Below, piece after piece: positions 1 through 63,020 of a stretch of DNA of 63,020 nt. Each line of letters starts with the position of its first letter. Within the stretch, counting starts at the first letter, position 1. Source of the stretch: Flavobacteriaceae bacterium (GTDB lineage: Bacteria; Bacteroidota; Bacteroidia; Flavobacteriales; Flavobacteriaceae); assembly GCA_002721275.1 (NCBI GenBank), contig PBJZ01000002.1, positions 95,284 to 158,303 on the forward strand. Direction: 5' to 3'. Position numbers and translations under genes: made by a program. Below the pieces are notes generated by a model. It made no database searches, was not told the DNA's origin, and saw only the letters and a program-made list of their open reading frames with translations.

Positions 1-72
1 ATTGCAGTAGAGGAGTGGTTAAACGATAACATATATTATAGAAAAACTGACGAACCAGGAAGTAAAACATAG
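1..72 (+). CDS. rpoZ: RNA polymerase omega subunit (Rpb6-like), C-terminal fragment
   Basis: The window opens inside a gene. The first 23 codons read IAVEEWLNDNIYYRKTDEPG and a short tail, then TAG at 70-72. This matches the conserved end of the Bacteroidota omega/Rpb6-family protein, in which an AIAVEEWL segment precedes a lysine- and tyrosine-rich tail. Omega promotes assembly and stability of RNA polymerase. The gene sits directly upstream of coaBC in many flavobacteria, and here the coaBC ATG follows the stop after one base, so the two are probably cotranscribed. Only the last quarter or so of the protein is visible; the identification rests on this tail and the gene order. Confidence 0.7.
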   Translation: MAVEEWLNDNIYYRKTDEPGSKT

Positions 73-73
73 T

Positions 74-1281
74 ATGCAACCGCTTAAATCAAAAAATATT
101 CTAATCGGTGTAAGCGGTGGAATTGCGGCATACAAGATTCCTATATTCATAAGACAACTTAAAAATGCTGGTGCTAACGTAAAAGTTATTCTTACAGAAT
201 CAGCTAAAGACTTCGTAACACCATTAACTCTTGAAGTTTTATCTCAAAATTCTGTTTTATCATCTTTTGTTTCAGAGGAATTTGATAATCCTAGATGGAA
301 TAATCACATAGATTTATCTAGTTGGGCAGACTTATTTATAATTGCTCCCGCTACCTCTAATATAATAGCGTCAATGGCAAATGCAATATGTAATAATCTC
401 ATTATTGCAGTTTATTTATCCTCTACATGTCCGGTATTTGTTGCCCCATCAATGGATTTGGATATGTTTAAACATCCAGCTAATAAAAAAAATATTTCAA
501 AATTAATAGACCATGGTGATAACGTTCTGCCTGTTGGTGAGGGTTTTTTAGCAAGTGGATTAGAAGGGAAAGGAAGAATGATGGAACCTGAATTTATTTG
601 TGATAATATTATTTCTTTTTTTCAAAAAAAAAAAAACTACTAAATAAAAAAATTCTAATTACTGCTGGCCCTACACATGAGCCTATCGACCCTGTAAGGT
701 TTATTGGTAATAGATCCTCTGGAAAAATGGGTTTTGAACTTGCCAAAGAGGCATTTGAACTTGGTGGTGAAGTAATCTTAATAATTGGTCCCAATAATTT
801 AGATTTGAACTCTTTTAAGGGAAAAATAATAAATGTATCTACAGCTGAGGATATGTTTAAAAAAACAATTGTAAACTTTAAAAATACAGATATTCTAATA
901 TCAGCCGCCGCTGTATCTGATTTTAGACCTAAATCAGTTGATTCAAAAAAAATAAAAAAAATAACAAAAGTTAATGAGATTCCTCTAGAACCTACTATAG
1001 ATATACTTAATGAAATAGCAAAGATCAAAAAAAATCAAATTGTTATTGGTTTTGCACTTGAAACAGATAATGAATTTGAAAATGCCAAAATAAAGCTTGA
1101 GAATAAAAATCTTGATGCAATTGTTTTGAATTCACTAAACGATAAATCAGCAGGTTTTAATTTCAATACCAATAAAATTACCTTCATTAAAAAAAATGGC
1201 AAAGCAATAAAATTCAATTTAAAAACAAAAAAAGAGGTTGCTAAAGATATTTTAAATCAAATATTAGAGATTTATGAATAA
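74..1281 (+). CDS. coaBC: CoaBC: phosphopantothenoylcysteine decarboxylase / phosphopantothenate-cysteine ligase, frame interrupted at a poly-A run
   Basis: This bifunctional enzyme makes 4'-phosphopantetheine for coenzyme A. The CoaC half (residues 1-185) has the flavoprotein start IGVSGGIAAYK, the active-site His in NNHIDLS (His78), PATSNIIASMAN and PSMDLDM. The CoaB half has AGPTHEPIDP, NRSSGKMG and DKSAGFNFNTNKI. The halves lie in different frames: the first reaches TAA at 641-643, the second is open from about 607. The switch coincides with 13 adenines at 624-636. One extra A would give a normal 402-residue protein. No ATG, GTG or TTG precedes the essential CoaB motifs, so separate initiation looks unlikely. 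The usual CoaC motif Asn is Asp128 and the usual Cys is Ser161. The ATG at 74 follows the upstream stop by one base, and the 3' end overlaps the next gene by 8 bases. Confidence 0.88.
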
Positions 1282-2170
1282 TTTTTTGTTGGCTTTTATG
1301 TGTTCTTTTTTTATTTTAAAACTCCAAGCTCAGGAATTAAATTGTAAAGTCGTAGTAAGCTCAAACCTTGTTAATCAAACTAATCAAAAGATATTTAATA
1401 CTCTAGAGGTTTCAATCAAAGAATTTATGGACTCCAAAGCTTGGACCTCCAAGAAATGGAGTTATGAGGAAAAAATCAACTGTACTTTAATTTTTAATAT
1501 CACAGAATATGATAATTCAAATAATAACTTTAAAGGTACTCTTCAGATTTTATCTCAACGACCAACTTATGAATCATCATATTCCACTACTATTATTAAT
1601 TATCAAGATAATGACATAAATTTTAAGTATGATGAGTACCAACCTTTATTTTATAATTCAAATGTTTATGAATCTAATTTGATATCTATCTTGAGCTTTT
1701 ATGCTTATATTATTCTTGGATTGGATTCTGACTCCTTTAAAATAAATGGTGGACAGAGATATTTTTCAATAGCACAACAAATTGTAAATTTAGCACAACA
1801 AAATAATGTGAGTGGCTGGAACACGGATGGTTCTCGAAAGAATAGATACTGGTTTGTAGATTCAATTTTATCCAATGCATTTGTTGATTTTCGTACTTCT
1901 ATTTACGAATATCACAGAAAAGGTTTAGATCAAATGACAACTGATATAAAACTAGCTAAGGAAAATATCTTTAGTAGTTTGAGGAAATTAGATAATCTAA
2001 ATAATAGAAGGCCAAATTCTTTTTTGATACAATTCTTTTTTGACACCAAGGCAACAGAAATCGTAAGTATATTTTCAGATGGACCATCAATTCCAAATTC
2101 AGATATAAAACAATTATTGAAAAAGATTGCACCATTTTATAATAACTTGTGGAGAGAAATAAGATCTTAA
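1274..2170 (+). CDS. DUF4835 / PorD-family secreted protein
   Basis: A 298-residue exported protein with an N-terminal signal peptide (hydrophobic NFLLAFMCSFFILKL, then QAQE as a likely cleavage region). The mature part carries the features I associate with DUF4835: an early ELNCKVVV segment, a SRPTYESSYSTTIINYQD-like segment in the first third, a central LSFYAYIILGLDSDSF, and NNRRPNSFL near the end. DUF4835 proteins are annotated as PorD-type components associated with the type IX secretion system; their exact role is not well defined. The start overlaps the end of coaBC, and coaBC-DUF4835-recN is a standard flavobacterial order. Family assignment is confident; the secretion role comes from family annotation only. 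Confidence 0.8.
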   Translation: MNNFLLAFMCSFFILKLQAQELNCKVVVSSNLVNQTNQKIFNTLEVSIKEFMDSKAWTSKKWSYEEKINCTLIFNITEYDNSNNNFKGTLQILSQRPTYESSYSTTIINYQDNDINFKYDEYQPLFYNSNVYESNLISILSFYAYIILGLDSDSFKINGGQRYFSIAQQIVNLAQQNNVSGWNTDGSRKNRYWFVDSILSNAFVDFRTSIYEYHRKGLDQMTTDIKLAKENIFSSLRKLDNLNNRRPNSFLIQFFFDTKATEIVSIFSDGPSIPNSDIKQLLKKIAPFYNNLWREIRS

Positions 2171-2215
2171 ATTTTAATATATTTATTATTAGTAACCTTG
2201 TTATAATTTTTTCTG

Positions 2216-3868
2216 TTGATTAAAACTCTTTCAATATCAAATTTTGCTATTATTGATAATATTGAGGTCAACTTTAGTAAAGGAATGACATCAATAACTG
2301 GTGAGACTGGAGCTGGTAAATCTATCATACTAGGAGCCCTTTCATTGGTACTTGGTAAACGTGCAGATTTAAATATCTTAAAAGATTCAACTAAGAAATG
2401 TGTAATTGAAGCATCTTTTGACATATCTAAATACAATTTAAAAAGTATTTTTTCAGATGAAAATATTGATTATGAGGATGAAACTATATTAAGAAGGGAA
2501 TTAATTCCATCCGGAAAATCGAGAGCTTTTATAAATGACTCACCAGTAAAGTTGGAGGTTTTAAATATTATCAGTTCAAATTTAATTGATATTCATAATC
2601 AAAACGAAACATATGTTTTTTTTAATAAATCATTTCAGTACAAATTTTTAGACTCTTTTTCTGACGCAATAAATGATTCCGACATCTTCAAACAAAATTA
2701 CTTTGAGCTTAAATCCTTAAATAATTCTTATGAAAACTTGAATAAAATTAAAGATTCAGGTATAAAGGAGCATGATTATCAGAAGTTTCTTCTTGATGAG
2801 CTTGAGTCTCTGGAACTGAATAAAAATTTACTAAAAGATCTAGAAAATGAAGTAAATGAATTAAGTAATGCTAATGAGCTCAAGAACAAGTTATTATTTT
2901 GTGTGGATATAATTAATTCCGAAGAAAGAGGTGTTTTAAGCAGCCTCAACGAAATTCTTTCAAATTTATCAACTGTAAAAACAATTTCAAATAAAATTTC
3001 AGATTATTATTCAAGAATTAACTCATCATACATTGAATTAAAAGATATTATAAACGATATTGAAACACACTCGGAGATGTTAGATAATGAACCTGAATTA
3101 TTGAATATAAAAAACGCAGAACTTGATAAAATTTATTCAGTTTTTAAAAAACATAGGGTGACATCTATCGAAGAATTAATTTTAGAAAGAGATAGGTTAT
3201 CTAAAGTTTTTTTTGATAAAGATTCCCTTTCAATTAAAATTAATGACATCAAGGAGCTGATTATTAATAAAAAAGAATTTCTTTCAAAACTATCCAAAAA
3301 AATTCATTCAAAAAGATCCAAAGCTATTCCAGGTATTGAGAAAGAATTAAATTCAATTGTCAATAAATTAGGAATGAAAAATGCTAAATTCAATTTTAAT
3401 TTGAATTCAATTGTAGAGCCTAACGAGTATGGAACGGATAATCTCGAATTATTGTTTTCATCAAATTTAGGAACTAAATTTAAGCCTATTAAAAATATCA
3501 TTTCCGGTGGAGAGTTATCGAGAGTAATGCTTTCAATCAAATATATGGTTTCAAAGAAATATAATTTTCCTACAATTATTTTTGACGAAATTGACTCTGG
3601 TGTGTCCGGAGCTGTTGCAAATGAAATAGGTATTTTAATGCATTCAATGGCGGTTTCAAATCAGATTTTAACAATAACTCATATCCCTCAAGTTGCATCC
3701 AGAGGTGATAATCATATCAAGGTTTATAAAGAGGTTAGTAAGAATGGTACTAAGACTAAATTGATTAAATTATCAAAAAAGGAAAGAGAAATTGAAATCG
3801 CATCGATGCTCTCAGGAAAGAAAATGACCTCATCTGCAATTAAGCACGCTCGTGAGTTGTTAGATTAA
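2216..3868 (+). CDS. recN: DNA repair protein RecN
   Basis: RecN is an SMC-like ATPase that acts early in recombinational repair of double-strand breaks. The 550-residue protein has Walker A GETGAGKS at 29-36, long coiled-coil arms at about 150-390, the ABC signature ISGGELSR near 427 and Walker B TIIFDEIDSGVSG near 453, followed by TITHIPQVASRG. Length and order are normal for the family. I take TTG at 2216 as the start: it gives the standard N-terminus IKTLSISNFAIID, and the first in-frame ATG, at about 2285, would cut into the ATP-binding fold. It is the third gene of a run beginning with coaBC. Confidence 0.95.
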   Translation: MIKTLSISNFAIIDNIEVNFSKGMTSITGETGAGKSIILGALSLVLGKRADLNILKDSTKKCVIEASFDISKYNLKSIFSDENIDYEDETILRRELIPSGKSRAFINDSPVKLEVLNIISSNLIDIHNQNETYVFFNKSFQYKFLDSFSDAINDSDIFKQNYFELKSLNNSYENLNKIKDSGIKEHDYQKFLLDELESLELNKNLLKDLENEVNELSNANELKNKLLFCVDIINSEERGVLSSLNEILSNLSTVKTISNKISDYYSRINSSYIELKDIINDIETHSEMLDNEPELLNIKNAELDKIYSVFKKHRVTSIEELILERDRLSKVFFDKDSLSIKINDIKELIINKKEFLSKLSKKIHSKRSKAIPGIEKELNSIVNKLGMKNAKFNFNLNSIVEPNEYGTDNLELLFSSNLGTKFKPIKNIISGGELSRVMLSIKYMVSKKYNFPTIIFDEIDSGVSGAVANEIGILMHSMAVSNQILTITHIPQVASRGDNHIKVYKEVSKNGTKTKLIKLSKKEREIEIASMLSGKKMTSSAIKHARELLD

Positions 3869-3869
3869 C

Positions 3870-3877
3870 TATCTTTG
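3870..3877 (+). promoter_or_regulatory. Putative -7 promoter element of fabI
   Basis: TATCTTTG matches the Bacteroidota -7 consensus TAnnTTTG. It begins next to the recN stop and ends 12 bases before the fabI ATG, so the leader would be only a few bases long. I see no clear -33 TTTG at the usual spacing. Confidence 0.45.
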
Positions 3878-3889
3878 TAAAAACAAAAT

Positions 3890-4696
3890 ATGTCACATAA
3901 AATTTTAGAGGGAAAAAAAGGTATTGTTTTTGGCGCATTAGATGAAAATTCAATCGCATGGAAAACTGCGGAAGCAATTAACGATGCTGGTGGTAAAATT
4001 ATTTTAACAAATGCACCTATTGCAATTCGAATGGGTAATATTAAAGAATTATCAGAAAAAATTGATTGCCCAATAATTCCAGCCGATGCAACTTCAGTAT
4101 CAGATCTTGAAAATTTAGTTAAAAAATCTGTTGAACACTTCAATGGAAAAATTGACTTTGTCCTTCATTCCATAGGTATGTCAGTTAATGTTAGAAAGGG
4201 AAAAGACTATACAGATTTAAACTACGATTGGTTAACAAAAGGTTGGGATATATCTGCTGTTTCATTTCACAAACTTTTACAATCTCTATATAATAATGAC
4301 ATAATGAATAAATGGGGAAGTATTGTTGCTCTAACATATATTGCCGCTCAGAGAACCTTTCCAAACTATAATGATATGGCTGAGAACAAAGCATATTTGG
4401 AGTCAATTGCTCGTAGCTTTGGTTATTTTTTTGGTAAAAAAAACAAAATAAGAGTAAATACTATCTCGCAGTCCCCCACAATAACAAAAGCTGGTGAGGG
4501 GGTTAAAGGTTTGGAGGGTTTTTTAAAATATTCCGAAAAAATGTCCCCTTTAGGTAACGCATCTGCTGAAGATTGTGCTAAATATGCAGTAATGATGTTT
4601 TCTGATTATACAAAAAAAGTTTCTTTGCAAAATTTATATCATGATGGAGGTTTCTCTAATGTGGGAGTTAGTCAAGATATAATAGACTTAATTTAA
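3890..4696 (+). CDS. fabI: Enoyl-[acyl-carrier-protein] reductase (NADH) FabI
   Basis: FabI catalyses the last reductive step of each fatty acid elongation cycle, reducing trans-2-enoyl-ACP with NADH. The 268-residue protein has the divergent FabI Rossmann start (GKKGIVFGALDENSIAW) and the FabI active-site pattern with Tyr150, Tyr160 and Lys167 in TYIAAQ...PNYNDMAENK, matching Tyr-x6-Lys rather than the Tyr-x3-Lys of ordinary short-chain dehydrogenases. Typical C-terminal elements follow (SQSPTITKAGEG, then LYHDGGFSNVG). FabI is the target of triclosan. It has its own putative promoter at 3870-3877, and the YbbR-domain gene follows after 9 bases. Confidence 0.95.
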   Translation: MSHKILEGKKGIVFGALDENSIAWKTAEAINDAGGKIILTNAPIAIRMGNIKELSEKIDCPIIPADATSVSDLENLVKKSVEHFNGKIDFVLHSIGMSVNVRKGKDYTDLNYDWLTKGWDISAVSFHKLLQSLYNNDIMNKWGSIVALTYIAAQRTFPNYNDMAENKAYLESIARSFGYFFGKKNKIRVNTISQSPTITKAGEGVKGLEGFLKYSEKMSPLGNASAEDCAKYAVMMFSDYTKKVSLQNLYHDGGFSNVGVSQDIIDLI

Positions 4697-4705
4697 AATA
4701 TTTTA

Positions 4706-5668
4706 ATGGATTTATATAATTTTGAAAAAAACTCTGATAATCCATTAGCCAAAAAACAAAAGCTTAAATTATTTTTAGTTTTTTTCTTTGTCTCTACATT
4801 ATTTTGGAGTGTAACAAAGTTCTCAAATAACTATTCAGCACTTGTATTATTCAGTGTTAAATATATAAATGTACCTGAACTTATTGTTATTCAACCACAA
4901 TACAAACTAATTGAGGGATACGTTAATACATCAGGATTTCAGTTATTTTTCTATAGATTTTTCCGAAAAACATTAAACATTGATTTCAGTTCAGCAGAGC
5001 TAAATGATGGAAATGGATCAATTAGTTTAGTTTCATTAAGAAGATCATTAGATGACCAAATTTTTGGCTCTTTTTTGAGTTTTGAAAATGAAAAGCTGTT
5101 TTTTGATTATTCATCTTACATGACAAAGAAAGTGCCGGTTAAAGTCGATCAAAATTCGGAATATAATATTGCATCTGGATTTAGTTCTTTACAAAATTCA
5201 TCATTTGAACCAGACAGCATATATGTTTCAGGACCTAAATCAAAATTGGAGGATCTTGATTTTATACCTGTTTTGATAAAATTAAATGGAGAAATTTCGA
5301 AAAATATTGAGATGACAGTAAGAATACAAGACAATGATTCTTCTTTGAAATTCAACCCAAATAATATAGTTTACAGGGAGTCAATAGAGAAATTCACGGA
5401 ACAAAGCTTTGATATAAATTTAAAATTAATAAACGTTCCTGATAGTGTTAAAATTAAACTTTTTCCTAAAAATGTGAAACTTTATTCCTCTTTTCCATTT
5501 CAATTCGTTAACAACATAAATAATGAAGATTTTGAACTTATTTTCGATTATTTAGATACAAAAAATGGAAAGTTTCAGAGTATCCCTGTTAGGTTAAATA
5601 AATTCCCCGATTTTTCAAAAAATATTAGATGGGAGCCAAAAACAATATCATATCTTGTTAAAAAATGA
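4706..5668 (+). CDS. YbbR-like domain membrane-anchored protein
   Basis: A 320-residue protein with a short cytoplasmic N-terminus, one membrane segment at about 22-42 (LKLFLVFFFVSTLFWSVTKF) and an extracytoplasmic region of beta-rich repeats. It resembles YbbR/CdaR-type proteins as found in flavobacteria between fabI and coaE; the segment DSIYVSGPKSKLEDLDFIPV at about 172 is typical of a YbbR repeat. In Firmicutes CdaR regulates a diadenylate cyclase, but no cyclase gene is seen here, so the role is unknown. Its stop overlaps the coaE start by 4 bases (ATGA), indicating translational coupling. Confidence 0.75.
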   Translation: MDLYNFEKNSDNPLAKKQKLKLFLVFFFVSTLFWSVTKFSNNYSALVLFSVKYINVPELIVIQPQYKLIEGYVNTSGFQLFFYRFFRKTLNIDFSSAELNDGNGSISLVSLRRSLDDQIFGSFLSFENEKLFFDYSSYMTKKVPVKVDQNSEYNIASGFSSLQNSSFEPDSIYVSGPKSKLEDLDFIPVLIKLNGEISKNIEMTVRIQDNDSSLKFNPNNIVYRESIEKFTEQSFDINLKLINVPDSVKIKLFPKNVKLYSSFPFQFVNNINNEDFELIFDYLDTKNGKFQSIPVRLNKFPDFSKNIRWEPKTISYLVKK

Positions 5669-6261
5669 CAACGATTGGCATTACAGGAGGTATAGGGAGT
5701 GGAAAGTCTAAAATTTTAAGTTTCCTATCTAATAGTGGATTTAAATGCTATAATTCTGATGATCAGGCAAAAAAACTATTAAATACTAATTTAAATGCTA
5801 AAAAAAGTTTAATAAATTATTTTGGTAACTCAGTTTATGTTAAAAATAATTTAGATTCAAAATATTTGTCTAAAATTGTTTTCAATAACTCTAATAAACT
5901 AAGAAAGTTGAGTTCTATTGCACACCCATTGGTTATTGAAGATTTTAAAAAATTCAAAAAAAAATCAAAAAGCAAAATTATTTTTTTAGAGAGTGCAATT
6001 CTATTTGAATCTAATTTCAACTTACTGTGTGATTATATTGTACTAATTAGTGCCCCGACTGATGTTAGAATTGAGAGAATTATTAAACGAGATTCAATTA
6101 CTTATAGTGAAGTTATCTCAAGAATCTCAGCACAATGGCCAGACAGAAAAAAAATTCAACTCGCCGATGTCCATATTGAAAATATAGACTGGTATAAAAC
6201 AGTTTTATTAATTGAAAATTTGATAGCCGATATAAAAAAGAGATTTTTTATATCAGATTAA
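5665..6261 (+). CDS. coaE: Dephospho-CoA kinase CoaE
   Basis: CoaE phosphorylates dephospho-CoA with ATP, the last step of coenzyme A synthesis. The 198-residue protein has the P-loop GGIGSGKS at 8-15, the family segment CYNSDDQAKKLL near 29, the conserved IAHPLVIEDF near 84, the substrate-region SAILFES near 110 and the lid arginines in RIERIIKRDS. It overlaps the preceding gene by 4 bases. It lies about 4.4 kb downstream of coaBC, in the same direction, so two of the late CoA enzymes are encoded in one colinear block. Confidence 0.93.
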   Translation: MTTIGITGGIGSGKSKILSFLSNSGFKCYNSDDQAKKLLNTNLNAKKSLINYFGNSVYVKNNLDSKYLSKIVFNNSNKLRKLSSIAHPLVIEDFKKFKKKSKSKIIFLESAILFESNFNLLCDYIVLISAPTDVRIERIIKRDSITYSEVISRISAQWPDRKKIQLADVHIENIDWYKTVLLIENLIADIKKRFFISD

Positions 6262-6324
6262 CAATTAATTGGCATTTTTTTTATTTTTTTTTATAGAATT
6301 TTGTTCAATAATTAATGATACTGA

Positions 6325-7932
6325 GTGAGGAAAAATTATTTTATATCTCTTGTAAGTTTAATATTGTTGTCAATTATTGGTGTTGTGATAACACAAGTAT
6401 ATTGGATTAAAACATCATGGGAAAATAATGAAGAAGCTTTTTCATTAGCAGTAAATCAAATATTACAATCTGTTTCTACTGATATTCAAAATAGAGAGTT
6501 AAACGATTATATTTATGCATATGAAAGGTTAATAGACTCCGTTGGCAAGCCAGATGATTCAAATTTCACTGATGTATTTCTTTTTTTACCTGAAAGAAAT
6601 TCTACAAATTTATCTACCTTTTTCGCATATGGAATATTACAAGAAGACTATGATTTAAATGGAATATCGGTTGATCCTAGGTTTAATGATTTACGTGATA
6701 TTTCGGATTATAAAAGTGTAAAAACTACTGCGATCCTCTCAGAGGATGTTTTTAATAGGGAAAATAATTTGGTTAAATCAATTTCAAAAATTAAAACTGT
6801 TGAAAGAAAAAATCCATTTGAAGTGGCCAAATACAGATCTATTTTTACTCAATATATGTCGAGTTTGCCTATTCACAAAAGACTTACCGTTCAAGAAGTT
6901 TCTTTTCTCTTAAAGAAGGCTCTTAACGAAAAGAAAATCAATACAGGTTTTGAATTTGGTATTTACAATAATAATCTTTCAACAAAGATTACTTCAAATA
7001 ATTATTCTGAGATTGAAATTGGACCTAAATATTCAACCCCTATATTTGTTGACGAGTATGGTAATGGCAATTATACACTTTCCGTATTTTTTCCTGATAA
7101 AGAAAATTTTGTTTTTTCATCGGTAATTGGTGTTGCTGGGCTTTCGATTTCATTTTCTTTATTTATCGTTATTGTTTCTTTTACAGCTCTTTATCAGATA
7201 ATTAAGCAGAAAAAAATTGCAGTAATGAAAACAGATTTTATTAATAATATGTCTCACGAATTTAAAACTCCTATTGCTACTATTGGACTCGCTTTAGATG
7301 CTATTTCAAATATTAAAAATATTAATAACCCCAAATCAATCAATAAATATGTTAAGATGATAAGAGAGGAAAATCATAGAATGCTTAAGCAGGTCGATGG
7401 TGTTTTGAGGATATCTCAACTTGATAAGGGAACATTGCCAATGGATAAACAAAGAATCAATATTTATGATATTATTTTAGCCTCAGTTAGTCATGTTCAG
7501 TTAATTGTTTCTAGTAGAAATGGTAAAATTAAATTAGATATTGATGATGATAAACCCATATTTATAAATGGTAATAAAAATCACTTGACAAATCTATTTA
7601 TAAATATTTTGGATAATTCAATAAAGTACTCTGTACTTCCGCCAGAAATATATATTAATTCAAAAGTTAATAAAAATATTATATTCATAAGTGTAACAGA
7701 TAATGGAATTGGCATGGATGAACGTTCGCAAAAATTGATATTTCAAAAATTTTACAGAGTTCAATCAGGAAATATCCATGATATTAAAGGACACGGATTA
7801 GGCCTAACTTATGTAAAAAAAATAACAGATTTACATTTAGGCTCATTAACTCTAAACAGTAAAAAGGGTTCGGGAACAACATTTACTGTTGGTTTACCCT
7901 TAATAAACGACAACATAACCCAATTAAATTAA
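6325..7932 (+). CDS. Sensor histidine kinase
   Basis: A 535-residue membrane kinase. It has an N-terminal membrane segment (about 6-27), a periplasmic sensing region of roughly 230 residues without a domain I recognise, a second membrane segment at about 268-292, then the H-box NNMSHEFKTPIATI with phospho-acceptor His311. The ATP-binding domain follows, with N-box NLFINILDNSIKY, G1 DNGIGMD and G2 GHGLGLTYVK. It starts with GTG at 6325, which places the first membrane helix correctly; no nearby ATG does. It shares one base with the next gene (TAATG), the partner response regulator. The signal sensed cannot be deduced. Confidence 0.92.
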   Translation: MRKNYFISLVSLILLSIIGVVITQVYWIKTSWENNEEAFSLAVNQILQSVSTDIQNRELNDYIYAYERLIDSVGKPDDSNFTDVFLFLPERNSTNLSTFFAYGILQEDYDLNGISVDPRFNDLRDISDYKSVKTTAILSEDVFNRENNLVKSISKIKTVERKNPFEVAKYRSIFTQYMSSLPIHKRLTVQEVSFLLKKALNEKKINTGFEFGIYNNNLSTKITSNNYSEIEIGPKYSTPIFVDEYGNGNYTLSVFFPDKENFVFSSVIGVAGLSISFSLFIVIVSFTALYQIIKQKKIAVMKTDFINNMSHEFKTPIATIGLALDAISNIKNINNPKSINKYVKMIREENHRMLKQVDGVLRISQLDKGTLPMDKQRINIYDIILASVSHVQLIVSSRNGKIKLDIDDDKPIFINGNKNHLTNLFINILDNSIKYSVLPPEIYINSKVNKNIIFISVTDNGIGMDERSQKLIFQKFYRVQSGNIHDIKGHGLGLTYVKKITDLHLGSLTLNSKKGSGTTFTVGLPLINDNITQLN

Positions 7933-8633
7933 TGAAAAATAAAAAAATATTAGTGGTTGAAGATGATCCGAATTTTGGAAGTATACTTAGGGATTATTTA
8001 TCATTAAATTCATATAATGTGACATTAGCGAAAAATGGAGTAGAAGGATATGAAAAATTTAAAAAAAATAATTTTGATTTATGTATTCTTGATATAATGA
8101 TGCCCTTTAAGGACGGCTTTACACTCGCAAAGGAAATAAGAGAGAAAAACAATACAATACCTATAATTTTTTTGACAGCTAAAACACTTAAGGAAGATGT
8201 TTTAAAGGGGTTTAAAGTTGGGGCTGATGATTATCTATCCAAACCTTTTGATTCTGATGTATTATTAGCAAAAATAAAAGCAATTTTAAATCGACAAAAT
8301 TCAATTGAAATACCTGAATCAGAGGAATATAAATTTGAGGTTGGTTGTTTTTTATTTAATTCAAAATTAAGAATATTAAATAATAAAGTAAATAATAATT
8401 CAATTAAGCTATCACCTAAAGAAAGTCAACTTTTAAAACTTTTGATACTTCACTTAAATGATTTGATGCCACGTGAAATTGCACTCAATAAAATATGGAG
8501 GGATGACAATTATTTTACTTCAAGAAGTATGGATGTTTACATTGCTAAACTTCGAAAATACTTCAGAGTGGATCCTAAAATTGAAATAATTAATATTCAT
8601 GGCGAAGGTTTTAGGTTAATAGTCAAAAATTAA
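7932..8633 (+). CDS. Two-component response regulator, OmpR/PhoB type
   Basis: A 233-residue transcription regulator. The receiver domain (about 1-120) has the acidic pair in VVEDDPN, phospho-acceptor Asp54 in LCILDIMMPFKDG, the conserved Thr in FLTAK and Lys in YLSKPF. A winged-helix domain (about 135-233) follows, with KLSPKESQLLKLL and SRSMDVYIAKLRKYF as recognition-helix region. The overlapping start with the kinase makes it the cognate partner. Its stop interlocks with the stop of the convergent recombinase gene in TTAA at 8630-8633. Target genes are unknown. Confidence 0.93.
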   Translation: MKNKKILVVEDDPNFGSILRDYLSLNSYNVTLAKNGVEGYEKFKKNNFDLCILDIMMPFKDGFTLAKEIREKNNTIPIIFLTAKTLKEDVLKGFKVGADDYLSKPFDSDVLLAKIKAILNRQNSIEIPESEEYKFEVGCFLFNSKLRILNNKVNNNSIKLSPKESQLLKLLILHLNDLMPREIALNKIWRDDNYFTSRSMDVYIAKLRKYFRVDPKIEIINIHGEGFRLIVKN

Positions 8634-9532
8634 ATTTTTCTTGGATGAAAATTTTTCATTACAGATTTTAAATATTTTGTATCCATATGCGCATATATTT
8701 CAGTTGAAGTAATGCTTTCGTGCCCCATCATAATTTGAATTGATCTTAAATCAGCCCCGTTTTCAAGTAAATGAGTAGCAAATGAATGCCTTAGAGTGTG
8801 TGGGCTAATATTTTTTTTTAGACCAGCTTTTTTTCCACACTCTTTAATCAATGTAAAAATCATTGCTCTCGTTAATTTTTTTCCATTTCTGTTTAAAAAT
8901 ACAATATCAGAATAGTTAGAGTCAATTTTATTTACAGATCTAATTTTATTAATATATTTAATTAAATGTTTTTTGGAATAATCACCCATTGGAATTAACC
9001 TTTGTTTACTGCCCTTCCCAAAAACTTTTATTAGTTTTTCTTTAAAGAAGAGATTTGAAAGTGTCATATTAATTAACTCACTTACTCTTAGACCCGAGCC
9101 ATATAATGTCTCAATAATTGCTATATTTCTTATTGCTTGAGGATGTGTTTCATCTATAGTTTTAATTAATTTTTCAATTTCCATAACAGATAATACCTCT
9201 GGCAATTTCTTTCCCATTTTAGGTGTCTCTATCATATTTGAGGGATCGTCAGCTCTAATTTTCTCAAAATTTAAATAATGAAAAAAACTTTTCAACCCTG
9301 AGATTCTTCTTGCAATCGAGAATGAGCTTTTAAATCTACTTTCCTCGTATATAAAATTTTTTAATTCTTCATGTGTAATTTCATCAGGACCAGAATTTTC
9401 AAAATCAATTTTATAATATTTTAAAATAGCTTTGATATCATATAAATAATTTAATACCGAATTTTCTGAAAGACCTCTCTCTATTTTAAGATAGCTTTCA
9501 TATTTATCGATAACTGATCTCCAATTTATCAT
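8630..9532 (-). CDS. xerD: Tyrosine recombinase, XerC/XerD type
   Basis: A 300-residue tyrosine recombinase, the size of XerC/XerD, which resolve chromosome dimers at dif. The N-terminal SAM-like core-binding domain (about 1-90) is followed by the catalytic domain with Arg in YGSGLRVSEL, Lys in GKGSKQR, HTLRHSFATH, GHESIT and the nucleophile Tyr in STEIYAHMD. I use ATG at 9532; a TTG two codons upstream is possible. It is divergent from aroQ, a conserved flavobacterial arrangement, and its lone chromosomal context fits a housekeeping recombinase rather than a mobile-element integrase. XerC versus XerD cannot be settled here. Confidence 0.88.
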   Translation of the reverse strand: MINWRSVIDKYESYLKIERGLSENSVLNYLYDIKAILKYYKIDFENSGPDEITHEELKNFIYEESRFKSSFSIARRISGLKSFFHYLNFEKIRADDPSNMIETPKMGKKLPEVLSVMEIEKLIKTIDETHPQAIRNIAIIETLYGSGLRVSELINMTLSNLFFKEKLIKVFGKGSKQRLIPMGDYSKKHLIKYINKIRSVNKIDSNYSDIVFLNRNGKKLTRAMIFTLIKECGKKAGLKKNISPHTLRHSFATHLLENGADLRSIQIMMGHESITSTEIYAHMDTKYLKSVMKNFHPRKI

Positions 9533-9555
9533 TAACAATTTAAATATCTACAAAA

Positions 9556-9563
9556 CAAAGTTA
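9556..9563 (-). promoter_or_regulatory. Putative -7 promoter element of xerD
   Basis: On the minus strand this reads TAACTTTG, matching TAnnTTTG, and ends 23 bases before the xerD ATG. It lies in the divergent xerD-aroQ gap, close to the aroQ box on the other strand. Confidence 0.4.
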
Positions 9564-9570
9564 AATGTAG

Positions 9571-9578
9571 TATTTTTG
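9571..9578 (+). promoter_or_regulatory. Putative -7 promoter element of aroQ
   Basis: TATTTTTG matches TAnnTTTG and ends 14 bases before the aroQ ATG. With the xerD box on the opposite strand it makes a compact divergent promoter region of about 25 bases. Confidence 0.4.
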
Positions 9579-9592
9579 TTAAAATGAATTAA

Positions 9593-10009
9593 ATGAATAT
9601 TGCTATAATTAACGGACCTAATTTAAATTTATTAGGTAAAAGAGAGCCAAACATCTATGGCTCTTTAACTTTTGATGAATATTTGATATCTTTAAAAAAA
9701 GAGTTTAAAGATATTAAATTTGAGTATTTTCAATCAAATATTGAAGGCAAAATTATTGATCAAATTCATAAAGTTGGTTTTACCTCCAACTTCATTCTAA
9801 TTAATGCAGCTGCATATACACATACATCAGTTGCAATAGGTGATGCAATCAAATCAATCACTTCTCCTGTCATAGAAATTCATATATCAAATACTTTTTC
9901 TAGAGAGGATTTCAGACACAAGTCTTACATTTCACCTGTTGCAAAAGGATTAATAATTGGCTTTGGAATAGACAGTTACAGATTAGGTGTATTAAGTTGT
10001 CTAAAGTAA
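9593..10009 (+). CDS. aroQ: Type II 3-dehydroquinate dehydratase AroQ
   Basis: AroQ dehydrates 3-dehydroquinate to 3-dehydroshikimate in the shikimate pathway to aromatic amino acids. At 138 residues it has the usual size of the type II enzyme. Visible hallmarks are the start IINGPNLNLLGKREPNIYG with the catalytic Tyr and Arg loop, the segment EYFQSNIEG, the substrate-binding NAAAYTHTSVAI and the catalytic His region VIEIHISN followed by REDFRHKSYIS. It is divergent from xerD and convergent with lpdA, with four bases between the stops. No other shikimate gene is nearby. Confidence 0.95.
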   Translation: MNIAIINGPNLNLLGKREPNIYGSLTFDEYLISLKKEFKDIKFEYFQSNIEGKIIDQIHKVGFTSNFILINAAAYTHTSVAIGDAIKSITSPVIEIHISNTFSREDFRHKSYISPVAKGLIIGFGIDSYRLGVLSCLK

Positions 10010-10013
10010 ATTT

Positions 10014-11405
10014 TTACAGGTGAATAACTTCGCCATATGCATCTGCAACTGATTCCATGACTGCTTCACTCATTGTAGGATGTGGATGAACTGCTTTTAA
10101 AACTTCTTGTCCAGTGGTTTCTAATTTTCTTGCTAGAACTGCTTCGGCTATCATGTCAGTTACACCAGCACCAATCATATGACACCCTAGCCATTCACCG
10201 TATTTTGCATCAAATATAACTTTTACGAAACCCTCAGCATTTCCACTTGCTTGTGCCTTTCCAGATGCTGAAAATGGGAATTTTCCAACTTTTATTTCAT
10301 GACCCATTTCTTTGGCTTGGTCTTCGGTAAAGCCCACAGAAGCAATTTCGGGTGATGAATATGTACAGCCAGGTATATTATCATAATCAAGTGGTTCAAC
10401 ATTGTGTCCTGCTAATTTTTCAACACATAAAATTCCTTCGGCAGATGCAACATGAGCAAGCGCCTGACCTTTTGTAATGTCACCAATTGCATAGTAACCA
10501 GGTATGTTTGTTTGGTAGTAGCTATCAACAACAACTTTATCCTTGTCTGTAACAATACCAACATCCTCCAACCCAATATTTTCAATATTTGACTTAACAC
10601 CAACTGCCGAGAGAATAATTTCAGCCTCTAATATATCTTCCTTTTTTCCACTTTTAATGGTAACAGAAACAATTTTACCATTTACTTCTGAATTAACTAA
10701 TTCCGAATTTGTTAAAATTTTAATCCCTTTCTTTTTAAAATTTGTTTCTAATGACTTTGATATTTCAATATCCTCTTGGGGCACTAGTCTGTCTTGATAC
10801 TCGATTATTGTCACTTTCGAACCCATGCTATTATAAAAATATGCAAACTCAATACCGATTGCCCCAGATCCAACAATTATAATTGTTTTTGGTTGTGATT
10901 TTAATGTCATTGCTTCTCGGTATCCAATGATTTTTTTTCCGTCTTGAGGGAGACTAGGTAAAATCCTGGATTTAGCTCCAGTTGCAATTATTATATTGTT
11001 GCCCTGGAATTCAACTATTTTTCCATCATCATATTGAACATCAATTTTTTTTCCCGGTTTAATTTTTCCATAACCTTTAATAACATCAATTTTATTTTTT
11101 CTCATCAAAAAATTTACACCTTTACTCATACCAGATGCTACATTTCTACTCCTGTTGATCACTGCATTGAAATCCTTATTATAATCTCTAATTTTTAGCC
11201 CGTAATCATTCGCATTTTTTAAATAATTAAAAACTTGAGCTGATTTAATCAATGCTTTTGTAGGTATACAGCCCCAATTTAAGCAAACCCCACCCAAACT
11301 CTCTTTTTCAACAATTGCAGTTTTAAAGCCAAGTTGAGAGGCTCTAATAGCCGTAACATATCCACCAGGACCGCTTCCAATTACAATAATATCATATGAT
11401 TTCAT
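10014..11405 (-). CDS. lpdA: Dihydrolipoyl dehydrogenase (E3)
   Basis: A 463-residue flavoprotein that reoxidises dihydrolipoamide with NAD+ as E3 of the 2-oxoacid dehydrogenase complexes and glycine cleavage. It has the FAD-binding GSGPGGYVTAI at about 9-19, the redox disulfide GGVCLNWGCIPTKAL near 40-50, the NAD-binding GSGAIGIEFAYF near 180, the second FAD motif YYAIGDIT near 305 and the C-terminal catalytic dyad in HPHPTMSE. All key residues are present and the length is normal. It stands alone on the minus strand without E1 or E2 genes, which suggests a shared E3. A putative -7 box lies at 11424-11431. Confidence 0.95.
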   Translation of the reverse strand: MKSYDIIVIGSGPGGYVTAIRASQLGFKTAIVEKESLGGVCLNWGCIPTKALIKSAQVFNYLKNANDYGLKIRDYNKDFNAVINRSRNVASGMSKGVNFLMRKNKIDVIKGYGKIKPGKKIDVQYDDGKIVEFQGNNIIIATGAKSRILPSLPQDGKKIIGYREAMTLKSQPKTIIIVGSGAIGIEFAYFYNSMGSKVTIIEYQDRLVPQEDIEISKSLETNFKKKGIKILTNSELVNSEVNGKIVSVTIKSGKKEDILEAEIILSAVGVKSNIENIGLEDVGIVTDKDKVVVDSYYQTNIPGYYAIGDITKGQALAHVASAEGILCVEKLAGHNVEPLDYDNIPGCTYSSPEIASVGFTEDQAKEMGHEIKVGKFPFSASGKAQASGNAEGFVKVIFDAKYGEWLGCHMIGAGVTDMIAEAVLARKLETTGQEVLKAVHPHPTMSEAVMESVADAYGEVIHL

Positions 11406-11423
11406 AAGTCTAAATTTAGATTA

Positions 11424-11431
11424 CAAATGTA
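11424..11431 (-). promoter_or_regulatory. Putative -7 promoter element of lpdA
   Basis: The minus strand reads TACATTTG, matching TAnnTTTG, and ends 18 bases before the lpdA ATG. No -33 TTTG is evident. Confidence 0.45.
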
Positions 11432-11449
11432 GAATAAAAACTAATAGAT

Positions 11450-11863
11450 TTATTTTGATTTTTTATTAGGTTGAAATTCTACACTAAGTGAGTTTACACA
11501 AAATCTTTTTCCAGTTTCGGTTGGTCCATCTTCAAATACATGCCCTTGATGAGAACCACAATTTGAACACAATATCTCTGTTCGAATTATTCCGTAACTT
11601 TTGTCTTTTTGATATTCAATTGCACCGCTTTTTGATCTTTCATAACTTGGCCATCCACAATTACTCTCGAATTTCGATTTACTGTCGAATAATTCCTGTT
11701 TGCAACCTTTACAAACATATATGCCGTCTTCGGAGTGATTGTTAAACTTTCCGCTAAAAGGTTTTTCAGTACCTTTTTGCCTCAAAATGAAGTATTCTTC
11801 ATCATTTAATAATGATTTCCATTCTTTTTCACTTCTTTGAAATGTATATTTTTTAGAATTCAT
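11450..11863 (-). CDS. msrB: Peptide-methionine (R)-S-oxide reductase MsrB, cytoplasmic copy
   Basis: MsrB reduces the R epimer of methionine sulfoxide in proteins. This 137-residue protein has no signal peptide. It shows the family's FILRQKGTEKPFSGKF, zinc-binding pairs CKGC and CSNC, the substrate region SNCGWPSYE, GSHQGHVFEDGP and the catalytic Cys in RFCVNSLSVEF. Its start lies inside the end of a second msrB gene upstream (11-base overlap), so the two are translated from one message. The pair probably protects cytoplasmic and exported proteins respectively. Confidence 0.93.
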   Translation of the reverse strand: MNSKKYTFQRSEKEWKSLLNDEEYFILRQKGTEKPFSGKFNNHSEDGIYVCKGCKQELFDSKSKFESNCGWPSYERSKSGAIEYQKDKSYGIIRTEILCSNCGSHQGHVFEDGPTETGKRFCVNSLSVEFQPNKKSK

Positions 11864-12353
11864 TTTTTTTCGGAATAAACTTTAAAGCAACAGAATTTAT
11901 GCAATGTCTGTTTCCAGTTGTATTTTTTGGTCCATCTTTGAACATGTGCCCTAGGTGACTCCCACAAGATATACACTTCAATTCAGTTCTTGGATAACCT
12001 AAATCGTAATCTATGTCTAGTAGTATACTTTTATCAATTCCTCTATCAAAACTTGGCCAACCTGATTTTGAATCATATTTATATTTTGAATCATACAGAG
12101 GGTTATTACATGCTGCACAAACATAAAAACCAGATTTATAGTGCTTGTCATATTTTCCAGAAAAGGGTCTTTCTGTTCCAGCTTGTCTTAGGACGTAAAA
12201 TTCCATTGATGTCAAATCTTTTTTCCATTGTTCATTGGATTTTTCGATTTTAAATTGAACATTATTTACATTATTTGATCTTTTAGATGTTTTTTGTGAA
12301 TTACAACAATAACAAATTAAAAGTATAATAAATAAATAAATTTCTCTTGACAT
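11853..12353 (-). CDS. msrB: Peptide-methionine (R)-S-oxide reductase MsrB, exported copy
   Basis: A 166-residue MsrB with an N-terminal extension that looks like a signal sequence (IYLFIILLICYCCNS). The cysteines make a lipoprotein anchor possible, though the lipobox is not classical. The enzyme domain starts near 37 and has FYVLRQAGTERPFSGKYD, zinc pairs CAAC and CISC, SGWPSFD, GSHLGHMFKDGP and the catalytic Cys in RHCINSVALKF. It is first in a two-gene operon with the cytoplasmic msrB. Exported MsrB proteins elsewhere repair oxidised envelope proteins; that location here is inferred from the N-terminus. Confidence 0.9.
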   Translation of the reverse strand: MSREIYLFIILLICYCCNSQKTSKRSNNVNNVQFKIEKSNEQWKKDLTSMEFYVLRQAGTERPFSGKYDKHYKSGFYVCAACNNPLYDSKYKYDSKSGWPSFDRGIDKSILLDIDYDLGYPRTELKCISCGSHLGHMFKDGPKNTTGNRHCINSVALKFIPKKNEF

Positions 12354-12361
12354 CTTATTTA

Positions 12362-12369
12362 CAAAAATA
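12362..12369 (-). promoter_or_regulatory. Putative -7 promoter element of the msrB pair
   Basis: The minus strand reads TATTTTTG, matching TAnnTTTG, and ends only 8 bases before the ATG of the exported msrB, implying a leader of a few bases. Confidence 0.4.
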
Positions 12370-12442
12370 ATTCATCAAGATGATTTGGTTACCAAAAAAT
12401 ATGTAAAATTTTATATTTTCATGCCTAGAAAATTTTTATGGT

Positions 12443-12450
12443 TAGTTTTG
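12443..12450 (+). promoter_or_regulatory. Putative -7 promoter element of the MFS transporter gene
   Basis: TAGTTTTG matches TAnnTTTG and ends 34 bases before the ATG at 12485, the longest leader among the boxes found here. Confidence 0.35.
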
Positions 12451-12484
12451 AAATCGTTACTTTAGATCAATTTATATTTTATAA

Positions 12485-13810
12485 ATGTTTCCCAAAACAA
12501 AAAGACCTTTAAAAAAGGGTAGCAAAGAGCTTATATATGCTTGGGCTTCATATGATTGGGCCAATTCAGTATATCCCTTAGTAATATCCTCAGCTATATT
12601 TCCTATTTATTATGGCTCATTGTTTAGTGAAGTTAAAACTATAAGTTTTTTTGGTTCCGAGATTAAATACTCAGCTATGATAAGCTTCATTACAGCTTTT
12701 GCATTTATAATTATTTCAATTATAACACCAATTTTATCTGGAATCGCTGATTATATTGGTAACAAAAAAAAATTCATGAAATTTTTTGTTTATCTGGGAT
12801 CATTATCTTGCGTAGGATTATATTGGTTTGAGTTAAACACAATTTATCTGGGTTTAACCTTTTATTTTTTTTCATTAATTGGGGTTTGGTGTAGTTTTAC
12901 TTTTTACAATTCATACCTTCCTGATATTGCATATCCTAATCAACAAAATAGAGCAAGCGCAAAAGGTTATTCGATGGGTTATATTGGAAGTGTTATTTTA
13001 TTGTTGTTCAATCTATCAATGGTTATGAATCCTGATTTATATAATATTCAAGGATCGAAATTTGAAGCCTCAATGACTGCAATGAAATATTCATTTATTT
13101 CAGTCGGTATATGGTGGGCTTTATTTAGCCAAATATCTTTTTTTTACTTACCAAAGAGTAACCATACCAATAAAATATCTAGTGATATTTTTTGGAATGG
13201 ATATAAAGAATTAAAATTTGTTTTCAAAAAATTGATTGTTGATTTGAGATTAAAAAGATTTTTGATAGCTTTCTTCATATATAGCATGTCTCTACAAACA
13301 GTTCTATTGATTGCAACTTATTTTGGTGAGGCAGAGATTCAATGGTCAGATTCCACTGAAAAAACAGTTGGATTAATTGTATCAATTTTGTTAATCCAAA
13401 TTGTTGCTATTTTTGGAGCTATACTTACTGCCAGAGCTTCAGAGCGGTTTGGTAACTTAACTGTTTTAATTGTAATAAATATAATATGGGCAATTTTATG
13501 TATCAGAGCTTTTTATATCCATACTCCGACTGAGTTTTATTTAATTGCAGGTTTTGTTGGTTTGGTAATGGGAGGCCTACAATCATTATCCAGAGCAACA
13601 TATTCAATTTACATCCCTATTACCAAGGATACCACATCATTTTTTAGTTTTTACTCAGTAACTGAGAAAGTAGCAATTATTATTGGAATGATTATGTTTG
13701 GTACAATAGATCAAATAACTGGAAGTATGAGAAATAGTGTTTTGATTTTTGCAGTTTTTTTTATTGCAGGAGTTATATTATTGTTCAGGGTTCCAAAGTT
13801 CAAAAATTGA
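12485..13810 (+). CDS. MFS transporter, UMF1/Atg22-like
   Basis: A 441-residue membrane protein with about 12 hydrophobic segments. The N-terminal signature YAWASYDWANSVYPLVISSAIFPIYYGS is typical of the UMF1 (unknown major facilitator 1) family, related to the yeast vacuolar effluxer Atg22, and recurs in flavobacterial genomes. Other family-like features are the SYLPDIAYPNQQNRASAKG loop near 143 and GGLQSLSRATYS near 362. Yeast Atg22 exports amino acids, but bacterial members have no firm substrate, so none is assigned. The gene stands alone, divergent from the msrB pair. Confidence 0.85.
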   Translation: MFPKTKRPLKKGSKELIYAWASYDWANSVYPLVISSAIFPIYYGSLFSEVKTISFFGSEIKYSAMISFITAFAFIIISIITPILSGIADYIGNKKKFMKFFVYLGSLSCVGLYWFELNTIYLGLTFYFFSLIGVWCSFTFYNSYLPDIAYPNQQNRASAKGYSMGYIGSVILLLFNLSMVMNPDLYNIQGSKFEASMTAMKYSFISVGIWWALFSQISFFYLPKSNHTNKISSDIFWNGYKELKFVFKKLIVDLRLKRFLIAFFIYSMSLQTVLLIATYFGEAEIQWSDSTEKTVGLIVSILLIQIVAIFGAILTARASERFGNLTVLIVINIIWAILCIRAFYIHTPTEFYLIAGFVGLVMGGLQSLSRATYSIYIPITKDTTSFFSFYSVTEKVAIIIGMIMFGTIDQITGSMRNSVLIFAVFFIAGVILLFRVPKFKN

Positions 13811-13947
13811 ATTTTAAAACTCTAAAAATCACTTTCTCCTAATGGCACAACTATTGAGTTATTTATTATGGGTGTTAATATGTTTTGATTATTTAACATT
13901 CTATAAAAAAGTAAGTCTATTTTAATGACAAATTGACACTTAACAAA
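13811..13947 (+). other. Intergenic gap upstream of lon
   Basis: This AT-rich 137-base stretch has no open reading frame of note, no tRNA and no convincing hairpin terminator. It must hold the lon promoter, but I see no exact TAnnTTTG; the nearest resemblance is TATGTTTTG, with one base too many. Confidence 0.4.
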
Positions 13948-16404
13948 ATGGCAGAAATTAATTACACAAATTTTGGCAGTATATCAATGAAAGATATCGA
14001 GGCTGAAGCAGATCTTATTCCATTAATGACACCTGAAGATGAGGAGGCACTTAACAATGAAGCCCTTCCTGATTCAATCCCAATACTTCCATTAAAAAAT
14101 ACTGTTTTGTTTCCTGGAGTTGTGATTCCAATTACTGCAAGCAGGGATAGGTCAATTGAATTGATAAAAGATGCAAATAACGCGGATAAAGTTATTGGCG
14201 TTGTTGCACAGAAAGATCAGTCAATTGAAAACCCAGACTTAAAGGATTTATATGAAATTGGGACTGTAGCTCAAATATTAAGAGTCCTTAAAATGCCTGA
14301 TGGAAATACAACTGTCATTATCCAAGGAAAAAAAAGGTTTCAAATCCATAAGATCATTTCTGAAAAACCGTACATAAAGGCAAAAATAATACCTGTAGAT
14401 GATAACATAAAATCTAAAAATAATAAAGAAGTATTAGCTACTGTAGACTCTATTCGAGATTTAGCTTTACAAATTATTCAGGAAAATCCTAATATTCCAT
14501 CAGAAGCATCCTTTGCAATCAAAAACATAAATAGTAATTCATTTTTAATAAATTTTGTTTCATCTAACATGAATTTAAATGTTAGTGATAAACAAAAAAT
14601 ACTTTTTTCAAAAAGTCTTAGTGAACGAGCTCTAATGTGTTTGAAATACATGAATACAGAATATCAAAAATTAGCTCTCAAAAATGATATTAGATCAAGG
14701 GTAAGGTTGGATATGGACCAACAACAAAAGGAATATTATTTAAACCAACAACTAAAAAAGATTCAAGAAGAGCTTGGTGGAATTTCATTTGAAGAGGAGA
14801 TTGATGAATTAAAAGAAAAATCCATTACTAAAAAGTGGAATAAAGATGTAAAAAAACATTTTGAAAAAGAATTGGGTAAGTTACAGAGAATGAATCCACA
14901 AGTAGCTGAATACTCTGTTCAAAGAAATTACCTGGAATTAGTAATAGATCTGCCATGGGACGATTATTCAGTTGATAAATTTAATTTAACCAGGGCACAA
15001 AGAATCCTCAATCGCGATCACTATGGTTTAGAGGAAGTCAAAAAAAGAATCATTGAATACCTGGCTGTACTTAAATTAAGAAATGACATGAAATCTCCAA
15101 TTTTATGTTTTTATGGTCCGCCTGGAGTTGGTAAAACATCTTTAGGTAAATCTATAGCAGAGTCATTAGGTAGATCTTATGTTAGATTCTCTCTTGGTGG
15201 AATGAAGGATGAATCTGAAATTAGGGGACACAGAAAAACATACATTGGAGCAATGCCTGGAAGAATAATTCAAAATTTAAAAAAAGTAAAAAAATCAAAT
15301 CCAGTATTTGTTTTAGATGAAATTGACAAATTAAATCAAGGATCTCACGGAGACCCTTCCTCAGCGTTATTAGAGGTTTTAGATCCTGAACAAAATAATT
15401 CTTTTTATGATAACTTCCTCGAAATAGGATATGATTTGTCGAAAGTGATGTTTATAGCAACAGCTAACAATTTAGCTGGAATTCAGCCCGCCCTGAGAGA
15501 TAGAATGGAGATAATCAATATTAGTGGTTATACAGTTGAGGAAAAAACTCTAATTGCAAAAAGACACTTATTGCCTAAGCAGTTAGTTGAGCATGGTTTA
15601 AATAAAAATCAGCTAAAACTTAGCAAAAGTGTAATTTCCAAGATTATTGAGGGTTACACAAGAGAGTCTGGTGTCAGAGGCCTTGAAAAGCAAATGGCAA
15701 AAATGACAAGATATGTAGCAAAGTCAATTGCAATGAATGAAAAATATATAAATAAACCAACTAGTTCGGATTTATATGAGATTTTAGGTCTTTCTAAAAT
15801 AAACAGAGATTTAGCTGAAAGCAATGAAGTGGCTGGAGTAGTTACTGGTTTGGCTTGGACTGCTGTAGGTGGTGATATACTATTCATTGAGTCCACAATA
15901 TCCAAGGGAAAGGGTAGTCTAAGTATTACTGGTAATTTAGGTAAGGTAATGAAGGAATCTTCCACTATAGCTTTGGAGTACCTAAAATCAAATGCCTCTC
16001 GGCTTGGGATTGAAAAATTTCCATTTGACAAATTTAATATACATATACATGTTCCTGAGGGTGCTACACCCAAAGACGGCCCTAGTGCTGGAATAACAAT
16101 GTTGACATCTCTAATGTCTTTAATCAAACAAAAAAGAGTAAAAAAATATCTTGCAATGACAGGGGAAATTACACTCAGGGGAAAAGTTCTTCCTGTGGGA
16201 GGGATAAAGGAGAAAATACTTGCTGCTAAACGCTCGAAGATAAAAGAAATAGTTTTGTGTTATCAGAATAAAAAAGATATTGATGAAATTAAATCAAATT
16301 ATGTAAAAGGTTTAAAATTTTACTACGTGAAAGAAATGAGTGAAGTTTTGGATATTGCTATTACAGATAAGGACGTGTCAAGTCCAAAAAAAATATTAAT
16401 TTGA
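13948..16404 (+). CDS. lon: ATP-dependent protease Lon
   Basis: Lon degrades misfolded and regulatory proteins in the cytoplasm. The 818-residue protein has an N-terminal substrate-recognition domain (about 45-245, beginning ILPLKNTVLFPGVVIPI), a coiled-coil linker, the AAA+ module with Walker A GPPGVGKT near 390 and Walker B VFVLDEIDK, and the C-terminal serine protease domain with the Ser-Lys dyad: Ser in PKDGPSAGITM near 713 and Lys in GGIKEKILAAK near 756. I choose ATG at 13948; an in-frame TTG five codons upstream is less likely. Length and domains are normal. cmk follows after 4 bases. Confidence 0.96.
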   Translation: MAEINYTNFGSISMKDIEAEADLIPLMTPEDEEALNNEALPDSIPILPLKNTVLFPGVVIPITASRDRSIELIKDANNADKVIGVVAQKDQSIENPDLKDLYEIGTVAQILRVLKMPDGNTTVIIQGKKRFQIHKIISEKPYIKAKIIPVDDNIKSKNNKEVLATVDSIRDLALQIIQENPNIPSEASFAIKNINSNSFLINFVSSNMNLNVSDKQKILFSKSLSERALMCLKYMNTEYQKLALKNDIRSRVRLDMDQQQKEYYLNQQLKKIQEELGGISFEEEIDELKEKSITKKWNKDVKKHFEKELGKLQRMNPQVAEYSVQRNYLELVIDLPWDDYSVDKFNLTRAQRILNRDHYGLEEVKKRIIEYLAVLKLRNDMKSPILCFYGPPGVGKTSLGKSIAESLGRSYVRFSLGGMKDESEIRGHRKTYIGAMPGRIIQNLKKVKKSNPVFVLDEIDKLNQGSHGDPSSALLEVLDPEQNNSFYDNFLEIGYDLSKVMFIATANNLAGIQPALRDRMEIINISGYTVEEKTLIAKRHLLPKQLVEHGLNKNQLKLSKSVISKIIEGYTRESGVRGLEKQMAKMTRYVAKSIAMNEKYINKPTSSDLYEILGLSKINRDLAESNEVAGVVTGLAWTAVGGDILFIESTISKGKGSLSITGNLGKVMKESSTIALEYLKSNASRLGIEKFPFDKFNIHIHVPEGATPKDGPSAGITMLTSLMSLIKQKRVKKYLAMTGEITLRGKVLPVGGIKEKILAAKRSKIKEIVLCYQNKKDIDEIKSNYVKGLKFYYVKEMSEVLDIAITDKDVSSPKKILI

Positions 16405-16408
16405 TTAA

Positions 16409-17074
16409 ATGAAAAAAGTAATTGCTATTGATGGTTATGCCGCAACAGGTAAAAGCACTCAAGCAAAAAATATAGCTAAGCACCTCAATTTTCTTCACAT
16501 TGATTCCGGAGCTATGTACAGAGGTATAACTTATTTTGCACTTAAGAACTTTTGGTTTAAAAATCAAATAAATATTGAAGTCCTAAAAGATAATATTGAA
16601 GAAATTGATATAAACTTTTCAATTATCAACCAGACTCAAATAATAATAATAAATAAAATAAATGTAGAAAAAGAGTTAAGAAATATTAAAATTGATCAAA
16701 ATGTAAGTCTTGTAGCATCAGTTCCAGAAATAAGATCTTTTTTATTAAAAAAACAAAGACAGATCGCCAACAAAAATAATATTGTTATGGATGGTCGTGA
16801 CATAGGATCAGTAGTTTTTCCTGATTCAAAAAATAAATTTTTCTTGATAGCATCTCCTGAAATTAGAGCAAGAAGAAGATATGATCAAATAAAAACAGAC
16901 AATAAAAGCGCCACCTTATCTCAAATACTTAAAGACGTTAAAACAAGAGATAAAGGTGATATGTCAAGACAGATATCTCCCTTAAAACCAGCCTCAGATG
17001 CGAAAATTATTGATACTTCGTATTTATCTAAAGAATTGGTTTTCGATAAAATAATTTCATTAATTGAACTTTAA
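16409..17074 (+). CDS. cmk: Cytidylate kinase Cmk
   Basis: Cmk phosphorylates CMP and dCMP to the diphosphates. The 221-residue protein has the P-loop GYAATGKST at 9-17, the family's HIDSGAMYRGIT near 31, the substrate-binding MDGRDIGSVVFPD near 129 and the lid region SPEIRARRRYDQ followed by RDKGDMSRQISPLKPASDA. It begins 4 bases after lon and is probably cotranscribed with it. Confidence 0.94.
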   Translation: MKKVIAIDGYAATGKSTQAKNIAKHLNFLHIDSGAMYRGITYFALKNFWFKNQINIEVLKDNIEEIDINFSIINQTQIIIINKINVEKELRNIKIDQNVSLVASVPEIRSFLLKKQRQIANKNNIVMDGRDIGSVVFPDSKNKFFLIASPEIRARRRYDQIKTDNKSATLSQILKDVKTRDKGDMSRQISPLKPASDAKIIDTSYLSKELVFDKIISLIEL

Positions 17075-17116
17075 TATTTTTAAAAAAATTATTTTTACAA
17101 AAAGTTCTTTAATTAA

Positions 17117-18046
17117 ATGTTAACTCGAAGACATATTCGTATCAAGGTCATGCAGACTTTGTACTCATCCCATAGCACTGGAGTTAAAGATTTAAAATCA
17201 CAAATAAACTTTTATGATACTAGTACAATCAATTCTTTTGATCTGTATTATTTGTTATTATCAGTTTTTAATTTTGTTTATAATAAAGCTCATGAAAAAC
17301 TATCACTTCAGAAAAATCTGAATAATAGCTTTTCATTGACATTAGAAAATAAAATATTAAGTAACCCCTTTTTTATTTATTTAAACAAAAACAAATCAAT
17401 TAAAAATTATTTAAAAAAAAGAATGATTAACAATTGGAGTAATGATTCAAAATATATTAATGAAATATATGATTCAATAAAAATATTAATCAAACCCGAC
17501 TCTGATAATGATTTTTTGAAACTTCATGATGATTTTTTTTGTGAATACTTTTATAAACATTTTATAGCATCATCAAAAAAAATATACGATTATATTGAAG
17601 ATTTTGAATTGACTTGGATTGATGATTTTCCTTTAGTAAACACCTATATGCTTAAACAGATTAAATCTTTTTATCTAAAAAAATCACATAAACTAATATT
17701 GCCCCATTACAGGTCAACTCAGGATGAATTATGCTTTGGCAGAAAACTGCTCAAGAGTGCTATTGATAATGACTCTTTATTGTATAAAGAGATTGTTGGT
17801 AAAACTCCAAACTGGGATACAGATAGAATTGCAAATTTAGATTATGTTTTAATTAAAATGGCAATAACTGAATTTTTATTCTTTCAAGAGATTCCAGTAA
17901 AAGTTACAATTAACGAATATTTGGAAATTGCAAAAGATTATTCTACTCCAAAAAGTAGTATTTTTATAAATGGGGTTTTAGATCATATATCCAAAAGCTT
18001 TGATAAAAAGGGAAAATTAATCAAAAAAGGAAGAGGTTTATTGTAA
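17117..18046 (+). CDS. nusB: Transcription antitermination factor NusB, long form
   Basis: NusB helps antitermination of rRNA operons as part of the NusB-NusE complex. The N-terminus LTRRHIRIKVMQTLYS and the C-terminal region (about 195-300: ELCFGRKLLKSAI, then DYVLIKMAITEFLFFQEIPVKVTINEYLEIAKDYSTPKS, shown here in part) match NusB. At 309 residues it is about twice the E. coli length; the central 150 residues are a Bacteroidota-type insertion of unknown role, so this is not a fusion specific to this strain. It is the start of a run with the DUF1573 lipoprotein gene, yajC and pyrD. Confidence 0.88.
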   Translation: MLTRRHIRIKVMQTLYSSHSTGVKDLKSQINFYDTSTINSFDLYYLLLSVFNFVYNKAHEKLSLQKNLNNSFSLTLENKILSNPFFIYLNKNKSIKNYLKKRMINNWSNDSKYINEIYDSIKILIKPDSDNDFLKLHDDFFCEYFYKHFIASSKKIYDYIEDFELTWIDDFPLVNTYMLKQIKSFYLKKSHKLILPHYRSTQDELCFGRKLLKSAIDNDSLLYKEIVGKTPNWDTDRIANLDYVLIKMAITEFLFFQEIPVKVTINEYLEIAKDYSTPKSSIFINGVLDHISKSFDKKGKLIKKGRGLL

Positions 18047-18085
18047 TGATTTTTTAATTACTTTTGAATAAATAAAATTAAACAC

Positions 18086-18589
18086 ATGAAGTATACTTAT
18101 TTTTTCATTTTAATCTTTTTATCACTAAATATTTCTTGTGGTGATGGAGCTGCAAAAAAAATTAATCAAGATAATAAATCAACTACTGAGGCGAATGACC
18201 AACAAATAGCTTCTAATTCTCCAATCATGACATTTGATAAACAATCTCATGATTTTGGAAATATTAAAGAAGGCGATATTGTTACTACGACATTTTCTTT
18301 TACAAACACTGGTAAAAGTGATTTGATAATAGTTGATGCCAGAGGAAGTTGTGGGTGTACAGTCCCTCAGTATCCAAAAAATCAACCAATCGCTCCGGGT
18401 GCATCAGGTAACATTGTAGTTAGTTTTGATTCAAATAATAAACCTAATCTACAACAGAAAGCTGTTACAATTTCCGCAAACACTGAAAGTGGAAGAGAGA
18501 TGCTTAGAATTAAAGCCATGGTTTCTCCTGATCCTATTAAGGAACAACAGAGACAAGTACAAGCCAAAGCTAGACAAGCTCAAAATTAA
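18086..18589 (+). CDS. DUF1573 lipoprotein
   Basis: A 167-residue exported protein. The N-terminus has a lipoprotein signal (FFILIFLSLNISC, with Cys19 as the likely lipidated residue). The mature part contains the DUF1573 domain at about 45-145, recognisable from SHDFGNIKEGDIVTTTFSFT and ARGSCGCTVPQYPKNQPIAPG, an immunoglobulin-like beta fold. The C-terminus is Gln/Arg-rich. The function of the family is unknown. It lies between nusB and yajC, an order I know from other flavobacteria, with 3 bases to yajC. Confidence 0.85.
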   Translation: MKYTYFFILIFLSLNISCGDGAAKKINQDNKSTTEANDQQIASNSPIMTFDKQSHDFGNIKEGDIVTTTFSFTNTGKSDLIIVDARGSCGCTVPQYPKNQPIAPGASGNIVVSFDSNNKPNLQQKAVTISANTESGREMLRIKAMVSPDPIKEQQRQVQAKARQAQN

Positions 18590-18592
18590 TTC

Positions 18593-18877
18593 ATGCAAGG
18601 AGGATTTTCAGACCAACTTCCCTTTTTACTGTTAATGTTGGTTGTTTTTTTCTTTTTTATAATTCTTCCGCAATCTAGAAGACAAAAAAAAGAGAAAAAT
18701 TTTGTTAATAATATAAAAAAAGGTGATAGAGTCATAACTAAGAGTGGCTTGCACGGAAAGATTTTTAGTTTGAATGATAAAGACAATACTTGTGTAATAG
18801 AGACACAAGCGGGTAAATTAAAAATTGAATGTAGTGCTTTATCATTTGAAATGAGTTCCAAACTGAAAACTAAATAA
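18593..18877 (+). CDS. yajC: Preprotein translocase accessory subunit YajC
   Basis: A 94-residue single-span membrane protein. A hydrophobic segment at about 7-24 (LPFLLLMLVVFFFFIILPQS) is followed by the YajC pattern RRQKKEKNFVNNIKKGDRVITKSGLHGKI, here given in shortened form, and a small beta domain. YajC associates with SecDF at the Sec translocon; secDF is not in the window. Spacing to the DUF1573 gene indicates cotranscription. Confidence 0.9.
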   Translation: MQGGFSDQLPFLLLMLVVFFFFIILPQSRRQKKEKNFVNNIKKGDRVITKSGLHGKIFSLNDKDNTCVIETQAGKLKIECSALSFEMSSKLKTK

Positions 18878-18932
18878 TTAAAATGATCATTTTTTTAGGT
18901 TAAATTTACCTTAGGTATTTTATTCAAACCCC

Positions 18933-19952
18933 ATGTATAAATATATTTTAAGGCCTTTCTTTTTTTTATTCGATCCTGAAATAGTTCATCACCTAGTTTT
19001 TAATCTAATTAAGTTGCTAAATTATATTCCAGGAGTAGGGTGGATTACCAGCTTACTTTATAACATAAAACATCCAAAACTTGAGCGTGATATTTTTGGA
19101 ATTAAATTCAAAAACCCTGTTGGACTTGCTGCTGGTTTTGATAAAGATGCAAAGCTTTTTAAAGAGCTTTCTAATTTTGGTTTTGGATTCATTGAAATTG
19201 GAACAGTAACCCCAAAAAAACAAAAAGGAAATTCCAAAAAAAGATTATTTAGATTAACCGAGGATAATGCGTTAATCAATAGAATGGGTTTTAACAATGA
19301 TGGTGTTGATAAAGTTATAAAAAGGTTAAAAAAAAATAAATCAGTTATAATTGGAGGGAATATTGGTAAAAATAAAATTACACTCAATAATAAAGCTGTT
19401 GAGGATTACTCTTTCTGTTTTGAAAATATGTATGATTATGTAGATTATTTTGTTGTAAATGTCAGTTCGCCAAATACCCCAAACTTAAGAGAATTGCAGG
19501 CAAAAAAGCCTCTAACCAGTTTGTTAAATTCTTTGCAGGTATTAAATAAAAAAAAACCTGTAAGAAAACCAATTTTGATAAAAATAGATCCTGATTTAAA
19601 TAAAAATCAATTATTAGATATCATTGATATAGTTAAGATTACTAATATTGATGGCGTTGTGGCCTCAAATACATCTATTGGCAGAGATGGGCTTATTTCA
19701 AGTAATAGAATTGAAGCAGGAGGGTTAAGTGGAAAGCCATTATCCAAGAAAAGTACAGAAGTAATTAGCTTTTTATCAAAAAAAAGTAATAAAAGCTTTC
19801 CTATTATTGGAGTTGGTGGTATTCATTCCCCTGAAGATGCAATTGAAAAATTGGAGGCAGGAGCTGACTTGGTTCAACTATATACGGGTTTTATTTACGA
19901 AGGACCTGGAATTGTAAAAAAAATAAATCGATCTTTAATAGATAAACTTTAG
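18933..19952 (+). CDS. pyrD: Quinone-dependent dihydroorotate dehydrogenase (class 2)
   Basis: PyrD oxidises dihydroorotate to orotate in pyrimidine synthesis and passes electrons to the quinone pool. The 339-residue protein has the N-terminal membrane-associating helices of class 2 (about 1-40), FMN-binding [12 protein letters not shown] near 63, the catalytic-serine region [15 protein letters not shown] near 177, LIKIDPDL near 216 and [11 protein letters not shown] near 287. Class 2 is indicated by the N-terminal extension and the serine base. It follows yajC after 55 bases. Confidence 0.94.
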
Positions 19953-19976
19953 GCATAATTAAATAACTTGAATGAA

Positions 19977-22078
19977 ATGAAAAACTGTTTTATATTTATT
20001 ATTTTCTTTTTTATCTCTTGCAATGATCAAATTAATTATCCTGGAACCAAAAAAATTGATGTAGTTGATGAGTATTTTGGCACAAAAATTATCGACCCTT
20101 ACAGATGGATGGAAGACGATATGTCCAAAGAAACTGAATCTTGGGTGGAGTCTCAAAATGAGTTGACATTTGAATATTTAGAAAAAATTCCATTTAAAAA
20201 CAAGTTAAAGGTCAGACTTAAACAATTATGGGATTATGAGAAATCCTCTTCTCCTTTTAAAGAAGGAGACTTCACCTATTTTTTTAAAAATGATGGACTT
20301 CAGGATCAATATGTGGTTTATCAAAAAGATAAAAGTGACAATACTAGTATTTTTATAGATCCAAATAATTTCTCAAAGGACAAAACAACCTCATTAGCTG
20401 GTATAAGCTTTTCAGAAACCGGAAAAATATGTGCTTATAGCATATCTGAAGGAGGAAGTGATTGGAGAAAGATAATAATATTGGATGTTTATACTAAAAA
20501 AATATTAGAGGATACTCTTGTAGACATTAAGTTTAGTGGGATTTCATGGAAAAATGATGAAGGCTTTTTCTATTCATCATATGACAAGCCAGAGGGAAGT
20601 GAACTTTCAGCAAAAACTGATCAACATAAATTATATTATCATAAGCTGAATACATCTCAAGAAAATGATATTTTAATCTATGGTGAGAAAAAAGATGAAA
20701 TAAATAGATACGTAAGTAGTACAGTTTCAGATGACGGAAAATATCTGTTTTTGTCAGCAAGTAAATCTACATCTGGAAATAAACTTTTAGTCAAAGATTT
20801 ATCAAATCCAAATTCAAGTTTTAAAGCTATTGTTGATAGTTATGCGTATGACACTTATGTTTTGGATACTGATAAGAACGATTTTTATCTTGTAACCAAT
20901 ATTAATGCCCCACAAAAAAAGATTATTAAAACTAATTTTACTGATTTAAGAATAAGCAAATGGGTTGATATAATTCCAAATTCAAAGCATGTATTATCGC
21001 CAAGTTCAGGTGGTGGATATATTTTTGCAAATTATTTGGTTAATTCTAATTCTGAAGTCTATTAGTATGATTTTAATGGAAAACTAATTAGAGAAATTGA
21101 ACTACCAGGAATTGGAACATCTAATGGCTTTTATGGAAAATCTGAGGATAAAAGTATTTTTTTCACTTTTACAAATTATCATACACCCAATTCTATCTAT
21201 AAACTTGATGTTTCCTCTGGAGAGTATAAATTATTCTGGAGTCCAGATGTAAAATTCAATCCTTCTGATTATGCATCTGAACAACTTTTTTATAAATCTA
21301 AAGACGGAACCCAAATACCTATGATCATTACACATAAAAAAGATATTTTGCTCAAAGAAGGAACTAATCCAACTATTTTGTATGGTTACGGGGGATTTAA
21401 CATTAGTTTAAGGTCATAATTAACATTACAAATATTTTATGGATGGAAAATGGAGGAGTCTATGCTGTTCCAAGTCTAAGAGGAGGTGGTGAATTTGGAA
21501 AGGATTGGCATCTCAATGGAACTAAATTAAATAAACAAAATGTTTTTGATGATTTTATTTCTGCCGCTGAATTTTTAATTTCAAATAAATATACAAGTTC
21601 TGATTACTTGGCTATAAGAGGTGGTTCAAATGGTGGTTTGCTAGTTGGTGCCACAATGACTCAAAGACCGGATCTTGCTGCTGTTGCACTACCTGCTGTT
21701 GGAGTTCTTGATATGTTAAGATATCATAAATTTACTGCAGGAGCTGGTTGGGCCTAAGATTATGGGACCTCAGATGAATAAGAAGAAATGTTTAAATATT
21801 TGTTGAGCTATTCTCCTGTTCATAATGTGAAAAAAGGAGTAAAGTACCCTGCAACTCTTATAACTACTGGAGATCATGATGATAGGGTTGTTCCTGCACA
21901 TTCATTTAAATTTGCAGCTCACCTTCAAGATAAACAATAAGGAAAGCCTCCAACAATTATTAGAATTGAAACAAATGCAGGACATGTGGCAGGTACACCT
22001 ATATCAAAAATAATTAACCAATACGCAGATATTTATGGGTTTACTTTGTTTAACATGGGCTATAAGAATTTACCATAA
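19977..22078 (+). pseudogene. Prolyl oligopeptidase (S9A), decayed
   Basis: An exported serine peptidase that would be about 700 residues after repair. The first 1.1 kb is intact: lipoprotein signal FIIFFFISC, KIIDPYRWMEDD and the beta-propeller. From there it is broken by TAG at 21063-21065 (where relatives usually have Gln), a one-base deletion between 21411 and 21424 just after [10 protein letters not shown], and TAA at 21755-21757, 21779-21781 and 21938-21940. Catalytic motifs are still readable across the breaks: GGSNGG (Ser), GDHDDRVVP (Asp) and NAGHVAG (His). I use ATG at 19977; a TTG lies three codons earlier. The first stop would leave a 359-residue propeller-only lipoprotein. No active peptidase can be made. 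Confidence 0.9.
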
Positions 22079-22087
22079 ATTCAAAAA

Positions 22088-23167
22088 TTATTTAAAGTAT
22101 TTAAAGTTCTCTCCCTCCTTGATGTTTTGGATAGTCATGTAGATTAATTTAATAACGTTTTCTACATCACTTTTATGAACCATTTCTACTGTTGTGTGCA
22201 TATATCTAAGTGGTAGTGATATCAAGGCAGATGGGACCCCTCCATTACTATATGCAAATGCGTCTGTATCAGTTCCAGTGTATCTTGAAGATGCTAGTCT
22301 TTGAAAAGGTATTTTATTTTTTTCTGCAGTTTGTATGATTTTTTCTCTAAGGTTATTTTGAATTGCCGGAGCATATGAGATTACAGCACCTTTACCAATT
22401 TCTGTTTTACCCTGTTCCTTTTGATTAATCATTGGAGTTGTTGTATCATGACATACGTCTGTTACGATGGCGACATTTGGTTTAATTGTTTGGGTAATCA
22501 TTTCAGCTCCTCTGAGACCAACTTCTTCTTGAACTGAGTTAGTAATGTATAGACCAAATGGTAGAGAAATTTTATTTTTCTTGAGTAATCTAGCAACTTC
22601 AGCTATCATAAAACCTCCGGCTCTGTTGTCTATTGCCCTGCAAACAAACTTATCTTTATTAAGAATTTGAAAAGTATCAGGGTATGTAATCACACAACCG
22701 ACATGAATTCCTAATTTTTCCACTTCTTTGATATTTTTTGCACCAACATCGATACATATATTATCAATTTTAGGCACCTCTTCTTTTCCAGGTTTTCGGG
22801 TATGTATTGCTGGCCAACCAAAAACACCTTTTACTATTCCTTTTTTTGTATGTATGTTTACCCATTTAGATGGGGCAATTTGATGGTCGCTTCCGCCGTT
22901 TCTTATAACATATATTAAACCATTTTCAGAAATATAGTTAACATACCAGGATATTTCGTCTGAATGACCTTCAATTACAACTTTATATTTGGCCTTTGGA
23001 TTAATTACTCCAACTGCAGTGCCGTAGACATCTGTTATGAATTCATCAACATATGGCTTTAAATACTCCATCCATATTTTTTGACCATTGACTTCGTAAC
23101 CCGTTGGTGAAGAGTTGTTCAAATATTTCTCTAAAAAATCAATCGACTTTTGGTTTAAAACTTCCAT
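22088..23167 (-). CDS. M42-family metallopeptidase (glutamyl aminopeptidase-like)
   Basis: A 359-residue cytoplasmic dinuclear-metal aminopeptidase of the M42 family. Metal and catalytic motifs are visible: EGHSDEISW (His, near 69), CRAIDNRAGG (Asp, near 177), SVQEEVGLRGAE (Glu pair, near 211), TDVCHDTTTPM (near 235) and RYMHTTVEMVHKSD near the end. These enzymes form large tetrahedral shells that trim peptides. It is convergent with the decayed prolyl oligopeptidase (9 bases between ends) and divergent from the DUF4294 gene. Confidence 0.92.
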   Translation of the reverse strand: MEVLNQKSIDFLEKYLNNSSPTGYEVNGQKIWMEYLKPYVDEFITDVYGTAVGVINPKAKYKVVIEGHSDEISWYVNYISENGLIYVIRNGGSDHQIAPSKWVNIHTKKGIVKGVFGWPAIHTRKPGKEEVPKIDNICIDVGAKNIKEVEKLGIHVGCVITYPDTFQILNKDKFVCRAIDNRAGGFMIAEVARLLKKNKISLPFGLYITNSVQEEVGLRGAEMITQTIKPNVAIVTDVCHDTTTPMINQKEQGKTEIGKGAVISYAPAIQNNLREKIIQTAEKNKIPFQRLASSRYTGTDTDAFAYSNGGVPSALISLPLRYMHTTVEMVHKSDVENVIKLIYMTIQNIKEGENFKYFK

Positions 23168-23238
23168 TTGTATTTAAATTTCGATTGATAAAAATAATAA
23201 TTTATGATCATTAAACTGTTTGAAAATCTAGGTTTTTA

Positions 23239-23246
23239 TAACTTTG
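23239..23246 (+). promoter_or_regulatory. Putative -7 promoter element of the DUF4294 gene
   Basis: TAACTTTG matches TAnnTTTG and ends 6 bases before the ATG at 23253. It also decides the start: the alternative TTG at 23244 lies inside this box. Confidence 0.45.
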
Positions 23247-23252
23247 ATATTA

Positions 23253-23960
23253 ATGAAGTTAAAAATTTTATCCATAATTCTTTTTTACTCTTTATTCTGT
23301 GTTTCCCAATCAGATGACAAACACGAAGATTTAATTATTATTACTGGTGATTCAATTCCTAAACCATATATTAATCTAAATGAAGTTATTTTATTTCAAC
23401 CACTAAGTTTTGATACTTATGATGCAGCAAAAAAATATGCCATTTTAAGAAGTAGAACATATAAAGTTTATCCATATGCGAAATTAGCTGCTGATAGATT
23501 GAAGACCTTAAATGATAGGTTAAAATTTATTAAAAAAAATAAACAAAAAAGAAAATATTTAAGAAGACTTGAAAAATTTATATACGAGGAGTTTGAAAAA
23601 GATCTCAAGAAATTATCCAGATCACAAGGCAAGATTTTAATAAAGTTGATTCACCGTCAAACCGGTCAAACAACTCATAACCTGATTAAAGAATTACGAA
23701 ATAGTTTTAAAGCTAGGATATATCAAACCACCGCTTCTTTTTTTAAATTATCCCTAAAAATAGAATATGACCCGAAAAGTAACTATGAGGATTATTTAAT
23801 AGAGGATATTTTACTAAGGGCTTTCAGCTCCGGAAAACTTGATCAACAACCTACTGCTCTTGATTATGATTTAGATGAATTATTCAAATACTGGAAAAAG
23901 AAAAAAGATAAAGAGGTTGAAAACAAAAAATCGTTAATGAGGTACAGAATTATAGGTTAG
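23253..23960 (+). CDS. DUF4294 domain protein
   Basis: A 235-residue exported protein of unknown function. A signal peptide (KILSIILFYSLFCVSQS) is followed by the DUF4294 domain at about 40-190, with the recognisable AAKKYAILRSRTYKVYPYAK, a basic stretch KKNKQKRKYLRRLEK and GKILIKLIHRQTGQTTHNLI. The C-terminus is lysine-rich. DUF4294 is a Bacteroidota family often found next to an M42 peptidase, as here. I prefer ATG at 23253 over the upstream TTG because the TTG overlaps the putative promoter element. Confidence 0.82.
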   Translation: MKLKILSIILFYSLFCVSQSDDKHEDLIIITGDSIPKPYINLNEVILFQPLSFDTYDAAKKYAILRSRTYKVYPYAKLAADRLKTLNDRLKFIKKNKQKRKYLRRLEKFIYEEFEKDLKKLSRSQGKILIKLIHRQTGQTTHNLIKELRNSFKARIYQTTASFFKLSLKIEYDPKSNYEDYLIEDILLRAFSSGKLDQQPTALDYDLDELFKYWKKKKDKEVENKKSLMRYRIIG

Positions 23961-24006
23961 TATTATTTAATTAGTTCGAAAAATAATCTTCAAATAAATA
24001 AATTTT

Positions 24007-25152
24007 ATGAATGATAGTTTTAAAATGATAGCTAAGACCTTTTTTGGACTTGAGGAAGTTTTGAAAGCTGAACTTTGTGATCTTGGTGCGCAAAAAGTTG
24101 AATGCGGAAAGAGGATGGTTTCATTTTATGGCGACAAAGGATTTATGTATAAGGCTAATCTATGTCTAAGAACAGCTTTAAAAATTTTGATTCCAATTTA
24201 CTCATTTGATGCAAGTTCATACGATGAATTATATGATAAATTATACAAATACGACTGGACTAAACATATGGGTATTTCTAATACATTTTTGTTTAACTCT
24301 GTTGTCTCAGGAAATATTTTTCGGCATTCTTTATATGTTTCACAAAAAGCAAAAGATGCTGTTGTTGATCAGTTTGTTTCAAATAATAATAACAGACCCA
24401 ATGTTGATTTAAAGCATCCAGACTTCAGATTTCATATTCATATTAGAAATAATAAGTGTACTTTGCTAATCGATTCTTCAGGAGAATCACTTCATAAACG
24501 AGGATACAGGCTTGAAGCTGATATAGCTCCTATTAACGAAGTTTTAGCCGCCGGAATAATATATTTAACTGGATGGGATAAATCGACTGATTTTTTGGAT
24601 CCTATGTGCGGGAGTGGAACATTTTTAATAGAGGCATGTATGATTTCATCGCAAATTCCTGCAAATCTCAATAAAGGTGAATTTGGCTTTGAAAATTGGA
24701 AAAATTGGGACGAAAACCTTTTTAATTTGATTCGTGAATCAAAACTAAAAAAAGTAATTAAGCCTCAAATCAATTTCGTTGGTTATGATATCTCTGCATC
24801 TGCCCTGCAAAAAGCAACAAAAAATATTAATGAAGCAGGCCTACAAAACATAATAAAGATTAAGAATCAAGATTTTTTTGAATCGAAAAACACATCTGAT
24901 GATTTATTTATAATAATAAATCCGCCTTATGGAAAAAGATTAACTGGTCAAATTAATGACCTATACAAATCAATTGGAGATACCTTAAAAAATAACTATT
25001 TGGATTCCAACGCATGGATTATTTCTTCAAATTTTGAGGGAATTAAAAATATTGGTCTGAAATCTCAAACAAAAATTAAACTCCTAAATGGTAAATTAGA
25101 ATCAAGACTAATAAATTTTCCAATTTATAAGGGTTCAAAAAAGGTTCGTTAA
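24007..25152 (+). CDS. THUMP-domain rRNA methyltransferase, RlmL N-terminal-half-like
   Basis: A 381-residue RNA methyltransferase. It has an N-terminal ferredoxin-like and THUMP region (about 1-160, ending in the conserved DSSGESLHKRGYR) and a SAM-dependent Rossmann domain with FLDPMCGSGTFLIEA near 198, GYDISASALQKA near 258 and the catalytic NPPYGKRL near 303. This is the architecture of the YpsC/RlmL family, whose E. coli member makes m2G2445 in 23S rRNA. The exact target base here is not proven. It ends 10 bases from the convergent DUF6048 gene. Confidence 0.88.
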   Translation: MNDSFKMIAKTFFGLEEVLKAELCDLGAQKVECGKRMVSFYGDKGFMYKANLCLRTALKILIPIYSFDASSYDELYDKLYKYDWTKHMGISNTFLFNSVVSGNIFRHSLYVSQKAKDAVVDQFVSNNNNRPNVDLKHPDFRFHIHIRNNKCTLLIDSSGESLHKRGYRLEADIAPINEVLAAGIIYLTGWDKSTDFLDPMCGSGTFLIEACMISSQIPANLNKGEFGFENWKNWDENLFNLIRESKLKKVIKPQINFVGYDISASALQKATKNINEAGLQNIIKIKNQDFFESKNTSDDLFIIINPPYGKRLTGQINDLYKSIGDTLKNNYLDSNAWIISSNFEGIKNIGLKSQTKIKLLNGKLESRLINFPIYKGSKKVR

Positions 25153-25162
25153 ACTAAGTAGA

Positions 25163-25879
25163 TTATCTTTTTTTATTTCTTATAAATGGAACTGAATAGC
25201 TCAAAGTATAATTGAATGATGATCCAAAAATATTATCATCAGTAACTCTATTAAAGCCGGGAATAAATAATACTCCAAAATTCTCTGGTGAATTATTATT
25301 GATTAGCCTGTTAAGTCTGATACTAAAACCCATATAAGTATTTTTTAAAACCTGAACTTTGAGGCCCACAAGAAATTCAATCCATTGAGCATTTAAATCG
25401 TTAATTTCTCCTGTTTCATATCCGCTATCAATTATATTGTCAGTCCAAAATTGTTCTGTAGCATACAAAATATAGTTATTGATATTATGTTGATAGAAAC
25501 TATTTGCAAGTCTGATGCCCAGGTATATTTGATTATTCATTCCAGTCCAATTTTTGTACATATTAAAATCCCCTCCGATTTTAATATAGCTACCTGATGT
25601 TTTGAAGTTAATTAGTTCAGATTGTTGACTCCTGTTTAATAAACCTATTTCACTACTGATGTAAATATTTTCGTTTAATTGTATATCTCCAACCAACTCT
25701 AAGCCATTGATGTTGCTGTCAAATTGACTTATTACAGGCTGAAACAAGTCTATCCCAACCCTTAATCTTAGTTCAGGTTTGATTTCTTTTATAATTAAAC
25801 TATCCTTATCAGATTGACAAATCAAAAGATTTGATATAAAGAAACTAATGATAAATTGCCAAGTGCATGCTTTTTTCAT
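25163..25879 (-). CDS. DUF6048 family outer-membrane-like protein
   Basis: A 238-residue exported protein with a signal peptide (WQFIISFFISNLLICQS) and a mature part of alternating hydrophobic/polar strands, for example YLGIRLANSFYQH and NTYMGFSIRLNRL, ending in a FNYTLSYSVPFI-type strand. This is consistent with a small outer-membrane beta-barrel. I place it in DUF6048 from sequence and context: it follows a DUF6452 gene and rlmD, a conserved flavobacterial trio. Its start overlaps the DUF6452 gene by 35 bases. Function unknown. Confidence 0.75.
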   Translation of the reverse strand: MKKACTWQFIISFFISNLLICQSDKDSLIIKEIKPELRLRVGIDLFQPVISQFDSNINGLELVGDIQLNENIYISSEIGLLNRSQQSELINFKTSGSYIKIGGDFNMYKNWTGMNNQIYLGIRLANSFYQHNINNYILYATEQFWTDNIIDSGYETGEINDLNAQWIEFLVGLKVQVLKNTYMGFSIRLNRLINNNSPENFGVLFIPGFNRVTDDNIFGSSFNYTLSYSVPFIRNKKR

Positions 25880-26351
25880 CTAGTATTGAATCCTTAATAA
25901 TTTCGTATGATTTAACCCAAGATCCTTTAGTTTTATAACCAGGTAAAGCATCTTTTTTTAGAATAAATTGGCCTTTGAATCCACAAGCTCTGTTAAGATA
26001 AATATCATATCGATTGTAATGAAAGCTTAGTGTATCAATATTTTGATTTTCGAAACCCCAATTATTGTAAAATTTAAGTTCAGTGTAGTCATTATTTGAG
26101 TCTAGCGGTATTGAAATAGAATCAGTACCAAAAATATTTTTTCTTACAAATAAGTTTATGCTATCATTTACTTTATTAACCAGCAAAGCTCCAGTTGGTT
26201 TCAATTTTTGTATACTATCTGCATCAAAAAACCTTATAATTAGTCTTGGAGTCCCAGGAGTACCATCTAAGCAGATATCATCCTTTTCACAATGATTGAA
26301 GAATATGATCGTAATAAATAATATTGAAATTAAAAAAATATTTTTTTTCAT
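25845..26351 (-). CDS. DUF6452 family lipoprotein
   Basis: A 168-residue exported protein. The N-terminus FLISILFITIIFFNHC is a lipoprotein signal with the Cys followed by EKDD. The mature region starts ICLDGTPGTPRLIIRFFD and later has YDIYLNRACGFKGQF. I assign DUF6452 from these features and the conserved order rlmD-DUF6452-DUF6048. It overlaps rlmD by 4 bases (ATGA) and the downstream gene by 35 bases, so the three are one transcription unit. Function unknown. Confidence 0.75.
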   Translation of the reverse strand: MKKNIFLISILFITIIFFNHCEKDDICLDGTPGTPRLIIRFFDADSIQKLKPTGALLVNKVNDSINLFVRKNIFGTDSISIPLDSNNDYTELKFYNNWGFENQNIDTLSFHYNRYDIYLNRACGFKGQFILKKDALPGYKTKGSWVKSYEIIKDSILDEKSMHLAIYH

Positions 26352-27754
26352 TGTTTTTCCAAAAGTACAACATTTTCAATATGATTTGTATGTGGAAACA
26401 TATCAACTGCTCTGCATCTGGTCATTTTGTAGTCATTGCTTAAATAACTCAAATCTCTAGCTTGTGTAGAACTATTGCAGCTAACGTAAATAAGCTTATT
26501 AGGAGAAATGGAGAGAATTTTATTAATTATACTTTTATCCATTCCATTTCTTGGCGGGTCAGTTATTATTATGTCAGGAATTCCATATTTTTTTGTAAAA
26601 ATTTCATTAAAATTATTTTTAACATCACCCAATTCAAAAAATACATTTTTTATTTTATTGTATATCGCATTATCCTTCGCTGCAATTATTGATTCTTTTA
26701 CTATATCAATTCCAACTACTTTTTTACATCTATTTGCAATGAATTGCGCAATAGTACCAGTCCCTGTGTATAAATCATATATTATTTCTTCTCCTGTTAG
26801 GTCTGCAAAATCTCTTATAATTTTGTAAAGCTCGTAGGCTTGATCAGAATTAGTTTGATAAAAAGATTTTATGTTTATTTTAAAATATAAATTTTCCATT
26901 TTTTCTATTATGTAATCTGAGCCATTAAAAAGTTCTATTTTTTGATCATATATTGAATCGTTAAGTTTTGTATTTACACAATAAAGGAGTGACTCAATTT
27001 TAAAATTATCCTTTAAAAAATTCATTACTTTTTTAATTTTTGGTCTATCATTAATAGAAAATTGAATAAGCACCATGAACTGATTTTCCGATGAATTCCT
27101 TATTATCATACTCCTTAAAAAACCAACATTTTTTTTTAGATTATAAAATCTCATTTTATTTGATAGACAAAATTCTTTTAGGCCATTTCTTATAAGATTA
27201 GATGGCTCTTTTTGAAGATAACATTGATTTATATCTACAACTTTATCCCACATTCCTGATTTATGAAGCCCCAGAGCATTTTTATCATTGATTTTTGTAG
27301 ATTTTCGAATTTCATCTTTTGATAACCACCTATTACTAGAAAATGAATATTCCATTTTATTTCGGTAGAAAAATTTTGAGTTAACCTTTTTAATTCTTTC
27401 AATTTTAGGAATAATCATTTTTGCAATGTGTTTTAGATTATGAAGTACCTCTTTTTGTTTGAATTTTAGTTGTGTTTTATAATCTAAATTTTGCCACTTA
27501 CAACCACCACAAGTACCAAAATGTTCACATATTGGTTTAATTCTATTAGACGATTTTTTATTTATTTTAATTAAATTTCCTTCCCAATATCCCTTTCTTT
27601 TTTTGTAAGTTTCAGTACTTATAAGGTCGCCCGGGACAACTCCATCTACAAATATAATCTGCCCTGATTCAGACTTAACTACCCCTTTTCCTTTTTTGTT
27701 AATATCAATAACTTCAAGATTTTCAAATTTTTCTTTTTTGAGCTTTCTGGACAT
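26348..27754 (-). CDS. rlmD: 23S rRNA (uracil-5-)-methyltransferase RlmD
   Basis: A 468-residue SAM-dependent RNA methyltransferase, homologous to the enzyme that makes m5U1939 in 23S rRNA. The N-terminal TRAM domain (about 8-65) is followed by iron-sulfur cluster cysteines in CEHFGTCGGCKWQ near 76. The SAM fold has YDLYTGTGTIAQF near 318 and ITDPPRNGMDKS near 397, and the catalytic Cys lies in KLIYVSCNSSTQARDL near 424. Whether it modifies U1939, U747 or both cannot be read from sequence. It heads an operon with two genes for exported proteins of unknown function. Confidence 0.92.
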   Translation of the reverse strand: MSRKLKKEKFENLEVIDINKKGKGVVKSESGQIIFVDGVVPGDLISTETYKKRKGYWEGNLIKINKKSSNRIKPICEHFGTCGGCKWQNLDYKTQLKFKQKEVLHNLKHIAKMIIPKIERIKKVNSKFFYRNKMEYSFSSNRWLSKDEIRKSTKINDKNALGLHKSGMWDKVVDINQCYLQKEPSNLIRNGLKEFCLSNKMRFYNLKKNVGFLRSMIIRNSSENQFMVLIQFSINDRPKIKKVMNFLKDNFKIESLLYCVNTKLNDSIYDQKIELFNGSDYIIEKMENLYFKINIKSFYQTNSDQAYELYKIIRDFADLTGEEIIYDLYTGTGTIAQFIANRCKKVVGIDIVKESIIAAKDNAIYNKIKNVFFELGDVKNNFNEIFTKKYGIPDIIITDPPRNGMDKSIINKILSISPNKLIYVSCNSSTQARDLSYLSNDYKMTRCRAVDMFPHTNHIENVVLLEKQ

Positions 27755-27843
27755 TATTTTTAAATATTTTTATTGAAATATATGTAAATTTATGGTGTAA
27801 TTAATTAAGTCAAATTAAATTAAAAATTCATTTTTTAAAATCT

Positions 27844-29088
27844 ATGCAAAAAATTATTGACTCTATCCAAAATCACTACATAAATCTCGAATATAATTTT
27901 GGAGCACACGATTATAATCCTTTACCAGTTGTTTTAAAAAAAGGTGAGGGTGTTTTTTTATGGGATGTTAATGATAAAAAATATTACGACTTTTTATCTT
28001 CTTATTCCGCTGTAAATCAAGGTCACTGTCATCCAAAGATAATTGATGAACTTATAAGTCAATCCAAGAAATTAACACTTACCTCAAGAGCATTTCACAA
28101 TGATAAATTAGGAGATTACATGAAGTTTGCTACTAATTTGTTTGGGTATGATAGGCTTTTGCCCATGAATACGGGTGCTGAAGCTGTTGAAACCGCTATT
28201 AAAATATCAAGAAAATGGGGACACACAATTAAGGGAATAGATGAGAACAATGCCCAAATTATTGTTTGTCATAATAATTTTCATGGAAGAACCACAACAA
28301 TAATTTCTTTCTCCTCCCATTCTGGTTCAAAAGATTTTTTTGGTCCACATACACCAGGATTTATTCATATTCCATACAACGATATAAATTCTTTGAATAA
28401 CACATTAATATCAAATAAAAATATTGTTGGGTTTCTTGTCGAACCTATTCAGGGTGAGGCAGGAGTTAATGTCCCAGAGGATGGTTACCTATCAAAGGCA
28501 AAGAAAATATGTTCAGAAAATAATGTTTTATTTATTGCAGATGAGATTCAAACTGGCCTAGGTCGAACCGGAAAACTATTAGCTACTGATTATGAAGATG
28601 CAAGACCCGATATACTTATTCTTGGCAAAGCACTTTCGGGTGGAACGATACCTGTATCTGCTGTTTTATCTGACTCACCAATTATGGATGTTATTCAACC
28701 TGGTCAGCACGGAAGTACTTTTGGAGGAAACCCCCTAGCATCTGCCGTTGCAAAACAAGCACTAAAAGTATTAACCGATGATAATTTGATTGAAAATTCA
28801 AGGAAATTAGGAGAGTATTTTAGAAATGAAATAAACAATTATATCAAATCATCAAATATTGTAAAGCTTGTAAGAGGTAAAGGCTTGCTCAATGCCATAG
28901 TTATAAATGATAATAGTGAGAGTCAAACTGCATGGAACATATGTCTTAGATTAAGAGATAACGGTCTTTTGGCAAAACCGACTCATGGCAACATAATAAG
29001 ATTTTCTCCTCCTTTAGTAATAACCTATAATCAAATTAAAGATTGTTTGAGTATAATTAAAAAAACATTAAAAGAATTTGAACTATAA
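27844..29088 (+). CDS. rocD: Ornithine aminotransferase RocD
   Basis: A 414-residue PLP enzyme that converts ornithine and 2-oxoglutarate to glutamate-5-semialdehyde and glutamate. The N-terminus has the ornithine aminotransferase signature GAHDYNPLPVVLKKGEGVFLWD, here abbreviated at its end, then SAVNQGHCHPKI, MNTGAEAVETAIK, FIADEIQTGLGRTGK and the PLP lysine in LILGKALSGGTIPVSA near 262. All expected features are present. It would complete a methylarginine/citrulline-to-ornithine route with the DDAH and CtlX genes at 56667-58495. The divergent rlmD lies 90 bases upstream. Confidence 0.93.
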   Translation: MQKIIDSIQNHYINLEYNFGAHDYNPLPVVLKKGEGVFLWDVNDKKYYDFLSSYSAVNQGHCHPKIIDELISQSKKLTLTSRAFHNDKLGDYMKFATNLFGYDRLLPMNTGAEAVETAIKISRKWGHTIKGIDENNAQIIVCHNNFHGRTTTIISFSSHSGSKDFFGPHTPGFIHIPYNDINSLNNTLISNKNIVGFLVEPIQGEAGVNVPEDGYLSKAKKICSENNVLFIADEIQTGLGRTGKLLATDYEDARPDILILGKALSGGTIPVSAVLSDSPIMDVIQPGQHGSTFGGNPLASAVAKQALKVLTDDNLIENSRKLGEYFRNEINNYIKSSNIVKLVRGKGLLNAIVINDNSESQTAWNICLRLRDNGLLAKPTHGNIIRFSPPLVITYNQIKDCLSIIKKTLKEFEL

Positions 29089-29106
29089 TTAACTTTATAA
29101 CAATAT

Positions 29107-30249
29107 ATGATGGAAATTTATTTCGATAATGCTGCTACTACTCCGCTGAGAAAAGAGGTTATTGAGGAGATAAATAGCTGTCTAAAAGAGAATTTTGGGA
29201 ATCCCTCTTCGTCACATTCTTTTGGACGTTTAGCGAAGGCAAAACTAGAACTAGCAAGAAACAGTATCGCAAGCCATTTTAATGCATTACCGGGAGAAAT
29301 TGTGTTTACATCAGGTGGAACCGAGTCTGACAACATGCTAATTAACTGTGCTGTTAATGATCTTGGTGTGTCTACAATAATATCTTCAAAAATTGAACAT
29401 CACGCCGTTCTTCACACTATTGAGAATTTAGAATCAAAATCTGTTAATGTTAGGTATGTTAGAACAACTAGTGATGGTAAAATTGATTATAAACACCTCG
29501 AAGAACTATTAATAGAGGATGATACAAAAAAATTGGTTACTCTAATGTATGTCAATAATGAGATTGGTACAATTTTGGATCTTGAGTTAGTTGGCAATCT
29601 TTGCTCTGAACACAATGCTTTATTTCATACAGATGCTGTTCAAGGAGTAGCACATTTTGAGATAAATTTAAAAAAATTGAAAATTGATTTTTTGTCTGCA
29701 GCTGCACACAAATTTCATGGTCCCAAGGGTGTTGGTTTTTCTTATGTTAAAAATAAATCTGGCATTAAATCTTTTATTATGGGAGGATCACAGGAGAGAG
29801 GATTAAGAGCTGGTACAGAGGCTCTACCTAATATTCTTGGTATGGAAAAAGCTCTTTCAATTTCTTACAATAACTTAGATTCTGAAAGACAATATATACA
29901 ATCAATTAAAGACTATTTTATTAGTTCAATAAAAAAAATATTTCCAAAAGTAGTTTTTAATGGATGCTGCTCTGACAGTAAAAATAGTACTTACACATTA
30001 TTGAATGTTGCTTTACCAATTACAAATGAAAAATCTGCACTTTTAGATTTTCAACTTGATCTTAAGGGTGTTGCTTGTTCAAAAGGTAGCGCGTGTCAAT
30101 CTGGAGTTAATACTGGTTCACACGTATTAAAAGAAGTTCGAAAAAATGAGCTAGTTTTCTGGCCGTCTTTAAGGTTTTCCTTTTCATGCTTCAATACTAA
30201 AAAGGAAGTGGATTATTTAATGAATATATTAAAAGGTTTTAAAAGTTGA
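29107..30249 (+). CDS. Cysteine desulfurase (NifS/IscS-type)
   Basis: A 380-residue class V PLP enzyme releasing sulfur from cysteine. It has YFDNAATTPLR at the start, NPSSSHSFGR, FTSGGTESDNM near 76, EIGTILD, HTDAVQGVAHF, the PLP lysine in AAAHKFHGPKG near 200 and the persulfide Cys in the short loop GSACQSG near 330. The short active-site loop and NifS/IscS start separate it from SufS-type enzymes. No isc, suf or tRNA-thiolation genes adjoin it, so the sulfur acceptor is unknown. Two consecutive ATG codons are possible starts; I use the first. Confidence 0.9.
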   Translation: MMEIYFDNAATTPLRKEVIEEINSCLKENFGNPSSSHSFGRLAKAKLELARNSIASHFNALPGEIVFTSGGTESDNMLINCAVNDLGVSTIISSKIEHHAVLHTIENLESKSVNVRYVRTTSDGKIDYKHLEELLIEDDTKKLVTLMYVNNEIGTILDLELVGNLCSEHNALFHTDAVQGVAHFEINLKKLKIDFLSAAAHKFHGPKGVGFSYVKNKSGIKSFIMGGSQERGLRAGTEALPNILGMEKALSISYNNLDSERQYIQSIKDYFISSIKKIFPKVVFNGCCSDSKNSTYTLLNVALPITNEKSALLDFQLDLKGVACSKGSACQSGVNTGSHVLKEVRKNELVFWPSLRFSFSCFNTKKEVDYLMNILKGFKS

Positions 30250-30251
30250 GG

Positions 30252-31907
30252 TTACTTATTTCTAAATATTTTTGCATTATATTCCTTTTCATTCTCGAGA
30301 TAATCAGACACAATAATTTTTAACCTATAATCACTTTCATTTATTTTTAGATCAGATAAATCAAATGAAATGGTATTGTTTTTTGTTTCATGTTCAAATA
30401 AGACCCATTTATCATTGATGAAACCATTAATTTTTTTAATTCCAGATAAATCATCAAATACCTTTAATATCAATTTCTTTTTTTTTCTGATTGATTGATT
30501 ATTACGAAAATTTAATGGATTAATAGAGGGTGAGATAGTATCAAAAGATAAGGTATATTTTCCCAATTTTTTTGTCTCTATACTCCATATATTATTTTGT
30601 TTTTTTGTTTTAATGAATTCGGGTTTATTTTTTTTATTTATAAATGAAATAAAACTCTTTTGTTTTTTGATTGAGTCTAAATGTTTTACATCAAAAATGA
30701 TTTTTATTTTTTTATCAATTGGATACAGGTTTTTACCTAAATCTAATGTATCACCTGAGTAATCGAAAGGTATGTTAATATCATCAAAGAATGTATTTTT
30801 TTTAATCTCAACTTTTACATTTTTTGATTTAAACGAGTATTCATATTTAGATTTTACATTATGATTATTCTGATATTTTTTTAATGAATCAATTTTTTTT
30901 CCTTCAAAAATTAATTTTACTCGAATTTTATTACCATTAAAATCCTCAATTTCTAGTAATCCATTATATACATTGTTTTTTTCAACATTGATGATTCCAT
31001 TAAATTTTTTTTTGATGAATGTATATTTTGATTTTGGATGGGTAAAAAGTTTTTGTATTTTATTTTTATTAATATACCAATTTTTATAATCAACAAATAG
31101 CTGTAGATATCTCTTATCAAATAAACTTATGGTGTCCATTTTATAATTATAAATAAGCTTATTATTAATTTTTAATGAAATAGAGTAGGCTCCATTTTTA
31201 CTATTTGATCTATCTTGCTTATCAAAGTAATTAATTCCTATTCCTAACCTACCAATATTTTGAATTGTGTCTGTGATTATTAAGTCAGACTCCACTTTTT
31301 TTATTTTTAACTTTTTAAGCAGATCATAAGATCCATCATTATTCACATTGTATAAATAAATATCATTAATTTTTGGTCTTAAAGTATCAATTACATTATT
31401 TAAAATTTTTAAAGGATTGATAGGGTAATTTGTTTTGGAGTCTCTTATTTCAAAATGAAGATGGGGGCCGGTGCTACTACCAGTGTTACCACTGAATCCA
31501 ATTAATGTGCCTGCATTCAAAACAAAAATATCAGTACTTGGATAAACTTCAATTTCATATGATTTATTTTTGTACTGAATTTCCTTAACGAATTTTTCAA
31601 TTTTATCAGAAAATTTTTTTAAATGTGCATATACAGAAGTTGTTCCATCATTGTGCTCTATATATATAGCTTTTCCAAAACTCCCTTTGGAGACTTTTAT
31701 TCTCTTAACTATTCCATCTTTTACTGTAAAAATATTTATCCCTTGCTTGCCCTGTGTTTTTATGTCAACACCTGAATGAAAGTGAGTATTTCTTATTTCG
31801 CCAAATGTCCCAGAGATTTTTATTGGGATTTTAATCGGGTTAGTTGTTTGACCCTTTAAGTTTAAGGTTAAGAGAAAGTAAATTGAAAAAAAATATTTTC
31901 TTTTCAT
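30252..31907 (-). CDS. M23 family metallopeptidase (peptidoglycan endopeptidase-like)
   Basis: A 551-residue exported protein. A signal peptide (KYFFSIYFLLTLNLKGQ) is followed directly by the LytM/M23 domain at about 20-185 with zinc-binding HFHSGVDIKT near 42 and HLHFEIRDS near 151; TSVYAHLKKFS lies between. The remaining two-thirds is lysine-rich, beta-sheet-like sequence without a domain I recognise. M23 enzymes cut peptide bonds in peptidoglycan; the complete zinc motif suggests activity. I use ATG at 31907; a GTG one codon earlier is possible. It is divergent from the coiled-coil/zapA pair. Confidence 0.88.
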   Translation of the reverse strand: MKRKYFFSIYFLLTLNLKGQTTNPIKIPIKISGTFGEIRNTHFHSGVDIKTQGKQGINIFTVKDGIVKRIKVSKGSFGKAIYIEHNDGTTSVYAHLKKFSDKIEKFVKEIQYKNKSYEIEVYPSTDIFVLNAGTLIGFSGNTGSSTGPHLHFEIRDSKTNYPINPLKILNNVIDTLRPKINDIYLYNVNNDGSYDLLKKLKIKKVESDLIITDTIQNIGRLGIGINYFDKQDRSNSKNGAYSISLKINNKLIYNYKMDTISLFDKRYLQLFVDYKNWYINKNKIQKLFTHPKSKYTFIKKKFNGIINVEKNNVYNGLLEIEDFNGNKIRVKLIFEGKKIDSLKKYQNNHNVKSKYEYSFKSKNVKVEIKKNTFFDDINIPFDYSGDTLDLGKNLYPIDKKIKIIFDVKHLDSIKKQKSFISFINKKNKPEFIKTKKQNNIWSIETKKLGKYTLSFDTISPSINPLNFRNNQSIRKKKKLILKVFDDLSGIKKINGFINDKWVLFEHETKNNTISFDLSDLKINESDYRLKIIVSDYLENEKEYNAKIFRNK

Positions 31908-31955
31908 CACTATAATTTTAATTTAGAAAAATAAAATAAATTATTTATAAATATT

Positions 31956-31963
31956 TAGTTTTG
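31956..31963 (+). promoter_or_regulatory. Putative -7 promoter element of the coiled-coil/zapA operon
   Basis: TAGTTTTG matches TAnnTTTG and ends 9 bases before the ATG at 31973. It would drive the small coiled-coil gene, zapA and perhaps the 6S RNA. Confidence 0.4.
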
Positions 31964-31972
31964 TGAATAACT

Positions 31973-32275
31973 ATGAATAATTACGAAAAAAACATGAGTA
32001 TTTTAGAGAGTAAAATTATTTTACTTTTAAATAAATTAAAAGAAAATCACTTGGAGCTAAATAAAATAAGTCAAAAATTAACGACTTATGAGAAAACAGA
32101 GCGTGAATTTAAGAACAAGTTAATTAGAATTAAAAAAGAAAACGATTCGCTTAAAATTTCAAACAGTTTGTCAATGAATTCTGATTCAAAAGTGTTTGCT
32201 AAAAGAAAGATTAATAAAATTATTGACGAAATTGATAAATGTATTTTTAATCTTTCTGATATTAATATGAAATAA
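31973..32275 (+). CDS. Small coiled-coil protein upstream of zapA
   Basis: A 100-residue protein without signal or membrane segment. Residues 5-60 form a predicted coiled coil by heptad spacing (ILESKIILLLNKLKENHLEL and following), and the C-terminus ends AKRKINKIIDEIDKCIFNL. Bacteroidota commonly have such a coiled-coil gene before zapA with a similar KINxxxxEIDKCI tail. By size and shape it resembles ZapB-like division factors, but homology to ZapB is not shown. zapA follows after 9 bases, so the two are cotranscribed. Confidence 0.75.
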   Translation: MNNYEKNMSILESKIILLLNKLKENHLELNKISQKLTTYEKTEREFKNKLIRIKKENDSLKISNSLSMNSDSKVFAKRKINKIIDEIDKCIFNLSDINMK

Positions 32276-32284
32276 TTTTTTTAA

Positions 32285-32581
32285 ATGGGTGAAACAATTA
32301 AAATTAAATTAGAAATTGCAAATAGGTTATATCCACTTACTATTAACCAGGAACAAGAAGAATCATTAAGAGATTCGGCATTAAAAATTAATCAAATGAT
32401 AAAAAAGTTTGAAAATAATTATGAGGTAAGAGACAAACAAGATGTCTTAGCTATGTGTTCTTTACATTTTGCTTCTATTGCAAATAAAAATATTAAGGAA
32501 GTTAATAATTCATCGAGTGAAGATGATGAAAAGATATTGGAGCTAATTGATTTAATTGATGTACATTTAAAAACGTACTAG
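32285..32581 (+). CDS. zapA: Cell division protein ZapA
   Basis: ZapA crosslinks and stabilises FtsZ filaments at the division ring. The 98-residue protein begins with a ZapA-type beta-hairpin (IKIKLEIANRLYPLTINQEQEESLRDSALK, given in part) followed by an amphipathic coiled-coil half. Length is normal. It sits between the coiled-coil gene and a 6S RNA, the usual flavobacterial neighbourhood. Confidence 0.85.
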   Translation: MGETIKIKLEIANRLYPLTINQEQEESLRDSALKINQMIKKFENNYEVRDKQDVLAMCSLHFASIANKNIKEVNNSSSEDDEKILELIDLIDVHLKTY

Positions 32582-32590
32582 TTATAAATT

Positions 32591-32753
32591 AAACCCGTAC
32601 TAGTGAGTGTTTGACAAACTTAACGTTTAATATTTTTAAAAGGAGTGAGTCATAATTGTAAAAGCAAGCTGTTTATTAACAGATCCTTGATCAGTTAGTT
32701 AGCTCCAAACTTGTTTTTTTGAAGTTTGTTCAAAAAAAAACTAGGACGGGTTT
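32591..32753 (+). ncRNA. ssrS: 6S RNA (6S-Flavo type)
   Basis: 6S RNA mimics an open promoter and binds RNA polymerase. This 163-base stretch folds as a long interrupted rod. Closing stem: AAACCCGT (32591-32598) with ACGGGTTT (32746-32753), extended by CTAG (32600-32603) with CTAG (32741-32744). Second stem: ACAAACTT (32614-32621) with AAGTTTGT (32722-32729), extended by TTG-CAA. Beyond a large A/T-rich bubble, GGAG (32642-32645) pairs with CTCC (32703-32706), and a small CTGTT-TATT-AACAG hairpin caps the apical part. The shape and the place directly after zapA match the known 6S-Flavo family. Strand follows from zapA context. The end abuts the convergent glpF stop. Confidence 0.85.
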
Positions 32754-32755
32754 TT

Positions 32756-33499
32756 CTAAGAGATAATAGAATAAAAAGCTCCAGCAACAATTCCACCAAA
32801 TAAGGGCCCAAAAACAGGAATCCAAGAATATTTCCAGTCTGGATTTTTATTTTTTCTGGGTAAAAGTGAGTATATTAATCGAGGTCCTAAATCCCTAGCT
32901 GGGTTAATTGCAAATCCAGTATTTCCTCCCAGACTCATACCAATTACAATAACTACAATACCTATGGGCAGAGCATCAAGGGAGCCTAATCCAAAATTTA
33001 CAATATTAACCCCTTCAACAATTATATTTGGTCCAACAATAGATAACGCGCAAAAGACCAAAACAAAAGTGCCAATTGTTTCAGCAAAGAAATTATTTTT
33101 AAAATTTCTAATTGCTGGACCTGTACAAAAAGTACCTCTCACGACTTCTTCATCCTTTGATATCTTATAATGATCTATATAAGCTATATAACTTAAACAT
33201 GAGCCAATCATTGCCCCAATCAACTGAGCCATAAAATATAGCGGAACCAAATCCCAGGAAAACTTTCCAGCTATTGCAAGTCCCAAAGTCACAGCTGGGT
33301 TCAAATGCGCACCACTTATATTACTAGCAATGAAAACACCTATAAAAACAGAAAAACCCCAGGCCAACGTGATTAATAACCATGGATTTTGACCTTCCCC
33401 GTTTGTTTTTTTCAAATTTACATTTGATACTACTCCTTGCCCTAGTAAAATGAGAAAGGATGTTCCAATTAATTCAGCTAAAAATGGTGTTAAAATCAT
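32756..33499 (-). CDS. glpF: Glycerol uptake facilitator (aquaporin family)
   Basis: A 247-residue channel with six hydrophobic segments and two half-helices carrying the NPA motifs: SGAHLNPAVTLGLA near 67 and GFAINPARDLGPRL near 199. The Asp after the second NPAR is typical of glycerol facilitators rather than water-only aquaporins. It overlaps glpD by 4 bases (ATGA) and is third in a glpK-glpD-glpF operon, which supports glycerol as substrate. Its stop lies 2 bases beyond the 6S RNA on the other strand. Confidence 0.92.
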   Translation of the reverse strand: MILTPFLAELIGTSFLILLGQGVVSNVNLKKTNGEGQNPWLLITLAWGFSVFIGVFIASNISGAHLNPAVTLGLAIAGKFSWDLVPLYFMAQLIGAMIGSCLSYIAYIDHYKISKDEEVVRGTFCTGPAIRNFKNNFFAETIGTFVLVFCALSIVGPNIIVEGVNIVNFGLGSLDALPIGIVVIVIGMSLGGNTGFAINPARDLGPRLIYSLLPRKNKNPDWKYSWIPVFGPLFGGIVAGAFYSIIS

Positions 33500-35049
33500 A
33501 ATTTATATTTTTTTGATAAAGATAAAAAAGATAATTTTTGTTGTTCCATCCATGAACCATCTTTTTTGAGCTCCTTAGCCATAATAGATAAGACTTCGTC
33601 AACTAACTTTTCAGTTTCAACTACATTCAAAAATAAGCAACGAGTTCTTCTTGCCAAAATATCCTCTAATGTAATTGCCATTTCATATCGAATTGCCCAC
33701 AAAATTTGATTTTTAGTAATAAAGAGTTCTTTTGATAAAGATCTGTTACTGTCTCTATTTGAAGAGATATTTAAGATCTTATTCTTATCAGATCCGTAAA
33801 TATATAGAGGGTCATCAAAATTTGGATTTAATTTGTATCCATGAATTTTAATTTTTTTGGTTTTACTTGGAATACGTTTTAAACCTCCAACAATTTCTGC
33901 CGAATTTGTCGCATCTTCCCCAATTTTTCTATATGTAGTCCATTTCCCACCTAATATGCTTATTAGTCCGCTTGTACTTATATTAATTTTGTGATGACGT
34001 GAAATTTCTTTTGTGGTTTGACTATTATCAATTCGAGCTAAGGGTCTTAATCCCACAAATATGCTTTTTATATCTTTTTTTTTTGGTTTTGTAGTCATAT
34101 ACTTACCAGCATTAGAAATAATAAAGTCAATTTCTTCATTCAAGGCTTGTGGTTCAATTTTTGCTGTGTTTACCGTTGTATCAGTGGTTCCTAAAATCAC
34201 ATACTTATGCCAAGGTACGGCAAATAGAACTCTTCCATCAGTAGTGTGAGGAACCATTATGGCATGATCGCTATTAAGAAATTTTTTTTCTAAAACTATA
34301 TGAACCCCTTGGCTTGGTTGAATCATCTTTAGAGATTTTTGGTTATCCATTTTCATAACTGAATCTGAAAAGACGCCTGTAGCATTAATTATAACTTTAG
34401 ATTTGATCTCATGAGTTCTATTTTTTAACAAATCCCTTGTTCTAAGCCCTGAGATTGAATTATCGCTACTCTTAATTAGATCAATTGCTTCGAAATAATT
34501 AATTATTGTTGCGCCATAATTCTCAGCTGTTTGAGCAAGACTTATTGCCATTCTTGAGTCATCAAATTGACCGTCAAAATAAATTACACCACCTTTCAGT
34601 CCTTTTTTATTAACATTAGGAATTAACTTTTCTGTTTCCTCTTTGTCAATGATTGTTGAGGTCCCAATACCAAAATCCCCTGACATCATATCATATATTT
34701 TTAGACCGATTCCATAAAATGGGCTACTCCACCAATCATAGGATGGAATAACAAAACTCAAATCTTTAACTAAATGAGGTGCATTACTTCTTAATATCCC
34801 TCTTTCTTTAAGTGCTTCAATCACTAACGACACGTCTCCATTTTGAAGGTATCTCACCCCTCCATGTATAAGTTTAGTACTTCTTGATGATGTTCCTTTT
34901 GAAAAATCATATTTTTCAATTAAAAGTGTTTTATGCCCTCTGGATGCAGAATCAATGGCAGTACCAATTCCAGATGCTCCTCCTCCAATGATAACAATAT
35001 CCCATTCTTTATTACTAGTTATTTTAGAAAGACTTTTGGTTCTATTCAA
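33496..35049 (-). CDS. glpD: Glycerol-3-phosphate dehydrogenase GlpD
   Basis: A 517-residue FAD enzyme that oxidises glycerol-3-phosphate to dihydroxyacetone phosphate at the membrane and feeds electrons to the respiratory chain. It has the FAD motif DIVIIGGGASGIGTAIDSA near 17, KGTSSRSTKLIHGGVRYLQ near 51, the substrate region VGLRPLAR near 330, GGKWTTYRKIGEDA near 366 and the C-terminal DAO domain. I take TTG at 35049 as the start, just before the FAD motif; no ATG is available there. It overlaps the glpK end and the glpF start, so the three are translationally linked. Confidence 0.92.
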   Translation of the reverse strand: MNRTKSLSKITSNKEWDIVIIGGGASGIGTAIDSASRGHKTLLIEKYDFSKGTSSRSTKLIHGGVRYLQNGDVSLVIEALKERGILRSNAPHLVKDLSFVIPSYDWWSSPFYGIGLKIYDMMSGDFGIGTSTIIDKEETEKLIPNVNKKGLKGGVIYFDGQFDDSRMAISLAQTAENYGATIINYFEAIDLIKSSDNSISGLRTRDLLKNRTHEIKSKVIINATGVFSDSVMKMDNQKSLKMIQPSQGVHIVLEKKFLNSDHAIMVPHTTDGRVLFAVPWHKYVILGTTDTTVNTAKIEPQALNEEIDFIISNAGKYMTTKPKKKDIKSIFVGLRPLARIDNSQTTKEISRHHKINISTSGLISILGGKWTTYRKIGEDATNSAEIVGGLKRIPSKTKKIKIHGYKLNPNFDDPLYIYGSDKNKILNISSNRDSNRSLSKELFITKNQILWAIRYEMAITLEDILARRTRCLFLNVVETEKLVDEVLSIMAKELKKDGSWMEQQKLSFLSLSKKYKL

Positions 35050-35050
35050 T

Positions 35051-36537
35051 TTATAAAATTTGATTTATTCTTTTTTTCCATAATGATTTTGTCTCAGCTG
35101 CAGATGAATTTATCATTGGCTTAAATATTTTATCTTTTTTCCATATTTTTTTTAAAGAAGAAATATCTTTAAAAAAACCCGTGGATAGTCCAGCTAAGAA
35201 TGCCGCACCCATTGCAGTGGTTTCAGTTATTTTAGGTCTAATTACATTGCATTCTAAGATATTTGATTGAATTTGTAACAATAGGTTATTTTTACTAGCA
35301 CCACCATCGACTTTCAAATCATTAAATTTTGAATTTAAATCTTTTTCCATTTCCACAATAACTTCATAGCACCGCAATGCAATGGCTTCAAGGGCGGCTC
35401 TAGCAATATGACCATTTGTTGTATCTCTCGTTATACCCATCAAATTTCCAGTAGCGCCGGAATTCCAGTATGGAGCTGCAAGTCCTGATAATGAGGGTAT
35501 AAATGTTATTCCGCCGTTATCTTTAACTTTATTAGCTAAAGATTCTATATCAGATGCTGTTTTGATTATTCCAAGATTATCCCTCAACCACTGAACAAGA
35601 GCTCCGGATACAAATACACTTCCTTCAATCGCATAAATCGTTTTATTATTGATACGATATGCAATTGTAGTTAACATATTATTTTTTGAATTTACAGGAT
35701 TTTCTCCAGTATTCATTATGCAAAAACATCCTGTACCATACGTATTTTTTACATCTCCAGGATTTAGGCAAAGTTGTCCAAAAAGTGCTGCCTGTTGATC
35801 CCCTGCAATCCCTGCTATCTTAATTTTATTTCCAAGTATGTCAGCATTCCCTATTATCTCTGATGATTGATAAACATTTGGGAGAATATTCGATGGAATG
35901 TCTAAAATATCCATTAACTCTTCATCCCATTCGAGTTTATGAATATTATAAATTAACGTTCGACTAGCATTTGTTGAATCCGTAGCGTGATATCTTCCAT
36001 TAGTTAGATTCCAAATTAACCATGTATCAACTGTTCCAAACAACAATTCACCTTTAGATGCTAAGATTCTAGCATTTTTTACGTTATCTAAGATCCATTT
36101 GATTTTTGTTCCTGAAAAGTAAGCATCAATTATTAAACCCGTTTTATCTTGAAATAACTTTTTTAATGATACTGATTTATTCTTTCTTTTATTAATTTAT
36201 CACAGATTGAGGATGTTCTTCTGTCTTGCCACACAATCGCATTATATATTGGTTTTCCATTTTTCTTGTTCCAAATAATTGAAGTCTCTCTTTGATTTGC
36301 GATTCCAATTGAATCAATTTCTTGAGGTTTAATTTTAGATTTTTTTATTACCTCATTTATTGACTTGATTTGAGTATTCAATATCTCCATGGGATCATGT
36401 TCAATCCAACCTTTTTTTGGAAATATTTGTTTAAACTCATATTGAGAAATCGCTATTTGATTTCCTTTTTTATCAAAAATAATTGATCTAGAACTCGTAG
36501 TTCCAGCATCAATTGAAAGTATATAGTTTTTTTTCAT
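35051..36537 (-). pseudogene. glpK: Glycerol kinase GlpK, frameshifted
   Basis: GlpK phosphorylates glycerol. The N-terminal part (36163-36537) has the FGGY start YILSIDAGTTSSRSIIFD, the glycerol-specific GWIEHDPMEIL and GIANQRETSIIWNKKNGKP, then stops at TAA after residue 124. The remaining protein continues in the -1 frame from about 36170 with DKTGLIIDAYFSGTKIKWIL and then LFGTVDTWLIWNLT, KIAGIAGDQQAALFGQ and the ATP-binding VDGGASKNNLLLQ. One added base near 36170 would give a 495-residue enzyme of normal size. The rest is well conserved, so this is either a recent mutation or a sequencing error. First gene of glpKDF. Confidence 0.85.
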
Positions 36538-36842
36538 TTTATGAATTTTTACTTTTATTTGGTAGGTTTATTTAACCCATTAAAAGCTTTGGATAATCAA
36601 AATAATAGTTTAAAGTATGATTAAGAACATTAAATCAATTTTCTTAAACGAATTTTCGTAGCGAGAGGGGGGCATGATCCCCCGACCTCCGGGTTATGAA
36701 TCCGACGCTCTAACCAACTGAGCTACCTCGCCAACTGTAAGTAAATATAAACAAAGGTTTTTTAAACACAATCATATATAAATTTTAAGTTTTATGAACC
36801 GTAAACAATTTCTTTTTTTATATATTAACAAAAATATTTATT
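36538..36842. other. Intergenic region around tRNA-Met
   Basis: About 300 bases between glpK and the START-like gene. Apart from the tRNA at 36659-36732 it is A/T-rich; I see no TAnnTTTG box in front of either flanking gene, no further RNA gene and no coding potential. Confidence 0.5.
36659..36732 (-). tRNA. tRNA-Met (CAU), probably elongator
   Basis: The minus strand folds as a cloverleaf: acceptor GGCGAGG with TCTCGCT (G1-U72 and G7-U66 wobbles), D-arm GCTC-AGTTGGTTA-GAGC, anticodon loop TTCATAA with anticodon CAT, variable AGGTC, T-stem GGGGG-CCCCC. A discriminator A follows and CCA is not encoded. The T-loop is ATCATGC instead of TTCRANY. A paired G1-U72 and the absence of three G-C pairs in the anticodon stem argue against the initiator; tRNA-Ile2 with a modified CAU anticodon remains possible. 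Confidence 0.88.
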
Positions 36843-37235
36843 ATGAGTAAAAGAGTTTCCTATTCTTTAGAATTTGATTTTCAATCGTCTCCCCAGCTTC
36901 TTTTCCAATATTTGTCTACTCCATCTGGACTGTCTGAATGGTTCGCTGATGATGTCAACTCTAGAGGGGAAATCTTTACTTTTTTTTGGGATGATGGAGA
37001 GGAAATTGCTAAGTTACTTCAAAAGAAAAATAATGAAAAGGTTAGGTTTCAGTGGATAAATGATGATTCTGCATCTGATGCTGAATTTTTTGAGTTTAAA
37101 ATCGAAGTTGATGAAATAACCAAAGATGTCTCATTAATTATTACTGATTTTTCTGATGAGGATGAACTTGAAGAATCAAAAATGCTTTGGGAAAATTCCG
37201 TTGCCTCTTTAAAACAGGTCTTGGGTTCAAGCTAA
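36843..37235 (+). CDS. START-like/SRPBCC domain protein
   Basis: A 130-residue cytoplasmic protein with the helix-grip START-like fold: it begins RVSYSLEFDFQSSPQLLFQYL, then STPSGLSEWFADDV near 27, and alternates strands to a long C-terminal helix. Such proteins are related to Aha1/activator-type and polyketide-cyclase-like folds; ligand and role are unknown. It is acidic overall. The aminotransferase gene follows after 6 bases, so the two are likely cotranscribed, as in other flavobacteria. Confidence 0.8.
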   Translation: MSKRVSYSLEFDFQSSPQLLFQYLSTPSGLSEWFADDVNSRGEIFTFFWDDGEEIAKLLQKKNNEKVRFQWINDDSASDAEFFEFKIEVDEITKDVSLIITDFSDEDELEESKMLWENSVASLKQVLGSS

Positions 37236-37241
37236 TCTTAA

Positions 37242-38075
37242 ATGATAATAGTTAATGGTGATTTCTACTCAGATATAAAACAGGTCTCAAGTGAGATTGT
37301 CTCAAACTTTATTCATAATTCAGTTTACAAATTTAATTTCAGATTTGAGCATAACAAAATTTTATTTTTCGAAGAATCTTTTTTTGAGATGATGTCTAAT
37401 TTACGCAGGTTGAGGTTAAAAATACCAATGTATTTTAGTATTGAATATTTCAACCAGAATTTTTTATCGTTAATCAAAAAATCTTCAAATAAATCTTTTT
37501 TAATCAACCTAAACTTCGCAGTTAAAACTTCCCCCACAAAAGACAATTATCGCTCTGAACTACAAACTCTATTTTCAATTAAATTTCTTGAATCTATTTC
37601 AAATATTAAAGAAAATTTAAGTATGTCATTCTACAGAGATTTAAAAATTAAATCAAACGAGTTGACGTCTTTTTTGGATGATAGTAAATTGATTAGGTTG
37701 GTAAAATTGGATGCATATGAAAACGGTTATGACGATAATATTATTATAAATGATAAAAATGAAGTTGCCCGTTCGGTTTTCGGAAATGTTTTACTACTAA
37801 AGGAAAATGAATTAATTACTCCTAGAATTGAGGATGGCGCACCTAATAACTGTTTAATTAAACCTTTTTTTGATTTTCTTCAAAACAATAACTTTAAATG
37901 TGAAGAAAGATCATTTGGAATGTTTGAACTTCAAACTGCAGATGGAGTAGGAATTTTATCAATGAATGAAGGATTCGGTAACATTACTAAATTCAAAAAA
38001 AAAGTTTTCAATAGTAATAGATTAATTGAATTATTTTCATCCTTTGTTCAGAATGAAATTTTTAAAACAAATTAA
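37242..38075 (+). CDS. Class IV aminotransferase-like PLP protein
   Basis: A 277-residue protein of the fold-type IV PLP family (branched-chain aminotransferase, aminodeoxychorismate lyase). The C-terminal half shows the family pattern: a probable PLP lysine in LKIKSNELTSF near 135, DNIIINDKNEVARSVFGNVLLLKEN near 167 (shown in full only for orientation as separate blocks DNIIINDKNEVARS and VFGNVLLLKEN), and a LITPRIEDGAPN motif near 190. The N-terminal half is diverged. The substrate cannot be deduced; 4-amino-4-deoxychorismate lyase is one candidate. Its stop interlocks with the yqgE stop in TTAA at 38072-38075. Confidence 0.75.
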   Translation: MIIVNGDFYSDIKQVSSEIVSNFIHNSVYKFNFRFEHNKILFFEESFFEMMSNLRRLRLKIPMYFSIEYFNQNFLSLIKKSSNKSFLINLNFAVKTSPTKDNYRSELQTLFSIKFLESISNIKENLSMSFYRDLKIKSNELTSFLDDSKLIRLVKLDAYENGYDDNIIINDKNEVARSVFGNVLLLKENELITPRIEDGAPNNCLIKPFFDFLQNNNFKCEERSFGMFELQTADGVGILSMNEGFGNITKFKKKVFNSNRLIELFSSFVQNEIFKTN

Positions 38076-38617
38076 TTATGATTCGGATTGTTGGGTGTGT
38101 TAAACCACAATATATAATCATTTCCAAAAGATTTGATACAATCTTTCCATATGTTCACAATATTTTTTTGAAATAAATAATTCGAAATATCATTTCTGAA
38201 TAATCTCCAGCTTTTATCAATAAACTCAGATTCTAATTGAGATCTGTCCCACCCAGAATATCCTAAAAAAAACATAATATCGTTTGAAGATATTGTTTTA
38301 TCATTAATTAGTTTAATTGTCATATCTAAATCACCACACCAATTTATGTGATTAGATATTTTTTTTGATTCTGGGATTTTGATTGATGACTTGTGTATAA
38401 AAAATAATCTATCAGTTTCTACGGGGCCACCGTAAAATAGAGGAATAGGGGGTTTTATATCTTCAATTAAATTATTTAAATTATAGTTTAATTTTTTGTT
38501 AATGATGTGACCGGAAATATTCTCATCATCTAAACTTGTTATTATTATAACACTTCGATGAAAATCATGATCTCCAATTATCTTAGGTGTTGCTATTAAT
38601 AGATTCCCACAATTCAT
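38072..38617 (-). CDS. YqgE/AlgH family protein
   Basis: A 181-residue cytoplasmic protein of the UPF0301 family. The start GNLLIATPKIIGDHDFHRSVIII and the central FYGGPVETDRLFFIH are characteristic (each given in part), as is FFLGYSGWDRSQLESEF near 112. The family has a compact alpha/beta fold and no settled function; AlgH in Pseudomonas affects alginate synthesis genes. It lies between HU, upstream on the same strand behind a terminator, and the convergent aminotransferase gene. Confidence 0.88.
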   Translation of the reverse strand: MNCGNLLIATPKIIGDHDFHRSVIIITSLDDENISGHIINKKLNYNLNNLIEDIKPPIPLFYGGPVETDRLFFIHKSSIKIPESKKISNHINWCGDLDMTIKLINDKTISSNDIMFFLGYSGWDRSQLESEFIDKSWRLFRNDISNYLFQKNIVNIWKDCIKSFGNDYILWFNTPNNPNHN

Positions 38618-38623
38618 TATAAA

Positions 38624-38649
38624 AAAAAGCTCCTTAAAAGGAGCTTTTT
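38624..38649 (-). terminator. Intrinsic terminator after the HU gene (usable in both directions)
   Basis: AAAAAGCTCCT and AGGAGCTTTTT form an 11-base inverted repeat around a TAAA loop. On the minus strand the stem is followed by a T run, giving a rho-independent terminator 18 bases after the HU stop. It separates HU from yqgE and is symmetrical enough to stop plus-strand readthrough too. Confidence 0.8.
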
Positions 38650-38666
38650 AATATTTAGTTAATATT

Positions 38667-38939
38667 TTAATTTACAGAGCTAGATAAATCAGCACCTGCT
38701 TTAAACTTAACTACATTTTTTGCAGCAATTTTAATCGTAGCTCCAGTTTGTGGGTTACGTCCATCTCGGGCAGCTCTCCTAGTAACTGACCATGATCCGA
38801 ATCCTACTAAAGAAACACGGTTACCACCCTTAAGTGCTCCACCAACATTTCCTAGAAAAGATTCTAATGCCTTTTTAGCAGCGGCTTTTGAAACTCCTGC
38901 ATCAGCAGCCATTGCATCTATTAATTCTGTTTTGTTCAT
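38667..38939 (-). CDS. HU family nucleoid DNA-binding protein
   Basis: A 90-residue HU protein, which bends and compacts DNA as a dimer. The sequence begins MNKTELIDAMAADAGVSKAA, has the KKALESFLGNVGGALKGG helix region and the DNA-binding arm with RAARDGRNPQTGATIKIAAK near 57-76, where the conserved Pro in the arm tip is present. Size is normal. It is a monocistronic gene closed by the terminator at 38624-38649. Confidence 0.95.
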   Translation of the reverse strand: MNKTELIDAMAADAGVSKAAAKKALESFLGNVGGALKGGNRVSLVGFGSWSVTRRAARDGRNPQTGATIKIAAKNVVKFKAGADLSSSVN

Positions 38940-39065
38940 AATAATATAAGATTAAATGTTTATATGCCATACAAATTATAACCTTTAACTATAATGCAAA
39001 AGAAAAGTATAAGAAAACTATGTTTTTTGTTAATAAGTGTCCGTTATTGTTGATAATCCAGAGAA

Positions 39066-40010
39066 TTATGACACAAAAACATCAGATTTGAAGACATAAC
39101 CATTCAGTAATTCTTTACTTGTCATTCTCCTTTTGTTAGGTAGTTTTAAGTTTTTTATAACTAAAAATCCCTCTCTATGAGCAATTTTTATGGATCTTTT
39201 ATCAAATAATAATTTATTGTGATTAAATTTATGTGATTTGTATTCACATTCAGCCTCATAAATTTTAAAAGTATCGGTTTTACTTTCTCCTGAAATATAA
39301 GACCAAGCTCCCGGATAACTATTTAAGCCATCAATTAATGCATTTATTTGCCTGAGTGATTTCCTCCAATCAATTTTTGTATTATTTTTAGTCAATTTTG
39401 GTGCAGAATTCAGTTTTGGAAAAAATTTTTGTTCATATGCTTCATAATTTTTTTTCAATAAAAGCTCAATAGTATTTATAACTAATTTTTTTCCTTTTTT
39501 AATTAATTCTTTTTGAAGCGAATCAAAAATTTCTCCTTTTTTTATTTTGTATTGTGATTGCAATAAAATTTTGCCTGTATCAATTTTATTATCAATCATA
39601 AAAGTAGTTAAACCAGTATATTTTTCTTGATTGATTAATACCCAATTAATTGGCGCAGCTCCTCTGTATTCAGGGAGTAAAGAGGCGTGTAAGTTAAAAG
39701 TTGCAATTTTGGGTATAGACCACACTAGCTTTGGAATCATCCTAAATGCAACTACAACATATATATCTGAATTATATGATTTAAGAGTTGATAAAAAAGT
39801 ATTTTCTTTAAGATTGTCTGGTTGATGATATTTAATTTTATTAACTAAGCAGAATTTTTTTACAGCAGAGGAAGTTATTTTTCTTCCTCTTCCAGATTTT
39901 TTATCAGGAGAGGTAACTACTGCATCAATTATCATGTTTGCGTTATAAATTACTTCGAGAATTTGAACAGCAAAATCAGGAGTTCCAAAAAATATGATTT
40001 TAGGTTTCAT
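39066..40010 (-). CDS. fmt: Methionyl-tRNA formyltransferase Fmt
   Basis: Fmt formylates Met on the initiator tRNA. The 314-residue protein has the start KIIFFGTPDFAVQILE, the formyl-folate binding FNLHASLLPEYRGAAPINW near 105 with the catalytic Asn-His, TTFMIDNKIDTGKIL near 135 with the catalytic Asp, and the OB-fold C-terminal tRNA-binding domain (about 205-314), including LNSYPGAWSY. I use ATG at 40010; a TTG one codon earlier is in frame. It follows recQ by 15 bases on the same strand. Confidence 0.95.
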   Translation of the reverse strand: MKPKIIFFGTPDFAVQILEVIYNANMIIDAVVTSPDKKSGRGRKITSSAVKKFCLVNKIKYHQPDNLKENTFLSTLKSYNSDIYVVVAFRMIPKLVWSIPKIATFNLHASLLPEYRGAAPINWVLINQEKYTGLTTFMIDNKIDTGKILLQSQYKIKKGEIFDSLQKELIKKGKKLVINTIELLLKKNYEAYEQKFFPKLNSAPKLTKNNTKIDWRKSLRQINALIDGLNSYPGAWSYISGESKTDTFKIYEAECEYKSHKFNHNKLLFDKRSIKIAHREGFLVIKNLKLPNKRRMTSKELLNGYVFKSDVFVS

Positions 40011-40025
40011 CAAATTAGTATCCTA

Positions 40026-41729
40026 TTAAATTTGTAAACAACATTTAGAGTTACAATTATTACAATTGCTTTTGATTTTTTCACCAAAATAACTTAATAA
40101 TTTTTTTGATTTGCAACTATTGGTATCAAAAATATAATCTAAAATTTTATTCGCCTTAAAAATTTCTATGTCATTTAAGTTATTTAATTTATTAAATAAA
40201 TGATTAATTGAATATTTGTCCTCCCTTGGTTTTAACCAATTTAACTTATAATCATAATTATTACTAGCATAATCTAAAATTTGATTTTTTTTAAAAAACT
40301 TTAAGTAATCGTATATTTTCGTAATTTCAATCTTGGTAATTTGATTTAGTTTTTTTGTTGAAACATTAATTTTTTTTGAATATATTTTCGGAAACTTTCT
40401 ACATATTGACTCAAGCAGTAATGTTCTGGGACTTGTTTTTTTTAATAATGTTTTAATAGTTTTTGGATCACACAGAATTTTGATCTCTAAATCTTCATCT
40501 ATTTTTCTTTTTAATAATAGTAAACCATTCATTTCTAAGAATGTTAGAATATTTTTTGTTTTTGATTTGTCTAGTTTGTACTCAAGCGTAAATTTAGAAA
40601 GATCGAAATCATAATTATTTCCCTCACCATATCCATATGGTATTTGAAAAAAGTTTGTGAGATTTTTATAAACCTTGATCAAATCCTTTTTTTTTAATTG
40701 ATTTTTTAAAAGACTATTTGTGAATATACTTTTATCATTTAAATTTGTTAGAAGTGTAGATTTTGACTTTTCACCATCTCTACCACATCTCCCAGCTTCC
40801 TGATAAAACTCCTCTATACTATTAGGTATGTTGAAGTGCACGACATGTCTTACTTGAGATTTGTGTATTCCCATACCAAAAGCTGATGTACCAACGATTA
40901 CTTTAATTTCCTCCGACTGCCATTTTCTTAGTTTTTCTTTCTTTTCATTTCTCGAAAGACCTCCATGAAAATAGTCTGAGTTGAATCCATTGTGACATAG
41001 ATTTTTGGAAATATTTTCAGATAATACTCTACTATTACAATATATTATTGAACTTTCATTTCTTATAATTTCCAACAAACTTTTCATTTTATCATTCGTA
41101 AAGAGTGTCTCATAAAAGATATTTTTTCGTTTATATGAGCAGTCAATTGTTACGCAATCCTCAATACCCAAATTTGATATAATATCTTTTTTTACTTTCA
41201 AAGTGGCAGATCCACTATAAGCAGAGATAGTAGCCATTGGAAATAAATTTATAATATTTTTTATACTCCTGTATGCTGGTCTAAATCCATGCCCCCATTC
41301 AGATATACAGTGAGCTTCGTCTACTGCAATATGTTTTATATCAACTATTTTAATTTTTTCTAGAAAATATCTACTAGTTAATCTTTCTGGTGAACAATAT
41401 ACAATTCTATAGTTTCCATTAATTAAATTACTAATTTGTTGATCAATAGTTAAACTATTACTATCAGATTTAAAGTAAAAAGATGGTATTCCAATTTTAT
41501 TCATTTTATAAACTTGATCTTCCATGATTGAGATAAGTGGTGAGATAACTAATGTCAACCCTTTAATTATTGTCGAGGGTAATTGATAGCACAATGATTT
41601 TCCTGCTCCAGTAGGGAGGGCTACAAAAATATTATTACCGTTAATTATTGAATCTATAATATCTTCCTGGTATTTCAAAAAACTTTTAAAATTCCAGTAT
41701 TTTTTTAACATGTTATTTTTAATATTCAT
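40026..41729 (-). CDS. recQ: ATP-dependent DNA helicase RecQ, short form
   Basis: A 567-residue superfamily 2 DNA helicase. Helicase motifs are complete: FVALPTGAGKSLCYQLPS near 35-52, VISPLISIMEDQV, DEAHCISEWGHGFRP near 138, SGSATLK, the C-terminal helicase part with GTSAFGMGIHKSQVRHVVHF and QEAGRCGRDG. The protein ends just after a zinc-binding-like block (CKSKKLLSYFGE, then CNNCNSKC), so there is no HRDC domain, unlike E. coli RecQ at 609 residues. Short RecQ proteins ending in this Cys block occur in Bacteroidota. It overlaps the upstream AAA ATPase gene by 4 bases and precedes fmt. Confidence 0.9.
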   Translation of the reverse strand: MNIKNNMLKKYWNFKSFLKYQEDIIDSIINGNNIFVALPTGAGKSLCYQLPSTIIKGLTLVISPLISIMEDQVYKMNKIGIPSFYFKSDSNSLTIDQQISNLINGNYRIVYCSPERLTSRYFLEKIKIVDIKHIAVDEAHCISEWGHGFRPAYRSIKNIINLFPMATISAYSGSATLKVKKDIISNLGIEDCVTIDCSYKRKNIFYETLFTNDKMKSLLEIIRNESSIIYCNSRVLSENISKNLCHNGFNSDYFHGGLSRNEKKEKLRKWQSEEIKVIVGTSAFGMGIHKSQVRHVVHFNIPNSIEEFYQEAGRCGRDGEKSKSTLLTNLNDKSIFTNSLLKNQLKKKDLIKVYKNLTNFFQIPYGYGEGNNYDFDLSKFTLEYKLDKSKTKNILTFLEMNGLLLLKRKIDEDLEIKILCDPKTIKTLLKKTSPRTLLLESICRKFPKIYSKKINVSTKKLNQITKIEITKIYDYLKFFKKNQILDYASNNYDYKLNWLKPREDKYSINHLFNKLNNLNDIEIFKANKILDYIFDTNSCKSKKLLSYFGEKIKSNCNNCNSKCCLQI

Positions 41730-42262
41730 ATAGATTTTTCAAGAATAAATTTTATTCTTTCCTTTACTGTTGTTTTAGGAACATTAATTAATTTGAAACC
41801 GTACTTTTTGAAAGTATGCCTTATTGACTTGTCAATTTTTAATGAAAAATTAAATTTTTCAATCCGTTCACTATCATTTTTATATATAGATTTCCACGGT
41901 TTTAAAATGAATATTTTATGGTAATCGAATTGAGACTTTTTTTCAGGAAACACATATGATTCATTTAGGCTGTGCAGGTAAGCATAAACATCATATATTC
42001 CTCTATCAAAAAAAATTAAATTACCAATTGATTTTTTAACGCTTAAAGATTCTTTGTACTGTTTTTCCCTTCCTTTTATGATTTTATAACTAAATAATTT
42101 TGGCTTTTCGAAAAAAAATTTTTTTATACCAATTTTTTTTCCTTCTTGGATTATTTTTCTTGAATATTCATCATAACACTTATAACCTTTTATTTTTAAT
42201 ACATTAATTAAACTTGTTTTCCCAGTTCCTGGTGCTCCAGTAATAACAATTCTATTTAACAT
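41726..42262 (-). CDS. AAA-type ATP-binding protein (AAA_28 / NadR kinase-like)
   Basis: A 178-residue P-loop protein. It has Walker A GAPGTGKTSLIN at about 9-20, a YDEYSRKIIQEGKK segment, and FFDRGIYDVYAYLH near 88 with the acidic residue of a Walker B-like strand. This resembles the AAA_28 family, related to the ribosylnicotinamide-kinase domain of NadR. Substrate unknown. I use ATG at 42262, with a TTG one codon earlier as alternative. It is first in an operon with recQ and fmt, and a putative promoter box lies at 42289-42296. Confidence 0.82.
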   Translation of the reverse strand: MLNRIVITGAPGTGKTSLINVLKIKGYKCYDEYSRKIIQEGKKIGIKKFFFEKPKLFSYKIIKGREKQYKESLSVKKSIGNLIFFDRGIYDVYAYLHSLNESYVFPEKKSQFDYHKIFILKPWKSIYKNDSERIEKFNFSLKIDKSIRHTFKKYGFKLINVPKTTVKERIKFILEKSI

Positions 42263-42288
42263 CAATGATTATTTAAATTATATTTACA

Positions 42289-42296
42289 CAAATTTA
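42289..42296 (-). promoter_or_regulatory. Putative -7 promoter element of the AAA ATPase-recQ-fmt operon
   Basis: The minus strand reads TAAATTTG, matching TAnnTTTG, and ends 26 bases before the ATG at 42262. Confidence 0.4.
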
Positions 42297-42317
42297 AACC
42301 ACATAATCATTCTAATT

Positions 42318-42596
42318 ATGAGTGATGATCAATTTTATTCACGATTTTTAGAAAATCTTAAATCATCCCAACAATGGCCGGGTCCTTATATGTTTAAATT
42401 CATAATTAAAGAAAAGGAAACAGATATAAATAAAATTAAACATATATTTCATGGAATGGATGTAAAATTTTCAGAGAAAAATTCTTCCAAAAATAATTAC
42501 ACAAGCCTGAGTGTTAGTCTCATTTTAAAGTCACCTGAATCAGTAATTAAAATATATAAAGAGGTTTCTAGATTTAAAGGTGTGATTTCTCTCTAA
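42318..42596 (+). CDS. DUF493 family protein (YbeD-like)
   Basis: A 92-residue cytoplasmic protein with the DUF493 pattern: WPGPYMFKFIIK near 20, then an acidic/basic middle and SLSVSLILKSPESVIKIYKEV near 66 (cited in part). YbeD in E. coli has an ACT-like fold and unknown function. It is divergent from the AAA ATPase gene, as in other flavobacteria, and 53 bases upstream of the DUF4290 gene. Confidence 0.85.
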   Translation: MSDDQFYSRFLENLKSSQQWPGPYMFKFIIKEKETDINKIKHIFHGMDVKFSEKNSSKNNYTSLSVSLILKSPESVIKIYKEVSRFKGVISL

Positions 42597-42649
42597 GATT
42601 CCAATCAAATTTTATTAATTTGCACAAATATTAATTAATCAATCAAAAT

Positions 42650-43300
42650 ATGGAGTTTCTAGAATATAATACTGATCGAAAACAACTCATTATTCCCGAG
42701 TATGGTCGACACATACATAAAATGATTGCTCAGATCAATGAGATTGAAAATCGTGATGAGAGAAATAAAATGGCTAAGGCTATAATTGGTGTTATGGGAA
42801 ATTTAAATCCACATTTAAGAGACGTTCCTGATTTCCAACATAAACTGTGGGATCAATTATTTATCATGTCCAACTTTAAATTGGATGTTGACTCACCGTT
42901 TGATAAACCTGAAGAAGAAGTCTTAAAAGCAAGGCCAGAAAGAATTCCTTATCCAAGAAGTAATCAAAAGTATAGATTTTATGGAAATAACATAAATGAA
43001 ATGATTAGTGTTGCAAAAGAATGGGAAAATGGAGAAATGAAGGATGGTTTGGTCTATACAATAGCCAATCATATGAAAAAGTGCTTTTTAAATTGGAATA
43101 AAGATACAGTTGAGGATTCTTTGATATTTGAACACCTTAATGAGTTATCAAATGGTACATTAAAGGTAAATGAGGCGCTTTTACCTCTAACTGAGTCTTC
43201 TGAGTTTTTGAAGGCAAGATCTAAACATGGAAATGGCCCTAGATCAAATACTCATTCAGCTAAAAATAGAAATCGTAATAATAAAAGGGGACGATATTAA
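42650..43300 (+). CDS. DUF4290 domain protein
   Basis: A 216-residue cytoplasmic protein of the Bacteroidota family DUF4290. The opening MEFLEYNTDRKQLIIPEYGR and the following HIHKMIAQINEIENRDERNK are highly characteristic; MGNLNPHLRDVPDFQHKLWD follows near 50. The C-terminus is a basic tail rich in Arg, Asn and Lys that might bind nucleic acid (inference from composition). Function unknown. It precedes murA by 10 bases, a conserved pairing that hints at a cell-envelope or growth link without proving one. Confidence 0.88.
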   Translation: MEFLEYNTDRKQLIIPEYGRHIHKMIAQINEIENRDERNKMAKAIIGVMGNLNPHLRDVPDFQHKLWDQLFIMSNFKLDVDSPFDKPEEEVLKARPERIPYPRSNQKYRFYGNNINEMISVAKEWENGEMKDGLVYTIANHMKKCFLNWNKDTVEDSLIFEHLNELSNGTLKVNEALLPLTESSEFLKARSKHGNGPRSNTHSAKNRNRNNKRGRY

Positions 43301-43310
43301 TTTAAAATAA

Positions 43311-44618
43311 ATGGCAAGTTTTAAGATAGAGGGTGGAAATATGCTATCGGGCTCAATAGTACCTCAAGGAGCAAAAAATGAAGCTCTGCAGGTATTGTGT
43401 GCTGTATTATTAACTAATAAAAAGATTGTAATAAGTAATCTTCCAGATATAATTGATGTAAATAATTTAATCTCTATTTTAAAAAAAATTGGAGTATCTA
43501 TAATCAAAATAAAAAGAGGATGTTTTGAATTTCAAACTAAAGATATAGATATTGAGTATTTAGAATCTGATCAATTTAATATTGATGGCAAAGCTTTAAG
43601 GGGTTCAATTATGCTGATTGGTCCATTACTTGGAAGATTCGGTTTTGGATGTATACCAAGACCAGGAGGCGATAAAATCGGTAGAAGAAGACTTGACACT
43701 CATTTTGATGCATTTATTAAGTTAGGTGCAGTTTTTAGTTATGATAAAGAAAAATATATTTATAAAGTAAAATCCAATGATCTTAAGGGCACTGAAATAC
43801 TTTTAGATGAACCCTCTGTTACTGGAACTGCAAATATTGTAATGGCCTCAGTTCTTGCTTCTGGAAAAACCATCATTTATAATGCAGCATGTGAACCATA
43901 TATACAACAATTATCAAAAATGTTAGTCTCCATGGGGGCAAAGATATCTGGAATTGGATCTAACCGACTCAGCATAACCGGTGTTAGAAAATTAAATGGT
44001 ACGTCCCATGAGCTTCTTCCTGATATGATAGAAATTGGAAGCTGGATTGGTCTTGCTGCGATGACAGGAAGTGAATTAAAAATTAAAAATGTTAAATGGA
44101 ATTATCTTGGGCAAATCCCATCAGTCTTCAGAAAGCTTGGTATAAAAATTCAAAAATTAGGTGATGATATTTTTATTCCCTCTCATAATGATGGATATGA
44201 AATTCAAAATTATATAGATGGATCTGTGATGACAATATCAGACGGACCTTGGCCAGGATTTACTCCTGATTTATTAAGTGTAGTCTTAGTAGTGGCAACT
44301 CAAGCCAGAGGTAGTCTTTTGATTCATCAAAAGATGTTCGAAAGCAGGTTATTTTTTGTTGATAAACTAATAGATATGGGTGCAAAAATAATTTTATGTG
44401 ATCCACACAGGGCGAATGTTATTGGACACGATTTTAAATCAAATCTTAAATCTACAGTAATGACATCTCCAGATATTAGAGCTGGAATTTCACTATTAAT
44501 TGCTGCTCTTTCAGCCAAAGGAACAAGTATTATCCACAACATAGAGCAGATAGATAGAGGCTATGAAAGTATTGATTCTCGACTCAGATCCTTAGGCGCT
44601 AAAATTCAAAGAATTTAA
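43311..44618 (+). CDS. murA: UDP-N-acetylglucosamine 1-carboxyvinyltransferase MurA
   Basis: MurA transfers enolpyruvyl from PEP to UDP-GlcNAc, the first committed step of peptidoglycan synthesis. The 435-residue protein has the inverted alpha/beta barrel pattern with VPQGAKNEALQ near 17 (catalytic Lys), the active-site loop RPGGDKIGRRRLDTHF near 117-132, EPSVTGTANIVMAS near 168 and FTPDLLSVVLVV near 320. The loop residue that is Cys115 in E. coli and is alkylated by fosfomycin is Asp121 here, which in other bacteria gives natural resistance. Its stop interlocks with the SDR gene stop in TTAA at 44615-44618. Confidence 0.94.
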   Translation: MASFKIEGGNMLSGSIVPQGAKNEALQVLCAVLLTNKKIVISNLPDIIDVNNLISILKKIGVSIIKIKRGCFEFQTKDIDIEYLESDQFNIDGKALRGSIMLIGPLLGRFGFGCIPRPGGDKIGRRRLDTHFDAFIKLGAVFSYDKEKYIYKVKSNDLKGTEILLDEPSVTGTANIVMASVLASGKTIIYNAACEPYIQQLSKMLVSMGAKISGIGSNRLSITGVRKLNGTSHELLPDMIEIGSWIGLAAMTGSELKIKNVKWNYLGQIPSVFRKLGIKIQKLGDDIFIPSHNDGYEIQNYIDGSVMTISDGPWPGFTPDLLSVVLVVATQARGSLLIHQKMFESRLFFVDKLIDMGAKIILCDPHRANVIGHDFKSNLKSTVMTSPDIRAGISLLIAALSAKGTSIIHNIEQIDRGYESIDSRLRSLGAKIQRI

Positions 44619-45307
44619 ACTTTTAGAGTTCCAATTCCGCCATCAACTCCAATTATTTGTCCAGTTATCCATGAAGAATTAAGTAAAAGATAAACTGCAG
44701 TATTTGCGAGTTCTTCCGGTGACCCAACTTTCTTTAGAGGGTGTCTATCCATTGCTCTTTCCATTTTAGATTCACTATTTAAAAATTTTTCAGCAAGAGG
44801 TGTATTAACAAGTGATGGAGCAATGGCATTTATCGAAACTTTTGGGGCTAATTCAGCGGCTAAAGATCTGGTTAAACCTTCAATTGCACCTTTTGAAACA
44901 GCAATTGATGAATGAAATGGCATACCTGTTTGAACTGCGACAGTACTAAATAAAACAATACTTGAATGATCTGCATTATTTAAATTTTTTAATACTGCAC
45001 TTATTGTTTTAATCGCTCCCATAACATTTAAATTAAAATCTTCAACAAATGTTTCCGGTTTAAGCCCCCTAAAAGGTCTTAGGTTAATTGATCCCGGACA
45101 GTACACTAATCCGTCCAGAGAATCGGGAAGGAGAGAAGGGTCGAGGGAATCTTTGGTTACATCAATTTTTATAAATTTATGGTCTAAAGATTCAATAGAT
45201 TCGTTGGTTCTGCTGGCAACAAAAATATTATGTTCTTTGTTTAATTTTCTTACTATTTCAAGTCCAATTCCTGAACTTCCACCGATTATAAGTATATTTT
45301 TTTTCAT
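44615..45307 (-). CDS. SDR-family oxidoreductase-like protein lacking the catalytic Tyr
   Basis: A 230-residue Rossmann-fold protein of the short-chain dehydrogenase family. The nucleotide motif GGSSGIGLEIV is at 9-19, NLNVMGA (Asn94) and VLFSTVAVQTG (Ser121) are present, and the C-terminal NAIAPSLVNTPLA and WITGQIIGVDGG are typical. The Tyr-x3-Lys motif is Ile135-x3-Lys139, so the general acid is missing. Such variants occur in related flavobacterial proteins, as far as I recall; substrate unknown. It starts inside the last codons of the SRPBCC gene (4-base ATGA overlap), so the two form one unit. Confidence 0.85.
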   Translation of the reverse strand: MKKNILIIGGSSGIGLEIVRKLNKEHNIFVASRTNESIESLDHKFIKIDVTKDSLDPSLLPDSLDGLVYCPGSINLRPFRGLKPETFVEDFNLNVMGAIKTISAVLKNLNNADHSSIVLFSTVAVQTGMPFHSSIAVSKGAIEGLTRSLAAELAPKVSINAIAPSLVNTPLAEKFLNSESKMERAMDRHPLKKVGSPEELANTAVYLLLNSSWITGQIIGVDGGIGTLKV

Positions 45308-45813
45308 ATAATTTTATTTAAAGATTCATTTCTTGTGTATGACTCTGTTTTATCAAACTCACCAAATATTTCAATTAGTTTTTTATACCTGTAATTAAAA
45401 ATTTCATCCAACTTGGGCTTAACGATGATGGGATGTGCTATCTGACCAATAACTCCAAAAGGTAGTTTGTAATGGATAATATCATCCATTACTATTCCAC
45501 CATTAATTTCTTTTATGAAATGTTTATGATGCCACAGAGCGTAGGGGCCAAATCTTTGTTCATCAACAAAATATTTTTCATCAATCACATGTGTAATTTC
45601 TGTAACCCATTTCACAGGAATGCCCAATAACGGACTTACCTGATATTCAATAATTTGACCTGGAAAAATTTTTTTATCATCACCATCAATAATTTTAAAC
45701 CCCATATATTTAGGAGTAATTATTTTTAAATTTGATGGATCAGAAAAAAAATCCCATGCTTTCTTTTTTGATATTGGTATCTTTTGAGAGGATTTTTTTT
45801 GATAGATCTTCAT
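45304..45813 (-). CDS. SRPBCC family protein
   Basis: A 169-residue protein of the START-like/SRPBCC superfamily, with an N-terminal strand and helix (IPISKKKAWDFFSDPSNLKI, cited in part), a central PVKWVTEITHVIDEKYFVDEQ and YALWHHKHFIKEINGG segment, and a DIIHYKLPFGVIGQIAHPII region. These proteins bind hydrophobic ligands; none is known here. The start is ATG at 45813: an upstream alternative would lie across the putative -7 box at 45823-45830. It is cotranscribed with the SDR gene. Confidence 0.82.
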   Translation of the reverse strand: MKIYQKKSSQKIPISKKKAWDFFSDPSNLKIITPKYMGFKIIDGDDKKIFPGQIIEYQVSPLLGIPVKWVTEITHVIDEKYFVDEQRFGPYALWHHKHFIKEINGGIVMDDIIHYKLPFGVIGQIAHPIIVKPKLDEIFNYRYKKLIEIFGEFDKTESYTRNESLNKII

Positions 45814-45822
45814 AAAACAATA

Positions 45823-45830
45823 CAAATATA
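45823..45830 (-). promoter_or_regulatory. Putative -7 promoter element of the SRPBCC-SDR pair
   Basis: The minus strand reads TATATTTG, matching TAnnTTTG, and ends 9 bases before ATG 45813. Its position excludes starts further upstream. Confidence 0.45.
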
Positions 45831-45924
45831 ATTAACTGTTTTTAATTTTAAATTAAAATCAAATTTGTTGTTTGTAATCAAATTAATTAATTACTAATTT
45901 TAAAGTATCCAAAAAACACTTGAT

Positions 45925-46761
45925 ATGAAAAATTATTTTTTATTATTAATCGTAAGCTCATTTTTTGTTGAGGCTCAGGTAGTTTCGCCTCAAGCTAGTC
46001 CATTTTCAACTGTCACACAAGTTGTTGGTCTTACTGAAATTAAAATTGAATACTCTAGGCCTTCCATGAAAGGAAGAAAGATCATTGGAAATATTGTTCC
46101 ATATGGTGAATTATGGAGAACAGGCGCAAATGCAAATACTAAAGTTACTTTTTCTGATCCGGTCACTATTTCAGGAAAAATAATACCTCAAGGAACATAT
46201 GCATTATATACTCGCCCGGGCAAAACGATGTGGGAAATCTTTTTTTATAGTAAAAGCGATAACTGGTCTCTTCCAAAAGAGTGGGATTCAAGTCAAGTTG
46301 CTGTTGTTTCAGAATCACCCGTTTTTAACTCTGTCGATAGGTTTGAGTCATTTAGTATTCAAATTCAAAATATAACAAGTAATGATGCTGATCTAATTAT
46401 TGCTTGGGAAAATACTATAGTCAGAACAAATATTAAGGTCCCAACTGCTAAAAAAACTCTTGAATCTATTAAAAAGACATTGGCAAACAATCCAAAAGCT
46501 GAAGACTATTATAAAGCAGCAGTATATTATTTGAATAGTGATATAGACTTAGATAAAGCAAAAAAATGGATGGAAATAGCAGTTGAAAAAGGCAATAATA
46601 AATATTATCATCTTAGACAGTATTCTTTAATTCTAGCAGCTTTAGGTGATAAAAAATCTGCTGTAAAAGTAGCCAGAAATTCATATGAACTAGCTGATAA
46701 GGCTGGAAATAAAGATTATTTAAAAATGAATAAAGAGTCCATAGAAAAATGGTCTAAATAA
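45925..46761 (+). CDS. DUF2911 exported protein
   Basis: A 278-residue exported protein. Signal peptide (YFLLLIVSSFFVEAQ) then the DUF2911 domain at about 20-165, recognised from YSRPSMKGRKIIGNIVPYGE, LWRTGANANTKVTF and GTYALYTRPG (cited as separate blocks). The C-terminal 100 residues are helical with TPR-like spacing (AEDYYKAAVYYLNSDIDLDK and NNKYYHLRQYSLILAALGDK). The family is common in Bacteroidota and its function is unknown. It lies alone between the divergent SRPBCC gene and the convergent symporter gene. Confidence 0.85.
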   Translation: MKNYFLLLIVSSFFVEAQVVSPQASPFSTVTQVVGLTEIKIEYSRPSMKGRKIIGNIVPYGELWRTGANANTKVTFSDPVTISGKIIPQGTYALYTRPGKTMWEIFFYSKSDNWSLPKEWDSSQVAVVSESPVFNSVDRFESFSIQIQNITSNDADLIIAWENTIVRTNIKVPTAKKTLESIKKTLANNPKAEDYYKAAVYYLNSDIDLDKAKKWMEIAVEKGNNKYYHLRQYSLILAALGDKKSAVKVARNSYELADKAGNKDYLKMNKESIEKWSK

Positions 46762-46783
46762 ATTTAAATAAAGTTCTTTTAAA

Positions 46784-48451
46784 CTAATTATTTTTTTTGA
46801 AGAATGTTATTTGAATAATCATTGAAAACAATACTGTTAAAAAAGCACCTACTATATTTAACCACAAATAACCAAACAAATCGATATAGTAGAATGATAT
46901 TACAATTATTTCCGAGATAATAGCAGCAAAAAATACTGGATTACTTTTAATTTTTTTAATAAAAATTGCGACTAAAAATATCCCTAATATTGTTCCATAA
47001 AAAATTGAACCAATAATATTCACTAATTGAATTAAATTTTCAAATAAGTTACCAGTTAGTGCAAAGATTATTGCTATCACACCCCAAATCAATGTGAATA
47101 ATTTTGCCATGTTTACATAATGAATTTGTGTCAAATTTGGCCTATGTCTTTTATATAAATCAACTAGAGCTGTGGCGGACAGAGCATTTAATTCAGATGC
47201 AGTAGAACTCATTGCGGCCGCTAAAATAACTGCCAAAAGTAAACCTATTAATCCGTTTGGTAAATAATTGATTATGAAAGTTATAAATATATAATCTCTA
47301 TCGTTTGTTGAAGAAAAAGAATTATTTTTTACAATTAAATTTTTGGCTTTTTTTCTTTTATCGTTACTACTTTTATTTAACTCAGTGTATTTGTTTTTGA
47401 GTATAGAATTGTTAAAAAAATTAGCCTTGATTAATATTTCATGTTTTTTATTTTCTAATATTTTAAACTCATTCTCCACAACTAAAAATTGATTCGCGTA
47501 TTTGGATTTTTTTATTTCAGTAACATTTTTTGGATTAAAATGAATTGGAGGCGTTTCATACTGATAAAAAACAAAAATTATTATACCCAGTAGTAGTATA
47601 AAAAATTGAAAAGGGATCTTTAGAAACCCATTCATTATCAAACCAATTTGGCTCTCCTTTAATGATTTACCAGATAAATATCTTTGAACTTGACTTTGAT
47701 CAGTTCCAAAATAAGAAAGCGCCAAAAACAACCCACCTGTAATACCACTCCAGAAAGTGTATCTACTTTTTAGATCTAATTCGAAATTTAAAATATTTAA
47801 TTTTTCATTGTAACTTGCTAGTTTAATGATATCTGTAAAATTGATATCCTTGGGTATTTTGTCAACAGCAACAACAAATGCAGAAATTAATCCTATAATT
47901 ATCAGTAGCATTTGTTGTTTGTGAGTTACATTAACTGCGTTTGTCCCCCCCAATAATGTGTAAAAAATAACAACAAAACCAATTATCACAACTAATATTT
48001 TTAGATTCCATCCAAGTACAACACTAAGAATTATTGCAGGTGCATATATTGTAATTCCAGCCGCGAGTCCTCTTTGTATTAGAAATAAAATTGCGGTTAA
48101 TGTTCTGGTTTTTAAATCAAATCTATTTTCTAAAAATTCATATGCTGTATAAACCTTTAACTTTTTATAAACTGGTAAGAAAAACATGCATATTATTATC
48201 ATTGCAAAGGGTAGACCAAAGTAAAATTGTATAAAACCCATTCCTTGATCATATGCCTGTCCTGGTGTGGATAGAAATGTGATTGCACTTGCTTGTGTCG
48301 CCATAACAGATAAACCAATAGTCCACCACCTGGATTTATTATCACCCTTTAAATATGATTTAACAGATAAGTGTTTATTATTTTTCCAAACCCCGTATAA
48401 AGCTATAAAAACAAGTGTTCCAATTAAAAAAAACCAATCAATTTTATACAT
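46784..48451 (-). CDS. Sodium:solute symporter (SSS family)
   Basis: A 555-residue membrane protein with about 13 hydrophobic segments. Family features are the N-terminal WWTIGLSVMATQASAITFLS near 43 with Na+-site residues, the segment YFGTDQSQVQRYLSGKSLKES near 247 (cited in part) and LAAAMSSTASELNALSATA near 410. A lysine-rich insertion of about 70 residues at 305-385 interrupts the loop before the conserved Na+-binding helix. Substrate unknown. It is downstream of a PIG-L deacetylase gene on the same strand, a recurrent flavobacterial neighbour, so a sugar or amino-sugar is conceivable but unproven. Confidence 0.88.
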   Translation of the reverse strand: MYKIDWFFLIGTLVFIALYGVWKNNKHLSVKSYLKGDNKSRWWTIGLSVMATQASAITFLSTPGQAYDQGMGFIQFYFGLPFAMIIICMFFLPVYKKLKVYTAYEFLENRFDLKTRTLTAILFLIQRGLAAGITIYAPAIILSVVLGWNLKILVVIIGFVVIFYTLLGGTNAVNVTHKQQMLLIIIGLISAFVVAVDKIPKDINFTDIIKLASYNEKLNILNFELDLKSRYTFWSGITGGLFLALSYFGTDQSQVQRYLSGKSLKESQIGLIMNGFLKIPFQFFILLLGIIIFVFYQYETPPIHFNPKNVTEIKKSKYANQFLVVENEFKILENKKHEILIKANFFNNSILKNKYTELNKSSNDKRKKAKNLIVKNNSFSSTNDRDYIFITFIINYLPNGLIGLLLAVILAAAMSSTASELNALSATALVDLYKRHRPNLTQIHYVNMAKLFTLIWGVIAIIFALTGNLFENLIQLVNIIGSIFYGTILGIFLVAIFIKKIKSNPVFFAAIISEIIVISFYYIDLFGYLWLNIVGAFLTVLFSMIIQITFFKKNN

Positions 48452-48526
48452 TATTTAAAATTTATCATCAGTAAGTAGAATAAAAACCAGTATAAAAAAT
48501 TAACTAATATTAGAATTAAATAAATT

Positions 48527-51010
48527 TTATTGTTTATCATCTGAATGTCCGTAATTAATTAGATTAACAAACAGCCTTATCGCTCCTGGGACACCTGACG
48601 GAAGTTGTCTAAAAAAACTTATACCTGTATATACAATTTTTCCTCTGCCAAAAGATGCACTTAGAAGACTTCCCCTTGTATTAAAGTCGTTATCAAAAAA
48701 CTCTATATGAGCATTGAATTTATCACTCCATTTGTTAGGAAAATACAATCCTCGCTCTTGAACCCAATCTTTAAAATCAAATTCATCAATTTTGTTTGGA
48801 TAATTGAAAATAGGATGAGATTTATTTAAAATTTTAAATCTTGAATTTTCATCAGTGACTCTATCTCTAGATAATTTTAATTCGAATGGCGTAATTTCAT
48901 TTGTTATTAAATTTCTTGAGGTATTGTATTGAATGATTAATGTTCCTCCATTTTTCGCGTAATCCCAAAGAACTTTATTTTTAATACTTAGATTACTCAC
49001 AACATTAAAAGCCCTTATTCCTAGAATTATTGTCTTAAGATCTTTAATATTTTCATATGTTATTTCTGATGCTTTAATTTCTACTACATCAATTCCAATA
49101 TTTTTTAAGGTCTCTGGGATTTTATCACCAGCACCCATTATATAACCAACTTTAAAAATATTATTTTTTAAGCTTAATCTGTGGGCTTTTGATAGGGATG
49201 GCTTAACAATAAATTGTTTTGTTATGTGTTCATAATCAACATCATTTAAGCTATTAGAATAAGTTTTATTTTTTATTTTGACAATTGGTTTAATTATTCC
49301 AAAGTTATTCTGATTGTCAGGTGAGACAGCAAAAGTATAATTCTTTTTCTGTCCAATTTTTTTATGATTTATAATAAAGCTTTCAGGATCAGATTTCCAG
49401 CCTGAGGGGAGATTTAGAGATAAATTTCCTTCAATGCCATTATCATGACCGATTACAGAGGTATAAATATTTTTTGGTTTTGAATCATAAAACATATAAA
49501 CTTCTTGGTCTAAATTTACTGTTACTTTAGGTACCAAAGTAAATGGAATAACCACTTCACCTTTAACAGGGTCGTTATATCTGTGATAGGGATTTACTTT
49601 TAAATTAATTTCTAACCCTTCTATTTCAATATTCAAATTTACATAGGTTGAATTTGAATTTTCGGATTGGGTAGAGATTTTATCATTTTCTGTATTAAAC
49701 ATGCCTATGTCACCAGTAGATAATAACCAATAGGGTGTATTTATATCATTAGCCAATCTAATTTTGAGTTTTTTTTCAAATAAAGTATTTTCCGACAAAA
49801 TTGAATTAATTGGAATAGATTTTTTATTCACTACAATGCTTTTTAACAGTAAATTAATTTTTGATGGATTTACAATTTTAAAATTAAAAATATTCGAACT
49901 TCCAGGCGTTCCTATAGCAATATCTGAATTGAGCTGAATGTTTAATCCCAAACAATCAATTATAATTTTTTTTAGTTCATTAATTTTTTTCATCTTCCAA
50001 TACCCATTCTCTAATTTGTCTATATTTTTATATATGTTTAAGAGTTCTGAGATATTCTTTTCAGGATTTATAAAATTGAAGTTATCCAAAAGATTTTTGA
50101 TTAATACATCGATTTTTTTTCCACCTTGAATTCTATTCCAGCTTATATCGATTCCCTCGAAAGGGTTATTTGAGGTTGTCTTTTTTCCTTTGATTAACTC
50201 AAGATATCCCCACTTTGGACCGCCAGGAATAGCTGATCTGCCAAAGCCCTGAGATTTATGTTGACTTCTACTTTCGGCTGAGATTTCATCATATGTTTTA
50301 CCTATCATACTGTTATATTCACCAAAATCAAATTTTAAAAAACTTTTTTTATTTATTTTGGAAAATGCATTTTTACTTCCATAAAAAAACCAGGAAACAT
50401 TTAAAAATAATCTTTTTGGCTCCCATGTGGAAAGTGTATTTAATTGATCTGGAAAAACATCTTTATTTGCAGATAAATCAAAAGCAATATCACTCAGTAT
50501 AGCGGAACTTGTGTGATGTCCGTGCGTGTTTCCTGATGTTCTATGATCAAATCTATTTATTATTATATCTGGTTGAATGGTTCTTATGTGACCTACGATT
50601 TCATATATTAGTTTTTTTTTATTCCAAATATTTAATGTTTCATTTGGGTTTTTTGAATAACCAAAATCCTTGGCGCTGGTAAATAATTGCATGGCGCCGT
50701 CAATTTTTCTTGCTTCCATTAGCTCTTGTGTTCTAATGACACCTAATTCATCTCTTAATTCAGGACCTATTAAATTTTGTCCACCATCACCTCGTGTCAA
50801 AGAGAGATATGTTGTTTCAACTTGATACTTATTTGAAAAATATGAAATTAAACTTGTATTTTCATCATCTGGATGAGCTCCTATATGAAGTAAACTACCG
50901 AGAACATTAAGTTTTTTTAAATTGGAATAAATCTCAGAACTATTTTGAGATATAGCCGTCTGAAAAATTAAAAGTATTACTAATAAGATATGATGAAAAC
51001 TTATCTTCAT
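48527..51010 (-). CDS. PIG-L family deacetylase, large exported form
   Basis: An 827-residue exported protein. A signal peptide (ILLVILLIFQTAISQ) is followed by the PIG-L/LmbE zinc deacetylase domain at about 35-290, with GAHPDDE at 44-50, RDELGVIRTQELMEA near 86 and the HGHHTSS histidines near 164. The central part is beta-rich, and the C-terminal 200 residues resemble a glutamine-amidotransferase-like fold (IILGIRAFNVVS, then WDYAKNGGTLIIQYN). PIG-L enzymes remove acetyl groups from N-acetyl sugars. The substrate is unknown; the symporter gene follows downstream. Confidence 0.88.
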   Translation of the reverse strand: MKISFHHILLVILLIFQTAISQNSSEIYSNLKKLNVLGSLLHIGAHPDDENTSLISYFSNKYQVETTYLSLTRGDGGQNLIGPELRDELGVIRTQELMEARKIDGAMQLFTSAKDFGYSKNPNETLNIWNKKKLIYEIVGHIRTIQPDIIINRFDHRTSGNTHGHHTSSAILSDIAFDLSANKDVFPDQLNTLSTWEPKRLFLNVSWFFYGSKNAFSKINKKSFLKFDFGEYNSMIGKTYDEISAESRSQHKSQGFGRSAIPGGPKWGYLELIKGKKTTSNNPFEGIDISWNRIQGGKKIDVLIKNLLDNFNFINPEKNISELLNIYKNIDKLENGYWKMKKINELKKIIIDCLGLNIQLNSDIAIGTPGSSNIFNFKIVNPSKINLLLKSIVVNKKSIPINSILSENTLFEKKLKIRLANDINTPYWLLSTGDIGMFNTENDKISTQSENSNSTYVNLNIEIEGLEINLKVNPYHRYNDPVKGEVVIPFTLVPKVTVNLDQEVYMFYDSKPKNIYTSVIGHDNGIEGNLSLNLPSGWKSDPESFIINHKKIGQKKNYTFAVSPDNQNNFGIIKPIVKIKNKTYSNSLNDVDYEHITKQFIVKPSLSKAHRLSLKNNIFKVGYIMGAGDKIPETLKNIGIDVVEIKASEITYENIKDLKTIILGIRAFNVVSNLSIKNKVLWDYAKNGGTLIIQYNTSRNLITNEITPFELKLSRDRVTDENSRFKILNKSHPIFNYPNKIDEFDFKDWVQERGLYFPNKWSDKFNAHIEFFDNDFNTRGSLLSASFGRGKIVYTGISFFRQLPSGVPGAIRLFVNLINYGHSDDKQ

Positions 51011-51032
51011 TTTTCCAAGGTAATATAATTAA

Positions 51033-51620
51033 TTATTTATTTGATGAAAGTTTTTCAATTTCATCTACAACTTCGCTAACTGGAAAACCAACAACATTTG
51101 AATAACTTCCTACAATTTTGGTGATACCTAATATTCCAATTGATTCTTGGATTGCGTATCCACCAGCTTTATCAAAGGGATTTTGTTCTTTTATGTAATC
51201 TTCAATAAGTGATTCACTAATTTCCTTAAAAGTCACTTTAGTTGTAACATCAATACATTTAAAGTTATCAAAAGTTAAAAACCCTACAGCAGTAATAACT
51301 TCGTGAGTTTTTCCTGAGAGAGATTTAAGCATTTCTTTCGCTTGATTTTTTGATTTTGGTTTTCCTAAACATTTATTTTGATGCCATACAATTGTGTCTG
51401 CAGTAATTACTATTTGATTTTTCTTAATTATTTTTTTGAAAGGACTAGCTTTTTTTGTTGCGATATACCTTGCAATTGAAGCACCTTTTAGATCCTTAGG
51501 ATATATTTCTTTTGTTTCAAAACTTTTGATTGTGAATGGTAAATCAATTAATTCAAAAAAAAACTTTCTTCGAGGAGAATTGGATGCTAATATGATTTCT
51601 TTATTTTTATTTAAATTCAT
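51033..51620 (-). CDS. maf: Maf-family nucleoside triphosphate pyrophosphatase
   Basis: A 195-residue Maf protein, which hydrolyses non-canonical or pyrimidine nucleoside triphosphates. It has the hallmark LASNSPRRKFFFEL at 11-24, the catalytic Asp in ITADTIVWHQ near 73, the LSGKTHEVITAV segment near 95 and DKAGGYAIQE near 150. The subfamily (dTTP/UTP-type versus m7GTP-type) is not decided here. It lies between the KdsC-like gene (1 base between genes) and the PIG-L gene on the same strand. Confidence 0.93.
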   Translation of the reverse strand: MNLNKNKEIILASNSPRRKFFFELIDLPFTIKSFETKEIYPKDLKGASIARYIATKKASPFKKIIKKNQIVITADTIVWHQNKCLGKPKSKNQAKEMLKSLSGKTHEVITAVGFLTFDNFKCIDVTTKVTFKEISESLIEDYIKEQNPFDKAGGYAIQESIGILGITKIVGSYSNVVGFPVSEVVDEIEKLSSNK

Positions 51621-51621
51621 T

Positions 51622-52137
51622 TTAGTTTTTAAAAATCCATTTATCTTGAACCCTGAGAACCTGTTCTATTATTTCCCTAACACAACCTTGGCCACCGTTT
51701 TTATGAGAGACATAATCTGAAATTGCCTTTACCTCGTGAGCAGCGTCTTGTGGACATGCACTTAGACCAACCTCCTTCATAACTGATATATCGGGAATAT
51801 CGTCACCCACATAAAGAATATTTTTTGGATTTAGATTATATTTCTTAATGTAATCATTAAAAGTACTTATTTTATTGTGTGAACCCAGGTAAATATTTGA
51901 AATACCTAATGAAATTAATCTTTTCTTTACTGCCTTATTTGTTCCACCTGTGATGATTGATATATTATAACCACTATCAACAGCAAATTTCATTGCAAAG
52001 CCGTCTTTTATGTTCATACGTCTTAACATTTCTCCATTTGAGTCAATCAAAACAGTACCGTCAGTTAAAACTCCATCTACATCAAAAATAAATGTATTTA
52101 TGTCTCTTAATTTGATCTTATAGCTTTCACTTTTCAT
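51622..52137 (-). CDS. kdsC: KdsC-like HAD phosphatase (3-deoxy-D-manno-octulosonate 8-phosphate phosphatase)
   Basis: A 171-residue HAD phosphatase of the capless C0 type. Catalytic motif I is FDVDGVLTDG at 18-27, motif II is in SIITGGTNKAV near 58, and motif III is YVGDDIPDISVM near 108. Size and the KDGFAMK segment match KdsC, which makes KDO for lipopolysaccharide. It overlaps the DUF2520 gene by 11 bases and precedes maf, an arrangement I know from flavobacteria. A related sugar-phosphate substrate cannot be excluded, since no other kds genes adjoin. Confidence 0.87.
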   Translation of the reverse strand: MKSESYKIKLRDINTFIFDVDGVLTDGTVLIDSNGEMLRRMNIKDGFAMKFAVDSGYNISIITGGTNKAVKKRLISLGISNIYLGSHNKISTFNDYIKKYNLNPKNILYVGDDIPDISVMKEVGLSACPQDAAHEVKAISDYVSHKNGGQGCVREIIEQVLRVQDKWIFKN

Positions 52138-52873
52138 AATTTTTTTGAATTGATTTTGTTATGATTTTATATAAACTTTTATCATCCGAGTTTTTAATAA
52201 GACTTGAATGTAATTTTAGTGTATTTATGTCATTTCTGAGTGCAGGCCCAGTTTGAACCTTATCGGGATTTTGACTTATCGCTTGGTCAACTGTTTTTTT
52301 TAATATAGGCTCCATTAATGAAAATGAAATATTATTTTCAATACATATTTTTTTCCCTTTTGAAATCATATGATTAACAAAATTATTAATCCATACTGCT
52401 GAAAGGTGGACGTTAGCCCTTTGATTAGAATCTAAACATTTAAATGTTCCATGAAGATTCTTAACTAATTTTTTTAATATTTTTAAATCGCTTGTTTTTT
52501 TGGATTCAATACAAAAAGGTATGTTTTTAAAACTAAAATCTATTTGTTTAGTTATGGTTTGCACCGGAAAAATTACACCTCCTCTTTCAAAATCATGAAA
52601 CACGTCAATTGGGGTTGCTCCTGAGCAGTGAATTACAAAATATTGTTTATTAATGTAATTTAGTATATCTGATATAGAATCATCAGAGACCGCAATAATG
52701 AATAAATCTGCTTTTTTAATTTCCGATAACTTGTTTATCGACTTATTATTAAAATTTTTATTTTTCCAATTTCTTCCATACCACTGAAGTAATTTAAAAT
52801 CTTGAGCTTTCTCCAACGCAATTGAAAAATTGAATCCCAAATTACCATTACCAATTATAGTTACATCATACAT
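52127..52873 (-). CDS. Rossmann-like DUF2520 domain protein
   Basis: A 248-residue protein with an N-terminal Rossmann fold (TIIGNGNLGFNFSIALEKA near 5, then LFIIAVSDDSISDIL near 60) and a C-terminal helical DUF2520 domain (about 120-245), with AVWINNFVNHM and LMEPILKKTVDQAI. The organisation resembles F420- or NADP-dependent ketopantoate-reductase-like oxidoreductases; the reaction is unknown. I use ATG at 52873: a TTG six codons upstream would overlap the putative promoter box at 52879-52886. It heads the run DUF2520-kdsC-maf-PIG-L. Confidence 0.82.
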   Translation of the reverse strand: MYDVTIIGNGNLGFNFSIALEKAQDFKLLQWYGRNWKNKNFNNKSINKLSEIKKADLFIIAVSDDSISDILNYINKQYFVIHCSGATPIDVFHDFERGGVIFPVQTITKQIDFSFKNIPFCIESKKTSDLKILKKLVKNLHGTFKCLDSNQRANVHLSAVWINNFVNHMISKGKKICIENNISFSLMEPILKKTVDQAISQNPDKVQTGPALRNDINTLKLHSSLIKNSDDKSLYKIITKSIQKNYEK

Positions 52874-52878
52874 AATTT

Positions 52879-52886
52879 CAAATTTA
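52879..52886 (-). promoter_or_regulatory. Putative -7 promoter element of the DUF2520-kdsC-maf run
   Basis: The minus strand reads TAAATTTG, matching TAnnTTTG, and ends just 5 bases before ATG 52873, the shortest distance in the window. Confidence 0.45.
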
Positions 52887-52981
52887 CACAATGTTATTTT
52901 AAAATTAACTTTTATAAGTTTTAGGTATATAGAAATAACAATTTCCTATTAAGTTGTAAATCATTTTCAATTATCTCGGAC

Positions 52982-52989
52982 TATATTTG
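52982..52989 (+). promoter_or_regulatory. Putative -7 promoter element of the cytochrome c synthase gene
   Basis: TATATTTG matches TAnnTTTG and ends 19 bases before the ATG at 53009. A TTG at 52954-52956 is 25 bases upstream, rather far for a -33 element. Confidence 0.4.
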
Positions 52990-53008
52990 CTGTATAATTT
53001 TTTTAGAA

Positions 53009-56000
53009 ATGCAACAAAAGTTTTTAAACTATTTGTTTTCGAATAAGCTTACTGCTTTCTTATTTATTGCATTCCCTGTTGCAATGGCAGTGGGAACATT
53101 TCTCGAAAGTTTTTATTCTACAACCGCAGCTAAAATATGGATTTATAATGCTTGGTGGTTTGAATTAATAATGTTTCTGTTAATGATTAATTTTGTCGGT
53201 AATATTGTCAAGTATAGATTATTTAATAAGGATAAATGGGCTACTCTTCTTATCCACTTATCATTAATCTTGATTATTCTGGGCGCCTTTATAACTAGAT
53301 ATTTTGGTTATGAAGGTGTTTTATCAATTCGAGAAGGAAATCAGACTAATCAAATCATTTCTGAAAAAACTTACCTAACTGTTCTGGTTGATGGTGAAAT
53401 TGGTGGATCGATTAAAAGAAAGAAACTTTCAAGTGAAGTTTTATTCTCTGAACACACAAGAAATAATTTAAATTGGAATCAAAGTTTTGACAATAAGAGA
53501 TTTAATATTAGTTATTTTAATTATATTGAAAATGCAGTAGAGGGTCTAATATTAGACCCTGAAGGTGATCGTTATTTAAAGGTAGTAGAGGCTAGTGATG
53601 GTAACAGGAACGAACACTTCATCAAGGAGGGTGAAGTTTCGAATATCAAAAATATTCTATTCACATTGAATAATCCAATTGAAGGAGCCATAAATATTCG
53701 TTCTGAACAGGGTTTGTATTATATAAGTTTACCCTTTTCTGGAACCTACACCAGAATGTCAGATCAATTTAGTGGGAAAGTTGATAAAGTAATTGATCAA
53801 GAATTACAGTTGAGGTCATTATATTCAATACCAAATTTCCAATTTGTTATTCCAGATCCTCCTCTGAGAGGAGATATAGGAATAATAAAATCAGATGATG
53901 AACAGATTAAAAAACAAGATGCTTTGTTTTTATCTATAGATTCTCAAGGTGAATCTAAACAGATTAGTATTATGGGAGGCAAAGGTATTGTCAACGACCC
54001 TATTTCACTACAAGTTGGTGGTTTAGATTTCTATATTTCATATGGATCAAAACTTATTGATTTGCCATTTTCAATTAAATTAAATGATTTTATTGCCAAG
54101 AAATATCCAGGAACTGAAAAAAGTTATTCCTCCTTCAAAAGTAAAGTTTCTGTTATAGATAATTCAAATACTTTTGATTATGATATTTATATGAATAACA
54201 TTCTTGATTATAAGGGATTCCGTTTTTTTCAAGCATCTTTTGATCCAGATGAAAAAGGCACTGTTTTGTCAGTAAACCATGACTCATTTGGTACATTAGT
54301 GACTTACATTGGATACATTTTACTGTATGTTTCCATGTGTGGAATATTTTTTATTGGTAGAACCAGATTTAAAACCTTATCAAAAAGTTTATCCAAATTA
54401 AATCAAAACGTACAAAGTTTATTTTTTGTTTTTATGTTTTTTGGTTATGGAAATGCACAAGTCTCTGATTTAAGCTCTAAAACTCAAATAATTGATTTTG
54501 ATTCGTTAGTTAAGGTTAGTGCCTTCCCTGATGAACAAGCTAATAAATTTGGAAGTTTAGTCATACAGGATCTAGGAGGTAGGATGAAACCTGCTAATAC
54601 CTTTTCATCTGAGTTATTGAGAAAAGTAAGTAAAAAAGATAACTTTAACGGCTTATCATCCGATCAGGTTCTACTTTCTATCACAAATAATCCATCTGTA
54701 TGGTATAATGTTCCAATTATTTATTTAAAAAGAGGAAATGATAGCATTCGAAAAATTGCTGGTCTAAAAAAAAATGATAAGTATGCTCCTTTGGTTTCTT
54801 TTTTTGATAAAAACGGTAATTATAAAATTTCAAATCAACTAGAGACAGCTTACAGAACTCAAACTCCAAATCAATTCCAAAAAGACTTCATTGAACTTGA
54901 TAGAAGAATTAATCTTTTGTATTCAGCGCTTGAGGGTAAAATTCTGAGAATCTTTCCTGTACCTAACGACTCCCTAAATAAATGGGTTTCTTTCCCTGAA
55001 ATTGATCAGGTAAATTTCATAGGTAATGACTCATTATATGTAAAAAATGTTTTGCCTCTTTATTTTCAAGCACTTAGACTTGGAAAAATAAATGGTGACT
55101 TTTCACAATCCGATGAATTGATAGAAAGTCTTAAAGGTTTTCAAAATAAATATGGAGCTGGAGTTCTTCCAACTAAATCAAAAATAAATGCTGAAATTTT
55201 GTACAATAAGTATGATATATTTAAAAGACTTTTTAGTTATTATTTATATTCGGGAATTCTATTGTTCATTGTTTTAATTGTTCAAATATTCAAGCAAAGA
55301 CAATATTTGGTTATTTTGAAAAATATATTGATTGGTTTAATAGTATCTCTTTTTACACTTCATACTCTTGGTCTTTTATTTAGAGCTTTTATTTCAGGTC
55401 ATGCGCCATGGAGTGATGCATATGAATCAATGATTTATGTTGCATGGGCAACTTTATTTTTTGGTTTGGTTTTTGGAAGAAAATCATCATTAACAATCTC
55501 AGCAACAACTTTTGTTTCATCAATGATTTTAATGATTGCACACTGGAATTGGATGGACCCATCAATAGCAAACTTACAGCCTGTTTTAAATAGTTATTGG
55601 CTTATGATCCATGTAGCTGTTATTGTAGCTAGTTATGGTCCATTCTCGATTAGTTTGATTTTGGGGATTATTTCCTTACTTCTAATAATATTAATAAATA
55701 AAAAAAATAAAATTAGAGTCAAGGCGAGAATTAATGAATTAACAATAGTAAATGAGCTATCTATCACAATTGGTTTGATCATGTTAACAATTGGAAATTT
55801 TTTAGGGGGCATGTGGGCAAATGAAAGCTGGGGAAGATATTGGGGATGGGATCCTAAAGAAACATGGGCACTTATATCAATTATGGTATACGCATTTGTT
55901 ATTCACATGAGGCTCGTTCCAGGGTTAAGAGGGAAGTGGCTATTCAATCTTATGAGTATTATTGCTTATTCAAGTATACTTATGACATATTTTGGCGTAA

Positions 56001-56137
56001 ATTTCTATCTAGTTGGTCTTCATTCATATGCGAGTGGTGATAAGATAATAACACCAAATTTTGTTTATTACTCAATCATATTTGTGATATTACTCGGAAG
56101 CATATCAAGATATTATTACAAAAAAAATTACAATTAA
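53009..56137 (+). CDS. Cytochrome c biogenesis protein, ResB-CcsA fusion (system II)
   Basis: A 1042-residue fusion of the two system II cytochrome c synthase parts, which export heme and attach it to apocytochromes. The N-terminal ResB-like half has membrane segments at about 14-34, 48-68 and 76-98, a large periplasmic region and a further helix near 430-450. A second periplasmic region (about 470-730) leads into the CcsA half with eight or so helices and the heme-handling WGRYWGWDPKETWALI near 943. Conserved His residues flank it (LHTLGLLFRAFISGH, then HMRLVPG). Its stop interlocks with the TerB stop in TTAA at 56134-56137. Confidence 0.9.
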   Translation: MQQKFLNYLFSNKLTAFLFIAFPVAMAVGTFLESFYSTTAAKIWIYNAWWFELIMFLLMINFVGNIVKYRLFNKDKWATLLIHLSLILIILGAFITRYFGYEGVLSIREGNQTNQIISEKTYLTVLVDGEIGGSIKRKKLSSEVLFSEHTRNNLNWNQSFDNKRFNISYFNYIENAVEGLILDPEGDRYLKVVEASDGNRNEHFIKEGEVSNIKNILFTLNNPIEGAINIRSEQGLYYISLPFSGTYTRMSDQFSGKVDKVIDQELQLRSLYSIPNFQFVIPDPPLRGDIGIIKSDDEQIKKQDALFLSIDSQGESKQISIMGGKGIVNDPISLQVGGLDFYISYGSKLIDLPFSIKLNDFIAKKYPGTEKSYSSFKSKVSVIDNSNTFDYDIYMNNILDYKGFRFFQASFDPDEKGTVLSVNHDSFGTLVTYIGYILLYVSMCGIFFIGRTRFKTLSKSLSKLNQNVQSLFFVFMFFGYGNAQVSDLSSKTQIIDFDSLVKVSAFPDEQANKFGSLVIQDLGGRMKPANTFSSELLRKVSKKDNFNGLSSDQVLLSITNNPSVWYNVPIIYLKRGNDSIRKIAGLKKNDKYAPLVSFFDKNGNYKISNQLETAYRTQTPNQFQKDFIELDRRINLLYSALEGKILRIFPVPNDSLNKWVSFPEIDQVNFIGNDSLYVKNVLPLYFQALRLGKINGDFSQSDELIESLKGFQNKYGAGVLPTKSKINAEILYNKYDIFKRLFSYYLYSGILLFIVLIVQIFKQRQYLVILKNILIGLIVSLFTLHTLGLLFRAFISGHAPWSDAYESMIYVAWATLFFGLVFGRKSSLTISATTFVSSMILMIAHWNWMDPSIANLQPVLNSYWLMIHVAVIVASYGPFSISLILGIISLLLIILINKKNKIRVKARINELTIVNELSITIGLIMLTIGNFLGGMWANESWGRYWGWDPKETWALISIMVYAFVIHMRLVPGLRGKWLFNLMSIIAYSSILMTYFGVNFYLVGLHSYASGDKIITPNFVYYSIIFVILLGSISRYYYKKNYN

Positions 56138-56562
56138 ATTATTTTTTTAAGTGATAAAATAAATTCATCTTCATCGACATTAGCTTGAACTAATTTAATA
56201 GACTCTTTCGTTATAGACTCAACTTTACCTGGAAGAAAACCCAGAGCATGTGTAAATTTTTTTAGTAATTTCAACTCATCTTTATCAGCAATATCATCAG
56301 CAACAACTATTCTAGATAAATCATATAATCTCTCTAATCTTCTTTGTTCGTTAGAGGGTGGGTTTATAGGATATGACTCCGGATTTTTTATAATTTTATC
56401 AACTTCGCTTGGCTCTATTTCCAAAAGAATTGAGAGTCTATCAATAAATTTTTGTTCTTTATTTGTAATAATATTATCACTTAGTGCAACTCTGACTATA
56501 GAGGCAAAATGATCTCGATTACGTGATTTAAAATTCCCTGAAAAAATTCCAGAATAAGACAT
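56134..56562 (-). CDS. TerB-family protein
   Basis: A 142-residue helical protein of the TerB/tellurite-resistance-like family. It has two repeated acidic half-sites typical of the fold: VRVALSDNIITNKEQKFID near 23 and SRIVVADDIADKDELKLLKK near 89, each with a D-x-x-x-x-x-x-E pattern that in TerB binds metal. Isolated TerB genes are widespread and seldom linked to tellurite; no other ter gene is present. It is divergent from the DDAH gene. Confidence 0.83.
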   Translation of the reverse strand: MSYSGIFSGNFKSRNRDHFASIVRVALSDNIITNKEQKFIDRLSILLEIEPSEVDKIIKNPESYPINPPSNEQRRLERLYDLSRIVVADDIADKDELKLLKKFTHALGFLPGKVESITKESIKLVQANVDEDEFILSLKKII

Positions 56563-56578
56563 AAATAAATATTTATTC

Positions 56579-56586
56579 CAAATATA
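56579..56586 (-). promoter_or_regulatory. Putative -7 promoter element of the TerB gene
   Basis: The minus strand reads TATATTTG, matching TAnnTTTG, and ends 16 bases before the ATG at 56562. Confidence 0.4.
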
Positions 56587-56635
56587 ATCAACATGTTTTT
56601 AGTTCATATACTATTATTAAAATTTATTTAAAAAC

Positions 56636-56657
56636 AACTAATTTTTTTAAATTAGTT
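56636..56657. repeat. Perfect inverted repeat just upstream of the DDAH gene
   Basis: AACTAATTT (56636-56644) and AAATTAGTT (56649-56657) form a 9-base perfect inverted repeat around a T4 loop. It ends 9 bases before the DDAH-family ATG, in the divergent TerB gap. It could be an operator for a dimeric regulator or a 5' hairpin in the mRNA. No T run follows on the plus strand, so it is not a plus-strand terminator. Confidence 0.5.
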
Positions 56658-56666
56658 AAAAAAAAT

Positions 56667-57581
56667 ATGACTCTAAATGTGGTTAACGAAACTGGAATTC
56701 TGGAGTCAGTAATTGTTGGAATTGCTAATAGTAGTGGTGGAGTACCAGAACTCAAGGATACTTATGATCCAAAATCAAGGCAAAATATCATCATGGGTAC
56801 TTATCCTGAGGAAAGTAAAATGATTGAGGAATTGGATAGATTTGTATCTATTTTGATCTCATACAATATCAATGTATATCGCCCCAGAATAATTAAAAAT
56901 TATAATCAGATATTTTCAAGAGACATTGGATTTGTTATTGACAATAAATTCATAAAATCAAATATATTACCTGCAAGGTCAAAAGAGATTAAAGCAATTA
57001 GCTATCTGTTTAAAAATTTTTCGAGTGATTCAATAATTTCTTTTCCTGAAGATGCTCATATAGAAGGTGGAGATGTCATATTAAATGAAAATAAAATTTA
57101 TGTAGGTGCTTATCTAAAAAGTGACTATTCAGACTACATAACTGCGAGAACTAATTCAAATGGTATTGAATTATTAAAAAAACACTTTCCGAATAAAGAG
57201 GTTAGATTGTTGGAGCTAAATAAATCTAATACAAATCCAAGAAGAAATATTTTACATCTTGATTGTTGTTTCCAACCAGTAGGTAAAGGGTTCGCAATTA
57301 TTCATTCAGATGGTTTTTCTGACATAAACCAATTAAACGCTTTAATAAATGATTTTGGTTCAGGAAATTGTTTTTTTATTGATTCAAACGAGATGTCTGA
57401 TATGATGTGTAATATTTTCTCAATTGACCAAAACACTGTTGTGTCTGATATAAGATTTGAAAGATTAAATTATTGGCTAGTTTCAAAAGGCATTAAAGTC
57501 GAGGCAATATCTTTTAATGAAATATCAAAGCAGGAGGGCTTATTGAGGTGTTCAACATTACCCTTAAAAAGATCATTATGA
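56667..57581 (+). CDS. DDAH / arginine deiminase-family amidinohydrolase
   Basis: A 304-residue protein of the guanidino-group modifying superfamily. It has SRDIGFVID near 88, the acidic EDAHIEGGDVIL near 129, the catalytic His in LHLDCCFQPVG near 193 and the nucleophile Cys295 in GLLRCSTLPLKR near the C-terminus. This set fits dimethylarginine dimethylaminohydrolase, which turns methylated arginines into citrulline; arginine deiminase or amidinotransferase activity is also possible. The CtlX gene starts inside its stop codon (ATGA), suggesting citrulline passes to the next enzyme. A palindrome lies just before the start. Confidence 0.85.
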   Translation: MTLNVVNETGILESVIVGIANSSGGVPELKDTYDPKSRQNIIMGTYPEESKMIEELDRFVSILISYNINVYRPRIIKNYNQIFSRDIGFVIDNKFIKSNILPARSKEIKAISYLFKNFSSDSIISFPEDAHIEGGDVILNENKIYVGAYLKSDYSDYITARTNSNGIELLKKHFPNKEVRLLELNKSNTNPRRNILHLDCCFQPVGKGFAIIHSDGFSDINQLNALINDFGSGNCFFIDSNEMSDMMCNIFSIDQNTVVSDIRFERLNYWLVSKGIKVEAISFNEISKQEGLLRCSTLPLKRSL

Positions 57582-58495
57582 AAGGTTTAACGAATCATGT
57601 ATTAATGGTTAGACCACATTTTTTTATGAAAAATGATCAAACTGCTGCAAATAATTATTTCCAAAATAATATTAGCTTAACAAGCGAGCAAATCAATAAA
57701 TTAGCTCTTGAGGAATTTGATGAGTTTGTAAATAAGTTAATAGATGCTGGGATAAATATTACACTTATTCAAGACAGTAAATTTCCAATTACACCAGATT
57801 CAATATTTCCAAATAATTGGGTTTCATTTCATAAAAAAAATAAAATCATATTATATTCAATGTATGCAGCTAACAGAAGAAATGAGCGAAATATTCCCAT
57901 TTTTGAAAAATTAAGAGATACTGGTGCTAAAATTGAAATAATACATGATTATACAAATTATGAAAAAAATAATCTATTTTTAGAAGGAACAGGAAGTATG
58001 GTTTTAGATAGGGTTAATAAAAAATGTTATGCATCATTGTCAGAAAGAACAAATAAAGAATTGGTCATTGATTTTTGTAATAAAATGCGTTATAAACCAA
58101 TTTTTTTTAGAGCATATCAGACTATTAATGGGAAAAGGTTGAGTATTTATCATACCAATGTTATGATGTCAATTGGAAATAAATTTGCTGTAGTTGGTAT
58201 TGACTCGATTGACAACGTAATTGAAAAACAAAATGTAATTAATGAATTAACAAGTGATGGAAAAGAAATAATTTCATTGTCTGAATTACAAATTCAAAAT
58301 TTTGCAGGTAATATGTTACTCTTAAAAAATTCAAAAACTCCTGTTCTTGTGATGAGTAGCTCAGCATTTGATTCTTTGACAAATATTCAAAAATTAAGTC
58401 TTCAAAATCATTCAAAAATCATACATGCCAACTTAAATACAATTGAGCAAATAGGAGGAGGGAGCGCGCGGTGCATGCTTACTGAGGTATTTTAA
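57578..58495 (+). CDS. ctlX: Citrulline hydrolase CtlX-type protein
   Basis: A 305-residue member of the same guanidino-modifying superfamily. The start NHVLMVRPHFFMKNDQTAAN, the central FPNNWVSFHKKN near 82, LEGTGSMVLDR near 136 and the C-terminal GGGSARCMLTEVF with nucleophile Cys299 are the features of CtlX-type citrulline hydrolases, which release ornithine. I use ATG at 57578, overlapping the DDAH stop by 4 bases; a GTG ten codons upstream is possible but would run deep into the first gene. With RocD at 27844 it would lead into glutamate. The stop interlocks with the asparaginase stop in TTAA at 58492-58495. Confidence 0.87.
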   Translation: MKGLTNHVLMVRPHFFMKNDQTAANNYFQNNISLTSEQINKLALEEFDEFVNKLIDAGINITLIQDSKFPITPDSIFPNNWVSFHKKNKIILYSMYAANRRNERNIPIFEKLRDTGAKIEIIHDYTNYEKNNLFLEGTGSMVLDRVNKKCYASLSERTNKELVIDFCNKMRYKPIFFRAYQTINGKRLSIYHTNVMMSIGNKFAVVGIDSIDNVIEKQNVINELTSDGKEIISLSELQIQNFAGNMLLLKNSKTPVLVMSSSAFDSLTNIQKLSLQNHSKIIHANLNTIEQIGGGSARCMLTEVF

Positions 58496-58989
58496 TGAAT
58501 ACTTTTAAAAGTACCATTCTTTTTATCTTTTAAAACTTTATCTCCAATAAAAGTTTTTCCATGAATATTAATATAAACACCCGGTTTTAAATATTGAACA
58601 GCTGATAGGGAGCTTCCTAAATTAAAAAACCCATCGGAAGAGCTTCCAAAAGCATATGGAATAATAGCGCCAGTTAAAACAATAACCTTATTAGGAATAT
58701 TATTGTCAATTAAATATTTAGCAGTAACGGTCATTTTATCTGTACCATGAGTGATTATTATTAAATTCCGATTACATTCATAACATGCTTTGTGAATTAT
58801 TTCTAGATGCTTTAAGTTCATTTCAAGACTGTCAATTAACATCAGTTGCTTAGTTTTAATATTGAGATTACACTTGGCCCTTTTCAGCATTTTAGGGACA
58901 TGAGTTTTTTCAAAAAATAATTTACCATCAATAAAATTATATGTTTTATCAAATGTTCCTCCCGTAACAAAAATTTGAATATCACTCAT
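58492..58989 (-). CDS. Half-length asparaginase-domain protein
   Basis: A 165-residue protein corresponding to the N-terminal catalytic half of L-asparaginases. Both catalytic threonine motifs are present: VTGGTFDKTY near 8-17 and IITHGTDKMTVTA near 78-90. Ordinary asparaginases have about 330 residues, with a second domain that helps form the active site; it is absent here and no remnant follows. Such single-domain proteins occur in other flavobacteria, so this is probably not a local truncation. Activity is uncertain. It overlaps the upstream metalloprotease gene by 8 bases. Confidence 0.83.
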   Translation of the reverse strand: MSDIQIFVTGGTFDKTYNFIDGKLFFEKTHVPKMLKRAKCNLNIKTKQLMLIDSLEMNLKHLEIIHKACYECNRNLIIITHGTDKMTVTAKYLIDNNIPNKVIVLTGAIIPYAFGSSSDGFFNLGSSLSAVQYLKPGVYINIHGKTFIGDKVLKDKKNGTFKSIH

Positions 58990-61309
58990 TTTTTAATTTA
59001 TTATAACAGTATTCATAATGAATTCTTTGTATCTCATTATTTGATTTTCTTTTTGATTTAAAGTATTTTCTAAGGCTTCTTCTTTTATCAATTAATAATC
59101 CCCTAATTTCAGGTAAAAGATCTTCATCATTAATTAAGAGATTTATTTGTGATATCATATTTTTTTGAATTTCTCTTTTCAGTATATCAGGTTTGTCGAT
59201 TTTCAAAGTTAAATCCTCAAATACCCTATCTAAAAGATCATTTACATCTAGTCCATTTCCTGCTAATGTATATTGACTGGATATCATTGGGTTTAGATTA
59301 CGACTATTAAAAATCCTATTAAAAACAGATCTTTGGAGGTTGCTTATTAATTTTAATACACCTTGATTGTTAATTTTTGAAATTAAATTTTTTTCATAAA
59401 GCCATGAGGGTGATTCCCATAGATTTTGATTTAAAAATTTAATTGCCTCTAGCTGTTTTTCTTTATTTACCCTCAAATATGGAATACCATCTTGTCCTTG
59501 ATTTAAAATCAACTCATTAACACCGCCAATCAATTTAACAACATGATAAATATACCTCCTGTAGACTCCAATAAGCTCTTGATAAAGCTCTTTTAGGTCA
59601 TCATAATTTGAACCATTTTTTGTTGTCCATTTTTCAAGGTTTTTTGCAACAATTTTTAGATTTTTCAAACCATAATAACTAGCTTTAACAGGATCGTTCC
59701 CAATATCTTCGGTTTGTGTATTTGGATCCTGCCCTCCATAACCATACATATATTTAGGATTCAAGTTCTTGTTATCAATCCATTTTGACAAAATAGAGTC
59801 AACTTCAGATTCATTTTTTTTATCAAAATATCTGTATCCCCATTCAATTGAGTACTCGTCATATGGTCCTAATTTTCTTATAAATCTGATATCTTTATCA
59901 CCGGGTTGTGCAACATAATTATACCTTGCATAATCCATTATCGTTGAAGCTATACCCATTTTTTGAGTAAAATTTCCGGATCTAAGAGAGTCAACTGGAT
60001 AAGCTGAACTTGCTTTCATATTGTGAGGTAAACCTAATGCATGTCCTACCTCGTGGGATATAACCCTTCTCATCATTTCACCTATTTCAGATTCAGGTGT
60101 ATTTAAAGTTCTCGCTTTGGGATTTGCAGCTCCCGTTTCAATTAAATATCGATTTCTATATGATCTTAAATGATTATGGTACCAAATTATATCGCTTTCT
60201 AAGATTTCTCCAGTTCTTGGATCTGAAACACGTGGTCCAACAGCATTCCTTGTTTTAGACGCTACATACCTTACTGTTGAGAAACTAATATCCTCTGGGT
60301 TAAAGTCAGGATTAATATTTTCGGGAGGTGGATCTTTTGCTATTATTGCATTTTTAAAACCAGCTCTTTTAAAAGCAATATTCCAATCTTCAATACCTTT
60401 TTTTATGTAAGGTCTCCATTTAATTGGAGTCGCAGGATCTAAAAAATATACTATTGGTTTGATGGGATCAACAAGCTCACCTCTATTATATGCATCAATA
60501 TCCTTGGGTTCTAATCTCCACTTGGTAATAATATTGTATTCATCTGATTTTAATTCATTGGATGAATAGTTAACTTTATTTAGTGAAAACCATCCAATTC
60601 TTTTATCTTCATATCGAACCATCATTGGATTTTCTGGTAGAGAAATGATTGAGTGATTAATTTGAAAAGTTAGTGTTTGAGAGTTATTTGATCTTGGTAG
60701 ATTCGATGCATTAAAAGTAAGTGTGTGTCTTATTTCAATATTTTTAACAAAAGCCTTTGCTGAATCAATAAAACTCCTTTTTTTATCAACTGCACCTATT
60801 TTATATTTTTGTTTGTCACCTTTTGTTAGAAGATTAAATCCTGGAGAGTTATCCATAAAATATTTGCTAACATCAATTAAGTAATTGTCAGAATTTTCAC
60901 TAATAATTTTAAATACAGCAAGTATAGGTGGAAAATTATTAATAATAACACTCTTATTAATTGGATCTTTAATATCTGCTTTATTAGTGTAAGCAAGTTT
61001 TTTAACCGCTATTTTTTTACCAATTAATTCGAATGATATAATATTTTCTGCAGTTTTTGATCCAGCATTTATATATTTTGAATAATTAGCAGGAAACTTT
61101 GAAAATCTAGTTACCATCAACAGCTCTTTACCTAAAACCTCTTTTTTTATTTCTAAATAGAGTTTATTTTCATTTAAATAGGTAGTAATAAAACCCTTAG
61201 ACATCTTCATCTCATTCAATAGGCTATCAATAGGTGGTTCTTTTTTTAACTCTTGACTTATCAGTGCGTAGGATGTAAAAAATAATATTTTCAACATTAG
61301 ACTTTTCAT
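58982..61309 (-). CDS. Exported zinc-dependent metalloprotease (DUF5117/DUF5118-containing)
   Basis: A 775-residue exported protein with signal peptide (LMLKILFFTSYALISQ). The N-terminal half has the DUF5118/DUF5117-type region, including LLMVTRFSKFPANYSKYINAG near 61 (cited in part) and WRLEPKDIDAYNRGELVDPI near 261. The zinc site is HEVGHALGLPHN near 418, with SIMDY-type Met-turn TIMDYARYNY following. The gene belongs to a common Bacteroidota family of large secreted proteases of unknown substrate. I see no C-terminal type IX sorting domain. It overlaps the asparaginase gene by 8 bases and follows the MscS gene by 9. Confidence 0.87.
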   Translation of the reverse strand: MKSLMLKILFFTSYALISQELKKEPPIDSLLNEMKMSKGFITTYLNENKLYLEIKKEVLGKELLMVTRFSKFPANYSKYINAGSKTAENIISFELIGKKIAVKKLAYTNKADIKDPINKSVIINNFPPILAVFKIISENSDNYLIDVSKYFMDNSPGFNLLTKGDKQKYKIGAVDKKRSFIDSAKAFVKNIEIRHTLTFNASNLPRSNNSQTLTFQINHSIISLPENPMMVRYEDKRIGWFSLNKVNYSSNELKSDEYNIITKWRLEPKDIDAYNRGELVDPIKPIVYFLDPATPIKWRPYIKKGIEDWNIAFKRAGFKNAIIAKDPPPENINPDFNPEDISFSTVRYVASKTRNAVGPRVSDPRTGEILESDIIWYHNHLRSYRNRYLIETGAANPKARTLNTPESEIGEMMRRVISHEVGHALGLPHNMKASSAYPVDSLRSGNFTQKMGIASTIMDYARYNYVAQPGDKDIRFIRKLGPYDEYSIEWGYRYFDKKNESEVDSILSKWIDNKNLNPKYMYGYGGQDPNTQTEDIGNDPVKASYYGLKNLKIVAKNLEKWTTKNGSNYDDLKELYQELIGVYRRYIYHVVKLIGGVNELILNQGQDGIPYLRVNKEKQLEAIKFLNQNLWESPSWLYEKNLISKINNQGVLKLISNLQRSVFNRIFNSRNLNPMISSQYTLAGNGLDVNDLLDRVFEDLTLKIDKPDILKREIQKNMISQINLLINDEDLLPEIRGLLIDKRRSLRKYFKSKRKSNNEIQRIHYEYCYNKLKNE

Positions 61310-61318
61310 TACAAGAAT

Positions 61319-62542
61319 CTATTGTTTTGAGTAATATTCGAAGTTTTTTAGTCCAAAGCTAGATGTTGAAGCCAAAAGGTGATCAAATATATCTGATACT
61401 ATTCCTTCATAGTTTACCCAATCCTTATCTTTTATAAATGCGTATATTTCTAGTGGGACCCCAGTTGGAGTTGGAGTCAGTTGTCTGCACATTATGGTCA
61501 TTTTCTTATTAATATCAGGGTGCTGATTTAAATAGTTTTTAATGTAGTTCCTGAACAACCCCAGATTAGTAAAATTCCTTCCGTTAATTAATTGATTTTT
61601 ATTAGTGGAATTTTTGATATTATAATCATTAATTTCTTTTTCACGATTGTAAATAAAAGTACTAATCAGTTGAATCTCCCTCATAGATTTAACTTCATCA
61701 TCGCTCATAAATTTTATTGAGTCTGCTTTAATTAGTAAGGACCTTTTAATCCTTCTTCCTTCTGACTCACTCATTCCTCTCCAATTTGTGAAGGAATCTG
61801 AGATAAGCTTGTAGGTTGGAACTGTGGTGATCGTTTTGTCAAAATTTTGAATTTTTACAGAAGAAAGACTAATTGAAATCACATCTCCATCAGCTCCAGA
61901 ATTATTTATTGTTATCCAATCACCTAATCTGACTGTATCATTAATTGTAATTTGTATACTTGCTACAAAACCTAGAATTGTATCCTTGAATATTAAGAGA
62001 ATTACAGCCGATAATGCACCTAACGTAGTTAAAAAAACTCCAATTTCTTTTCCAGTTAACAATGATAATATTATAATGGCTCCAAAAAACCATATAAAAA
62101 TCATGAATACCTGTATATAACTCTCTAATGGTTTGTCTTTGAGTATAGGATATTTAATTAGTTGATCTTTAATTGACTTTAAAACACCCCTGATTATCAA
62201 AATGGTAATTAATGCTATAATTGCTTCAAGTATATTGATTGATATTGAAAGCAATTTTGGAAGAATTGACAATACCTCTTGAAATTGAAATATAAGAAAA
62301 AACAGAGGCAATAAATAAGCAATAAAAGATGGGACATTATGCCTTATCAGAGCATCGTCAAAATCAGAATTAGTTTTTTTGGCGATCTGTCGAAATAAAT
62401 TTTTGATAATTCTTGAGGATATCCAGTAAATACAAATTGTAATTATAAATATGATTAGAAATATTAAAAGATAACTTAATATACTTGAGGTTGAATTATC
62501 AATACCTTGATTTTTGAAGAATTTTAAAAATTGTGAAAGCAT
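61319..62542 (-). CDS. Mechanosensitive channel of the MscS family
   Basis: A 407-residue membrane protein. Hydrophobic segments at about 20-45, 70-90, 95-115, 140-160 and 165-185 precede the MscS pore-lining helix and beta domain (FVASIQITINDTVRLGDWIT near 192, then GDVISISLSSVKIQNFDKTI, followed by TVPTYKLISDSFTNW). Length and topology resemble the YbdG-type MscS proteins. It probably releases solutes during osmotic down-shock. It lies between the PLP decarboxylase gene and the metalloprotease gene with 9-base gaps on each side. Confidence 0.9.
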   Translation of the reverse strand: MLSQFLKFFKNQGIDNSTSSILSYLLIFLIIFIITICIYWISSRIIKNLFRQIAKKTNSDFDDALIRHNVPSFIAYLLPLFFLIFQFQEVLSILPKLLSISINILEAIIALITILIIRGVLKSIKDQLIKYPILKDKPLESYIQVFMIFIWFFGAIIILSLLTGKEIGVFLTTLGALSAVILLIFKDTILGFVASIQITINDTVRLGDWITINNSGADGDVISISLSSVKIQNFDKTITTVPTYKLISDSFTNWRGMSESEGRRIKRSLLIKADSIKFMSDDEVKSMREIQLISTFIYNREKEINDYNIKNSTNKNQLINGRNFTNLGLFRNYIKNYLNQHPDINKKMTIMCRQLTPTPTGVPLEIYAFIKDKDWVNYEGIVSDIFDHLLASTSSFGLKNFEYYSKQ

Positions 62543-62551
62543 ATCTTATTT

Positions 62552-63020
62552 TTAATTAGAATAAAATAAAGTTTTGGCAGTCTTTTTTATTTCCAAAAGT
62601 AATTCTTTTAAATGACTAATTTTAGTAAGTGGATTTATTAAAACAACTCTCAAATATCTTATATTATTGATCTCACAAGATGAAATATAGAAATATCTGG
62701 CATTTATAATTTTATATCTAAGTTTTAATTGAAAATCATTTTTCTTTGAAAACTTGATGTATCTGAAACATAAAATATTACTCTGCGGATTGAATGGAGC
62801 TTCAAAATCAGGTTCTTCTTTTAATATTCTATAAAAATTTTTACACAAATCAAATGATTGATCAATAAAATTTTCCATTGACTTTTCACCCTTGATAGCA
62901 AATGACCAAAACAATTTTGTTCCTAAAGCTGATTTAGTGCATTCCAATGTATATGGCATAGAGTCCATACCTACAACCTCATCATCGTGAAATACGTATG
63001 ATCCTTTTTGTTGAAATGCA
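62552..63020 (-). CDS. Group II PLP-dependent decarboxylase, C-terminal part
   Basis: The gene runs off the right end of the window; 156 complete codons are visible. The sequence starts FQQKGSYVFHDDE, continues LECTKSALGTKLFWSFAIKG and FEAPFNPQSNILCFRY and ends in a small-domain pattern. These match the C-terminal part of aromatic-amino-acid/diaminobutyrate-type PLP decarboxylases, where LECTK and the following helix form the domain interface. Substrate and PLP lysine lie outside the window. It appears to be the first visible gene of a minus-strand run with MscS, the metalloprotease and asparaginase genes. Confidence 0.72.
   Translation of the reverse strand, partial: AFQQKGSYVFHDDEVVGMDSMPYTLECTKSALGTKLFWSFAIKGEKSMENFIDQSFDLCKNFYRILKEEPDFEAPFNPQSNILCFRYIKFSKKNDFQLKLRYKIINARYFYISSCEINNIRYLRVVLINPLTKISHLKELLLEIKKTAKTLFYSN

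Follow-up and report, generated by a model that had tools for sequence, protein, structure and literature searches.

CoaBC is a coenzyme A enzyme that is normally essential, and the genome studied here (G000) holds only one DFP gene. How, then, can this gene be broken by a frame offset at a run of adenines, and does the offset belong to the living cell or to the assembled sequence? Within the window, by which we mean the whole analysed stretch of 63,020 bases, the locus consists of the following features.

74 to 643, + strand: CoaC half, phosphopantothenoylcysteine decarboxylase, ATG to TAA, 189 amino acids (Pfam, TIGR00521)
607 to 1281, + strand: CoaB half, phosphopantothenate-cysteine ligase, open frame, motif at 664 to 693, first ATG at 727
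616 to 622, + strand: run of 7 T, immediately 5' of the A run
624 to 636, + strand: run of 13 A, where the frames switch, within the Lys-rich interdomain linker
631 to 637, + strand: A_AAA_AAC, canonical -1 ribosomal slip heptamer, in the CoaC frame, two codons before the UAA
1274 to 2170, + strand: next gene, DUF4835, overlapping the CoaB end (context)

The run is exactly 13 adenines long (A13). The CoaC frame ends 7 bases 3' of it, with the C-terminal residues ...QKKKNY before the stop, while the CoaB frame is open across the run; from stop to stop it extends over 607-1278, and translated from 622 it reads SKKKKLLNKKILITAGPTHEPIDP..., with the stop at 1281. The sequence-only reading had placed the switch between the two frames at A13, had stated that one extra A restores a 402-residue protein, and had found no usable start before the essential CoaB motif. 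All three statements were borne out by the sequence and its open reading frames: the frames are offset by one base, joining them would yield 402 residues, and the CoaB frame contains no ATG, GTG or TTG ahead of AGPTHEPIDP, the nearest weak start being an ATT at 652. Pfam assigned Flavoprotein to the CoaC half (E 4.4e-32) and DFP to the CoaB half (E 3.8e-64). The TIGR00521 coaBC model of 392 positions was matched by the halves at 1-182 and 180-391, in order and complementary, each half alone (189.1 and 202.2 bits) falling under the 219.7-bit cut-off. The break was also recovered when proteins from five congeners served as tblastn queries, and no further lesion was seen in either half, leaving a single indel in an otherwise intact gene. 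In so AT-rich a window A13 is not improbable as such, since dinucleotide shuffles of the window average 1.25 matches, with at least one match in 52 of 100; after A13, the longest run there is a T10. It is the coincidence of A13 with the frame switch, not the run itself, that counts.

To see how coaBC is built in relatives, 60 genomes were searched for DFP, and 56 gave a match, namely our own genome and 55 of the 59 others. In all 55 relatives with a match the gene is one open frame of at least 393 amino acids, as against 224 in our genome. Five of the six other species of the genus have coaBC, all five without the offset, and in the sixth, G003 (68% complete), no coaBC was found. The nearest congener, G006 (77% DNA identity), has an A13 at the same place in the linker, in frame (LKKKKPLENKK). 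The linker of G002 holds one N and an A9, in frame, and those of G001, G004 and G005 are free of long runs. To judge from these sequences, the A run is a variable Lys-coding stretch of the linker, varying in length and content. A conserved switch at A13 was therefore not supported by the siblings, and the comparison with relatives, where the sequence-only reading would have taken an interrupted tract with one intact frame as evidence against slippage, came out close to that case. An order-wide search gave a match in 305 of 395 genomes; only the best-scoring appeared among the matches listed, and split coaBC genes were consequently not counted. No second strain of our species was found, the viral contigs yielding no relative and the genome contigs 10 distant ones. 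Eight of the 10 named matches point to Bacteroidota for this genus, an affinity that otherwise is our reading of its gene content.

The two halves were compared separately by the Nei-Gojobori method with G001, G004 and G005, and only dN was used because dS was high (0.77 to 3.0, with two pairs beyond computing). For CoaC the dN values of our genome were 0.22, 0.23 and 0.21, those of G006 0.23, 0.20 and 0.20, and those of G002 0.23, 0.22 and 0.20. For CoaB the corresponding values were 0.26, 0.31 and 0.33 in our genome, 0.25, 0.27 and 0.29 in G006, and 0.28, 0.30 and 0.29 in G002, so that our CoaB lies slightly above G006 and close to G002. By this measure CoaB is under purifying selection, without clear acceleration.

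Homopolymer runs were then classified throughout our genome, a draft of 1,623,259 bases in 25 contigs that is 83% complete. Pattern searches returned 26 runs of at least 11 and 74 runs of exactly 10, and with one duplicate removed 99 were classified: 46 lay within an open frame of at least 100 amino acids, 44 outside such a frame, and 9 were candidate breaks. Seven breaks were kept, those of coaBC at A13 and, at runs of 10, dnaX and the five genes below.

L108:1766: lipB, break at an A/T run of 10
L111:551: lpxK, break at an A/T run of 10
L162:1202: corC/CNNM-like gene, break at an A/T run of 10, the run in the coding strand being T
L176:1202: ydjC, break at an A/T run of 10
L185:1202: HU/SPOR gene, break at an A/T run of 10

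For lpxK, the corC-like gene and ydjC, a single Pfam domain spans the break, its successive stretches being matched by the two parts. The relatives keep these frames open: lipB in five of six searched congeners (the five with a match), the HU/SPOR gene in 7/7 searched relatives, and lpxK in seven of eight searched genomes (the seven with a match). The candidate at L122 was rejected as two neighbouring genes, judged from the translations; the one at L108:2001, in front of lipB, was judged a gene border, as were L086, L124 and L130 by their layout (not by Pfam). As a separate observation, L191 and L215, at the ends of contigs C11 and C25, are identical in sequence around a T10, which may reflect a repeat or overlapping ends left unmerged.

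With dnaX set aside, 6 of 52 coding runs of at least 10 are broken in our genome, far below the two thirds expected were the frame irrelevant (p 2e-16). At runs of 9 there was one candidate break against 59 runs in frame, and the difference between runs of at least 10 and runs of 9 gave a Fisher p of 0.048. Shorter runs gave 13 candidates at 7 and 6 at 8, with 361 and 192 in frame; the false positives at gene borders among the longer runs suggest that most candidates at 7, 8 and 9 are likewise gene borders. Among the window's candidates at runs of 7 to 9, only the T7 beside coaBC was among the tblastn breaks (48,875 of 63,020 bases covered). The offset runs one way in coaBC, the corC-like gene, ydjC and dnaX, and the opposite way in lipB, lpxK and the HU/SPOR gene, so that without dnaX the six breaks split three and three.

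The congeners did not all behave alike. At coding runs of at least 10, again leaving out dnaX, 0/18 were broken in G001 and 0/21 in G004, and our 6/52 differ from these 0/39 with a Fisher p of 0.035. At runs of at least 11, four of eight in G002 were probable breaks (kdtA-like, DUF3810, wzy-like and DUF7033, only one part of each Pfam-matched), and one of six in G006 was broken, in a gene with response regulator and PglZ domains (porX-like, L128:2001). The names kdtA-like, wzy-like and porX-like are our assumption from one Pfam match each. In addition, pyrD of G002 is broken at a run of 10, as five other genomes support.

G002, L143 at about 4974, L304, L306, L314 and L072: breaks at A/T runs, pyrD and four probable ones

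L249 in G001 proved to be neighbouring thioesterase and UbiA genes rather than a break, and L317 (panC start, G006) was left out of the counts. Four frameshift clusters that lay beyond the window were dropped by judgement: one in G006 that stemmed from the broken G002 pyrD query, one in G002 that reflected a frame extending 5' of the start, and two in G005 with short queries (101 and 105 aa).

Scattered N occurred in 25 of 82 sampled loci of our genome, in 13/15 of G002 and in 16/19 of G006; none was present in the sampled loci of G001 (0/25), G004 (0/23) or G005 (0/7). Loci of our genome with scattered single N include L099, L104, L105, L108 and L110. The N-bearing assemblies are probably merged or population consensus sequences, and the breaks occur in these three (G000, G002 and G006) and not in G001 or G004. 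The contrast hints at a link but does not settle it: effects of clade cannot be told apart from those of assembly style, because the three are mutual nearest relatives in the genus.

On balance we think it probable, if not by much, that the printed A13 is length noise in a consensus, or one strain of a mixed population, and not a fixed allele. The break would then be a one-base length change in a length-variable A run, in the Lys-rich linker of an ordinary coaBC, seen only in our own assembly, and most living cells would have a length other than the printed one. A different number of lysines in this linker should do no harm, since the species differ there. The mixed offset directions, three against three, favour length noise, which predicts such a mixture, slippage insertions being mainly +1 in the account given by PMC5574713. 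With intact relatives and five further breaks at runs of 10, a one-base error, which had been named earlier as the main alternative to slippage, remains the more likely reading. Counting against length noise, the window is free of N, as are five of the six broken loci; the threshold is rather sharp, with at most 1 break in 60 at runs of 9; and the genome holds real lesions elsewhere, such as the prolyl oligopeptidase pseudogene described below. Moreover, runs of 10 are not generally misread, because the A10 of dnaX is exactly 10 in all six species of the genus with the gene, three N-bearing assemblies included.

The dnaX run bears on the strongest alternative, namely that the offset is real and tolerated. 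In all six genus species with the gene, the N-terminal part of dnaX ends right after A10, the tau-specific part lies in another frame, and the direction of the offset is that required by coaBC. The loci are as follows.

L188:617-2334 and L319: dnaX, own genome
L216-L220: dnaX, congeners
L320-L338: dnaX, family

In a search of 60 genomes dnaX was matched in 57, with a short first frame (346-401 aa) in 25 and a long one (570 aa or more) in 32. The run was read by motif search at 22 of 30 loci tried, all of one family, and was A10 in 20, A11 in one and absent in one. Outside the genus, 14 of the 16 loci read combine the run with a long single frame (tau unbroken), where slippage would yield the short product, and G036 has A10 with a short frame. 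In G026 (L221) a short frame was seen without an A run, unlike its neighbours. To judge from the frames, one conserved run appears to serve both known slippage arrangements within one family. Antonov et al. 2013 (PMC3711429) describe dnaX genes of the two-ORF type, including nine that have 10 As, and favour transcriptional realignment; the reversed arrangement is mentioned in the review PMC5009743. From the dnaX arrangement and these precedents we infer, on good grounds, that RNA polymerase slips on A10 in this lineage.

Accordingly worded for coaBC, the alternative states that some transcripts gain one A through slippage of RNA polymerase on A13, that these yield enough CoaBC, and that the run is a nearly neutral length variant in this species. 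We regard this as a serious possibility, though not the outcome we would expect. It gains from dnaX A10, with the same direction in 6/6 species, from a run of 13 that should slip more than one of 10 (PMC5574713 describes, for E. coli and Buchnera, an exponential increase of insertions as A/T runs get longer), from purifying selection on CoaB without clear acceleration, from the lack of a second DFP gene, and from breaks that occur at runs of at least 10 and hardly at 9. It loses from an offset that coaBC shares with no relative, from three of six breaks that need the disfavoured direction, and from the 39 unbroken runs of G001 and G004. As for yield, PMC3017870 cites a share of about 30% full-length transcripts for endosymbiont genes with a frameshift; against this stands PMC5574713, where no case was detected in E. 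coli. Slippage at coaBC as the sequence-only reading proposed it thus stays plausible as an event, and falls as a conserved or programmed device, 55/55 relatives being unbroken.

Should a cell truly carry the offset, slippage of RNA polymerase on the run would probably provide some full-length CoaBC, and a -1 ribosomal shift on A_AAA_AAC might contribute; the fused protein would be identical whether the transcript gains one A or the ribosome shifts by -1 ahead of UAC UAA. The ribosomal shift, which the sequence-only reading had not considered, is very unlikely as the sole explanation in place of RNA polymerase. The heptamer does lie in the right frame, but a stimulating RNA structure 3' of it was rejected, as the stretch 638-730 does not fold better than its shuffled versions (z 0.25; 122 of 200 fold at least as well), and A_AAA_AAC is less shifty than A_AAA_AAG in E. 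coli (PMC5009743).

It is equally improbable that coaBC is decaying, with CoA or its precursors taken up. Congener proteins, covering 48,875 of the 63,020 bases by tblastn, disclosed three breaks, in coaBC, a prolyl oligopeptidase gene and glpK. The prolyl oligopeptidase gene (19968-22075) has four in-frame stops besides a frameshift near 21416, is intact in G005 and G006, and by its look is a real pseudogene. In glpK (35051-36537, - strand) there is one frameshift near 36184, where the sequence is rich in A but has no long run; the gene is intact in G006, the only genome that supports this break. This multi-lesion pseudogene and the single-frameshift glpK in the same window speak for decay; against it, neither half of coaBC has another lesion and its dN is like that of the sisters. 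Both of these breaks lie away from long runs, and they were rejected as proof of sequencing error: the window's other breaks do not decide, because one is a multi-lesion pseudogene and the other is off any long run.

Two separate working polypeptides, with CoaB started at the rare codon ATT 652, are scarcely credible, for although the streptococcal coaC and coaB families match the halves (below their cut-offs), there is no standard start before the motif and 55/55 relatives have one frame. No more credence is due to a programmed, selected switch, for which A13 lies exactly at the frame switch and exceeds the slip-prone homopolymer of at least 8 described in PMC3711429; as a conserved device it is rejected, because all 55 relatives with a match have the gene in one frame, the A13 of the nearest congener included, and position and direction are conserved in none.

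Among known systems, the closest are the poly-A/T frameshifts of Blochmannia and Buchnera (Tamas 2008 and Wernegreen 2010, as cited by PMC3017870 and PMC4389277), where, as these two sources present them, an important and otherwise intact gene of an AT-rich genome carries one indel in a long A run and slippage is proposed as the rescue. The same is seen here, with a single indel in a long A tract and no faster protein evolution (CoaB slightly above G006). Those cases differ in coming from finished genomes, with some offsets common to populations or species and with mixed transcripts reported, whereas coaBC is known from the DNA of one draft assembly and is unshared. The two-ORF dnaX genes with 10 As (PMC3711429) are alike in having a frame offset at an A run in the same direction; dnaX of the genus fits their type, and coaBC differs in not being conserved as a split gene. 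In tssM of Citrobacter rodentium (PMC4256274), an interrupted gene with a likewise premature break, rescue by transcriptional frameshifting is reported from experiment, while for coaBC it is at most inferred. In the literature searched, the one paper that brings together coaBC, frameshifting and slippage mentions coaBC solely in the legend of a figure, as a single gene.

If the offset is a consensus slip only, the finding is a caution: in drafts of this kind a single base would be enough for coaBC, lpxK, lipB and similar genes to be scored as broken or missing. A real offset would show that AT-rich bacteria can keep essential genes out of frame because their transcription is loose on A runs. 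A wider reading, tentative and in our estimate somewhat unlikely, is that across this AT-rich genus RNA polymerase slips so well on A runs of at least 10 that offsets there come close to neutrality, in important genes too (coaBC, lpxK and lipB here, pyrD and the kdtA-like gene in the sister). If true, the phenomenon known from Blochmannia would reach a genome of at least 1.6 Mb, and dnaX would be the sole gene that uses slippage as a programme. The conserved A10 of dnaX makes such loose transcription on A runs plausible and directly testable.
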